Source of the DNA: Clostridiales bacterium
Lineage (GTDB): Bacteria > Bacillota > Clostridia > Oscillospirales > Acutalibacteraceae
DNA length: 46,176 nucleotides
Direction of reading: 5' to 3'
NCBI GenBank assembly: GCA_024693205.1
Contig: JAILLJ010000044.1
Coordinates: forward strand, 1-46,176
The notes below the pieces were generated by a model. That model saw nothing but the letters and a program-made list of their open reading frames with translations, ran no database searches and was not told the DNA's origin. Made by a program: the position numbers and the translations under genes. Below are positions 1 to 46,176 of this stretch, in pieces. The number at the start of each line of letters is the position of its first letter. The stretch's first letter is position 1.

Positions 1-1
1 G

Positions 2-241
2 GAACAAAAGGACAGGGGATTTGCGGCGCTGCTCGAAACGGCGGGACAGTTCTTCTACGTCATGATAATAGGCGGTAACGGCGTGATAGTCGCTCCGCTC
101 GTAGGCTCGTACTGCGTAGTTTCAATGATCTTTTCACGGATCTTCCTTAAAGAAAAGCTCGAAAAGAAGCGCTGCATCTCCGCCGCGGCCGTTATCGCGG
201 GCATCATTCTTTTAGGCGTAGCGGAGGGACTGGCGGAATGA
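2..241 (+). CDS. EamA/DMT-family transporter, C-terminal fragment (5' end outside window)
   Basis: Open frame from the window edge (EQKDRGFAALLETAGQFFYVMIIGGNGVIVAPLVGSYCVVSMIFSRIFLKEKLEKKRCISAAAVIAGIILLGVAEGLAE*); hydrophobic helices with the FLKEKL motif typical of EamA transporters; its stop overlaps the next start (ATGA). Confidence 0.7.
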   Translation, partial: EQKDRGFAALLETAGQFFYVMIIGGNGVIVAPLVGSYCVVSMIFSRIFLKEKLEKKRCISAAAVIAGIILLGVAEGLAE

Positions 242-903
242 AAAAGGCTGTTATATTCGATCTTGACGGGACGCTTCTCGACACGATCGACGATCTGACC
301 GACAGCGTGAATTTCATGCTCCGCACATTCGGTCATCCCGAAAGGACAAGGGACGAGGTCAAAAGCTTTGTCGGAAACGGCGCCGTAAAGCTCATTGAAA
401 GATCGCTTCCGGAAAAGGTCGACGATGAAAAATTTTCCGAGCGCATGGCGGTCTATAAGGAGCACTATGCGAAAAATCAGTCGAATAAGACAGTTCCGTA
501 TGACGGCGTAGTGGAATTGTTGAGGGAACTTAAAGACATGGGCGTGAAAACAGCCGTCTACTCAAATAAGCATGACAGCGCCGTTCAGACGCTCTGCGAG
601 CATTATTTCAAAGGCCTTACGGACGCAGTTTACGGACACCGAAGGGATATGCCGACAAAGCCCGCTCCCGACGCGATATTTGAGATAGGAAAGGAGTTCG
701 GGCTTGAGATAGTCGACATGCTCTATGTCGGGGATTCGGAGACGGATATTCTTACGGGTAAAAACGCCGGTATAGATACCGTAGCTGTCACATGGGGCTT
801 TCGCGACAGAGAAACGCTTATAAAAAACGGCGCGTACCGTTTTGCCGATACCGCCGAAGAAATAAAAGAGATCGTTCTGGATCAAAGAAATAATGTCAAA
901 TGA
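238..903 (+). CDS. HAD-family hydrolase, phosphoglycolate phosphatase-like
   Basis: N-terminal FDLDGTLLDT, later KPAPDAI and YVGDSETDILTGKNAG (HAD motifs I, III, IV). Confidence 0.9.
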   Translation: MKKAVIFDLDGTLLDTIDDLTDSVNFMLRTFGHPERTRDEVKSFVGNGAVKLIERSLPEKVDDEKFSERMAVYKEHYAKNQSNKTVPYDGVVELLRELKDMGVKTAVYSNKHDSAVQTLCEHYFKGLTDAVYGHRRDMPTKPAPDAIFEIGKEFGLEIVDMLYVGDSETDILTGKNAGIDTVAVTWGFRDRETLIKNGAYRFADTAEEIKEIVLDQRNNVK

Positions 904-925
904 TCCGTGAATAGGGTATAAATAG

Positions 926-963
926 AAGCTGCAAACCTATGAACAGGAATGCAGCTTTTTTGT
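926..963 (+). terminator. Intrinsic terminator (possibly bidirectional between convergent genes)
   Basis: AAGCTGCA...TGCAGCTT 8-bp stem followed by a T-run, just downstream of the HAD stop codon. Confidence 0.8.
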
Positions 964-983
964 TTTATTATAAGGATTGTGAT

Positions 984-2417
984 TTATTCCGCGCTTGCGG
1001 CTGTATCGGCATTTTCTTTTTCGTCGTCGGGCTTTGCGATGCTTTTCATTACCGTGTCGTAAAATTCGCCGTGGAGCTTGTATTTTTTTACAAAAACGGT
1101 GAACGAGATGAGAATAAGTATGACCGGTATCGCAAAAGCCATTACGCAGATAGCCGTCTTAGCCGATTCAGGCTGGGAGGTTATGTCGACCTGGTTGTAT
1201 TTGCCGATGCGAAGACCTATGCCCATGATAAGTCCCTGTATCGAATACGCTATTTTGAGAAGGAAGCTCTTCATTGAAAAGACTATCGAGTCCGTCCTGT
1301 AGCCGAGCTTATATTCGCTGTAATCGACGACGTCGGCGAGCATGACCGTTTCGGAAACGAAGATGGCGCCGATGCCCATACAGGCGATAAACGCAACGAC
1401 GGCAAAAATGATAAATCCGACGTCGACGTCCTCGTTCAAAAACGGGAGCTTGCCCACATAAGCGCCGCGGTAGTTTCTCACCAGGAACATTATCGCGTAT
1501 CCGAATGCCGTCAAAAGCATCATGGCCTTGATGACTCTTCGCTTCGTGAATTTATTTGAGAGGACGGAGAACGATATCAGCCCGACCATCTGGCCTATTC
1601 CGACTATGCCGGCGAAAACGGAGTAAAGACCCGGCCTTTCGAGAACGCGCTTGAAGTAATAGATCCCGAGGCCGTTCGTTAAATACCAGCCCGTGTTGAA
1701 GCATATCGCCGTAAGCATGAAATAGAGAAGCTGATCGTTTGATTTTATCGTTACGAACGCCTTTTTGAGCGTGAACGATTCTTTCTTTTCGGGGACATGA
1801 CGTTCCTTTGTTCCCGTGACGGTGATAATGACAGTCGCGACGTAAACTAAAGCGAGGATCATCGCCCAGCGCCTGTATCCGAGAGCCTCGTTGCCGCCGC
1901 CGAGCTTTTCAACCATCGACACGGTAAAAAGAGACACTATTGCCTGTCCGAGTCCGCAGAAAAAGCGGGGAACGGAGGCAATGACGTTGCGCTCCTTCGG
2001 ATCGGTCGCGAGAGCCGGAACGAATGACCAGTAGGGGATATCGTAGATCGTATATGACATTCCCCAAAAGATATAAGCTACCGTAGCGTAGATATATACC
2101 CCGACGCCGCCGACCTTAAGTCCGGGATTTGTGAACATCAGTATAATGACTATGGAATTAAGCACGCCGCCGGTCAGTATCCACGGACGGAACCTTCCCC
2201 AGCGTGAACGCGTGTTGTCGACCAATGTTCCCATCATCGGGTCGTTTATCGCGTCCCATATCCTTGCGACAAGATACATGACGCTTAAAAACGCGGGTTT
2301 TATCTTAAGATTATCTGTCAGATAATTTGAGAAGAAGGCGTTTGTCATCCCGTAGCTGAGATCTCCGCCCATGCCCGCGACGCCGTATGACAGCTTTTCA
2401 CGAAGAGAAACAGCCAT
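984..2417 (-). CDS. MFS transporter, glycoside-pentoside-hexuronide (GPH):cation symporter-like
   Basis: Multi-TM protein; SYGVAGMGGDLSYGMTNAFFSNYLTD, RIWDAINDPMMGTLVDNTRSRWGRFRPW motifs of the GPH/MelB family. Confidence 0.88.
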   Translation of the reverse strand: MAVSLREKLSYGVAGMGGDLSYGMTNAFFSNYLTDNLKIKPAFLSVMYLVARIWDAINDPMMGTLVDNTRSRWGRFRPWILTGGVLNSIVIILMFTNPGLKVGGVGVYIYATVAYIFWGMSYTIYDIPYWSFVPALATDPKERNVIASVPRFFCGLGQAIVSLFTVSMVEKLGGGNEALGYRRWAMILALVYVATVIITVTGTKERHVPEKKESFTLKKAFVTIKSNDQLLYFMLTAICFNTGWYLTNGLGIYYFKRVLERPGLYSVFAGIVGIGQMVGLISFSVLSNKFTKRRVIKAMMLLTAFGYAIMFLVRNYRGAYVGKLPFLNEDVDVGFIIFAVVAFIACMGIGAIFVSETVMLADVVDYSEYKLGYRTDSIVFSMKSFLLKIAYSIQGLIMGIGLRIGKYNQVDITSQPESAKTAICVMAFAIPVILILISFTVFVKKYKLHGEFYDTVMKSIAKPDDEKENADTAASAE

Positions 2418-3410
2418 TTAGTCCACCTTTTCCTCGGTCGTTGTCGCCGGTATGTTTTCGTCGCCGATAGTGTTTTTGATAAATTCCTTGACCTTGGCTT
2501 TATAGAGGTCGGGAGCGGTGTAGTAGCTGAAAACATGTACGGCGTCCTTGACGATAAGTATATCCTTTTTGACCGAGTCGCACGCGTCATAGAGCTGCTG
2601 ACTCATATATGTCGGAACGTATGTGTCCTCCTCGCCGTGGATAAAGAGGATGGGATTTTTGGATTTATTTATGTTTTTAAGAGCGTTGGAATCCGTGAAG
2701 CTGTACTTCGCAAGGAGCTTGCAGAAGAAATTGGCAAACGGGAAGAGGATATCGAATCTGAAGCCGAATGTGTCCTTGATGCCGAGGCAAAGCTCCTCTT
2801 TGGCGTTTGAGAAGCCGCAGTCGTCAACGATGAGCTTGACCTGAGGCTGTATCTTATCGGATTCGTTGGCGAGAAGGACGGTAGCTCCGCCCATCGACGC
2901 GCCGTGCATGATTATCTCGATATCGTCGCCGAAGCGCTTTGTAAGATAATCGACCCAAAGCAGGATATCCTTGCTGTCGAGCACGCTGAAGCCGATATAT
3001 TTTCCGTCGCTCCTGCCGTGCGCCCTGTGATCGGGAAGAAGGATATTATATCCGAGCTCCTCAAGATAGAGAGGGATGATATGCGCGAATTCATCGGGGC
3101 CGTTGCACTTATGACCGTGGGAGAAGATGACAAAACGCTTTGTCTCTTTTCCGGACGGGAAATACCAGCCGCGAAGGACAAGGCCGTCGGCCGTGTTTAC
3201 GGAAACGGTCTCCGAGGGATGGTTAAAGAGGATCTTTTTGTCGCGCTCGCGGTCCTTTTCACGCTGGATGTAACGCTCCTCGGTTTCTGGAGCTTTTTTG
3301 GCCGGATCGGGACGGGAGGTTATGACCTTGAACATATAGTACCCGACGGCGAGAAGCGCGAGGACAAAAAGTACTGCCGCTCCGCAGACAATGATCAAAA
3401 CTGCTTTCAT
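2418..3410 (-). CDS. Membrane-anchored alpha/beta hydrolase
   Basis: N-terminal TM; FSHGHKCNGPDEF, HGASMGGATVLL nucleophile elbow, LFIHGEEDTYVP and C-terminal His region. Confidence 0.85.
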   Translation of the reverse strand: MKAVLIIVCGAAVLFVLALLAVGYYMFKVITSRPDPAKKAPETEERYIQREKDRERDKKILFNHPSETVSVNTADGLVLRGWYFPSGKETKRFVIFSHGHKCNGPDEFAHIIPLYLEELGYNILLPDHRAHGRSDGKYIGFSVLDSKDILLWVDYLTKRFGDDIEIIMHGASMGGATVLLANESDKIQPQVKLIVDDCGFSNAKEELCLGIKDTFGFRFDILFPFANFFCKLLAKYSFTDSNALKNINKSKNPILFIHGEEDTYVPTYMSQQLYDACDSVKKDILIVKDAVHVFSYYTAPDLYKAKVKEFIKNTIGDENIPATTTEEKVD

Positions 3411-3423
3411 GGAAAATCTCTCC

Positions 3424-4266
3424 TTATAACAATTCTTTTATATAGCGTTCAAGGGCGTCGTGCCAATCCGGCAGTCTTTTGAATCCGGCTTTGTCAAGAC
3501 ATTCCTTTGAAAGACGTGAATTAACGGGCCGCTTTGCGGCGCATTTGTATTCCGACGAGGGGATAGGTACGACCTTTGTGTCTCTTCCTGCCGCGGTCAT
3601 AACAGCGGAGGCAAATTCCGCCCATGTGCAGTAGCCCTCGTTAGAGGCGTTGTAAACGCCGTATTTGTCGCTTTCCGCGATATCGCAGAGAAGCGGCGAA
3701 AGATCTTTTGTATATGTCGGGGAGCCTGTCTGGTCGTTTACGACGCAGACACATTCCTTTGTCTCGGAAAGACTGAGCATCGTTTTGACGAAGTTGTTGC
3801 CGTTTTTTCCGAAGACCCATGACGTTCTTACGATAAATAATTTCTCACAGAGCTTTTCAGCCTCGTTTTCGGCTTCGAGCTTTGTCACCCCGTAGAAATT
3901 TACGGGCGACGTTTCGTCCGTCGGAAGATGAGGCGCTCCGCCGTTATCTCCGTAAACATAATCCGAGCTGACGACGAGGAGCTTCGAGCCGCATTTTTGA
4001 GACGCCGATGCGACGTTCTTCGTGCCTGTCGCATTTATAAGACGGCACAGCTCCGTTTCCGATTCGGCCTTGTCGACTGCGGTGTATGCCGCGCAGTGGA
4101 TGACGGCGTCGGGGGACGCGCTTAAAATAAAATCGGATACGGCTTTTTCGTCTGTTATGTCAAAATCGTCTATGTCGGCAGGTATGCATACATGGCCTCT
4201 TTTTTTTATTTCGGCGGAAAGATCGCTGCCGAGCTGACCCTTTGAGCCGGTAACAAGAATTTTCAT
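3424..4266 (-). CDS. rfbD: dTDP-4-dehydrorhamnose reductase
   Basis: MKILVTGSKGQLGSDLSAEI; SSDYVYGD, YGVTKLEAE, RTSWVFG motifs; adjacent rfbC and rfbA. Confidence 0.92.
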   Translation of the reverse strand: MKILVTGSKGQLGSDLSAEIKKRGHVCIPADIDDFDITDEKAVSDFILSASPDAVIHCAAYTAVDKAESETELCRLINATGTKNVASASQKCGSKLLVVSSDYVYGDNGGAPHLPTDETSPVNFYGVTKLEAENEAEKLCEKLFIVRTSWVFGKNGNNFVKTMLSLSETKECVCVVNDQTGSPTYTKDLSPLLCDIAESDKYGVYNASNEGYCTWAEFASAVMTAAGRDTKVVPIPSSEYKCAAKRPVNSRLSKECLDKAGFKRLPDWHDALERYIKELL

Positions 4267-4274
4267 ATGCTACC

Positions 4275-4826
4275 TCAATAAACGAAGCTCACGTCGCTGT
4301 CCTTAAGAAGCGGCGCCGAGGCGTCCTTGGCGGACAGCAGGGGAGACGAAACGTTCCAATCTATCCCTATTTCGGGATCGTCGTAGCAGACGCTCCTGTC
4401 GTGTTCGCGGGAATAGAAGTTATCAACCTTATAAAGGACTTCGACATTGTCGGAGACGGTGACGAAGCCGTGAAGAAATCCGCGGGGGATATAAAACAGC
4501 CTTTTGTTTTCGTCGGATAATTCGACTTTGACCCACTTCATATATGTCGGCGAGCCTTTTCTTATATCGACGACGAAATCGTTTATGCAGCCGCGCGTAC
4601 ATGTTATAAGCTTTGTCTGCGCCATCGGTTCTGTCTGGCAGTGAAGCCCTCTGACCGTATTTTTAAAAGCGGAAAAAGAACGGTTGTCCTGAACGAATAC
4701 TGTGTTGATACCGAGTTCTTCAAGCTTTTTTAAAGAATACGACTCATAGAACCAGCCGCGGTTGTCGCCGAAAATGTCCGGCTCGATTATCTTACAGCCG
4801 TCCGGCCCGGCGTCTGTTATTACCAT
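4275..4826 (-). CDS. rfbC: dTDP-4-dehydrorhamnose 3,5-epimerase
   Basis: IIEPDIFGDNRGWFYESY, FVQDNRSFSAFKNTVRGLHCQ, FYIPRGFLHGF motifs. Confidence 0.93.
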   Translation of the reverse strand: MVITDAGPDGCKIIEPDIFGDNRGWFYESYSLKKLEELGINTVFVQDNRSFSAFKNTVRGLHCQTEPMAQTKLITCTRGCINDFVVDIRKGSPTYMKWVKVELSDENKRLFYIPRGFLHGFVTVSDNVEVLYKVDNFYSREHDRSVCYDDPEIGIDWNVSSPLLSAKDASAPLLKDSDVSFVY

Positions 4827-4852
4827 TTATTGATCCCTCCGCATTTCATGCG

Positions 4853-4872
4853 AAAAGCCGGTAAAAACCGGC
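4853..4872 (-). terminator. Hairpin with T-run between rfbA and rfbC (possible attenuator/terminator)
   Basis: On the minus strand GCCGGT-tttt-ACCGGC followed by TTTT, just upstream of the rfbC SD. Confidence 0.5.
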
Positions 4873-4889
4873 AGTCGTAATTTGTTTAT

Positions 4890-5050
4890 GGTCATCTCTG
4901 AAAATCCTCGTGCATTCATCTTGCGGGATCTTTTTCCGTAATATTTTACAAAAATGCTCGTCAATACACAAAGTATTGACTCCGCTTTTTGTTTCATCTT
5001 ACTAAAAAATCTCCTCGCAATCCGAATGCGTCGAATTTTTAGAGATGACC
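4890..5050. mobile_element. MITE-like 161-bp imperfect palindrome
   Basis: Two 78-nt arms (4890-4967 and 4973-5050) around a 5-nt loop. Termini GGTCATCTCT/AGAGATGACC are perfect inverted repeats, the centre TCAATAC-acaaa-GTATTGA is a perfect hairpin, and hand alignment gives roughly 70% complementarity overall. Confidence 0.6.
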
Positions 5051-5063
5051 GTATTTATGTTTG

Positions 5064-6014
5064 TCAAACGTCCATGTAAACTCCGGATTTGGAGTCGTCG
5101 TCACGTCCCCAGCGGGGACGCTCTCCGGGGTTGGTCGAATAAAGGATCTTGCCTTCGGCGACGCGGAGAAGATGCTGGCCGTAAGGCGATTTTCCGTATT
5201 TTGACGCCGATTCGATAAGACGCCTCTTTGATATCCAGCGCATATTATAGGCTATCTCCTCGGGAGCGGAGATCTTTATTCCCTGAAGCTTTTCCACCGT
5301 CCGAACGAACGTGGCGGCGTTCATGAGATTATCTATCGTTCCGGTGTCGAGCCAGGCGAAGCCGCGTCCCATAAGCTGGATGTCGAGCTCGCCGTTTTTG
5401 AGATATATCTCGTTGATATCGGTTATCTCAAGCTCGCCCCTCTTGGAGGGCTTTAAGCTCTTTGCGTATTCAACGACGCGGTTGTCGTAAAAGTAAAGTC
5501 CCGTGACGGCGTAATTTGACTTCGGATGCTCCGGCTTTTCCTCGATCGAGACGGGGATGCCGTTGGCGTCGAATTCAACGACGCCGAACGATTCGGGGTT
5601 ATCGACATAGTAGCCGAAGATAGTCGCCTTTGATTCGTTTTTAACGGCGGTACGGAGCATATGGCCGAGACCGTTGCCGTAAAAGATATTGTCTCCGAGT
5701 ATCATTGCCACGCGGTCGCTCCCGATAAACTCCTCGCCGATTATGAACGCCTGGGCAAGTCCCTCTGGCTTTTCCTGGACGGCGTAGGACAGACGAAGTC
5801 CGAGCTGACGTCCGGAGCCCAAAAGAGCCTCGAATTTAGGCGTATCGTCTTTTGTCGAGATAATGAGTATATCGCGGATGCCGGCAAGCATGAGCGTTGA
5901 AAGGGGATAATATATCATCGGTTTATCGTAGACGGGAAGAAGCTGCTTACTTGTTACCATGGTCAGCGGGTAAAGGCGCGTTCCCGAGCCGCCCGCCAAA
6001 ATAATACCTTTCAA
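5064..6014 (-). CDS. rfbA: Glucose-1-phosphate thymidylyltransferase
   Basis: [38 protein letters not shown]; likely TTG start at 6014 (GGAGTG SD about 7 nt upstream) rather than the ATG at 6029. Confidence 0.93.
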
Positions 6015-6089
6015 AAACCAACACTCCAATTAAAATGTAGTCTGTCATATTCGACAAAAACATCAACTTCAGAGAAAATCATATTATGT

Positions 6090-6118
6090 ATATTACCACA
6101 TCACGGCAAATAAGTCAA
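6090..6118 (-). promoter_or_regulatory. Sigma-A-type promoter for the rfbA operon
   Basis: Minus strand TTGACT-N17-TAATAT (-35 at 6113-6118, -10 at 6090-6095). Confidence 0.65.
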
Positions 6119-6186
6119 GAATAAAGAAAATTTGTAGCATGAGAAAATTGAAATGTGAACAATTTGTAAACATCGTGTAAAAACCC

Positions 6187-6215
6187 TTGATTGTTTTTGA
6201 AAAAACTGATAGTAT
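6187..6215 (+). promoter_or_regulatory. Sigma-A-type promoter for the tandem Gre-C-like gene
   Basis: TTGATT-N17-TAGTAT, about 30 bp upstream of the SD. Confidence 0.55.
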
Positions 6216-6245
6216 ACAAATTAGAAGTTTTCTGTTATTAGGGAG

Positions 6246-7187
6246 GTGAGCGCTATTTCAACGGGACTTGAACAATACGTATTAAAAAACGGCGAGCCCG
6301 TAGAGGTAGTCGGAAGATATAACGATATGATCGTTTTTCTTTACCACGGACACCGTTTCGTCCGCCCGATAAGCGTTATCGGCACCGAGATCTTCCCGAA
6401 AAGCGATTTTGAAAACACGGCGAAGTCAAAGCCCTCCGAGACGTCCCGCGCCGCGGGAGCGGCTTCTTCCAAGGAAACGAAACAGCCGCAAAAACATTCG
6501 AGAACGAGTAAAAGGATCATTTCCGCCGGCGATACCGTATGCTTTAAATTTGTCGAGACGGGGCGCAAGGCGGTCTATACGATCTCCGAAACAAAAGAGG
6601 GGACGACGTCGCCAGACGGACTTCCCGACGAGTGTACCGTATATAAGGACTCTCCCATCGCTGTGGCGCTGATAGGCAAAAAGCCCAACGAAATAGTGAC
6701 TTTTACATATAACGGCAACGTGATAGTCATTCAGATAATGTCTTTCTTCAAAAAGACGACGGGCATTTATCAGCTGATGAAGGAACAGCGCGAGAGCCAG
6801 AAGGCAATAGAAAAACAAAAGAAACAGGAAGAAAAAATAGCAAGAAAAAGAGGCATTAAGGTCGGCAATACCGTTTGTGTCGAATTCCTTGATACAAACG
6901 AAAAGAAGGCGTTCAAGATCGTCGAGGCATGGGCAATGGTATCTCCGGACGCGACGACAAAGCCCTACAGGCCGACGTCCTACGAAAACAGGATCGAAAC
7001 GGAAGCCAATCCCGACGAAAACAGCATCAGCGAAGCGTCGCCCCTCGCAAAGGTGCTTATAGGTAAGGGCAGAGGAGACGTCGTCAGATACAGAGTCGGT
7101 GAAAATACGACGGAAGTCAGGATAATCGCCTTTTTCGACAGCGACGCCTGGCTCAAAAATCAAAAAAATCATCAGAATGACGAGTGA
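6246..7187 (+). CDS. Protein with two tandem GreA/GreB C-terminal-like domains
   Basis: Two similar segments: ISAGDTVCFKFVETGRKAVYTISE...DSPIAVALIGKKPNEIVTFTYNGNVIVIQIMSFF and IKVGNTVCVEFLDTNEKKAFKIVEA...ASPLAKVLIGKGRGDVVRYRVGENTTEVRIIAFF, both resembling the Gre C-domain (SPLgkALiGKkvGD). Charged linker between them. Start probably the ATT at 6255 (see findings). Confidence 0.7.
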   Translation: MSAISTGLEQYVLKNGEPVEVVGRYNDMIVFLYHGHRFVRPISVIGTEIFPKSDFENTAKSKPSETSRAAGAASSKETKQPQKHSRTSKRIISAGDTVCFKFVETGRKAVYTISETKEGTTSPDGLPDECTVYKDSPIAVALIGKKPNEIVTFTYNGNVIVIQIMSFFKKTTGIYQLMKEQRESQKAIEKQKKQEEKIARKRGIKVGNTVCVEFLDTNEKKAFKIVEAWAMVSPDATTKPYRPTSYENRIETEANPDENSISEASPLAKVLIGKGRGDVVRYRVGENTTEVRIIAFFDSDAWLKNQKNHQNDE

Positions 7188-7241
7188 GCCGTATCACTTT
7201 AAAGCTGTTTCGCTTTAAAGCTGTTGCGGTTCATTTTTTGA
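7181..7241 (+). terminator. Intrinsic terminator with nested stems
   Basis: TGAGCCG...CGGTTCA outer stem and CTTTAAAGC-tgtttc-GCTTTAAAG inner stem, followed by TTTTTT; overlaps the stop codon. Confidence 0.75.
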
Positions 7242-7253
7242 GGAAAATGTGAA

Positions 7254-8420
7254 ATGACGGAAAGATTATATTACGAAAGCTCGTATGAAAAGGAATTCAC
7301 CGCAAAGGTGACGGGCTGTGAAAAAAACGGAGAAAGATATGAGGTAACGCTTGACAGGACGGCGTTTTTCCCTGAGGGAGGCGGACAGCTCTCCGACAGC
7401 GGATATCTCGACGGAGCGCGCGTCTTTGAGGTTCAGGAATCAAAAAACGATATTATCCACTATACCGATTCCCCGCTCGAGGTCGGCTCCGCCGTGACGG
7501 GAAAGCTCGATTGGGATATACGCTTCAGGCGTATGCAAAACCACACGGGCGAGCATATCGTTTCCGGAACGGTACACTCCCTTTTCGGCTATGACAATGT
7601 CGGATTTAATCTCGGAAACGATATCGTGACGGTCGATTTCAACGGCGTTCTCACAAAGGACGACATCAGAAAGGTCGAATATATCGCAAACAAGGCGGTG
7701 GCGGACAATCTTTCGGTCACGGCTGAATTTCCCGATGAAATGACGCTCGAAAAGCTCGACTACAGGAGCAAGCTGGAGCTTAAGGAAAACGTGAGGATAG
7801 TTACCATTGACGGCGTCGACGTGTGCGCGTGCTGCGCTCCGCATGTCGGAAGGACAGGCGAAATAGGGATCATAAAGCTTCTCGACTTTGAAAAATACAA
7901 GGGCGGCGTGAGGTGCCGTATGCTCTGCGGCTTTGACGCACTTAACGATTATAATAAAAAATACGACAATATCCTCGCGATCTCCGGTATGCTCTCCGCA
8001 AAACAGCATGAGACTGCGGCGGCCGTCAAAAGGGTGACGGAGGAGCTCGAAAGAGAAAAAAGCGAAAACCTTCGTCTTAAAAAGATGCTCGTAAACGCCT
8101 CGTTCAAAGACGTTTCCGAGACAGACGGCAACATCCTCGGCGTCGCCGATTCGCTTGATATGAATACGTTGAGGATATTCGTAAACGGAACGATGCCGAA
8201 GTGTAAGGGCTATGCCGCGGCGTTTTCCGGAAACGACGACGACGGATATATCTATGTTATCGGTTCCGAAAACGTGAACCTCCGCGACATAACAAAAGAC
8301 ATAAATACCGCGATAAACGGCAAGGGCGGCGGCTCGCCCCAGATGATCTGCGGCAGCGCAAAGGCTACGCTGAAGGAGATCGGCGATTATATGGGCGCGG
8401 AAATTATAAAAATCTGTTGA
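7254..8420 (+). CDS. AlaX-like alanyl-tRNA editing protein with DHHA1-type C-terminus
   Basis: RTAFFPEGGGQLSDSG, RRMQNHTGEHIVSG (HxxxH), CACCAPHVGRTGEIG, C-terminal GKGGGSPQMICGSA DHHA1 motif. Confidence 0.9.
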   Translation: MTERLYYESSYEKEFTAKVTGCEKNGERYEVTLDRTAFFPEGGGQLSDSGYLDGARVFEVQESKNDIIHYTDSPLEVGSAVTGKLDWDIRFRRMQNHTGEHIVSGTVHSLFGYDNVGFNLGNDIVTVDFNGVLTKDDIRKVEYIANKAVADNLSVTAEFPDEMTLEKLDYRSKLELKENVRIVTIDGVDVCACCAPHVGRTGEIGIIKLLDFEKYKGGVRCRMLCGFDALNDYNKKYDNILAISGMLSAKQHETAAAVKRVTEELEREKSENLRLKKMLVNASFKDVSETDGNILGVADSLDMNTLRIFVNGTMPKCKGYAAAFSGNDDDGYIYVIGSENVNLRDITKDINTAINGKGGGSPQMICGSAKATLKEIGDYMGAEIIKIC

Positions 8421-8435
8421 TAAAAGGCTTAAAAT

Positions 8436-8975
8436 ATGATATCATACATCTCAGAAAATAAAGGGATGTGTGATATTATTTTGAAAAAGAACAGCTCACT
8501 TAATATCGCCTACGCGGCGATAATCGCGGCGATGTATGTCGCGCTGACCATGCTTGCCCAGGCGTTCGGCCTTGCGAGCGGAGCTATCCAGGTGCGCCTT
8601 TCCGAGGCGCTGACAATACTTCCTTATTTTACTCCCGCGGCGATACCGGGACTGTTTGTCGGCTGTATAATAGCCAACCTTGTCACCGGCTGTGCGCTGT
8701 GGGATATTGTTTTCGGAAGCCTTGCCACGCTTATCGGCGCCGTCGGCACATATCTGCTAAGGAAATTCAAGTGGCTGGCTCCCGTGCCTCCGATAGTTTC
8801 AAATACCGTGATAGTGCCTTTTGTTTTAAGGTATGTCTACGGTATCCCGGACGCGCTCCCTTATCTTTGTCTGACGGTCGGAGCGGGCGAGGTCATATCG
8901 TGCGGCATTTTGGGCATGATCCTGCTCTTTGCCTTAAAGAAATACGAGGATAAAATTTTCAAAAAAGGACAGTAA
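8436..8975 (+). CDS. queT: QueT-family transporter (predicted queuosine precursor ECF S-component)
   Basis: IAYAAIIAAMYVALTMLAQAFGLASGAIQVRLSEALTILPYFTPAAIPGLFVGCIIANL is characteristic of QueT. Confidence 0.87.
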   Translation: MISYISENKGMCDIILKKNSSLNIAYAAIIAAMYVALTMLAQAFGLASGAIQVRLSEALTILPYFTPAAIPGLFVGCIIANLVTGCALWDIVFGSLATLIGAVGTYLLRKFKWLAPVPPIVSNTVIVPFVLRYVYGIPDALPYLCLTVGAGEVISCGILGMILLFALKKYEDKIFKKGQ

Positions 8976-8980
8976 AACGA

Positions 8981-10288
8981 ATGCATTACGAAAATAATTG
9001 GGAATCCATCAATTCCCGTCCCGTTCCCGAGTGGTTCGCGGACGCAAAATTCGGTATATTTATACATTGGGGCGTCTATTCCGTGCCGGCATACGCGCCT
9101 AAGAACAACTATGCCGAATGGTACGGCTACGCGATAAACCAAAAGGAACCGGACGAAAACCAAAAGAAATATATTGAATACCACAATAAGACCTACGGAC
9201 CCGATTTTAAATACGAGGATTTTGCGGGCATGTTCAAGGCGGAAAATTTCGACGCCGACGAGTGGGCGGAGCTTTTTAGAAGATCGGGCGCGAAATATAT
9301 CAATTTCGTGTCGAAGCACCACGACGGCTTTTGTATGTATAAGACCGACTACGCGTGGAATTGGAACAGCTTCGATATCGGGCCTCACAGGGATTTTTGC
9401 GCCGAGCTTTCGGATGCGCTTTCAAAAACGGACGTAAAATTCGGCGTATATCATTCAGTCTATGAGTGGTATAATCCGATATATCTACGCTCGCCAGAGG
9501 AATACGCCGTAAAGCATCTTATCCCGATGCTGAAAGAGCTCATCGAAAAATACAAGCCCCATACTCTTTTCACCGACGGCGAATGGGAGCATACGAGCGA
9601 CGTCTGGCACAGTACGGAATTTCTTCAGTGGCTCTACAATGAGTCTTCGGTAAAGGATTTTATCGTACCCAACGACAGGTGGGGAAAAGAGACGCGCGGA
9701 CAGATGGGCGGAAACTTCACGACCGAATACGGACTTATCAGCGGCCCGAGCGAGACGGCCGCCGACGACAGGGTGTCGGAGGAGTGCCGCGGGATAGGCG
9801 GATCGTTCGGCTGGAACAGGTTTGAAACGGCCGAGGACTACCTCTCGGAAGAAAAGCTTATTAAGATGTTCGTCGACCTGATAAGTAAGGGCAGTAATCT
9901 TCTCCTCAACATCGGCCCCATGCCCGATGGCAGGATCCCCGTTATTATGCAGGAGAGGCTTCTTCAGATGGGCGAGTGGCTTAAAATAAACGGCGAAGCG
10001 GTCTACGGGAGCAGAAAATTCAGGATAAGCTCCCGCGACGACGTGAGATATACAAAAAAGGACGGAGCGGTCTACGCCTTTATTTTCGGTTATCCTTTCG
10101 GCGAGACGGTGCTTCCGGATATCAGCTACAATGAAAACATCTCCGCGTCGCTTCTTGAAAACGGCGCTCCGATAAAAACGGAAAACGCGGACGGCAAGCT
10201 AAAGCTCGTGTTCCCGACGGTCGACCCGAACGAAATAAGCTCGAAGCATGTTCATACGGTAAAGCTTATAAATATTCAAGAGGTATGA
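8981..10288 (+). CDS. GH29-family alpha-L-fucosidase, apparently cytoplasmic
   Basis: PEWFADAKFGIFIHWGVYSVPAYAPKNNYAEWY, YINFVSKHHDGFCMYKT, LFTDGEWEH; no signal peptide. Confidence 0.92.
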   Translation: MHYENNWESINSRPVPEWFADAKFGIFIHWGVYSVPAYAPKNNYAEWYGYAINQKEPDENQKKYIEYHNKTYGPDFKYEDFAGMFKAENFDADEWAELFRRSGAKYINFVSKHHDGFCMYKTDYAWNWNSFDIGPHRDFCAELSDALSKTDVKFGVYHSVYEWYNPIYLRSPEEYAVKHLIPMLKELIEKYKPHTLFTDGEWEHTSDVWHSTEFLQWLYNESSVKDFIVPNDRWGKETRGQMGGNFTTEYGLISGPSETAADDRVSEECRGIGGSFGWNRFETAEDYLSEEKLIKMFVDLISKGSNLLLNIGPMPDGRIPVIMQERLLQMGEWLKINGEAVYGSRKFRISSRDDVRYTKKDGAVYAFIFGYPFGETVLPDISYNENISASLLENGAPIKTENADGKLKLVFPTVDPNEISSKHVHTVKLINIQEV

Positions 10289-11067
10289 AAATGAAATTTC
10301 TCGCAGTGACCGATCTCCATTATTCCGACGAGCCGCAGGGAAACAGCGACCGCGCCCACGTCCTCTCCGCCGAAAAGCTTAGGACCATAACCGAAAATTT
10401 TTCGGACGGCTGTGATTTTATAGTTGATCTCGGCGACACCGCCGATTCATTTTCCGGCGGCAGGAGCCAAAAGGAGCTTTTTTCCGAAGTCTGCTCGATC
10501 CTCGAAAAAACGGGACTTCCGTTTTATTCGATAATCGGAAATCACGACACCTCGACAGACAAGAGGGAAATATGTTCTCTCATGAAGATGCCGGGGAGGT
10601 ATTACGCGTTTGACGGCGGCGGATACCGCTGCCTCGTCCTTGACGCATGTATGAACGACGTGAACGTGCCTTATCCCGAAAGCGAGATAGTATGGGATAA
10701 CTGCTATATCGACGAAAAGCAAAAAAATTGGCTCAGGGACGAGCTTCAAAAAAGCAGCCTTCCCGTGTTCATCTTTACTCACGTTCCGTTCATGCTCGAA
10801 GAGTATGAGATACAAAATCCCCATCTCATCGTAAACCGCGACGAGATACTCGATATTATCGTAAAAAGCGGTAAGGTCAAGGCTGTTTTTTCGGGGCATT
10901 ATCACAACGGGTGCCATACTATATATAATGGTATACCATTTGTTGTGTTTTCGGCGCTTGCGCTCGAAAAGGATATCACGTTTGCTGTCGTTACGGCAGA
11001 GGACGGCAAGCTGTCGGTATCGGGACACGGAAGGAACGCTTCGGCGTCGTTTGATCTTAACATGTGA
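10285..11067 (+). CDS. Calcineurin-like metallophosphoesterase
   Basis: AVTDLHYSD, DLGDTADSF, IGNHDT, FTHVPF, FSGHYHNG motifs; 4-bp overlap with the fucosidase gene. Confidence 0.9.
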   Translation: MKMKFLAVTDLHYSDEPQGNSDRAHVLSAEKLRTITENFSDGCDFIVDLGDTADSFSGGRSQKELFSEVCSILEKTGLPFYSIIGNHDTSTDKREICSLMKMPGRYYAFDGGGYRCLVLDACMNDVNVPYPESEIVWDNCYIDEKQKNWLRDELQKSSLPVFIFTHVPFMLEEYEIQNPHLIVNRDEILDIIVKSGKVKAVFSGHYHNGCHTIYNGIPFVVFSALALEKDITFAVVTAEDGKLSVSGHGRNASASFDLNM

Positions 11068-11094
11068 TCTTAATGTAAATATATTATTTTTCGG

Positions 11095-11123
11095 TTTACA
11101 AATTAAATTTAATTTGATATAAT
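11095..11123 (+). promoter_or_regulatory. Sigma-A-type promoter
   Basis: TTTACA-N17-TATAAT upstream of the SDR gene. Confidence 0.7.
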
Positions 11124-11154
11124 TTTTTCATAAAACAAGTGGAGGAATGAAAAC

Positions 11155-12648
11155 GTGGCAGATAAAAAGAATGTTTTTCTGACAGGCGCATCCGGCAACA
11201 TGGGTTGGCAGGGCTTCAAGGAGCTTTATGCCAGAAAGGATAAGTTCAACATAACCGTTCTCCTGAGGAACAGTCAAAAGAACAAAGAAAAGTTTCTTCC
11301 CTATATGACCGATCCGTCGGTAAGGATAGTTTGGGGAGATCTCACAAAATACGAGGACGTGCTCGAAGGAGTAAACGGAGCGGATTATGTCCTTCATGTC
11401 GGAGGTATGGTATCTCCTGCGGCGGACTATTACCCGAAAAGGACGATGAAAACAAATACGACGGCAGCCAAAAACATCGTCGAAGCGGTCAAGGCGCAGC
11501 CCGATCCGGACGAAGTGAGGCTTGTATATATCGGAACTGTCGCCCAGACGGGAGACAGAAACGATCCCATCCATTGGGGCAGGACGGGCGATCCGATCAA
11601 AATAAGCGTTTACGACCATTACGCGATTTCCAAGACGATAGCCGAAAGATATGTCGCCGAATCGGGTCTTAAGCATTGGGTGTCGCTTCGTCAGTCGGGC
11701 ATCCTCTATCCGGCGATCCTCAAAAATTACGACCCCATCATGTTCCACGTTCCGATAAACGGCGTTCTCGAGTGGGCGACCATCGAGGATTCCGGAAGGC
11801 TTCTCGCCAACGTTTGCGGCGACGACGTGCCCGAGGAATTCTGGAGACGCTTTTATAATATCGGAAGCGGCAAGGAGTACCGCATAACGAACTATGAGTT
11901 CGAGGAGTATCTCCTTAAGGCGATCGGCCTCGGCTCGCCCAAAAAGATATTTGACGCGAACTGGTTCACTCTCAAAAATTTCCACGGCCAGTGGTATATC
12001 GACTCCGATGTTTTGGAGGATTATCTTCATTTCAGGGCAAATATCCCGATAAAGGATTATTTCGACATGATGTCAAAGACCGTGCCGAAGTATTATAAGC
12101 TCGCAAAGGTAGTTCCGCCCGTGCTTATCAAAAAGCTCGGCATGAAGAGGCTTGCCGAAAAAGAGAAGTACGGCACGCTCAACTGGATAAAAACGAACAA
12201 CAACGACAGGATATCGGCGTATTACGGCACGAAAAAGGATTGGGAAAAGATAGGCTCATGGGATGAATACAAGCCTTACCATCCCACCGATAAGATAACT
12301 TATCTCGACCACGGCTATGACGAGACTAAGCCGACGAGCGAGCTCGATATCGAGGATATGCGCCGGGCGGCAAAGTTCAGGGGAGGCGAGTGCCTGTCCG
12401 AAACGATGAACAAGGGCGATCTGTTTACTCCGCTCATGTGGAGATGCGCCCACGGTCACGAGTTCGAGATGACGCCCAACCTCGTCTTAAAGGGCGGTCA
12501 CTGGTGCCCGAAGGAGCTTCCGTATCCCTGGAACTACGACGTCGAGGCAAAGGTCAATCCGTTCTTCGCTCAGGTGTGGTACACCAACCACCGTGAGGAC
12601 GAAAACAACTACTACGACGAAAGTATTTTTGACGGAATGGAAAAATAA
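11155..12648 (+). CDS. NAD-dependent epimerase/dehydratase (extended SDR) with C-terminal treble-clef-like tail
   Basis: FLTGASGNMGWQG Rossmann motif, YAISKTIAER (YxxxK). C-terminal GGECLS...MWRCAHGHEF...GGHWCPKE resembles a zinc treble clef. GTG start with GGAGGA SD. Confidence 0.82.
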   Translation: MADKKNVFLTGASGNMGWQGFKELYARKDKFNITVLLRNSQKNKEKFLPYMTDPSVRIVWGDLTKYEDVLEGVNGADYVLHVGGMVSPAADYYPKRTMKTNTTAAKNIVEAVKAQPDPDEVRLVYIGTVAQTGDRNDPIHWGRTGDPIKISVYDHYAISKTIAERYVAESGLKHWVSLRQSGILYPAILKNYDPIMFHVPINGVLEWATIEDSGRLLANVCGDDVPEEFWRRFYNIGSGKEYRITNYEFEEYLLKAIGLGSPKKIFDANWFTLKNFHGQWYIDSDVLEDYLHFRANIPIKDYFDMMSKTVPKYYKLAKVVPPVLIKKLGMKRLAEKEKYGTLNWIKTNNNDRISAYYGTKKDWEKIGSWDEYKPYHPTDKITYLDHGYDETKPTSELDIEDMRRAAKFRGGECLSETMNKGDLFTPLMWRCAHGHEFEMTPNLVLKGGHWCPKELPYPWNYDVEAKVNPFFAQVWYTNHREDENNYYDESIFDGMEK

Positions 12649-12659
12649 AATTCTTACCG

Positions 12660-12694
12660 ACGAAGCTGTCAAGTCCCGACAGCTTCGTTTCTTT
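12660..12694 (+). terminator. Intrinsic terminator
   Basis: ACGAAGCTGTC-aagtccc-GACAGCTTCGT followed by TTCTTT. Confidence 0.85.
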
Positions 12695-12827
12695 ATTGTA
12701 CATTATTTTAAAATATGAACGATAATATGTTTGATTTCGGCGTGAAACACTTATAAGTACCAATATTAGTTGTCAAATCTGTACAAAAATCGCCTTGTTT
12801 TTTTTTACATGATTTTTCACGAAACAT

Positions 12828-12856
12828 TTGACTTTTAAGCGATATATATATATAAT
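12828..12856 (+). promoter_or_regulatory. Sigma-A-type promoter for the dockerin protein gene
   Basis: TTGACT-N17-TATAAT, about 95 bp upstream of the start codon. Confidence 0.75.
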
Positions 12857-12953
12857 GATATTGGATGTATGGTAGATAGTAGTATCTTGTTTCTATTGTC
12901 TGCCTATTCGTACGTATGTTTTGTGTGGTAAAATTTACGGAGGTGCAATTATC

Positions 12954-15900
12954 ATGAAAAGATCGGTAAGAATAATAAGCGTGCTTTTGGCAATGCTTAT
13001 GGCTCTTTCGACGATGATCTTGGGTGTAAGCGCTGAGTATGCGGATTATACAAATCCCGCGGGCTATAACTCGCTTCAGCATCCATACATCAGCGCGGAG
13101 CAGTGCGGTTCCTATATCCTTGATAAAATTGACGCATTGCTTTACGAGCAAGACATCGAAGGAAATTTCGACTATTTGGTCGGATCGCTCGACTATGACT
13201 TCACGTCGGTCGATAAGGCGCTCAATACGCTTGAGGATATCGTAAACAGCGGCCTTTACAGCTTCGGAACCGGTTTATTAAATCTCGGAGATCTTGAGGA
13301 CATCAATATCAACGCGATAAGAAGAAGCAACGGCTGCCCGAGAAGAACGACTCCCGGAAGAACCGACCTTGAGCTTTTCTATGCCATCACTCAGTTCCTT
13401 TATGACAACAAAAACCTGCTCGGAAGAGTTGTCGACAGCTGCTGGGACAACGGCGGTATAGTCAAAAGGTTCTTCAACGTCAATGAGAAGGTCGGAGACG
13501 TTCAGGGGAAAATAAGAGAGATCCTTTTCGACGCTCTTTACGGCGACGGTAAGTTTGAGACAAAGGTCACTAAGGATTCAAACCTCGACGTTATGATCGA
13601 TCAGTTCCTCTATCACCTCATAGTCGGCGGTAAGGATAAGAAGAGCGACGGCACATACGAGTGGGTCGACGGCTTCCTTCCAGGCCTTGAGCAGGAGCTT
13701 ATCAAGAACGGCGCCATGAAGGCGGCAGGAGCTGCAAACTTCCACCTTAAGGACATCACCGTCTATACGCTTTTCAAATGCGCTATCGACGCGGCTCTCG
13801 TCAAGTACGTACAGCCTCTCCTTATGGATGTATTCTCCGATATGGACGAAACCGTCTTGTCGGCGATCTACGGCTTCCTTGAGCTTCCCGAAACAACGAC
13901 GCCTGAGGAATTCGTCACGAGCCTTCTTGATCTTAAGAACGGCGTTCTTTCGAGATATCTCCGCATCGATGACACCGGCGTTTATCTCCAGGACGATTTC
14001 TTCACCCTCTTCTCAAGCCTTATCAGCTTTGCAAAGGGTCTTATCAATTCCCTTTCGCTTTATCCCAATATCGACAAGGTTCCCGATGAAGACCTCTCCG
14101 ATCCCGATAAGTATCCGGACAGCAGAGTCGTCGCTTACCTTGTAAGAACGATCCTTGAAGGTTATCCCGGACTTATGGATTCGGTCCAGATCCCGGCAAA
14201 CGTCGAGAGCCTTCGTGAGGTCGCGACATATCTTCTTATCAACTTTATGTCTGATAAGATGCCCGAGATAGATTATCAGGCGATGATCAGGAACGGGACG
14301 ATCAATCCCAAGACCGACGGTTTCCTTGAGGTCCTTGCCGATCTTGCTTACTACTATCTCAACGCTACGACGGATATGGATATCCCCGCTAACATCAGCT
14401 TCGACGCCACGGTCAAAAAGATATATCAGTGGGTCGTCGATAAGGTAGGCGGCGTTCTCAGGACGAACAACCTCACATCCTCCGATCCTTGGGTAAACAT
14501 CGATATCCTTCTTTGGCAAAATGTTCTCAACATCAACTGGCTCGGCGATGACTTCCAGAACCTTACGGTCGGTAATCAGACGAAGACGCTTCTCTTCAAC
14601 AAGATCATCGACAGCGTTCTTGACTGGGACTTCCATTCACTCACAAGTATCTTCAGAAAGAACACGAGCGGCAACGGTGAATTGGATCTTTCGGTAACAG
14701 ACTTCCTTATCACATTCGTAAAGCGTATCCTCAGCGGTGTTTTCGAGGGCAACACCATTATCCCGAATGAAGTAAAATGCTTTGAAGATATCGTTGCTGA
14801 TTTCAGCAACTGCTCAGACAGCAACAAGACAAACCTCAGAAAGATCCTTGAAAACGTAATAAGCAATATCGTTATTTACGACGAGCCGATCCTTCAAACG
14901 GTCCTTCCGCTTTACGCGAGAACAATCTCCAAGCTCGACTCCACAAACTACGAGATGCATGCCGGTGAAGGAATGTTCTTCGACGACGAGTATCTTGAGC
15001 TCAGACTTAAAGAACAGAATCCGTCTGAAAACGGAGAGCTGCAGGATGTTTCATATGACGATCCCGCGTATGTCTTCTTCGGAAGCGAGGACTTCTCACC
15101 GCTTTACAAGTATTACAACTATAAGAAAGTAAGGAAAAGAGCACAAACTCTCCTTGAGAAATATCAGGACGATCTTGCTGAAGTAACTCCCGAGGATATT
15201 ACCGATATCTCATACAGACTTGACCTCTATTATTCAAGATTGACAAAGAGGATCGCCAACGTATCAAAGCTCAGAAACGCTCTTGATGAGGCGCAGCTGA
15301 AATACGGACACGGCGAATACGGAACGGCTTCCGGTACGGCAGGAAATTCCTCGCAGTACACGCTCAGCACATGGAGAGTTTATAACGAGGCCTACAATTG
15401 GGCGAACAGCGTCTATGAGGCGTGGTCGAGAGACAGCACGAGCGTAAGCCAGTCCAAGGTAACGTTCGCGAGACAGCTTATCATAGTTGCGTTCAAGAGC
15501 CTTAAGATAAAGGGCGACGACGCGGATTATTCGACGCTTGATAAATATATCGCTCTTGCTCAGGCTGCGTTTGACGCTTACTATGACGGACTCTATGTCC
15601 AGGATACGTACGAGGCTCTCCAGGCGGCGTTCCTTCAGGCCATGGCCGTCGACAGAGGATACGATATTGACGACCAGGAAACAATAGACGCGGTTGTCGA
15701 GATCCTTATGCAGGCGTATAAAGACATTAAGTACAACCCGCAGCTTGCCAAGGTCTCTGGCGCTTCGACGGTGCTTGACAAGGTCAATAAGTACGTATGG
15801 GGCATCAAGGAAGGCACTTCAAACTTCATCTCCTATCTCCAGGTCCTCGGCGCCGGCATCATGACCACGGTCGATACGTCAAACGGCAAGGGAACAGGCA

Positions 15901-16175
15901 CGGTCGTTATGCTTAAGAACGGTGACGATATAATCGATCAGTATACCGTTATCATCTTCGGCGACCTCGACGGTAACTCCCAGGCAAACGGCGGCGACGC
16001 GGTCGAAGTATACGCCTACTACAACGAGTTCCTTGAGAGCTCCGATTTCACGGTGCCTCAGCTCAAGGCGGCTGACGCGGACGGCGACGGTGACGTCGAT
16101 ATGGCGGACTACAACAAGCTCGTTCAGTCCGGTCTTCTTAAATACAAGATCGAGCAGTCAAGAACGTCGCTTTGA
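12954..16175 (+). CDS. Large secreted protein with C-terminal type I dockerin-like repeat
   Basis: Signal peptide MKRSVRIISVLLAMLMALSTMILGVSA; C-terminal pair of Ca-binding repeats GDLDGNSQANGGDAVEVYAYYNEFL...ADADGDGDVDMADYNKLVQSGL, preceded by a small beta-type segment. The remainder (about 950 aa) has no enzyme motif I recognise. GGAGGTG SD. Confidence 0.82.
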   Translation: MKRSVRIISVLLAMLMALSTMILGVSAEYADYTNPAGYNSLQHPYISAEQCGSYILDKIDALLYEQDIEGNFDYLVGSLDYDFTSVDKALNTLEDIVNSGLYSFGTGLLNLGDLEDININAIRRSNGCPRRTTPGRTDLELFYAITQFLYDNKNLLGRVVDSCWDNGGIVKRFFNVNEKVGDVQGKIREILFDALYGDGKFETKVTKDSNLDVMIDQFLYHLIVGGKDKKSDGTYEWVDGFLPGLEQELIKNGAMKAAGAANFHLKDITVYTLFKCAIDAALVKYVQPLLMDVFSDMDETVLSAIYGFLELPETTTPEEFVTSLLDLKNGVLSRYLRIDDTGVYLQDDFFTLFSSLISFAKGLINSLSLYPNIDKVPDEDLSDPDKYPDSRVVAYLVRTILEGYPGLMDSVQIPANVESLREVATYLLINFMSDKMPEIDYQAMIRNGTINPKTDGFLEVLADLAYYYLNATTDMDIPANISFDATVKKIYQWVVDKVGGVLRTNNLTSSDPWVNIDILLWQNVLNINWLGDDFQNLTVGNQTKTLLFNKIIDSVLDWDFHSLTSIFRKNTSGNGELDLSVTDFLITFVKRILSGVFEGNTIIPNEVKCFEDIVADFSNCSDSNKTNLRKILENVISNIVIYDEPILQTVLPLYARTISKLDSTNYEMHAGEGMFFDDEYLELRLKEQNPSENGELQDVSYDDPAYVFFGSEDFSPLYKYYNYKKVRKRAQTLLEKYQDDLAEVTPEDITDISYRLDLYYSRLTKRIANVSKLRNALDEAQLKYGHGEYGTASGTAGNSSQYTLSTWRVYNEAYNWANSVYEAWSRDSTSVSQSKVTFARQLIIVAFKSLKIKGDDADYSTLDKYIALAQAAFDAYYDGLYVQDTYEALQAAFLQAMAVDRGYDIDDQETIDAVVEILMQAYKDIKYNPQLAKVSGASTVLDKVNKYVWGIKEGTSNFISYLQVLGAGIMTTVDTSNGKGTGTVVMLKNGDDIIDQYTVIIFGDLDGNSQANGGDAVEVYAYYNEFLESSDFTVPQLKAADADGDGDVDMADYNKLVQSGLLKYKIEQSRTSL

Positions 16176-16240
16176 TAAAATCGTTCTCTCAGCATGATCC
16201 CGGATCTTTGATCCCGGTAAAATCAATGTGATCTAATAGT

Positions 16241-16280
16241 AACTGCACAGCAGACACGGTTTGTTTGCTGTGCAGTTTTC
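16241..16280 (+). terminator. Intrinsic terminator
   Basis: AACTGCACAGCA...TGCTGTGCAGTT 12-bp stem then TT. Confidence 0.65.
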
Positions 16281-16315
16281 AATATAGCTTTATCAATAAT
16301 GAGGAGGTTTCAGGT

Positions 16316-17911
16316 ATGAAATTATCATTTTACGGCGCCGACCGTGAGGTTACGGGAAGCTGTCATTTTTTAGAAGTGAACGACAAAAAGATATTGATAG
16401 ACTGCGGGATGGAGCAGGGCGCCGACGAAAAAACGCCGATAGATTTTCCGGTTTATCCGAATAAAGTCGACTATGTTTTTCTGACGCATGCGCATATCGA
16501 CCATTCCGGCAGGCTCCCGCTGCTCGAAAAATTCGGGTTTTCGGGAAAGATCTACTCAACTGATTCCACATACGATCTTTGTAAGATAATGCTGAAGGAT
16601 TCGGCGCATATCCAGGAGTTCGAGGCGGAGTGGAGAAACAAAAAGGGCAAGCGCTCAGGGCTTAATATCGTCGAGCCGATGTATACCATGGAGGACGCGG
16701 AAAAGGTGCTGAAGCGCTTTGTGCCGTGTTCATATGAAGATATGATCGACGTCTGCGAAGGAGTCAGGATAAGATTTCGCGACGTCGGACATCTTCTCGG
16801 CTCCGCAAGCATAGAGGTCTGGGCGGAGGAAAACGGCGTCAAGAGAAAGATCGTCTTTTCGGGCGACGTCGGAAACACGAACCAGCCTCTTATCAGAGAC
16901 CCGTCGTATGTGACCGAGGGCGATTACGCCGTTATCGAATCAACATACGGCGACAGGGTACATACGAGACCGCCGGATTACGCCGTCAATCTCGCCGAGG
17001 TGATACAGCGTACCTTCAACAGGGGCGGAAACGTGGTTATCCCTTCCTTTGCAGTGGGCAGGACGCAGGAAATGCTCTATTTTATCAGGCAGATAAAGCA
17101 GGGCAATATGATTAAAGGACACGATCATTTTCCCGTCTATGTCGACAGCCCTCTGGCTATCGAAGCCACGACGATATTTGACATGAACAGGCAGGATTAC
17201 GACGAGGAAGCCCTCGAGCTGCTTAAAAATCATATTAACCCCATAGGCTTTGAAGATCTGCGCCTTTCCGTTACAAGCGACGATTCAAAGGCGATAAACT
17301 TTATCGACGAGCCAAAGGTCATCATCTCCGCCTCGGGAATGTGCGACGCCGGCAGGATAAAGCACCATCTGAAGTATAATCTCTGGCGCGGAGAATCGAC
17401 CGTGGTCTTTGTCGGATATCAGGCAAACGGCACGATAGGCAGAGCGCTGCTTGACGGAGCAAAAAGGGTAAGGGTGCTCGGCGAGGACATAAAGGTGAAC
17501 GCTGAAATAGTAAAGCTTGACGGCGTCAGCGCCCACGCCGATAAAAACGGGCTTATGAAATGGCTGAGTTCCTTTGATGAGACGCCTCGACGCATATTTG
17601 TTGTTCACGGAAGTGAAAGCGCGAGCGAAGCGTTTGCCGAGGAGGTGCGAAAGGAGCTAAAAGCGAACGTCAGCGTACCTTATTACAGCGAGGTCTACGA
17701 TCTGATCGAGGATAAGCTCATCCGAAAGGGTGTCGTAAGAGAGACAGTCTCGCCTAAGGATAAAAACAGGGAGACGCCCGTTTACAGAAGGCTCCTGGCG
17801 TCCGGGCGAAGGCTGCTTGACGTTATCGAGCATAACAGGGGCGGCGCTAACAAGGATCTTGCAAAGTTTGCCGACCAGATAGACGCGCTTATTACCAAAT
17901 GGGACAGATAG
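16316..17911 (+). CDS. Beta-CASP MBL-fold RNA metallohydrolase
   Basis: FLTHAHIDHSGRLPLL (HxHxDH), VVIPSFAVGRTQEML, ISASGMCDAGRIKHHL, VDGVSAHADKNGL; SD GGAGG upstream of ATG at 16316. Confidence 0.93.
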   Translation: MKLSFYGADREVTGSCHFLEVNDKKILIDCGMEQGADEKTPIDFPVYPNKVDYVFLTHAHIDHSGRLPLLEKFGFSGKIYSTDSTYDLCKIMLKDSAHIQEFEAEWRNKKGKRSGLNIVEPMYTMEDAEKVLKRFVPCSYEDMIDVCEGVRIRFRDVGHLLGSASIEVWAEENGVKRKIVFSGDVGNTNQPLIRDPSYVTEGDYAVIESTYGDRVHTRPPDYAVNLAEVIQRTFNRGGNVVIPSFAVGRTQEMLYFIRQIKQGNMIKGHDHFPVYVDSPLAIEATTIFDMNRQDYDEEALELLKNHINPIGFEDLRLSVTSDDSKAINFIDEPKVIISASGMCDAGRIKHHLKYNLWRGESTVVFVGYQANGTIGRALLDGAKRVRVLGEDIKVNAEIVKLDGVSAHADKNGLMKWLSSFDETPRRIFVVHGSESASEAFAEEVRKELKANVSVPYYSEVYDLIEDKLIRKGVVRETVSPKDKNRETPVYRRLLASGRRLLDVIEHNRGGANKDLAKFADQIDALITKWDR

Positions 17912-17914
17912 GTA

Positions 17915-17943
17915 TTGATTTTTTCTAAATAGTGATATATAAT
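17915..17943 (+). promoter_or_regulatory. Sigma-A-type promoter
   Basis: TTGATT-N17-TATAAT upstream of the HI0933-type gene. Confidence 0.6.
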
Positions 17944-18011
17944 CAATAAAGTATAAGGGCAAAACTGCGCAGATCGCGGCGTTGCCTTAAGAAAGGTGTC
18001 GGTTTTCCTCT

Positions 18012-19244
18012 ATGAGCGATGTGATCGTTGTCGGCGGCGGCGCCGCGGGTATGATGGCGGCCGGAAAAGCAGCCGAAATCGGTCACAAAGTCACGGTACT
18101 TGAGCGAAACGAACGCACCGGAAGAAAGCTTATGATAACGGGCAAAGGCCGCTGCAACGTCACCAATGACCGAAGCGACATATCCGAGCTTATTTCCGCC
18201 GTACCGGTAAACGGAAAATTTCTTTACGGCGCCTTTTCACGTTTTATGCCTTCGGACACGATGGCATTTTTTGAGGGGCTTGGAGTCCCGCTTAAAACAG
18301 AGCGTGGAAAAAGAGTTTTTCCCGTTTCGGACAAGGCCTCCGATATTGTGGACGCTCTTTATAAATATGCCGTAAAAAGCGGTGCGCGCTTTATAAACGC
18401 ACGCGCTAAGGAGCTTATCATTGAAAACGGAAGCGTAAAGGGCGTTGAGACCTTCGACGGCGATAGATTTTTTGCCGACTCCGTTATTATAGCGACGGGC
18501 GGAATGTCATACAAGGCGACGGGTTCGACCGGCGACGGATATGAAATGGCAAAAAAGGCGGGTCATACCGTGACCGAATTAAAGCCTTCTTTGGTCCCTC
18601 TCAACGCGCACGAGGGCTTTTGCAGCGATCTCATGGGTCTTTCGCTGAGAAATGTTTCGATAAAGGTCGTCGACACCGAAACAGGTAAGACGGTTTATAC
18701 CGATTTCGGCGAGATGCTTTTTACTCATTTCGGCGTATCGGGTCCGATGATCCTCAGCGCAAGCTCCTACATGCGCGATATGAAAAAGAAAAGATATGTC
18801 ATATATATCGACCTTAAACCTGCGCTGAGTGAGGAACAGCTTGATCTGAGGCTTCTCCGCGATTTTTCGGAAGTAACAAACAAAAACTTTATAAATTCCT
18901 TAAATTCGCTTTTGCCTAAAAAGCTTGTGCCGGTCGTCGTAAAGCTTTCCGGCATATCTCCTTCTAAAAAGACAAACCAGATAACAAAAGAGGAGCGAAA
19001 AAAATTCGTTTCGCTTTTAAAGAATATCAAGATCACCGTGACGGGCTTCCGGCCGATCGAAGAGGCGATCATCACCTCGGGCGGCGTGTCGGTCAGTGAG
19101 ATAGATCCTAAGACGATGGCGTCAAAGCTCGTTAAAAATCTCTATTTTGCGGGAGAGATCATAGACGCCGACGCCGTCACGGGCGGATATAATTTACAGA
19201 TCGCGTTTTCAACAGCCGTGCTTGCGGCTAATTCGATACAATAA
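18012..19244 (+). CDS. HI0933/YhiN-family NAD(P)/FAD-dependent oxidoreductase
   Basis: VVGGGAAGMMAAGKAAE, ERNERTGRKLMITGKGRCNVTN, FTHFGVSGPMIL, LYFAGEIIDADAVTGGYNLQIAFSTA. Confidence 0.93.
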   Translation: MSDVIVVGGGAAGMMAAGKAAEIGHKVTVLERNERTGRKLMITGKGRCNVTNDRSDISELISAVPVNGKFLYGAFSRFMPSDTMAFFEGLGVPLKTERGKRVFPVSDKASDIVDALYKYAVKSGARFINARAKELIIENGSVKGVETFDGDRFFADSVIIATGGMSYKATGSTGDGYEMAKKAGHTVTELKPSLVPLNAHEGFCSDLMGLSLRNVSIKVVDTETGKTVYTDFGEMLFTHFGVSGPMILSASSYMRDMKKKRYVIYIDLKPALSEEQLDLRLLRDFSEVTNKNFINSLNSLLPKKLVPVVVKLSGISPSKKTNQITKEERKKFVSLLKNIKITVTGFRPIEEAIITSGGVSVSEIDPKTMASKLVKNLYFAGEIIDADAVTGGYNLQIAFSTAVLAANSIQ

Positions 19245-19261
19245 TAAAAAGGGTTGAGCAG

Positions 19262-19933
19262 ATGGATATTATAAACGTTGCAGTCGACGGGCCTGCCGGA
19301 GCGGGCAAAAGCACCGTTTCAAAACGTGCGGCAGCTTATTTCGGCTATATCTACGTCGATACCGGCGCGCTCTACAGGGCGGTCGGACTTAACGCGCTTC
19401 GCCTCGGGATAAACACGAGAGACGCCGAGAGAGTCGCCGAAACGCTCAAGGACGTCAAGGTGTCGTTGGGATTTAAAAACGGCGAACAGAGGGTATTCCT
19501 CTTTGATGAGGACGTTTCGGACGAGATAAGGACTCCTGCGGCGTCGATGGCGGCGTCCGATGTTTCGGCTGTCCCCGCCGTTAGGGATTTTCTCTTTTCG
19601 CTCCAAAAGGATATCGCTAAGAAAAACAACTGCATCATGGACGGACGCGATATCGGAACAGTCGTTTTGCCCGACGCGAAAGTTAAGATATTCCTGACTG
19701 CCTCTCCCGAAAAAAGAGCGGAAAGACGCGTCAAGGAGCTTCGCGAAAAGGGCAGGGACGATTCCTACGAGGACGTTTTAAAGGACATAATCGAGCGCGA
19801 TCACAACGATTCACACAGGGCTGTCGCGCCGCTCAAACAGGCCGACGACGCTGTTCTTGTCGATACGTCGGATATTGATTTTGAAGGATCGGTCAATACT
19901 GTAATAAATATTATAAAGGAGAAAACAAGATGA
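19262..19933 (+). CDS. cmk: (d)CMP kinase
   Basis: VAVDGPAGAGKSTVSKRAA, YVDTGALYRAVGL, MDGRDIGTVVLPDA. Confidence 0.95.
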   Translation: MDIINVAVDGPAGAGKSTVSKRAAAYFGYIYVDTGALYRAVGLNALRLGINTRDAERVAETLKDVKVSLGFKNGEQRVFLFDEDVSDEIRTPAASMAASDVSAVPAVRDFLFSLQKDIAKKNNCIMDGRDIGTVVLPDAKVKIFLTASPEKRAERRVKELREKGRDDSYEDVLKDIIERDHNDSHRAVAPLKQADDAVLVDTSDIDFEGSVNTVINIIKEKTR

Positions 19934-20574
19934 AGGAATTTGACTACAGCAAGACGGGGGATCGAAAGTTTTATAAGGCGTTTATGCCTGTCGGAAAGGC
20001 GCTCAGTCACATTTTATACAAGATCGAATATTACGGAGAAGAAAATATCCCTACCGACAGAGGATATATCGTCGCCTGCAACCATATAACTGCGCTTGAT
20101 CCCGTTCATTGCGGTGGAAAGATCAAGGGACAGATCCATTTCATGGGTAAACAGGAGCTTTTCAAGTCGCCGGTCTCCGCGTGGTTTTTGACCCATATGA
20201 ATACGTTCCCCGTAAGAAGAGGAGCGTCTGATATCAAGGCTCTCGAATACGCGATAAAGGTCGTAAGTGAAGGCGGCATATTGGGAATATTCCCCGAAGG
20301 TACGCGCTCAGAAGATTTTAAACCGGCTCAGCCGAAATCTGGCGTTGCGCTTGTCGCGCGCGTAACTCATGCCGACATTTTGCCCGTATCGCTCTATACC
20401 GATGAAAACGCCAAATTCCGTTCAAAGCTGACGGTCAGATACGGCGCCCCCATAAAATACGAGGAGCTGGGCTTCACCGAGGAAGAAGAGCATTCGCAAA
20501 AGAAACTCAGAGCGGCGGCGCAGGTCGTTATGGAAAGGATATGTGACCTTTGGAGCAAGGGACACGAAAAATAA
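19930..20574 (+). CDS. plsC: 1-acyl-sn-glycerol-3-phosphate acyltransferase
   Basis: ACNHITALDPV (NHx4D-like), FMGKQELFK, FPVRRG, GIFPEGTRS. Confidence 0.9.
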   Translation: MKEFDYSKTGDRKFYKAFMPVGKALSHILYKIEYYGEENIPTDRGYIVACNHITALDPVHCGGKIKGQIHFMGKQELFKSPVSAWFLTHMNTFPVRRGASDIKALEYAIKVVSEGGILGIFPEGTRSEDFKPAQPKSGVALVARVTHADILPVSLYTDENAKFRSKLTVRYGAPIKYEELGFTEEEEHSQKKLRAAAQVVMERICDLWSKGHEK

Positions 20575-22829
20575 AAATACGTCTTGCCGAAACGGCGGGC
20601 TTCTGCTTCGGAGTGAACAGGGCGGTAAATCTTACATACGACATGGTGAACGAAGGTAAAAAGGTATGTACGTTAGGTCCGCTCATCCATAATCCGCAGG
20701 TCGTCGACGACCTTAAGAGCAAGGGCGTTTCCGTTGTCGAGTCGCCCGAGGATGCGCCGAAGGACGCCACGGTAGTCATAAGAACTCATGGAGTGTCGGC
20801 GGACGTCATCGAAAAGCTCGAAAAAAGCGGGAGGAGCATCTGCGACGCGACATGCCCGTTCGTTAAAAAAATACATAAGATAGTCTCCGCGTGTACCGCC
20901 GATTCTGTCGTCATGATAGCGGGCGACAGCTCGCATCCGGAGGTAAAGGGGATCCGCGGACACTGTTTTGCGCCGTCTTTTGTGTTCGGGAATTCTGACG
21001 AATTAGAAAAATTACTGACCGAAGGCCATGATTTTTCAGACAAAGAACTATTTTTTGTCGCTCAAACGACCTTCAGCATAGAAGAATGGAAAATTTGTAC
21101 TAAAAAAATAAAAAAATACTGTACAAATCCAAAAATTTTTGATACAATATGTAATGCTACACAAGAGAGGCAAAGTGAAGCTATCGATATCTCGCGTTCA
21201 TCGGACGTGATGATCATCATAGGGGGCAGACACAGCTCAAATACGGCTAAGCTCAAATCCGTATGCGAATCGAACTGTCCCACATACCTTATTGAGCAGG
21301 CTGACGAACTACGATCCATCAACTTTTCAGGCTGTTTTAATATCGGTGTAACCGCCGGAGCTTCGACTCCGGACGGAATTATTAAGGAGGTACTTAAAAC
21401 TATGTCCGAAATCTTAGAAGAACAATCGGTCGAACTTGAAAAGACTGTCGAAACACCGGCAGTTGCAGAGGAGGTGGAAGCCAAAACTGACAAGTCGGCA
21501 GATGAGATGGATTTCTCGGAAGCTCTCGAAGAAAATCTTAAGAGCATGAGCACTGATCAAAGGGTCAAAGGAACAGTAATGGGATTTTCTCCCACTGAAA
21601 TACAAGTCGATATAGGAAGAAAACATGCCGGATTTGTACCCATTGATGAGTACAGCAACGATCCGACAGCCGATCCGAAAAAAGAGCTTAAGATCGGCGA
21701 TGAAATCGATCTCATAATCATGAAAACAAACGACGCCGAAGGTACTGTTATGCTTTCAAAGCGCCGCTATGACGCCGGAAAAGCATGGAGCGACGTCATG
21801 GACGCCGAAACAGACGGCAAAATTTTTGAAGGCAAGATCGTCGAGGTAGTTAAGGGCGGAGTTATCGCCGTATCGAACGGAATAAGAGTGTTTATTCCCG
21901 CGTCGCAGGCGACGGAGTCCCGCAACCAGCCTCTCGAGGATCTTATCAAAAAAGACGTCAAGTTCCGTATAATCGAAGTCAACAAACAGCGCAGGCGCGC
22001 CGTCGGTTCGATAAGATCAGTCCTTAAAGAAGAACGTAAGGCGAAAGTCGAGGACTTCTGGGCGCATGCAGCTGTCGGCCAAAAATATACGGGAACCGTT
22101 AAGTCGCTTACCCCTTACGGCGCATTTGTCGATATCGGCGGAGTCGACGGAATGGTACATATTTCCGAGATCTCCTGGAAGCGCATCAAGCATCCTTCGG
22201 ACGTTCTCAAGGTAGGAGACGTTATCGAGGTCTATATCAAGGCGCTCGACGACGAAAAGAAGAAGATCTCGCTCGGCTATAAGAAGGCCGAAGACAATCC
22301 CTGGGAGATCCTTCGCCGCGATTATCCCGTCGGTACGGTCGTTGATTCCGAGATAGTCGGAATGACGGCGTTCGGAGCGTTCGCAAGCATTATTCCGGGC
22401 ATCGACGGACTTATCCATATTTCACAGATAGCTAACCGTCATATCGAAAAGCCGCAGGACGCTCTTAAAATAGGCGAGACCGTTAAGGCCAAGATCACGG
22501 CTATCGACTTCGACAAAAAACGCGTAAGCCTTTCCATCCGCGCTCTCCTCGATCCGATGGAGAAGGATGAGACTCCCGAGGAAGACGCGCCCGCAGAGGA
22601 CGCCGCTCCCGTCGAAGAAGCCGCTCCCGTCGAAGAAGCCGCTCCCGTCGAGGAAGCCGCTCCCGCAGAGGAAGCCGCTCCCGTCGAAGAAGCCGCTCCC
22701 GCAGAGGATGCCGCTCCCGTCGAAGAAGCCGCTCCCGTCGAAGAAGCTGCTCCTGTAGAGGAAGCTGTTCCCGCAGAAGAAGCTGCTCCCGCAGAGGAAG
22801 CTGCTCCCGCAGAGGAAGCCGCGGAATAA
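20550..22829 (+). CDS. ispH-rpsA: Fused 4-hydroxy-3-methylbut-2-enyl diphosphate reductase / ribosomal protein S1
   Basis: N-terminal IspH (AETAGFCFGVNRAV, THGVSADV, DATCPFVKKIH, IIGGRHSSNTAKL, VTAGASTPDGIIKEV), then four S1 domains and an acidic APVEEA repeat tail. TTG start overlapping plsC. Confidence 0.94.
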   Translation: MEQGTRKIKIRLAETAGFCFGVNRAVNLTYDMVNEGKKVCTLGPLIHNPQVVDDLKSKGVSVVESPEDAPKDATVVIRTHGVSADVIEKLEKSGRSICDATCPFVKKIHKIVSACTADSVVMIAGDSSHPEVKGIRGHCFAPSFVFGNSDELEKLLTEGHDFSDKELFFVAQTTFSIEEWKICTKKIKKYCTNPKIFDTICNATQERQSEAIDISRSSDVMIIIGGRHSSNTAKLKSVCESNCPTYLIEQADELRSINFSGCFNIGVTAGASTPDGIIKEVLKTMSEILEEQSVELEKTVETPAVAEEVEAKTDKSADEMDFSEALEENLKSMSTDQRVKGTVMGFSPTEIQVDIGRKHAGFVPIDEYSNDPTADPKKELKIGDEIDLIIMKTNDAEGTVMLSKRRYDAGKAWSDVMDAETDGKIFEGKIVEVVKGGVIAVSNGIRVFIPASQATESRNQPLEDLIKKDVKFRIIEVNKQRRRAVGSIRSVLKEERKAKVEDFWAHAAVGQKYTGTVKSLTPYGAFVDIGGVDGMVHISEISWKRIKHPSDVLKVGDVIEVYIKALDDEKKKISLGYKKAEDNPWEILRRDYPVGTVVDSEIVGMTAFGAFASIIPGIDGLIHISQIANRHIEKPQDALKIGETVKAKITAIDFDKKRVSLSIRALLDPMEKDETPEEDAPAEDAAPVEEAAPVEEAAPVEEAAPAEEAAPVEEAAPAEDAAPVEEAAPVEEAAPVEEAVPAEEAAPAEEAAPAEEAAE
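22587..22820 (+). repeat. Coding minisatellite: 13 units of 18 bp (AP[VA]E[ED]A)
   Basis: GC[CTG] [CG]C[TC] CCC G[TC][CA] GA[AG] GA[AC]-type units in register, from GCG at 22587 to GCC at 22820 (234 bp). Confidence 0.9.
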
Positions 22830-22856
22830 TATCGGGCGATAATATTGTTTTAAAGA

Positions 22857-22888
22857 CTGATCCCGTTTTATGCGGGGTCAGTTTTTTT
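22857..22888 (+). terminator. Intrinsic terminator after ispH-rpsA
   Basis: CTGATCCCG-ttttatg-CGGGGTCAG stem (one G-U) followed by seven T. Confidence 0.9.
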
Positions 22889-22919
22889 CGTTCTGTCAAA
22901 GCAGCTTCGGTAAAACGCG

Positions 22920-22948
22920 TTGACAACGGGAGCGCGCGATGATAAAAT
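22920..22948 (+). promoter_or_regulatory. Sigma-A-type promoter for the two-component system
   Basis: TTGACA-N17-TAAAAT. Confidence 0.6.
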
Positions 22949-23050
22949 TTAATACAGATCAATGAAAAGCTCGGTATTATTTTCGTTATAATGTTTTTAT
23001 CAACATATTTAAAGTTTAATTAAGGTTTCGGAGTTATTATCCGTTATGAG

Positions 23051-23734
23051 GTGATGAAGATGAAGCTTTTGCTTGCCGAGGACGAGAGGGAGCTTTCAAG
23101 GGCGCTTGTGGCGATCCTGAAACACAACAATTATTCCGTAGACGCCGTTTATAACGGAGAGGACGCGCTCGATTATATTTTGAACGACGCCTACGACGGA
23201 GTCATACTTGATATAATGATGCCCAAGATGGACGGTATCACGGTGCTTAAAAAGGTGAGGGAACAAAACAATAATGTTCCTGTTCTTATGCTGACGGCAA
23301 AGGCGGAGGTCGACGACAGGGTGACCGGACTCGATTCGGGCGCGGACGACTATCTCACAAAGCCGTTTGCGACGAAGGAGCTGCTTGCGAGGATACGCGC
23401 GATGACGAGGCGGAAGGACGAGACAGTGCTTGATTGCCGTGAATTCGGGAACATCAGGCTCGATCCGACGACATATGAGCTGTCGGCGCCGGGCGGAAGC
23501 GTTCGCCTCGCAAACAAGGAATATCAGATGATGGAGATGCTCATTACGAACCGCAATATGCTTATCTCGTCCGATAAGTTTATGGACAGGATATGGGGCT
23601 ATGACAGCGAAACGGAATCGAATGTTGTTTGGGTCTACATTTCATATTTAAGAAGAAAGCTTGCGTCCATAGGCGCGAACGTCGGGATCAAGGCGGTACG
23701 CGGCGTCGGATACACGATCGAGGAAAAGAAATGA
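23051..23734 (+). CDS. OmpR/PhoB-family response regulator
   Basis: LLLAEDERELSRAL, DGVILDIMMPKMDG, LTAKAEVDDRVTGLDSGADDYLTKPF, winged-helix C-terminus with VWVYISYLRRKL and VRGVGYTIEE. Actual start may be the ATG at 23054 or 23060. Confidence 0.94.
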   Translation: MMKMKLLLAEDERELSRALVAILKHNNYSVDAVYNGEDALDYILNDAYDGVILDIMMPKMDGITVLKKVREQNNNVPVLMLTAKAEVDDRVTGLDSGADDYLTKPFATKELLARIRAMTRRKDETVLDCREFGNIRLDPTTYELSAPGGSVRLANKEYQMMEMLITNRNMLISSDKFMDRIWGYDSETESNVVWVYISYLRRKLASIGANVGIKAVRGVGYTIEEKK

Positions 23735-25083
23735 TAAAAAAGATAAGACGAAGATTTATTTTTATCGCCATGGCTTCGCTCATAGCCGTGCTCACAGTCA
23801 TCATGACCACGGTAAACCTCATAAATTACTTCCGCGTCCGAAACGACATGGATAACGTGCTCAATATTATCTATGAGAACGACGGCTTTTTCCCGAAGGA
23901 TAATATACGCAAATTGCCCGATTTTGAACCCGTGACAGACGAAGACGGGAATATAGATATGCCGTTTCCGGACGGCGAAGACAGAAAGGGCGACCGCGCC
24001 GGAGATACGGAAGAAGATGCTGACGCCGATAAAAAAATCAAGATGCCTCCGACGGATTATCGCGGGATAACAAAGGAGACTCCTTATTTTACAAGGTATT
24101 TTTCCGTAAAGTTTGACGAGGACGGCGAGATAACGTGGTCAAACACGGGCAGTATCGCCGCCGTGTCGATCTCGGAAGCGAAGGAGCTTGCCTCGGAGGT
24201 CTACGGATCGGGCAATGAGCGAGGATATAAAAACGGCTACCGCTATCTTTCTCTTACGTCGCCGGGCGGCGAAAAGCTTGTGATATTCCTCGACTGCCAA
24301 AATCAGATGTCTTCTGCGCGCGCGTTTCTCATGTCGAGCCTTTTGATATGCGCCGCCGGCATAGCGGCCGTATTCGTCCTCGTCGTCGTGTTCTCCAAAA
24401 AGGCGATAAAGCCAATAGCCGAGAGCTACGAAAAACAGAAGCGCTTTATAACCGATTCGAGCCATGAGATAAAAACGCCTCTCGCGATAATCTCCGCGAA
24501 CACGGAGGTGATCGAAATGGAAAACGGCGAGAGCGAATGGACCGACAGTATCAGGAACCAGGTCGAACGACTTTCCTCGCTCACCCAAAGCCTGACCAAT
24601 CTTGCGAGGATGGACGAGGAAGGGATAAAGATAGAAAAATGCGTTTTCCCGCTTTCCGACGCGGTATCAGAAAGCGTCGAGCCGTTTAAAACGCTTGCGG
24701 AGAGCAAAAACAGAACGCTGTGTACCGACATAGAAGGCGGTATAAGCTATGACGGCAGTGAAAAGCTCATAAAACAGCTTGTCGGTATCCTTCTTGACAA
24801 CGCCGTAAAATACTCAAACGACGGCGGAAGGATAGACGTCACACTGAAGAAGCAGAAGAAAAACATTGTTTTAAAGGTTTCAAATACGGTTGACGAGTCC
24901 GAAACGGGAGATCTCGACCACATGTTTGACAGGTTTTACAGGGCGGATAAGGCGAGAACTCAATCGGAAGGCGGCTTCGGTATAGGCCTTTCCGTCGCAA
25001 GATCTATAGCTGAGGTGCACGGCGGAACGATATCGGCAAACAGTACGGACGGCAAAACGATCGATTTTACGCTGAAGCTTTAA
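23731..25083 (+). CDS. Sensor histidine kinase
   Basis: Two TMs; FITDSSHEIKTPLAII (H-box), LLDNAVKYSNDGG (N-box), GGFGIGLSVARSIAEVHGG; ATGA overlap with the response regulator. Confidence 0.94.
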   Translation: MIKKIRRRFIFIAMASLIAVLTVIMTTVNLINYFRVRNDMDNVLNIIYENDGFFPKDNIRKLPDFEPVTDEDGNIDMPFPDGEDRKGDRAGDTEEDADADKKIKMPPTDYRGITKETPYFTRYFSVKFDEDGEITWSNTGSIAAVSISEAKELASEVYGSGNERGYKNGYRYLSLTSPGGEKLVIFLDCQNQMSSARAFLMSSLLICAAGIAAVFVLVVVFSKKAIKPIAESYEKQKRFITDSSHEIKTPLAIISANTEVIEMENGESEWTDSIRNQVERLSSLTQSLTNLARMDEEGIKIEKCVFPLSDAVSESVEPFKTLAESKNRTLCTDIEGGISYDGSEKLIKQLVGILLDNAVKYSNDGGRIDVTLKKQKKNIVLKVSNTVDESETGDLDHMFDRFYRADKARTQSEGGFGIGLSVARSIAEVHGGTISANSTDGKTIDFTLKL

Positions 25084-25094
25084 GATCGGACGCC

Positions 25095-25136
25095 TTTGTT
25101 CACGATTTGTTCACAAAAAAGCAACTCTTTGTTTAC
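25095..25136. promoter_or_regulatory. Phased direct repeats, candidate response-regulator operator
   Basis: TTTGTTCAC at 25095, TTTGTTCAC at 25106, TTTGTTTAC at 25128: offsets 11 and 22 bp, i.e. multiples of 11, between the TCS and the VTC operon. Confidence 0.45.
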
Positions 25137-25156
25137 AACAGAGAGTTGTTTTTTTA
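25123..25156 (+). terminator. Intrinsic terminator after the TCS operon
   Basis: CAACTCT...AGAGTTG followed by seven T. Confidence 0.8.
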
Positions 25157-25217
25157 GGTTTATTTAAGCTTGACAGGTTATGATGGTGACAGTCGAAGGG
25201 ACAAAGGAGGAATTAAG

Positions 25218-25958
25218 ATGGACAGTTGTTACAGGACGATATTTAAAAGATATGAGCTTAAATATATGCTTGACAGGATGCAGTACGCCGAGGTGAGAAG
25301 CGCTATGGAAAATCATATGAAGCCGGATGAATACGGGGAAAGCACGGTATGCAGTCTTTATTTTGACACACCGAACAAGCAGATCATCAGAAGCTCGCTC
25401 GAAAGACCGATTTACAAGGAAAAGCTCAGGCTTCGCAGCTACGGGATCGCCGGAAACGATACGGACGTTTTCGCGGAGCTTAAAAAGAAATACGAGGGCG
25501 TCGTCTATAAAAGGCGTGAGACAATGAAATACCGCGACGCCGCAAGCTATCTCTTCGATCGCAACAGACCGATAAATCCCACACAGATAACAAACGAGAT
25601 AGATTATTTCATCTCATTTTACAAGGGCTTGGAGCCGTCGATGCTTCTCATTTATGACCGCACGGCGTTTTTCGGAAAGGACGACGACGGATTCAGAATT
25701 ACCTTCGACAAAAACATAAGGTGGCGCGATACGGAGCTCTGCCTTTCGTCGGGACTTTACGGAAACAGTCTTACGGGCGAAAACGAGGTGCTTATGGAGG
25801 TCAAGGCGGGAGATTCGATCCCCTTGTGGCTCGCCGAAACGCTCAGCGAAAACAGGATATTCAAGACGTCGTTTTCAAAATACGGTTCGGCATATATCGA
25901 ATCATTGAAAAAGGAAAATGAATTTATTACGAAAGAGAGGTTGAACTACTGTGCTTAA
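25218..25958 (+). CDS. VTC-domain (polyphosphate polymerase-like) protein
   Basis: FKRYELKYMLDRMQY, VCSLYFDTPNKQIIRSSLERPIYKEKLRLRSYG, FAELKKKYEGVVYKRR, VLMEVKAG; SD AAAGGAGG upstream of ATG at 25218. Confidence 0.88.
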   Translation: MDSCYRTIFKRYELKYMLDRMQYAEVRSAMENHMKPDEYGESTVCSLYFDTPNKQIIRSSLERPIYKEKLRLRSYGIAGNDTDVFAELKKKYEGVVYKRRETMKYRDAASYLFDRNRPINPTQITNEIDYFISFYKGLEPSMLLIYDRTAFFGKDDDGFRITFDKNIRWRDTELCLSSGLYGNSLTGENEVLMEVKAGDSIPLWLAETLSENRIFKTSFSKYGSAYIESLKKENEFITKERLNYCA

Positions 25959-26643
25959 CACATTATTTGCATCCGTATTCGGATCGGGAAGCTCGGAGAT
26001 AGTCATATCGGAATTTTTGGTCTGCGTCCTTGCGGCGCTTGTCGTCGGCGCGATCTCCGCGCTTATCTACACCTATAAAAACGAGTATACAAAGGGCTTT
26101 GTGGTGAGCCTTGCGCTTCTTCCCGCGGCGGTCGCGGTAGTTATTATGATGGTAAACGGAAATCTCGGTACGGGCGTCGCGGTCGCCGGAGCGTTCAGCC
26201 TTGTAAGATTTCGCTCGGCGCCGGGAACGGCAAAGGAGATATACGCTATCTTTGTGGCGATGACGGCGGGTCTCGCGATGGGAATGGGATATATCGGTTA
26301 CGGCGTACTGTTTACGCTTATCGCCGGAGCGGCGTCGCTCATCTATAACGCGACAAAATTCGGCGAGCCGAAGGAAAACATGTGCGACAAGGTGCTTCAG
26401 GTGACGATCCCCGAAAATCTCGATTACAGCGGAGTTTTTGATGATATTTTTGAAAGATACACCGTAAAACATTCGCTTTGCAAGGTAAAAACAGCCAACA
26501 TGGGTAGCCTGTTCAAGCTCACCTATAACGTGACGCTCAAGGGAGCCGACATGGAAAAATCGTTTATCGACGATCTGAGATGCCGGAACGGCAATCTTGA
26601 AATATCGCTGAACAGACAGGAAAGAGAATTAAACGAGCTTTGA
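25951..26643 (+). CDS. DUF4956-type membrane protein
   Basis: Multi-TM; GTGVAVAGAFSLVRFRSAPGTAKEIYAIFVAMTAGLAMGMGYIGYGVLFT is characteristic; overlaps the VTC gene by 8 bp; GTG start. Confidence 0.85.
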   Translation: MLNTLFASVFGSGSSEIVISEFLVCVLAALVVGAISALIYTYKNEYTKGFVVSLALLPAAVAVVIMMVNGNLGTGVAVAGAFSLVRFRSAPGTAKEIYAIFVAMTAGLAMGMGYIGYGVLFTLIAGAASLIYNATKFGEPKENMCDKVLQVTIPENLDYSGVFDDIFERYTVKHSLCKVKTANMGSLFKLTYNVTLKGADMEKSFIDDLRCRNGNLEISLNRQERELNEL

Positions 26644-26679
26644 TACAAAGATCAGAACAATTGAAAGGAGTAAAGCGAA

Positions 26680-28482
26680 ATGAAAAAATTATTGGCATTA
26701 TCGGCGGCGGTGCTTCTTATGTTGACAGCGGGCTGCAGCCTGAATAATACGGGTTCTGACGCAAGCGCCGTTTCGGGCGAAGCCGAACAGGTCAGCGTTA
26801 CATCAAATGCGGTAAACGAGAGCGGAATGTTTTCCGACAGGGATCTTGAAGTAGGCTACAGCGAGGCGGACGCGGTAAAGATCGCTTTAAACGGCGCTTC
26901 GGCGACGTCCTCCGATAAATCAAACGTCGATATAAGCGGAGGTACGGTCACGGTATCGGACGAGGGCGTATATGTCCTCAGCGGTGATCTTTCGGACGGG
27001 CAGATCGTTGTCGACGCCGAAAAGACGGATAAGATACAGCTTGTTTTAAACGGCGCGTCGATAACTTCCTCCGACAGCGCGGCAATATATATCAAGTCGG
27101 CGGACAAGGTGTTTATCACTTTGACCGATACGGAAAACAGTCTGACGTCCTCGGGCGAATTCAAAACGACGGACGACAACAATGTTGACGCGGCGATCTT
27201 TTCAAAGGAAGATCTGACTTTAAACGGCGTCGGCTCGCTTAAAACGGTCAGCGCCTGCGGCCACGGGATAGTGTCGAAAGACGACCTTGTAATAACGGGC
27301 GGAACGATCGATATAACGAGCGCAGGCCACGGGCTTTCGGGCAAGGATTCCGTAAGGGTCGCGGGCGGAAACATCACCGTTAAATCAGACAAGGACGGCG
27401 TCCATTCGGAAAACGCCGACGACGAGAGCAAGGGCTTTATCTATATCGAAAACGGTACGTTTGACATAACCGCGAAAAAGGACGGTATAGACGCGAGCGG
27501 CTATCTTACGGTAAACGGCGGAAAATTCAATATCGTTTCGTCTGTCGACGCGATCCACTCAAACGCGGACGTCACGATAACGGCGGGAACGTTTGAAATT
27601 TCCGCGGATGACGACGGAATACACGCCGATTCGGCTGTCGCGATAAGCGGTGGTACGGCGTCGATAACAAAGAGCTATGAGGGCATAGAGGGACAAAATA
27701 TCACGTTGAGCGGCGGAAAAATTACGATCAAAGCGTCGGACGACGGACTTAACGCGGCGGGCGGCAACGATTCCTCGGGAGCGAACGGTCGCATGGGACA
27801 AGACAAGTTCAAGGCGGACGAGAACTGCTTTATCGAGATCAAGGGCGGAACGCTTAACATCAACGCGTCGGGCGACGGTATCGACTCCAACGGAAGCATT
27901 AAGGTGAGCGGCGGTACGACATATGTCAGCGGACCTTCTAATAACGGGAACGGCGCCATCGACTGCGGCGAAGGATTGTCACCGGTTATAACGGGCGGAA
28001 CGGTCATTGCGGCAGCCAGCAGCGGAATGGCTGTGACGTTCGGCGGAGAATCGACGCAGTGCTCGATAATGTATAACATGACGTCGGCGAAGGATGGCGG
28101 AACGGCGGTCACGCTCAAGGACGGATCGGGCAAGGTGCTCGCGTCCTTTACGCCCGAAAACAAGTATCAGTCCGTAGTGATAAGCGTTCCCGCCATGAAG
28201 CAAAACGAAAAATATACCGTGACGGCAGGCGATGAGAGCAAAGAGATCACGCAGTCCTCGGTATCCGTCACCGAGGGAGAGGCCGGAGGAATGTCAGGCT
28301 TCATGAAGGACGGCTTCCGCGGAGACAAGGGAGGAATGACTCTGCCTACGGACGAAAACGGCGAAACGCTTAAAAAATTCGACGGAGAAAGACCGGAGAT
28401 GCCGAGAGGTGAGATGCCCGAGATGCCGGAAATGCCGAACGGCGGCAAGGCTGCGGATAATTCAGGCGGCGCATCGGTATGA
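26680..28482 (+). CDS. Lipoprotein with DUF4353-type carbohydrate-binding beta-helix-like repeats
   Basis: Lipobox LTAGC; repeated ITGGTIDITSAGHGLSGKDSVRVAGGNITVKSDKDGVHSENAD, FDITAKKDGIDASGYLTVNGGKFNI units; acidic/Pro/Met-rich C-terminus. Confidence 0.85.
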   Translation: MKKLLALSAAVLLMLTAGCSLNNTGSDASAVSGEAEQVSVTSNAVNESGMFSDRDLEVGYSEADAVKIALNGASATSSDKSNVDISGGTVTVSDEGVYVLSGDLSDGQIVVDAEKTDKIQLVLNGASITSSDSAAIYIKSADKVFITLTDTENSLTSSGEFKTTDDNNVDAAIFSKEDLTLNGVGSLKTVSACGHGIVSKDDLVITGGTIDITSAGHGLSGKDSVRVAGGNITVKSDKDGVHSENADDESKGFIYIENGTFDITAKKDGIDASGYLTVNGGKFNIVSSVDAIHSNADVTITAGTFEISADDDGIHADSAVAISGGTASITKSYEGIEGQNITLSGGKITIKASDDGLNAAGGNDSSGANGRMGQDKFKADENCFIEIKGGTLNINASGDGIDSNGSIKVSGGTTYVSGPSNNGNGAIDCGEGLSPVITGGTVIAAASSGMAVTFGGESTQCSIMYNMTSAKDGGTAVTLKDGSGKVLASFTPENKYQSVVISVPAMKQNEKYTVTAGDESKEITQSSVSVTEGEAGGMSGFMKDGFRGDKGGMTLPTDENGETLKKFDGERPEMPRGEMPEMPEMPNGGKAADNSGGASV

Positions 28483-28564
28483 CAAAGAGCCGGAAATATG
28501 GGATGATGACGGTTTTTTGGGGAAAAGATTGTGCAATATTTTGTATAAAATAAACATTTTTGTG

Positions 28565-28593
28565 TTGACAAGATGAAAAATTTAGTATATAAT
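28565..28593 (+). promoter_or_regulatory. Perfect consensus sigma-A promoter
   Basis: TTGACA-N17-TATAAT, no mismatch. Confidence 0.85.
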
Positions 28594-28599
28594 AAACAC

Positions 28600-28722
28600 A
28601 TAAAGAGCTGTGAGGAAATGTTGCTTTGATGGTATTTTAATGTTGCTGAAATTCCTCCATATCATAAAACTCACACACACGGATGAGGGATATGGCTTTG
28701 TCATGTCCCTTATCCGTGTTTT
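28600..28722 (+). ncRNA. Candidate small RNA or short leader transcript of about 120 nt
   Basis: Bounded by the consensus promoter 28565-28593 and a terminator-like 18-bp hairpin; no convincing ORF inside; GAGGAA/TTCCTC closing stem at 28612-28657. Confidence 0.45.
28677..28722 (+). terminator. Strong intrinsic terminator
   Basis: ACACGGATGAGGGATATG-gctttgt-CATGTCCCTTATCCGTGT, 18 bp with two G-U pairs, followed by TTT. Confidence 0.85.
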
Positions 28723-28773
28723 ACATATATGTCTTTGCCGTCCGATTTTGAGGGGCTTTTGCATGTAATGATA

Positions 28774-28801
28774 TTGACAGGCGAAAAAATCGTTGTATAA
28801 T
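28774..28801 (+). promoter_or_regulatory. Sigma-A promoter for the secreted phosphoesterase
   Basis: TTGACA-N16-TATAAT; the predicted transcript starts at or next to hairpin GTCGGC-gtta-GCCGAC (28809-28824). Confidence 0.75.
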
Positions 28802-28862
28802 ATTATTGTCGGCGTTAGCCGACGTTAACCCGAAGTTTCGAGCGAAAGGGAAGGAATATAAA

Positions 28863-30347
28863 ATGAAAAAACTGTCAAAGTCATTTATCTGCGTCCTGCT
28901 TGCCGCATCTCTGCTCTTTTCGTTTAACGCCTATGCGGACGTATCCGGTGCGGCGGAGTCCGACGAATTTACGAGGATATGCTCCTCTGTAAACGGCGAC
29001 ACCGAAAACTCCGTCGGTATCTCGTGGTGTACGACCGCCGCCGATTCGAGCGACGTATCCGTCGTCAGCGCCGACGCTTATTCGGTCGGCGGATTTGACA
29101 AGCAGGTGATATATTCCGGCGAATGTAAGGAATTCAAGGGATATTATATCCATCATGTGACGGTCGATAAGCTGTCAGCCGGCACTTCGTATTATTACCG
29201 CGTCGGTAACGCTTCAAAATCAAATTGGAGCAGGGTATGCTCCTTTAAGACGAACGCGGGGTTTGATTCATCATTTTCATTTCTCGTTACCGCCGACGTC
29301 CAGGCGAGCAGCGACGAAAATTTTGAAAGAGCGTCAAAGGTCATGAAGGCGGGACTTAAGGTGCTTCCCGATCCCGCGTTTACGGTATCTCTCGGCGACT
29401 ATGTAAACGACTGTACAAACGACGAGTGGAACTGGTATTTCGACAGATTTTCATTCGCGAACGACGCGATCCTTCATGTTCCGGTGGCGGGAAATCATGA
29501 CGGCAACCTCAAATGGAACTGGTTTAAAAACATGTTCAATGTCGGCGAGGCAGAGGGCAGCGCGACGACAACGGGATGCTATTATTCGTTTGATTACGGA
29601 AACGCCCATATCGCGGTGCTCAACACAAACGACATGTACCCGATGTCCGCGCAGCAGCTTAACTGGCTCAGAAATGACATGAACACTTCCTCCGCCGACT
29701 GGAAGATAATATTCATGCACAGAGCGTCGTATTCGGCGGGCAAAAACATCGACAAGCCCGATACGATCATAATGAGAAAGCTCCTTCTGCCCGTTATCGA
29801 CGAGCTTGACATAGATCTTGTTATGGCGGGACACGACCACATGTATTTCAGGACATATCAGGTGAAAAACGACAAAGTATGCGACACAAAATACGTCGAG
29901 GAGCTCTATGACGGCGAAATGACGAAGTTTGCGTTAAATCCCGAGGGCACTGTCCATATCTTACCGAGCACGACCGGTACAAAGAGATACAGCGTCAATA
30001 AATCGGCGTTCGGTCCTATCCTCGGATGCGGTGAGGTAGTAAGCGACACAAAGGCATACGGAGTGTTTTCAACGGTTAAAATAGATAAGGACAAGCTCGT
30101 TTTCAAGGCGTACGGCTATGACGATCAGGCGGAGGACGAAAACACGGAGAGCGTTCTTATCGACGAATACGCCATCAAAAAGGATATCGGAAAGAATAAG
30201 CCCGATCCGAATTATAAAGTCCTTCCTACAAATCCCTTAATATGCCTTCCCGTCAACATTTTTAATTTTGTAAGACTGTTCACCTATTATCTTGTCGTCC
30301 TCTTTGTGAAGATCGTCCCGACGGCGATAAAAAATAAGCAGTTCTGA
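28863..30347 (+). CDS. Secreted/membrane purple acid phosphatase-like metallophosphoesterase with N-terminal FN3-like domain
   Basis: Signal peptide MKKLSKSFICVLLAASLLFSFNAYA; VSLGDYVND, VAGNHDGN, IIFMHRASYSAG, DLVMAGHDHMYFRTY; C-terminal hydrophobic helix. ATG at 28863 with AAGGA SD. Confidence 0.9.
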   Translation: MKKLSKSFICVLLAASLLFSFNAYADVSGAAESDEFTRICSSVNGDTENSVGISWCTTAADSSDVSVVSADAYSVGGFDKQVIYSGECKEFKGYYIHHVTVDKLSAGTSYYYRVGNASKSNWSRVCSFKTNAGFDSSFSFLVTADVQASSDENFERASKVMKAGLKVLPDPAFTVSLGDYVNDCTNDEWNWYFDRFSFANDAILHVPVAGNHDGNLKWNWFKNMFNVGEAEGSATTTGCYYSFDYGNAHIAVLNTNDMYPMSAQQLNWLRNDMNTSSADWKIIFMHRASYSAGKNIDKPDTIIMRKLLLPVIDELDIDLVMAGHDHMYFRTYQVKNDKVCDTKYVEELYDGEMTKFALNPEGTVHILPSTTGTKRYSVNKSAFGPILGCGEVVSDTKAYGVFSTVKIDKDKLVFKAYGYDDQAEDENTESVLIDEYAIKKDIGKNKPDPNYKVLPTNPLICLPVNIFNFVRLFTYYLVVLFVKIVPTAIKNKQF

Positions 30348-30391
30348 TTTTTCCGATCAAAACCGCTTATGAAAGCTTAACAGAAAAACAT

Positions 30392-30422
30392 AAATGCCGT
30401 GACGTTTATCGCCACGGCATTT
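30392..30422. terminator. Bidirectional terminator between convergent genes
   Basis: AAATGCCGTG...CACGGCATTT perfect 10-bp stem between convergent CDSs. Confidence 0.8.
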
Positions 30423-30423
30423 A

Positions 30424-31395
30424 TTATGTGGATTTTATTACCTTTTCCGCAAGACATTCAAGTTCGTCTATACTTGAGATAGCCCCTATCTCGTTTCTGA
30501 ATGACGCGGCGCCGCGCTGACCTTTTATATACCACGCGGCATGTTTTCTCGCTTCTTTTATCCCTATTCTGTCTCCCTTGTAGAGACAGAGCTTTTTTAT
30601 ATGGCGCACCATGACAGCCATTCTTTCTTCGACCGGCGGCTCCTCCATGACGGTACCGTCCCTAAGATATTTATTTATCATCTCAAAGACCCACGGCCTT
30701 CCGAGCGAGCCGCGCCCGACGGCAAGAAAGTCACAGCCCGTATATTCGAGCATATTGAGAGCGCTTTTGCCGTCTGTCACGTCGCCGTTTCCGATAACAG
30801 GAATCGAGACGGCTTTTTTAACGTCGCGGATAACGTCCATGTTTACGGGCGGGGAGTACATCTGCGCCCTTGTCCTTCCGTGGACGGTTATAGCTGCCGC
30901 GCCCGCGTCCTCGCATATTTTCGCGACCTCGATCGCATTTATCGAATTATCATCCCAGCCGGTTCGCATTTTGACTGTCACGGGGACGGGAGAAACCTTT
31001 ACGCACGCCTTAACTATCTCTCCGCAGAGATGGGGGTCCTTCATCAGCGCGCTTCCTCCGCCGTTGCCCGCGACCTTCGGCGCGGGACAGCCCATGTTTA
31101 TATCGACAAAGTCCGGCTCGTATTTCATCGCTCTTAAAAGCGCGTCCGCCATAACGTCCGGCTCGTGTCCGAAAAGCTGGATCGCGGCGGGGCGCTCGGA
31201 CGAGGTCAGCGAAAGAAGCTCCGACGATTTTCGGTCGTTGTACGTTATGCCCTTTGCGCTCGCCATCTCTCCGACGGTGAACGCGGCGCCGTATTCTTTG
31301 CAAAGCTCGCGAAACGCCCTGTCGGCAACTCCCGCCATGGGCGCGAGCGAAGCGAAGCCGTCTATAATGAGGCCGCCTATTTTTAAGATCATCAT
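30424..31395 (-). CDS. dusB: tRNA-dihydrouridine synthase (DusB-like)
   Basis: LAPMAGVADRAFRELCKEYGA, DINMGCPAPKVAGNGGGSALMKDP, VTVHGRTRAQMY, IPVIGNGDV. Confidence 0.92.
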   Translation of the reverse strand: MMILKIGGLIIDGFASLAPMAGVADRAFRELCKEYGAAFTVGEMASAKGITYNDRKSSELLSLTSSERPAAIQLFGHEPDVMADALLRAMKYEPDFVDINMGCPAPKVAGNGGGSALMKDPHLCGEIVKACVKVSPVPVTVKMRTGWDDNSINAIEVAKICEDAGAAAITVHGRTRAQMYSPPVNMDVIRDVKKAVSIPVIGNGDVTDGKSALNMLEYTGCDFLAVGRGSLGRPWVFEMINKYLRDGTVMEEPPVEERMAVMVRHIKKLCLYKGDRIGIKEARKHAAWYIKGQRGAASFRNEIGAISSIDELECLAEKVIKST

Positions 31396-31396
31396 A

Positions 31397-33979
31397 TCAG
31401 CCCTTTGCGTCGTACCAGGTTTTGCCCGAATGAACGTCCGCGGAGAGCTTTACGCTCATTTTCGCGGCGTTTTCCATCTCTTCGCCGAGAAGCCTTGTGA
31501 CCTCGGCGACTTCGTTTTCGGGCGCCTCGACGATAAGCTCGTCGTGTATCTGTAAGATCAGGCGCGACTTCATGTTCGCCTTTTTCATCTTTTCACAGAC
31601 GTTTATCATCGCTATTTTTATAATATCCGCGGCTGTGCCCTGGATGGGCATGTTGCGCGCCACGCGCTCGCCGAATGCCCTGAGATTTCCGTTTGAGGAC
31701 GAAAGCTCGGGGAGGTAACGCCTTCTTTTGAAAAGCGTCTCGGCATAGCCGTTTTCCTTTGCTTTGTTTACTACCTCATGCATATATCTGTCTACGCCGG
31801 AGTAGTGATGGAGATATTCTTTAATATATCTGTCGGCCTCGGCTCTCGATACGCCGATATTTTTCGCGAGCGAGAATGCGCCGATGCCGTAGACGATCCC
31901 GAAGTTGACCGCCTTTGCGCGGCTTCTCATTAGCGGCGTCACCATTTGAAGCGGCATATTGAACACCTGGGACGCCGTTATTGCGTGGATATCGTCGTTG
32001 TTGTTGAAGGCGTCTATCATCACGCTGTCGTTAGCCATATGGGCGAGCACGCGAAGCTCGATCTGGGAATAGTCTGCGTCGACTAAGAGACAGCCCTCCT
32101 TTGCGCGGAAAAACTTTCTCATCTCCCTGCCTGTTTCCGATCGGACGGGGATGTTCTGGAGGTTCGGTTCGGTGGAGGATATACGTCCCGTTCTCGTTTC
32201 CGTCTGATTCAAGGTCGAATGTATCCTCCCGTCGGGGGAGATGACCTTGAGAAGGCCGTCGCAGTAGGTGGATTTAAGCTTTGCGAGCGTCCTGTATTCG
32301 AGGATATCCGCGACGATAGGGTGATCGTCGGCGAGATTTTCAAGGATATCCGCTTTCGTCGAATAACCGCTCTTTGTCTTTTTCGCGGATGGGAGCTTCA
32401 TTTTTTCAAAGAGCGCGTCCGCAAGCTGTTTCGGCGAATTGAGATTGAATTCAAACCCCGCCGCCTCATATATTTTTTCGGTCAGCTCCGATATTTTTGA
32501 GTCGAGCTCGATACCGAAACGCTCGATGCCGTCGCTGTCGACCTCGAAGCCCACGGTCTCCATCGAAGCGAGCACCTTTGAGAGCGGTATCTCTATTTCA
32601 TGGAGCAGCTCCTTCTGTCCGTTTTCGACGATGTTTTTTTCGAGCGCCGCGGAAAGCTCGGGCAAAACGGCGGTCGACGATATCTTTTCATCCTTTACAT
32701 CGGGGACATAAACGCCGTATTCGCCGGCGAGGCGAAGGATATCGTAGTTTCCCGACGAGGGATTGAGCACATATCCCGCGAGCATCGTGTCTGTGCCGAT
32801 GGCGGCAGGCTCGATGTTGTTTCGGTATGCGTAGGCGAAAAGCGGCTTTATGTCCGAGGTGAATTTTATTATCTCGCCGTCTTCGAGAAATTTTTTCATA
32901 AACGCGGGGAACGAGAGGTTTCCGCACGAGAGAGTTATTACTCTGTCGCCGTCAAAGAACCTGATCTCCGATATATATCCGCCCTCATAGTCGGCGGTGA
33001 AGTACGCCTTGCCGCTCTTTTTGAGAAGCTCATAAACCTCGTCCGGCGAAAGATCGGACGTCTCCTCAATTACTTTTTCGGTCGTTTGCGGCCTTTCGGC
33101 GACGGGAAGAGGCTTTAAATTGAGCTTTTCGAGCATCCCGAACATTTCGAGCGAGGTCAGTATCCTTGTTACCTTGACGATATCGGGCCCAGAGGTGAGG
33201 CAGTCGGAAAGCTTTATATCGAGCGGCGCATCTGTGCAGATAGTTCCGAGCGTACGGCTGAGATACGCCATATCCTTATCGGCCTTAAGCTTATCTCTGA
33301 CGCCCTGCTTTACGTCTATCGTATCGATATTTTCATATATGTTATCGACTGAGGAAAAGCGCTGAATGAGGTCGGACGCCGTTTTCTGACCTATTCCGGA
33401 AACGCCCGGTATATTGTCGGAGCTGTCGCCCATAAGGGCCTTGATATCTATAAGCTGACGAGGCGTGATGCCGTATTCCTCAAGTATTTTTTCAGGTGTG
33501 TAGCGGACTGTCTGGGGACGTCCCATTTTTGTCGAAGCCAAAAGGACGGAGGTGTCGTCGCTGACAAGCTGGAGGCTGTCGCGGTCGCCGGTCGCGATGA
33601 CACATTCCGCGCCCTCCCTGCGGCAGAGCGACGAAAGCGTGCCGAGAATGTCGTCCGCTTCAAAGCCCTCTTTTTCGATTATCTTATATCCGAGAGCGGA
33701 TAGAAGCTCCTTTAAGACGGGCATCTGCTGCGCGAGCTCGTCGGGCATACCTTTTCTGCCCGCCTTGTAGCCGTCGTACATTTTATGGCGGAAGGTCGGG
33801 GCTTTAAGGTCAAAAGCGGCGACGACGGCGTCGGGCGAATTTTCGTCTCTCAGCTTAAGAAGGATATTCATAAAACCGTAGATGCCGTTTGTGAATCTGC
33901 CGTCCTTTGTCGTAAGCAGTTTTATCCCGTAAAACGCGCGGTTCACGATGCTGTTGCCGTCGATCACAAGAAGCTTCAT
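31397..33979 (-). CDS. polA: DNA polymerase I
   Basis: 5'-nuclease domain (FDLKAPTFRHKMYDGYKAGR, GDSSDNIPGVSGIGQKTA) and family A polymerase motifs (LLVDADYSQIELRVLAH, RSRAKAVNFGIVYGIGAF, LQIHDELIVEAP). The 3'-5' exonuclease region lacks DxE. Confidence 0.95.
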   Translation of the reverse strand: MKLLVIDGNSIVNRAFYGIKLLTTKDGRFTNGIYGFMNILLKLRDENSPDAVVAAFDLKAPTFRHKMYDGYKAGRKGMPDELAQQMPVLKELLSALGYKIIEKEGFEADDILGTLSSLCRREGAECVIATGDRDSLQLVSDDTSVLLASTKMGRPQTVRYTPEKILEEYGITPRQLIDIKALMGDSSDNIPGVSGIGQKTASDLIQRFSSVDNIYENIDTIDVKQGVRDKLKADKDMAYLSRTLGTICTDAPLDIKLSDCLTSGPDIVKVTRILTSLEMFGMLEKLNLKPLPVAERPQTTEKVIEETSDLSPDEVYELLKKSGKAYFTADYEGGYISEIRFFDGDRVITLSCGNLSFPAFMKKFLEDGEIIKFTSDIKPLFAYAYRNNIEPAAIGTDTMLAGYVLNPSSGNYDILRLAGEYGVYVPDVKDEKISSTAVLPELSAALEKNIVENGQKELLHEIEIPLSKVLASMETVGFEVDSDGIERFGIELDSKISELTEKIYEAAGFEFNLNSPKQLADALFEKMKLPSAKKTKSGYSTKADILENLADDHPIVADILEYRTLAKLKSTYCDGLLKVISPDGRIHSTLNQTETRTGRISSTEPNLQNIPVRSETGREMRKFFRAKEGCLLVDADYSQIELRVLAHMANDSVMIDAFNNNDDIHAITASQVFNMPLQMVTPLMRSRAKAVNFGIVYGIGAFSLAKNIGVSRAEADRYIKEYLHHYSGVDRYMHEVVNKAKENGYAETLFKRRRYLPELSSSNGNLRAFGERVARNMPIQGTAADIIKIAMINVCEKMKKANMKSRLILQIHDELIVEAPENEVAEVTRLLGEEMENAAKMSVKLSADVHSGKTWYDAKG

Positions 33980-34016
33980 AACTTTTCCTCTTTTATAAGT
34001 TGATATTTAAGGTCCT

Positions 34017-34380
34017 TCACGGAGTTTTGTTGGATAGTGGGAAGCCGCCCCCAAAAGCCTTCCATTTGGAGAAGGTGGCCGAGCGAAGCGAGGTCGGATG
34101 ATTCGGGCACATCCGCCGTCGGTGGCGGATAAAGGATGTGACCGAATAGGAAGAAATAGGGAGTATCGCGAAGCGCTCCAAGCGAGCGAGACGACCATAT
34201 TTCTGACCGGAGGGAATACGTTTATTCTTGATGCCAACCGATAGCGTCATCTGGAAACGGCGGCAACCCCACAGTCAGCCGCAAGGGCGGCTGACAGCGT
34301 CTCGCCTGCCGGCTCGGTCGGCGCTTCTGCCGTTGGCAGAGGTGTCCACCGGACACCCGCGCCCCTTACACAGGGGAGCC
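34017..34380. repeat. Non-coding hairpin-rich repeat-like mosaic
   Basis: Series of stems: ATCCGCC-gtcggt-GGCGGAT, GTCAGCCGC-aagg-GCGGCTGAC (34274-34295), TCTGCC-gtt-GGCAGA (34326-34340), GGTGTCC-acc-GGACACC (34341-34357), CCCCT-tacac-AGGGG (34362-34376); no supported CDS. Confidence 0.55.
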
Positions 34381-34402
34381 TTTGTGTGGTTCTCTTTAAT
34401 AT

Positions 34403-34437
34403 AAAAAAGGCTTGCCCTGAAAACAGGTCAAACCTTT
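34403..34437 (-). terminator. Intrinsic terminator downstream of mini-ORF A
   Basis: Minus strand AAAGGTTTGaCCTGttttCAGGgCAAGCCTTT followed by a T-run. Confidence 0.75.
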
Positions 34438-34459
34438 CAAAGCAGATAAAAACAGACGA

Positions 34460-34606
34460 TCAGATCTCAAGGATACCGTCGATCATGTTGTCGGAAAGAC
34501 TTATGGTTCCGCCGGAATCATATCCGCCGGGGCCGCTTGAAGCCGCGATAACGTCCTCAACGTCGTAACGGATCACGGTAAAAGCGGGCTTTTCATAATC
34601 ATTCAT
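34460..34606 (-). CDS. Mini-ORF A, 48 aa, YxKP...(D/E)xE family peptide
   Basis: Translated by hand: MNDYEKPAFTVIRYDVEDVIAASSGPGGYDSGGTISLSDNMIDGILEI*. GGGGTG SD 8 nt upstream, terminator downstream, and sequence similarity to mini-ORF B. Below the size cut of the ORF track. Confidence 0.6.
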   Translation of the reverse strand: MNDYEKPAFTVIRYDVEDVIAASSGPGGYDSGGTISLSDNMIDGILEI

Positions 34607-34673
34607 GGCAAACACACCCCAAAAATCAAATGTATATATAAATCACACTTGGTGAGATAAAATTAGTGTTTGG

Positions 34674-34692
34674 GGGGCGGAAAAACCGCCCC
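34674..34692. other. GC-rich hairpin between the two mini-ORFs
   Basis: GGGGCGG-aaaaa-CCGCCCC perfect 7-bp stem. Confidence 0.6.
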
Positions 34693-34711
34693 GCCGGGTC
34701 AGCTGAAAGGA

Positions 34712-34840
34712 TCAGTTAAGGTCGATGATGTCGATCGAAGAATCAAAGCCGTTTACGTGCTCCTGATCAAGGCCGCTAACGAGGATCGCCTCTTCAATAT
34801 CGAACTTCTCAACCTTAAGTGAGGGTTTTTGATAAGTCAT
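34712..34840 (-). CDS. Mini-ORF B, 42 aa, YxKP...(D/E)xE family peptide
   Basis: Translated by hand: MTYQKPSLKVEKFDIEEAILVSGLDQEHVNGFDSSIDIIDLN*. AAAGGAG SD 7 nt upstream of ATG; paralogous to mini-ORF A. Confidence 0.65.
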   Translation of the reverse strand: MTYQKPSLKVEKFDIEEAILVSGLDQEHVNGFDSSIDIIDLN

Positions 34841-34871
34841 TATATTACTCCTTTCAGAAATATTATATAGA

Positions 34872-34900
34872 CCAACAAAAACTACGTAAATTTTTGTTGG
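34872..34900. terminator. Hairpin between the secreted repeat protein gene and mini-ORF B
   Basis: CCAACAAAAA-N9-TTTTTGTTGG perfect 10-bp stem. Confidence 0.5.
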
Positions 34901-34915
34901 AGAATACCATGGTCA

Positions 34916-36184
34916 TCAGTCGCCGAACGGATCGTCGACGTTGTCCTGTTCAAACTCTCCGGTGTATCCGAAATCAACATAGTTGACGGTATGGATATCA
35001 CTGTATACGGGGTCGAGGACATGCCCGCTCGAATCTTTAAGTATCACATATGCGCGGGCATAAACAAGGGGATAGATCGTTTCTGCGTTTCCCGTCTCGG
35101 CGGCGGTAACCGTCCGCCTCCAGTTTCCGACGGATATATCGAAGGTACCGTTGTTTTCGTTATTTTGAGAGGTGGCCTTTGCGACGGAATTACCGCCGAT
35201 CACAAAGGCGGAGGGATTTGCTCCCACATCGGTCTTAAGCGTCAGAAGGATTCCGTTTTCGATAACGGTATATGTCCTGAAAATGCTTCGCTCCGAATAG
35301 ACCGTGACCGATCCGCTCGTAAAATTGGGGACGTCGGCGCTTATACGTATCGCGATGCCGTTGCCGGGTTCCGCGCCGTAGATCGGGATAAGCTTGATGT
35401 CGTTCGTGACATAAAAGCTGTAATTCTCGTAATAGCTCGCTACGGAAAGAGTCGAGTCGTTATTGTCGATAACAGCCCAATAGGAGAAGGGTTCGCCGTT
35501 GTGTGTCGTAGCGGCTCTTACTTCCGCGACGTCAAGGCGGTTATATACGGTGACCGAAGTCTGATTGTCGATACTGTCGAGGAACGTCTTTACGACGAAC
35601 TGCTGGTTTTTAACGACATAGACCGGATAGACGAAAAGATTTTCAGTGCTCGCGGCGATCTGGTCCTGAGTGTAGCTCCATTCGCCGGTAAATGTATAGC
35701 CGTCGATGGCGGGTACGTTTTCGGGATATTCGTCGGGATATCCGACGTCGCAGTCGTAGGCGCTTAAGATGTTGTTGGCCATCGACAGATAGGAGATATA
35801 GTGCGAGACCGGCGTATTGTTTTCGTCTAAGATCGAAAGCGCGAATACAGCCTGAAGGCGAATATCGGTCGCGGCGGTAAACGAATAGGACGCGTCAAAG
35901 CTGAAAATACGGTTTGACTCGACGTTTACCCAATAGAGGAAGGTGGTATTGGCGCTCGGAACAGCGGTTAGCGATATAGGCGTACCGGGAGCAACACTTA
36001 CGGAGCCGACCTGGTTAGTGACGACGACATTGCCGTTCAGCTCTATACGTCCGAAGGGAACGGAGCTGAGGTCGATCGTCACATTGGAGGCCTCGGCGGA
36101 AACAGAAAAGCAGAAAGCGAATGCTCCGAAAACGAGCAGAACACTTAAAAAAACAGAGACAAGCTTCTTTGATCTGCTTTTCAT
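34916..36184 (-). CDS. Secreted protein with InlB-B-like/bacterial repeat segments
   Basis: Signal peptide MKSRSKKLVSVFLSVLLVFGAFAFCFSVSA; ISLTAVPSANTTFLYWVNVESNRIFSFDASYSFTAATDIRLQAVF and a similar later unit; SD GGAGGGGG upstream of ATG at 36184; no sortase motif. Confidence 0.7.
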   Translation of the reverse strand: MKSRSKKLVSVFLSVLLVFGAFAFCFSVSAEASNVTIDLSSVPFGRIELNGNVVVTNQVGSVSVAPGTPISLTAVPSANTTFLYWVNVESNRIFSFDASYSFTAATDIRLQAVFALSILDENNTPVSHYISYLSMANNILSAYDCDVGYPDEYPENVPAIDGYTFTGEWSYTQDQIAASTENLFVYPVYVVKNQQFVVKTFLDSIDNQTSVTVYNRLDVAEVRAATTHNGEPFSYWAVIDNNDSTLSVASYYENYSFYVTNDIKLIPIYGAEPGNGIAIRISADVPNFTSGSVTVYSERSIFRTYTVIENGILLTLKTDVGANPSAFVIGGNSVAKATSQNNENNGTFDISVGNWRRTVTAAETGNAETIYPLVYARAYVILKDSSGHVLDPVYSDIHTVNYVDFGYTGEFEQDNVDDPFGD

Positions 36185-36337
36185 GTATACCCCCTCCTTG
36201 AAACATACAAATACACTATTACATATTTGTTCACTGAGGATTATAACATGCAAATCAAGTCTTGTCAATCGTTTTTTTAAAATATTACAAAACTATTACA
36301 AAAAACAGTGATTTTAACGGAAAAATCAGGCAGAAAT

Positions 36338-37693
36338 TCACTTTTTGACGATCGTCGCAATGGTCTTCTCGTCGTATTGAGATGAAATAATTCCACCTTT
36401 TGAAAGCCGCGAGTAGATACCGCTGAATTTTCGATTATAACAAAACAAACCGGTGATATTACGAAATCCCCGTATCTCCGCATCCTTTTCAGAAAAGTCG
36501 ATATTTTCCGAGACATAGGGCGGACAATATTCCTGAAGAAGATAATTTTTGCCCGATCCCTTTGAAAGTACGTTTTTCCACTCCTTCGGCGAAAGGTCGA
36601 TCCCGGCGTAGACGCCGCGCGACGCGTAAAGGTCAAACGGCTTTATCAGCCAGGACGATCTGTTTTGAGCAGCGTCGAATTTCTCTATGTTTTCGTCGTT
36701 AAGAACGTATGTTGCGGGGATGTGCGCCGCTATAAAGTCGTTTTCGCTTTTTGAAAGAAGCTTTTTTGTCTCGTCAAAATGAAGGACTGCGAAGATATAT
36801 TTATTATGGATTATCTGCGTCGGGAACGAGCCGATAACGCATACGGCGTTGTCCTTAACCGCAGATATGAAGGGCGTCACCTCGTCGTATCTGTCCATTA
36901 TATCGGCGGTGACTGCGCGCCTGTAAACAGCGTCGACGCGCTTTCCCGACGGAGATTTGAGCGAGCCGTTTTTGTAGGAAAAGGAGCGTATATCGCATAT
37001 TTCGGCGGATATGCCGTTTCGTTTGAACGCTTCCTCAAATCGGATAAATTCGTTTGCCGTCCCGCGGTCGTTGAAATCGGCTATGGCGACATGGGGACTG
37101 TCCGTCCTTTTGTTGTCGTATGTATCGTAGATGTTTTTAAATTCCGCGACCCAAGAGTCAAAAAGCTCGAAGGAATAGTATTCCTCACCCTCCGCCGCGT
37201 TCATAAACGCCGTATTGAGAGGGAGAAGGGAGTTAAGGATCCTGTCCTCGTTCATGGCGCTCGTGCCGTCGGTATTTATCTCGCAGAATTTGAAGTCGCC
37301 TGTTTCCTCGTTAAAGAAAATATCTATCCTCGATATCGGGATATATGTCTTATAATGTACGCCCGAAAGGATAAGCTCTCTGAGCTCCTTTGAAAAGGGG
37401 AACAGAGCGCGGTACGCGGGCGACACGAGGTATTCATGTATCACCTTGTCAAATATAGAAAAGCATGTTTCGGTGATGTTTTTGAACAGCCCGACGTCCT
37501 TTTCGGTGAATATCTTGGGCACGGAGAGCGTCTGGACGCATCTGTCGCCGACGTGAAGATCGGACGCCATGATCCGATCTTTTATTTCGTCAAAATCCCT
37601 TTTTGCCGTCTTTTTATCGGCGAGGATATTTTCGATGATCGTTTTTTCAGTAAGCAAGAGTAATGAGTCCTTTCTCAACGATATTTTTTTCAT
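36338..37693 (-). CDS. Glutathionylspermidine synthase-like ATP-grasp protein
   Basis: FKFCEINTDGTSAMNEDRIL, SSWLIKPFDLYASRGVYAGIDLSPKEWKNVL, YLLQEYCPPY; the extended ORF overlaps the upstream gene, so a downstream TTG start is possible. Confidence 0.65.
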   Translation of the reverse strand: MKKISLRKDSLLLLTEKTIIENILADKKTAKRDFDEIKDRIMASDLHVGDRCVQTLSVPKIFTEKDVGLFKNITETCFSIFDKVIHEYLVSPAYRALFPFSKELRELILSGVHYKTYIPISRIDIFFNEETGDFKFCEINTDGTSAMNEDRILNSLLPLNTAFMNAAEGEEYYSFELFDSWVAEFKNIYDTYDNKRTDSPHVAIADFNDRGTANEFIRFEEAFKRNGISAEICDIRSFSYKNGSLKSPSGKRVDAVYRRAVTADIMDRYDEVTPFISAVKDNAVCVIGSFPTQIIHNKYIFAVLHFDETKKLLSKSENDFIAAHIPATYVLNDENIEKFDAAQNRSSWLIKPFDLYASRGVYAGIDLSPKEWKNVLSKGSGKNYLLQEYCPPYVSENIDFSEKDAEIRGFRNITGLFCYNRKFSGIYSRLSKGGIISSQYDEKTIATIVKK

Positions 37694-38849
37694 CTTCGTT
37701 TAGATTTTCGAGAGCTATGCGCGTTATCCTGTCGGCAAGCCGGGACGCTTTGACGCCGTAAATGTCGCCGGAAAAGCCTTTTAAGGCTATATCGTCCTCC
37801 GCGTCCTCTATATCGCCCTCGCGGACGTCGAATCCCTTAAGGATATCATCGACTGTTCCGGAGCTTGAAAAGATCCCTTTGATAAGTCCGAGATAGAACA
37901 TAAAACGCTCCGGAGGCATACTGTCGGCGCAGCGTATCTCGACGTATCTGCGTAGTCTGACGTCGGGGAAAACCATTGACGAATAATGATCGGCGAGGGC
38001 AGGAAGCTCTTCTTCGCCGTATTCGCGCATGACCTCGAGCGCCGTTTTGTCGGTAGGGGAGTACACGCCGTTTTTGACGGAAAAGATCGCGGGACGCGAC
38101 AGTATATAGTCGGCGTATTTTGAAAAGCCGAAGTCGTCGTCAAAGACGCCGTTTACGATGCACGTCCTTTTTTCGTCCACGTTTCGCCAGACGGATTTTC
38201 GGATAAGCGGATTTTTATTCGGCAGCCCCTCGAAAACGGGGGAGTTACCGGAAAGAAGCTCAAAAAGAGGCGTTAAAACATAGGCGCACCTGAATTTTTT
38301 TATGAAATCGCTTTCGTCAAAATAGTCTATCGAGACTTGACAGGCGGCAGTGCCGCGCATCATGTTTATCCCGCATTTCCCGGTTTTCTCGAAATATTTG
38401 TCCATGTAATAATAGCGCTTTTTCGGTATCAGCTCGATTTCGCCGACGCGGGAATGAGGAAGATATCCGAGCGTCGTAAGCTCGTATCCGAGAGGGGAAA
38501 TGACTTCGTCGACAATGTCCTTAAATCTGTTATATGCCGAAAGGACGTCAATGAGCTTTTCTTTCGGAGCGATACTGACCTCAAGCTGTGCGCCCGGCTC
38601 GAGGGTAAGCGATATCTCGCCGTCTGAAAGCCCGAGAAGACGGCCGTTTTCGTATACCGAGTCGGTGAAGAAGGGGAGGAGACAGTTTAAGATATACTCT
38701 GTCCCGCGCGTTTCGGAATATTGGATATTCCGCTTTGTCGCGCGGTCGGTGATGAAATGCTCAAGCTCCAAGCCGAGCATCATCCTTTTGTCGCTTTTGC
38801 ATCCGCTTTCAAAATACGACAAAAGCGCCTGTTTAGCTTTTTCCATCAA
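37647..38849 (-). CDS. GCS2-family glutamate-cysteine ligase-like protein
   Basis: LGLELEHFITD, GEISLTLEPGAQLEVSIAP, MMRGTAACQVSIDYFDE, RYVEIRCADSMPP motifs of the GCS2/EgtA-type ligases. Confidence 0.8.
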   Translation of the reverse strand: MMEKAKQALLSYFESGCKSDKRMMLGLELEHFITDRATKRNIQYSETRGTEYILNCLLPFFTDSVYENGRLLGLSDGEISLTLEPGAQLEVSIAPKEKLIDVLSAYNRFKDIVDEVISPLGYELTTLGYLPHSRVGEIELIPKKRYYYMDKYFEKTGKCGINMMRGTAACQVSIDYFDESDFIKKFRCAYVLTPLFELLSGNSPVFEGLPNKNPLIRKSVWRNVDEKRTCIVNGVFDDDFGFSKYADYILSRPAIFSVKNGVYSPTDKTALEVMREYGEEELPALADHYSSMVFPDVRLRRYVEIRCADSMPPERFMFYLGLIKGIFSSSGTVDDILKGFDVREGDIEDAEDDIALKGFSGDIYGVKASRLADRITRIALENLNEDEKNIVEKGLITLAY

Positions 38850-38858
38850 ATCAAACCT

Positions 38859-40112
38859 TTACTTCGGAATAAGGCAGTTTTTATATCTGTCAATAAAAGA
38901 TATGTCCGCAACAGCCTTTAAATATACGCCCTCCTCGCGATATTCCTCTATAGATACGGCGCCGTCTCTGTGAAGCTCGGCGACCGCCGATGACAAAGAA
39001 TAAGGAAACAAAAATTCCGCCTCGCGCCGTGTCGGCGGCAGAACGGATTCTATCATATCAAGAAGTTTCTGAAGCCCATAGCCGTTAAGGGCGGATATCA
39101 TGACGCTTTTTCCGACGGCGGGGATATCCGCGGCGTCTTTCACGAGATCGCATTTGTTCATGACCGAGATTATCGGCTTGTCGGTACATTCGAGCTCGGT
39201 CAGAATTTCGTCGGTAACGCGGAGATGCTCCGCGCATTCGTCGCTCGAAGCGTCGCAGACGTTAAGGATAACGTCGGCCGCCGCCGCTTCCTCGAGCGTC
39301 GACAAAAATGCCTCGACAAGATGGTGAGGAAGCCGCCTTATAAGTCCTACCGTGTCGATAAGCATTATTTTCCTTCCGCTCGGCAGCGTCAGCGCGCGCG
39401 CCGTCGGGTCGAGAGTTACAAAAAGCTTGTCCTCCGCGAGGACGTCGGCGTTTGTCAGCGCGTTCATAAGAGTGCTTTTTCCGGCGTTTGTGTAGCCGAC
39501 TATCGCCGCAGTCGTCACTCTGTCCTTGACGCGCCTTTCGCGCATCAGAGAGCGTCTCTTTTTGAGCGCTTCAAGCTCGTCCTCAAGCTTTTTTATCCTC
39601 CTGCGGATATGGCGCTTGTCGGTTTCGAGCTTTGTTTCTCCGGGGCCTCTCGTGCCTATTCCGCCGCCGAGGCGCGAAAGCTGAACGCCCTTGCCGCCGA
39701 GGCGCGGAAGGGTATATTTGAGCTGCGCGATCTCGACCTGGAGCTTGCCCTCGCCGCTTCTCGCATGGGCGGCAAATATATCGAGGATGAGCGTAGTCCT
39801 GTCGATCACCCTGACGTCGGTCAGCTCCTCAATGTTTCGCTGCTGTGAGGGCGTCAGCTCGGAATCGAATATCAAAAGGTCGATATCGTTGTCGGCGCAG
39901 TAGACGCGAAGCTCCTCGAGACGGCCTCTTCCGACGAACGTCGCGGCGTTAGGTGTGTCGCGCTTTTGCGACATTACGGCGACGACCTCTGCGCCCGCCG
40001 TTTCGGCAAGCTCCGAGAGCTCGTCAAAGGAGCTGTCGACGTCGTATTCGCCCGTATCTATGTTGACAAGTACGGCGCGTTCCGCCCTTTCGTCGTTTTC
40101 GATATTTTCCAT
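38859..40112 (-). CDS. hflX: GTPase HflX
   Basis: VGRGRLEELR, IFDSELTPSQQRNIEE, RLGGGIGTRGPGETKLETDKRHIRRRI, VGYTNAGKSTLMNAL, DTVGLIRRLPHHLVEAF. Confidence 0.95.
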   Translation of the reverse strand: MENIENDERAERAVLVNIDTGEYDVDSSFDELSELAETAGAEVVAVMSQKRDTPNAATFVGRGRLEELRVYCADNDIDLLIFDSELTPSQQRNIEELTDVRVIDRTTLILDIFAAHARSGEGKLQVEIAQLKYTLPRLGGKGVQLSRLGGGIGTRGPGETKLETDKRHIRRRIKKLEDELEALKKRRSLMRERRVKDRVTTAAIVGYTNAGKSTLMNALTNADVLAEDKLFVTLDPTARALTLPSGRKIMLIDTVGLIRRLPHHLVEAFLSTLEEAAAADVILNVCDASSDECAEHLRVTDEILTELECTDKPIISVMNKCDLVKDAADIPAVGKSVMISALNGYGLQKLLDMIESVLPPTRREAEFLFPYSLSSAVAELHRDGAVSIEEYREEGVYLKAVADISFIDRYKNCLIPK

Positions 40113-40153
40113 ATATCAGCCGTCCGATCTTTAAAACTTCATTGTTAAACTGC

Positions 40154-40183
40154 ACTGCGCGGACATTTTCGTGACCGCGCAGT
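40154..40183 (-). terminator. Hairpin downstream of galE is absent; this hairpin lies upstream of galE's stop side (hflX-galE intergenic)
   Basis: ACTGCGCGG-N12-CCGCGCAGT perfect 9-bp stem between the galE stop (40197) and hflX start (40112) on the minus strand, so it follows galE in the direction of transcription; weak T-run. Confidence 0.55.
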
Positions 40184-40196
40184 AATACATAAAATA

Positions 40197-41207
40197 TCAA
40201 AATCCGTTTGGATTGTTTTTTTGCCAGCGCCATGTGTCCTCGCACATCTCCTCGATGCCTCTTTCGGCTTTCCAGCCGAGTTCGCGCTCCGCCTTTGAGG
40301 CGTCGGAGTAGCATGTCGCGATATCTCCAAGACGGCGCCCGTCTATCACATAATTTATTTTGATCCCGTTTACCTTTTCAAAGGCGTTAATGAGCTGAAG
40401 AACGCTTACGCCGTGTCCCGTTCCGAGGTTATAGATATCGACTCCCGTTTTTTCGAGGATATGTTGATACGCCTTGACATGTCCCACCGCGAGATCGACG
40501 ACATGGATATAATCGCGGACTCCCGTTCCGTCGGGCGTGTCGTAGTCGTCTCCGTAGACGTGGAGGCATTTCAGCTTTCCGACGGCGACCTGTGAGATAT
40601 AGGGCATAAGGTTGTTCGGTATGTCGCGGGGATTTTCGCCGATCCTGCCGCTCTTATGGGCGCCGATCGGATTGAAATACCGAAGAAGGCATATGCTCCA
40701 GCTGTTGTCCGCGGCGTAGATATCCTGAAGTATCTTTTCGATATAGAGCTTTGTCGTGCCGTATGGATTGGTCGTCCCGCCGACCTGCATGTCTTCTTTA
40801 AGCGGCGATATGTTGTTCATGCCGTAGACAGTGGCGGACGAGCTGAAAACGATCTTTTTACAGCCGGCTTTTGTCATCGCGTTTAAAAGCGATATGGTCC
40901 CGCCGATGTTGTTGTCGTAATATCTCAGCGGCTGTGAGCAGCTTTCGCCGACCGATTTAAGACCGGCGAAATGGATGACGGCGTCGACAGAGTTTTCGGA
41001 AAAAATCTTGTCGAGCTTTTCCGTGTCGCGGATATCGCAGTCGTATGTTTTGATTTTTTTACCCGATATTTCTTCGACGCGGCGTACAGCCTCGGGCGAA
41101 GAATTGACGTAGTTGTCGACGATTATCATATCGAGGCCGTTTTTGAGCAGCTCAACGCATGTGTGCGACCCGATATACCCGGCGCCGCCGGTGACTAAAA
41201 CAGACAT
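40197..41207 (-). CDS. galE: UDP-glucose 4-epimerase
   Basis: VLVTGGAGYIGSHTCVELL, HFAGLKSVGES, SSSATVYG, NPYGTTKLYIE, RYFNPIGAH. Confidence 0.95.
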   Translation of the reverse strand: MSVLVTGGAGYIGSHTCVELLKNGLDMIIVDNYVNSSPEAVRRVEEISGKKIKTYDCDIRDTEKLDKIFSENSVDAVIHFAGLKSVGESCSQPLRYYDNNIGGTISLLNAMTKAGCKKIVFSSSATVYGMNNISPLKEDMQVGGTTNPYGTTKLYIEKILQDIYAADNSWSICLLRYFNPIGAHKSGRIGENPRDIPNNLMPYISQVAVGKLKCLHVYGDDYDTPDGTGVRDYIHVVDLAVGHVKAYQHILEKTGVDIYNLGTGHGVSVLQLINAFEKVNGIKINYVIDGRRLGDIATCYSDASKAERELGWKAERGIEEMCEDTWRWQKNNPNGF

Positions 41208-41225
41208 TTTGAAAGTACCCCCAAT

Positions 41226-42182
41226 TTATTCGAGCTCGACAGTGTAAGAACGGAAATATACGCTGAGAAGCTTTGAGTTGTAGTCGATCGCGTGGAAGAC
41301 AGAGCCGTCCGAGGCGTGAAATGCGGTAAAGCCCTCTGTTTCGATGTAGTCCTTGCCGACGTTTCGGGTGAACGCGACGCGCGTCCTGCCGCTGATTGTG
41401 TTTACGGCGTAGACGTTCCTTGTCGCACCGTCGGTTCTTGTGTCGGAAGAGAGGTAGAGAGTGCCGTCGTAAAATTCGCCGTCCTGGACTCTTTCGAGAT
41501 CGTCGACTCCGAGAACGGGGATCTCCTTTACGGGAGCCATCGTACTGTCGATATCGAATTGATATATCGACGTCGCTTTATCCCACGTAGCGGTAAAAAG
41601 CTGTCCCGTTTTTCCGTTGACGGCTACCCACGGGACGCCGCTCGGAAACCAGCTCGTCGGAAGGTCGTAATGTGTGACGTAGGAGAGAGTGTCGGCGCTG
41701 AATACGACGATACAGGGATACATCCGCTCGTCGTCCTCAACGGCGGCGTAGATCTTTCCGTCGTAGTAGCTTATCCCTCCGATATGGTTGTTTCCGCGTT
41801 TTTTAAGCTCCTTCGGGAGAGGATTTGTCACGCGTTTTATTGATTTTTTTGTTTCGGGATCGAACTTCGCGAGCGCGGTAAAACCGACTCCGGTCATAGA
41901 CCCGCTCGTATAAAAGATCTTTCCGTCGGTCGTAAGACCCTGACCGGCATACGCCGCTTCGGTGAAGAAAAGCTTCTTTTCGCTTATCAGCGTAGATGTG
42001 CTCGTATTTCCTGCGCCGGTATCGAAAATGATGGTAAAAAACAGTACGGCGGCGGTGAAATACTTCGGAAACTGTTTAAGGAAACCGAGTATTTTTGTAA
42101 ATATCGGCTTTATTTTGTCGGCTGTTTTGCCCCAGTCGATATCTTTTATATTGTCGATCATCTTGCCGAGATCAAAGTCCAT
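41226..42182 (-). CDS. Membrane-anchored beta-propeller-like protein
   Basis: One N-terminal TM (YFTAAVLFFTIIF) followed by repeated beta-rich units (YAGQGLTTDGKIFYTSG, GISYYDGKIYAAVEDD, DGEFYDGTLYLSSD). Confidence 0.6.
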   Translation of the reverse strand: MDFDLGKMIDNIKDIDWGKTADKIKPIFTKILGFLKQFPKYFTAAVLFFTIIFDTGAGNTSTSTLISEKKLFFTEAAYAGQGLTTDGKIFYTSGSMTGVGFTALAKFDPETKKSIKRVTNPLPKELKKRGNNHIGGISYYDGKIYAAVEDDERMYPCIVVFSADTLSYVTHYDLPTSWFPSGVPWVAVNGKTGQLFTATWDKATSIYQFDIDSTMAPVKEIPVLGVDDLERVQDGEFYDGTLYLSSDTRTDGATRNVYAVNTISGRTRVAFTRNVGKDYIETEGFTAFHASDGSVFHAIDYNSKLLSVYFRSYTVELE

Positions 42183-42217
42183 TTTTGTTCCCCTTTATAA
42201 AGACATAAAGACGTAAA

Positions 42218-43462
42218 TCATATCCTTTCGGAAAGGACTTCTCTTTCGTATTTTTCGACCTCTCCGAACCATTCGTCGCCCGAGGGCGCGTTCTCTCTCT
42301 TACAGAATTCGTCCCAAACGTCGGCGAACGGATAGAATTTAAGCTCTTCGTTCATGTAAAGAAGCTTTGAAAAGTTTCCGCTGTCCTGAAGCTTTTTAAG
42401 CTCGGCGTTCGGCATAAGGAGCGCGTAGAGAAGCGCCTTTTGCATGTTGCGCACGCCCGTTGCCCATGCCGCAACGCGGTTTATCGAAGCGTCAAAGTAG
42501 TCGAGACCGATCATGACTCTTTCGAGCGCATCGTTTCTTACGATCTCCTTTGCGATCTCCTTCAGCTCGTCGTCAAAGGTCACGACATGGTCGCTGTCCC
42601 AGCGCACTCCGCGCGTCACGTGAAGCGCTATCTTATCGGCGAAAAGGAGCATCGAGGGGATCTTGTCGGAAACGATCTCCGTCGGATGGAAATGGCCGTT
42701 GTCAAGAAGACATATGCAGTCGTTCTTCGCGGCGTAGTTCATATAAAATTCATGGGAGCCGACGGTATAGCTTTCGACTCCTATACCGAAAAGCTTTGAC
42801 TCCACGGTGTCGATAAGATATTTTTTATCTATCTTTTCGGCGAGGATCTCGTCGAGGGAGTCCTTGAGCCTCTTACGCGGGCCGAGTCTGTCCGCCGGCA
42901 CGTCCTTAAGTCCGTCGGGTATCCATATGTTGTTCATACAGGGGATACCGAGCTCGCGGCCGAAATATTCGCCGACACGGCGCATGGCGATACAGTGCTC
43001 TATCCAGAAGCGCCTGATATTTTCATCGGGGCTCGAAAGCGTAAGGCCGCTCGACGCCATGGGATGTGAAAAGAGAGTGGGGTTGATGTCAAGGCCGAGA
43101 CCTCTCTTTTTTGCGAACTCCACCCATTTTTCAAAGTGCTTCGGCTCGAGCTTGTTTCTCTCGACAGGCTCGTCCGTCACGGCGTAAATGGCGTGTACGT
43201 TGATCTTGTGTTTGCCGGGCACGAGCGACAGGAGCTTGTCGATATCGGCGGTAAGCTCTTCAAAATTCTTCGCTCTGCCGGGATAGTTGCCTGTGGCGGC
43301 GATACCTCCGGAAAGCTCGCCGTCGGAGCATTCAAAGCCCTTGACGTCGTCGCCCTGCCAGCAGTGTATGGATATTTTTACCTTTGAAAGCGCTTCGATG
43401 GCTTTTTCGGCGTCTACTCCGAGACGTGAATATTTTTCCTTTGCGTAAGAATATCTTTCCAT
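42218..43462 (-). CDS. rhaA: L-rhamnose isomerase
   Basis: [61 protein letters not shown]. Confidence 0.95.
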
Positions 43463-43475
43463 AAATTACTCCTTT

Positions 43476-45056
43476 TTATTGATCGTTTTCGATCGTTTCA
43501 CAAAAGTTTTTTATATCGGGAGAGGATATCCACATATCCTCGTATTTCATGCCGGCTATTGATTCAAGCGTCTTTTTGTCGTCGTCGCCTACCGTGACGA
43601 AACCGTTCTTTTTCTTTTCGCTGATTACCGCCTTTATCATCTCGTGGTCGCTCTTGTTCATTTTATATTTGAATATGGAGATGAACGAGATAACGGTGCA
43701 TATAACGGGGATGACGATATATGTTATCCTTAAACCGAGGATGCCCTTGGCGGTCTGATCGAGCGTTCCCTTGCCCGTTTTAAAGTCGAACGCGGAGAGG
43801 ATAAAGCCGGTGAACGCCGACATAAAGCCGTTTACCGTCTTTTTGATAAGTGAATTGAAGGTGCCGATAAGGCCCTCGCGCCTGCGTCCCGTTATAAGCT
43901 CGTCGACGTCCGTGACGTCGGGCTGGATATTGGTCGAGACGAAGCCTATGCCTGCGTAGCCGACGTAATAGAGTATCACCGCGACAAAGAGCAGTACCGT
44001 CCCGAACGTGCCGGAGGTGGGCGTTATAAGTAAATTCAGAAGGATGCCGACTATCATTACGGGAGCTAAGAGAAGACCGCACTTCTGCTTGCCGAATTTT
44101 TTGGTGAGCCAGAAGTTGAGAGGGAAGGTGGAGGCCTCGGCGACGCCGGCGACCGTCATGATTATATTGTACCGCTCCTGTCTTTGGGCGATATAGCGGA
44201 TGAAATACTGGTTTGAGTTATTGTAAAAGCCTCGCGCCATCATATAAAAGAGGCTGATAACGAAATATTCCCTGAACGACTTGTTTTTAAAGACGTATTT
44301 ATATTCCGTCATGAGTTCCTTAACGTTAAGCTCGGGCAGCTCCATATCGAGAGACGACGGCTCCCGCGTCGTTTTGAAGGTTATCAAAAGCGGGAGAGAG
44401 AACCAGAGGCAGAGGATAAGTCCGAGTATCATGAATTTAAGGCGCATACCGGAATTGAGTATCTCCATATCGGAAAAGCCGAGAGAAAACGAAACGAGGA
44501 TAAAGGACGACACCATGCCGACGGAATTCATGATATATTCGATAGATTTGTATTGCGTCCTGAGGAAGTATTCGGGCGCCAGCTCCGGCAGCATCGCCGT
44601 ATGCGGCACGCAGACGAGCGTATAAGCGCCGTTAAAGAACATGTATGCGCCGATGTAGTAGATCATCGTGAGCGTGGGATTTCCTATAGAGGATATGCCG
44701 AAGGAATTCCACATCATGAAATACGAAAGGGCTATCGGGATAACGCCCCAAAGGAGATAACGCCTGTGACGTCCGTATTTTGAGCGCGTCCTGTCGGTTA
44801 TTATGCCCATAGCGGGGTCTGTAACGGCGTCCCATATCTGGGCAAAAAACATCACGAGGCCGGCCTGTCTTACGTTCAGCCCCTCGACCTCGGTAAGAAA
44901 GGAGATAAAGTAAAGGCTGATGATATATCCGCTTCCGCCGAAAAGGATGCTTGCGGAGTTATATCCGAGCATCGGCAGGATAGCTTCCTTGAAGCTGCCC
45001 TCTACGCCGACGGCGCGTTTTAACGCATCGCCTATCTTTTTTCCTCTTTCACTCAT
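43476..45056 (-). CDS. MFS transporter, GPH-family sugar symporter-like
   Basis: GYNSASILFGGSGYIISLYFISFLTEVEGL, AQIWDAVTDPAMGIITDRTRSKYGRHRRYLLWG. Confidence 0.88.
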   Translation of the reverse strand: MSERGKKIGDALKRAVGVEGSFKEAILPMLGYNSASILFGGSGYIISLYFISFLTEVEGLNVRQAGLVMFFAQIWDAVTDPAMGIITDRTRSKYGRHRRYLLWGVIPIALSYFMMWNSFGISSIGNPTLTMIYYIGAYMFFNGAYTLVCVPHTAMLPELAPEYFLRTQYKSIEYIMNSVGMVSSFILVSFSLGFSDMEILNSGMRLKFMILGLILCLWFSLPLLITFKTTREPSSLDMELPELNVKELMTEYKYVFKNKSFREYFVISLFYMMARGFYNNSNQYFIRYIAQRQERYNIIMTVAGVAEASTFPLNFWLTKKFGKQKCGLLLAPVMIVGILLNLLITPTSGTFGTVLLFVAVILYYVGYAGIGFVSTNIQPDVTDVDELITGRRREGLIGTFNSLIKKTVNGFMSAFTGFILSAFDFKTGKGTLDQTAKGILGLRITYIVIPVICTVISFISIFKYKMNKSDHEMIKAVISEKKKNGFVTVGDDDKKTLESIAGMKYEDMWISSPDIKNFCETIENDQ

Positions 45057-45098
45057 TTTTAAACACCCGCCGATATATTTTGATCGGTATCCGTCCTT

Positions 45099-45130
45099 AA
45101 AAAGCGCTCAAAAAGCCGAAAGCGCTTTTT
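45099..45130 (-). promoter_or_regulatory. Leader hairpin / attenuator-like element with cre-like AAAGCGCTTT core
   Basis: Perfect stem AAAAAGCGCT-N12-AGCGCTTTTT between the promoter and the MFS start; contains GAAAGCGCTTTT. Confidence 0.45.
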
Positions 45131-45142
45131 TCACCAAGCTAC

Positions 45143-45172
45143 ATTGTAATATTTTTACATGCCCCGTGTCAA
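45143..45172 (-). promoter_or_regulatory. Sigma-A promoter for the MFS-rhaA operon
   Basis: Minus strand TTGACA (45167-45172) N18 TACAAT (45143-45148). Confidence 0.6.
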
Positions 45173-45197
45173 CAAAAAAATGTATTTATTTTAACGC

Positions 45198-46176
45198 TTA
45201 TCTCAGAGGCGGGAGACATTCGAGAAGGGCCATGCTGCCGGACATCTCGAAATCCTCACATGCGGCGGGGACAAAGAGGCAGTCGCCGCTTCTGACGCTT
45301 ATCCCGTCAATCGTGCCGTTTCCCGATATCACGGCGAGGGCGGAGGGGGAACCTGTGTTTTTGCGGAGATATTTTCCTGATATATCGAGCCTTATAAGCG
45401 AGAAGCAGGGGGTGCGCTCGTATGAGATAAGACATGTTTTTTTGTGGACGTCGTCGCTCTCCGTCTCTTTCGGGATGAGCTTGAATTTTGCGAGAAGCTC
45501 CGGCTCGGTGTGCCTTACATAGTGGAAGCAGTCGAACATTTTATCAAAGCCCAATCCCATATGACAGAGAAAGTCAGGCAGCTTTTCGCCGAGAGTGTTG
45601 CATTTTTCGAGGCTTATCGTGTAGTCGGTCGGCTCCTGTATTTCAAGGAGAAAACAGCCGGGGCCGATGGCGTGGGGCGTGCCGCCCTCTATTATGAATA
45701 CGTCGCCTTTTTTGACGGGTATCTTATGCATGAGCGACGCCATCCCCGGGATATCCTGCTTGTCGAAAAGCTCCCGGAGGCTTTCTTTTGTGACGTCTTC
45801 CTTAAAGCCCAAAAGGATATACGGCTCTTCGCCGTTTATTTCCCTCCCGTCGAGGATATACCACGCCTCGGTCTTTCCGTAGTCGGAATGAAAGAGGTTT
45901 TTCGCGGCTGTCTTATCGGGATGCACCTGCGCCGGAAGCCTTTCCGCGGCGTCGAGAAATTTTGTGAGAACGCCGAAATTGACGCCGAATTTTTCGATAT
46001 GATCCTTTCCGAGAAAGCTTTCGGGATCGGCTTCTATCATGTCCTTCAGATAAGAAACGGAGCCGTCGGCATTTTCCGTGCGGCTCAGTCCCTCGCGTTC
46101 GACGGCGCCGTCATGAGGAGGATTGTTTGCGGGGACGACAGATGCGAGCCAGTCCTCGGGATAATATCCGTCCCTT
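45198..46176 (-). CDS. manA: Type I mannose-6-phosphate isomerase, 5' end outside window
   Basis: VLTKFLDAAERLPAQVHPDKTAA, EAWYILDGR, VFIIEGGTPHAIGPGCFLLEIQEPTDYTI; the frame stays open to the window edge upstream of the listed Met (RDGYYPEDWLASVVPANNPPHDG...). Confidence 0.93.
   Translation of the reverse strand, partial: RDGYYPEDWLASVVPANNPPHDGAVEREGLSRTENADGSVSYLKDMIEADPESFLGKDHIEKFGVNFGVLTKFLDAAERLPAQVHPDKTAAKNLFHSDYGKTEAWYILDGREINGEEPYILLGFKEDVTKESLRELFDKQDIPGMASLMHKIPVKKGDVFIIEGGTPHAIGPGCFLLEIQEPTDYTISLEKCNTLGEKLPDFLCHMGLGFDKMFDCFHYVRHTEPELLAKFKLIPKETESDDVHKKTCLISYERTPCFSLIRLDISGKYLRKNTGSPSALAVISGNGTIDGISVRSGDCLFVPAACEDFEMSGSMALLECLPPLR

Follow-up and report, generated by a model that had tools for sequence, protein, structure and literature searches.

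Two mini-ORFs behind a secreted-protein gene in a clostridial genome most likely encode precursors of LPP-like phosphorylated peptides

Linear polyphosphorylated peptides (LPP) are RiPPs described in May 2026 from Bacilli, with the lppAKBSDN genes of Paenibacillus alginolyticus (Popov et al. 2026; PMC13381572). Their gene set comprises an HprK-like kinase, a discrete RiPP recognition element (RRE), a signal-peptidase-like peptidase, an ABC transporter and an NTP transferase. The precursor has a YxxP leader and is presented by the RRE, the kinase polyphosphorylates Ser3 of the core, and the leader peptidase LppS is signal-peptidase-like with Ser29, His68 and Asp93; each cluster holds one to three precursors, and the biological role is stated as unknown by the discoverers (PMC13381572). 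We found no mention of Clostridia, secreted proteins, surface or orphan precursors in the main text of PMC13381572, and the library searched held no other paper under the LPP name. Among the phosphorylated lasso peptides, the precursor BsfA has its YxxPxL motif at positions -17 to -12 and is phosphorylated at Ser3 (Duan et al. 2023; PMC10368454). Here we analyze two mini-ORFs, A and B, on a contig of 46,176 nucleotides (JAILLJ010000044.1 of assembly GCA_024693205.1, a Clostridiales bacterium), hereafter the window, and argue that they are real genes which most likely encode precursors of phosphorylated, LPP-like peptides.

A preliminary description of the window had reported two short minus-strand ORFs, each with its own SD, just downstream of a secreted repeat protein and ending at a clear terminator. 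Both ORFs with the claimed translations are indeed present (Table 1). Mini-ORF A (42 aa, ATG start) has a strong SD, AAAGGAG, at 34854-34848, while mini-ORF B (48 aa, ATG start) has a weaker SD-like GGGGTG; they match the profile search of their own genome with E 1.6e-10 and 1.9e-11, respectively, and read YQKPSL and YEKPAF in the YxxP region. Gene calls were mechanical, and for the gene directly upstream of mini-ORF A the start, ATG at 36184, was read from the sequence (stop at 34916). Its product has a signal peptide; the word repeat holds only for a single recognised domain, a divergent InlB B-repeat (PF18998, E 4.4e-5). The terminator was confirmed, with a stem followed by a T run after mini-ORF B. 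The perfect 12-bp palindrome at 34872-34900 is a possible operator or 5' mRNA structure, and as an operator it might allow regulation of A and B independently of the secreted-protein gene; the stem-loop between A and B is a candidate attenuator or mRNA end stabiliser. Beyond the terminator, positions 34050-34360 are GC-rich and palindrome-rich and look like a dispersed repeat element, and the polA gene that follows stands in the same gene order in the corresponding loci of two sister genomes (L034 and L035). At 36338-37693 the window encodes a 451-aa protein without any Pfam match, adjoining a GCS2 (glutamate-cysteine ligase-type) gene at 37647-38849; this protein may be an undescribed partner, for example a glutathione-synthase-like ligase. 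The two were rejected as maturases of the mini-ORFs, since a different gene precedes the secreted protein in L034 and L035.

Table 1. Features of the mini-ORF cassette and its flank in the window
Feature	Position	Strand	Details
Mini-ORF A, candidate LPP-like precursor	34712..34840	-	leader MTYQKPSLKVEKFDIEEAILVS, tail GLDQEHVNGFDSSIDIIDLN
Mini-ORF B, second candidate precursor	34460..34606	-	leader MNDYEKPAFTVIRYDVEDVIAAS, tail SGPGGYDSGGTISLSDNMIDGILEI
Secreted protein, 422 aa	34916..36184	-	signal peptide, one InlB B-repeat-like domain, shared C-terminal domain
Sigma-70-type promoter, TTGACA-17-TATAAT with extended -10, 5' of secreted-protein gene	36240..36268	-	consensus 12/12
Promoter-like site TTTACG-17-TATAAT just 5' of mini-ORF A	34862..34890	-	10/12, consensus match only
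Perfect 12-bp AT-rich hairpin overlapping -35 of the promoter-like site 5' of A	34872..34900	-	-12.1 kcal/mol, z -5.3
GC-rich stem-loop between A and B, without T run	34672..34695	-	fold of 34665-34725, z -3.2
Rho-independent terminator downstream of mini-ORF B	34405..34438	-	-17.3 kcal/mol, z -3.9, stem then T run
polA (DNA polymerase I), the gene that follows; as a conserved flank it marks the orthologous site	31397..33979	-	PF00476

The N-terminal motif shared by A and B is not due to chance, as a two-row profile built from both matched in 10/10 other genomes of the genus. With a head profile made from the hits (A2, later A5), a scan of one genome per species gave 79 loci in many Clostridia, among them rumen and gut Ruminococcaceae and Lachnospiraceae, and none in viral contigs; a head-only profile detected the family in 44/393 genomes of the class and in 35/118 relatives. 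The head consensus is MxxYxxPx[LMI]xVxxFDVEDVITxS[GA]. Its FDVED..I..S part is forced by the scan pattern, while the Tyr, the Pro and the hydrophobic position are independent of it, and among 73 heads these were found in 70, 55 and, for a hydrophobic residue two positions after the Pro, all 73; the Ser at Tyr+19 is kept in 21 of the 26 heads which break the pattern. Pfam and NCBIfam gave nothing convincing for the mini-ORF peptides, the head profile gave only chance hits against the PDB, and a literature search for the head motif strings gave no match. Thiazolylpeptide and poxvirus hits of the peptides were set aside as weak leader or chance matches.

Purifying selection on the head, which the preliminary description had named as support for a real family, was observed to be strong in nine ortholog groups, with pN/pS 0.19 for the head and 0.60 for the tail. 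At the polA-linked site of the sister genomes the two mini-ORFs are found again, in unchanged order, A with orthologues and B with a positional counterpart whose tail differs and, in the sister species, ends in GGNPIQEGLNNLYENFL. Thus a conserved head with diverging tails, as first described, is borne out, but the tails are not random, for D[FL]N or ELN closes the tail in the orthologues of A. Tails among those listed are acidic or glycine-rich without Cys, some of just 7-15 residues, and members have the 35-200 aa length used for precursors, apart from a few slightly shorter ones (31-34 aa). Different precursors at three loci (L037 6518-6679, L035 about 6800-7153 and L051 3683-3994) have in common the tail form NPIQxxLxxxxxFxxxxxxxF, an amphipathic-looking C-terminus which recurs beside different partner proteins.

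No recognisable RiPP maturase had been noticed near the mini-ORFs, and the window indeed contains none; the genome encodes the enzymes elsewhere, on different contigs. This genome is a MAG, 84% complete, whose contigs are not joinable, so that acting in trans means here from at least several kilobases away. On contig C12 a secreted protein whose C-terminus is of the same kind as that of the partner protein in the window is followed directly by a row of three, an HprK-like kinase, a PqqD protein (PF05402, E 3.5e-15) and an S26-like peptidase; a second HprK-like kinase is on C27 and an NTP_transf_5 enzyme on C52 (E 2.2e-51). No mini-ORF head was found beside the enzyme cassettes of this genome (L186, L189). 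Nine other genomes of the genus yielded the kinase, and all nine have the same row, the cassette of this genus being reduced to kinase, RRE and peptidase. In 18 other genomes, spanning several families, no more than 2.5 kb separates a head from the kinase; the usual order is head-kinase-PqqD-S26(-ABC-NTase), and in L167-L172 precursor, kinase, discrete PqqD-type RRE, signal-peptidase-like peptidase, ABC transporter and NTP transferase stand in one cluster. In four sister genomes two overlapping PqqD-like frames follow one another between kinase and peptidase (L209 6317-6911, L210 6277-6809, L211 5277-5808, L217 6507-7066), which would be a split, duplicated or frameshifted RRE.

The closest solved relative of the PqqD protein is the lasso RRE TbiB1 (3.5e-7), followed by 9x8z_B (0.0066), the LPP RRE LppB. 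AlphaFold models match the fold of HprK/PEPCK for the kinase and of the signal peptidase complex SPC-A/SPC-C for the peptidase; the kinase fold is given as predicted, because the kinase profile found nothing significant in the PDB by sequence. In the peptidase Ser32 and His71 are both conserved with the 39-residue spacing of Ser29/His68 in LppS (PMC13381572), while the mapping of the catalytic Asp is uncertain, the invariant Asp lying 15 residues after the His against 25 in LppS. Kinase and mini-ORF occur together across genomes: a full-length HprK-like kinase was found in 40/44 head-positive against 18/349 head-negative genomes of the class (Fisher p 5e-36), and in 33/35 against 6/83 of the relatives (p 9e-21), counts and p-values which ignore shared ancestry among the 393 class genomes and 118 relatives. 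The exceptions include those 18 class genomes with kinase and no head detected, and G335, with heads and no kinase; one of the two misses among the head-positive relatives is a 59%-complete genome.

Compared with LPP, the clostridial precursors are likewise short, with a conserved YxxP leader and variable tails; their heads carry the RRE-binding leader motif YxxPx[L/V/I/F/A], and the kinase, RRE and peptidase of the core gene set (C12), together with NTP_transf_5 (C52), are present in the genome of the window. The host differs, Clostridia here and Bacilli there, and so does the leader, which does not follow the published logo YxxPxVLxHQxIxFETxxS: it reads ...FDVEDVITxS, HQ and FET are absent, and the agreement is confined to YxxPx[hydrophobic] and, downstream of it, T and S. 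The Tyr-to-Ser spacing is 19 here and 18 in LPP. The organization is also unlike that of LPP, as the precursors are mostly orphan, away from the enzymes; a genome can have up to 18, each following a gene for a secreted protein. A and B are on contigs other than those of the enzymes, and a precursor within the cluster was found in the 18 other genomes with linked heads. Because the full published leader logo is not matched, we file A and B as a variant of LPP and not as LPP proper.

The spacing of 19 residues equals that from Tyr(-17) to the phosphorylated Ser3 of BsfA (PMC10368454), and phosphorylated lasso peptides (paeninodin and BsfA; PMC10368454, PMC8498205) have, similarly, a YxxPxL leader, the motif which lasso-type RREs bind and which the heads match, a PqqD-like B1 (RRE), an HprK-like kinase and often an NTP transferase. 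Nevertheless, that A and B are true lasso precursors is hardly credible. The YxxPx[L/M/I] leader, the Thr shortly before the tail and the kinship of the PqqD protein to lasso-type chaperones are what such precursors should have, but the lasso leader peptidase B2 (PF13471) had no match in the genome of the window (G000), the cassette genes that were read completely showed neither B2 nor, by eye, a macrolactam synthetase, which is likewise the case in LPP, the leader peptidase is of the signal-peptidase-like kind, and the tails lack a consistent ring pattern of Gly1 to Asp/Glu7-9. Leaders of thiazolylpeptide precursors (TIGR03892) are weakly similar (best E 0.0025, 7/72 members); these precursors have a core rich in Cys, Ser and Thr, unlike the tails here, and cyclodehydratase or dehydratase genes were not recognised in the cassettes read, so that this class was rejected. 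A double-glycine (PCAT) leader was likewise rejected, as the hydrophobic positions do not fit.

The location behind a secreted protein, noted at first for this one locus, proved to apply to the family in general. A same-strand signal-peptide protein precedes 58 of the 65 mini-ORFs with a scorable upstream gene, against a background of 96/396 among the other genes in the same loci, by a signal-peptide test which is crude; the same-strand gene lies a median of about 33 nt upstream (79 loci). The upstream proteins have beta-helix, List-Bact/InlB, Big or dockerin domains. Two types of C-terminal domain cover 56/92 partner proteins and 36/92 fit neither; the type found in the window accounts for 31/92, and it also ends secreted proteins adjoining the kinase-RRE-peptidase cassettes of the genus. 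In two genomes a protein which looks by sequence like SLH (S-layer homology) lies between mini-ORF and kinase (L170 6121-7278, L172 6112-7386), which would be another hint of a role at the cell surface. The in-frame 13-nt gap of the G001 paralogues suggested that the stop codon of the secreted protein might be read through into the mini-ORF, but this was dropped, as L046 has another frame and the gap is of widely varying length.

This pairing could also mean that the mini-ORF is a detached leader, an adaptor which recruits RRE and kinase to the secreted protein next to it, with the C-terminal domain of that protein as the real substrate. Almost every mini-ORF indeed lies behind a secreted protein, the C-terminal domain is common to secreted proteins beside mini-ORFs and beside kinase cassettes, and some tails measure no more than 7-15 residues. 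We nevertheless consider this unlikely, for the mini-ORF itself keeps a Ser where its phosphorylated relatives have theirs, its tail is under some constraint, and the partner proteins are not uniform at the C-terminus (at least two types, with 36/92 in neither) and appear to be Sec-exported whereas the enzymes are without signal peptide. Less likely still are unmodified signalling or regulatory peptides, exported to control the neighbouring surface-protein genes: such a role would suit the operon position, the promoter-like site with an operator-like palindrome 5' of A and the multiple paralogues with private tails, but it leaves unexplained both the YxxP motif and why RRE, kinase and peptidase are linked to the family and co-occur with it, and neither a regulator nor a double-glycine leader was seen.

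The preferred reading is that A and B are precursors of an LPP-like RiPP pathway whose enzymes act in trans, which we regard as highly probable. The leader-core layout, earlier called speculative, gains support from the YxxPx[L/M/I] RRE-binding motif and from the genetic tie to the HprK-like kinase, the PqqD-type RRE and the signal-peptidase-like peptidase. A PqqD-type RRE made from another contig would grip the leader and present the peptide to kinase and protease; the kinase would phosphorylate the near-invariant Ser at Tyr+19, the protease would cut off the leader near the I-T-x-S boundary, another group may be added by the NTP_transf_5 enzyme, and the tail would leave the cell through a transporter. 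We infer these steps, from RRE binding through phosphorylation and leader cleavage to export, by homology. As each precursor is made beside one secreted protein, the finished peptide probably acts with that protein at the cell surface, though this partnership is the least certain part of what we infer. We tentatively suggest, as a possibility somewhat short of an even chance, that a single kinase-RRE-peptidase set works centrally on as many as 18 scattered precursors, every one of them reserved for the secreted protein whose gene precedes it, so that every surface protein has a phosphorylated peptide partner as anchor, cofactor or gate.

We found no published account of orphan precursors, as many as 18 in one genome, which lie downstream of genes whose signal-peptide products often have a C-terminal domain in common with the secreted proteins beside the cassettes. 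The finding points to a wider, differently organised clostridial branch of LPP, common in rumen and gut genomes, and as its precursors lie apart from the enzymes, RiPP searches centred on clusters would overlook this branch. The nearly one-to-one pairing with secreted proteins is a concrete and testable pointer to the role of the peptides; the proposed system of dedicated peptide partners, if true, would give LPP-type RiPPs a function in cell-surface assembly.
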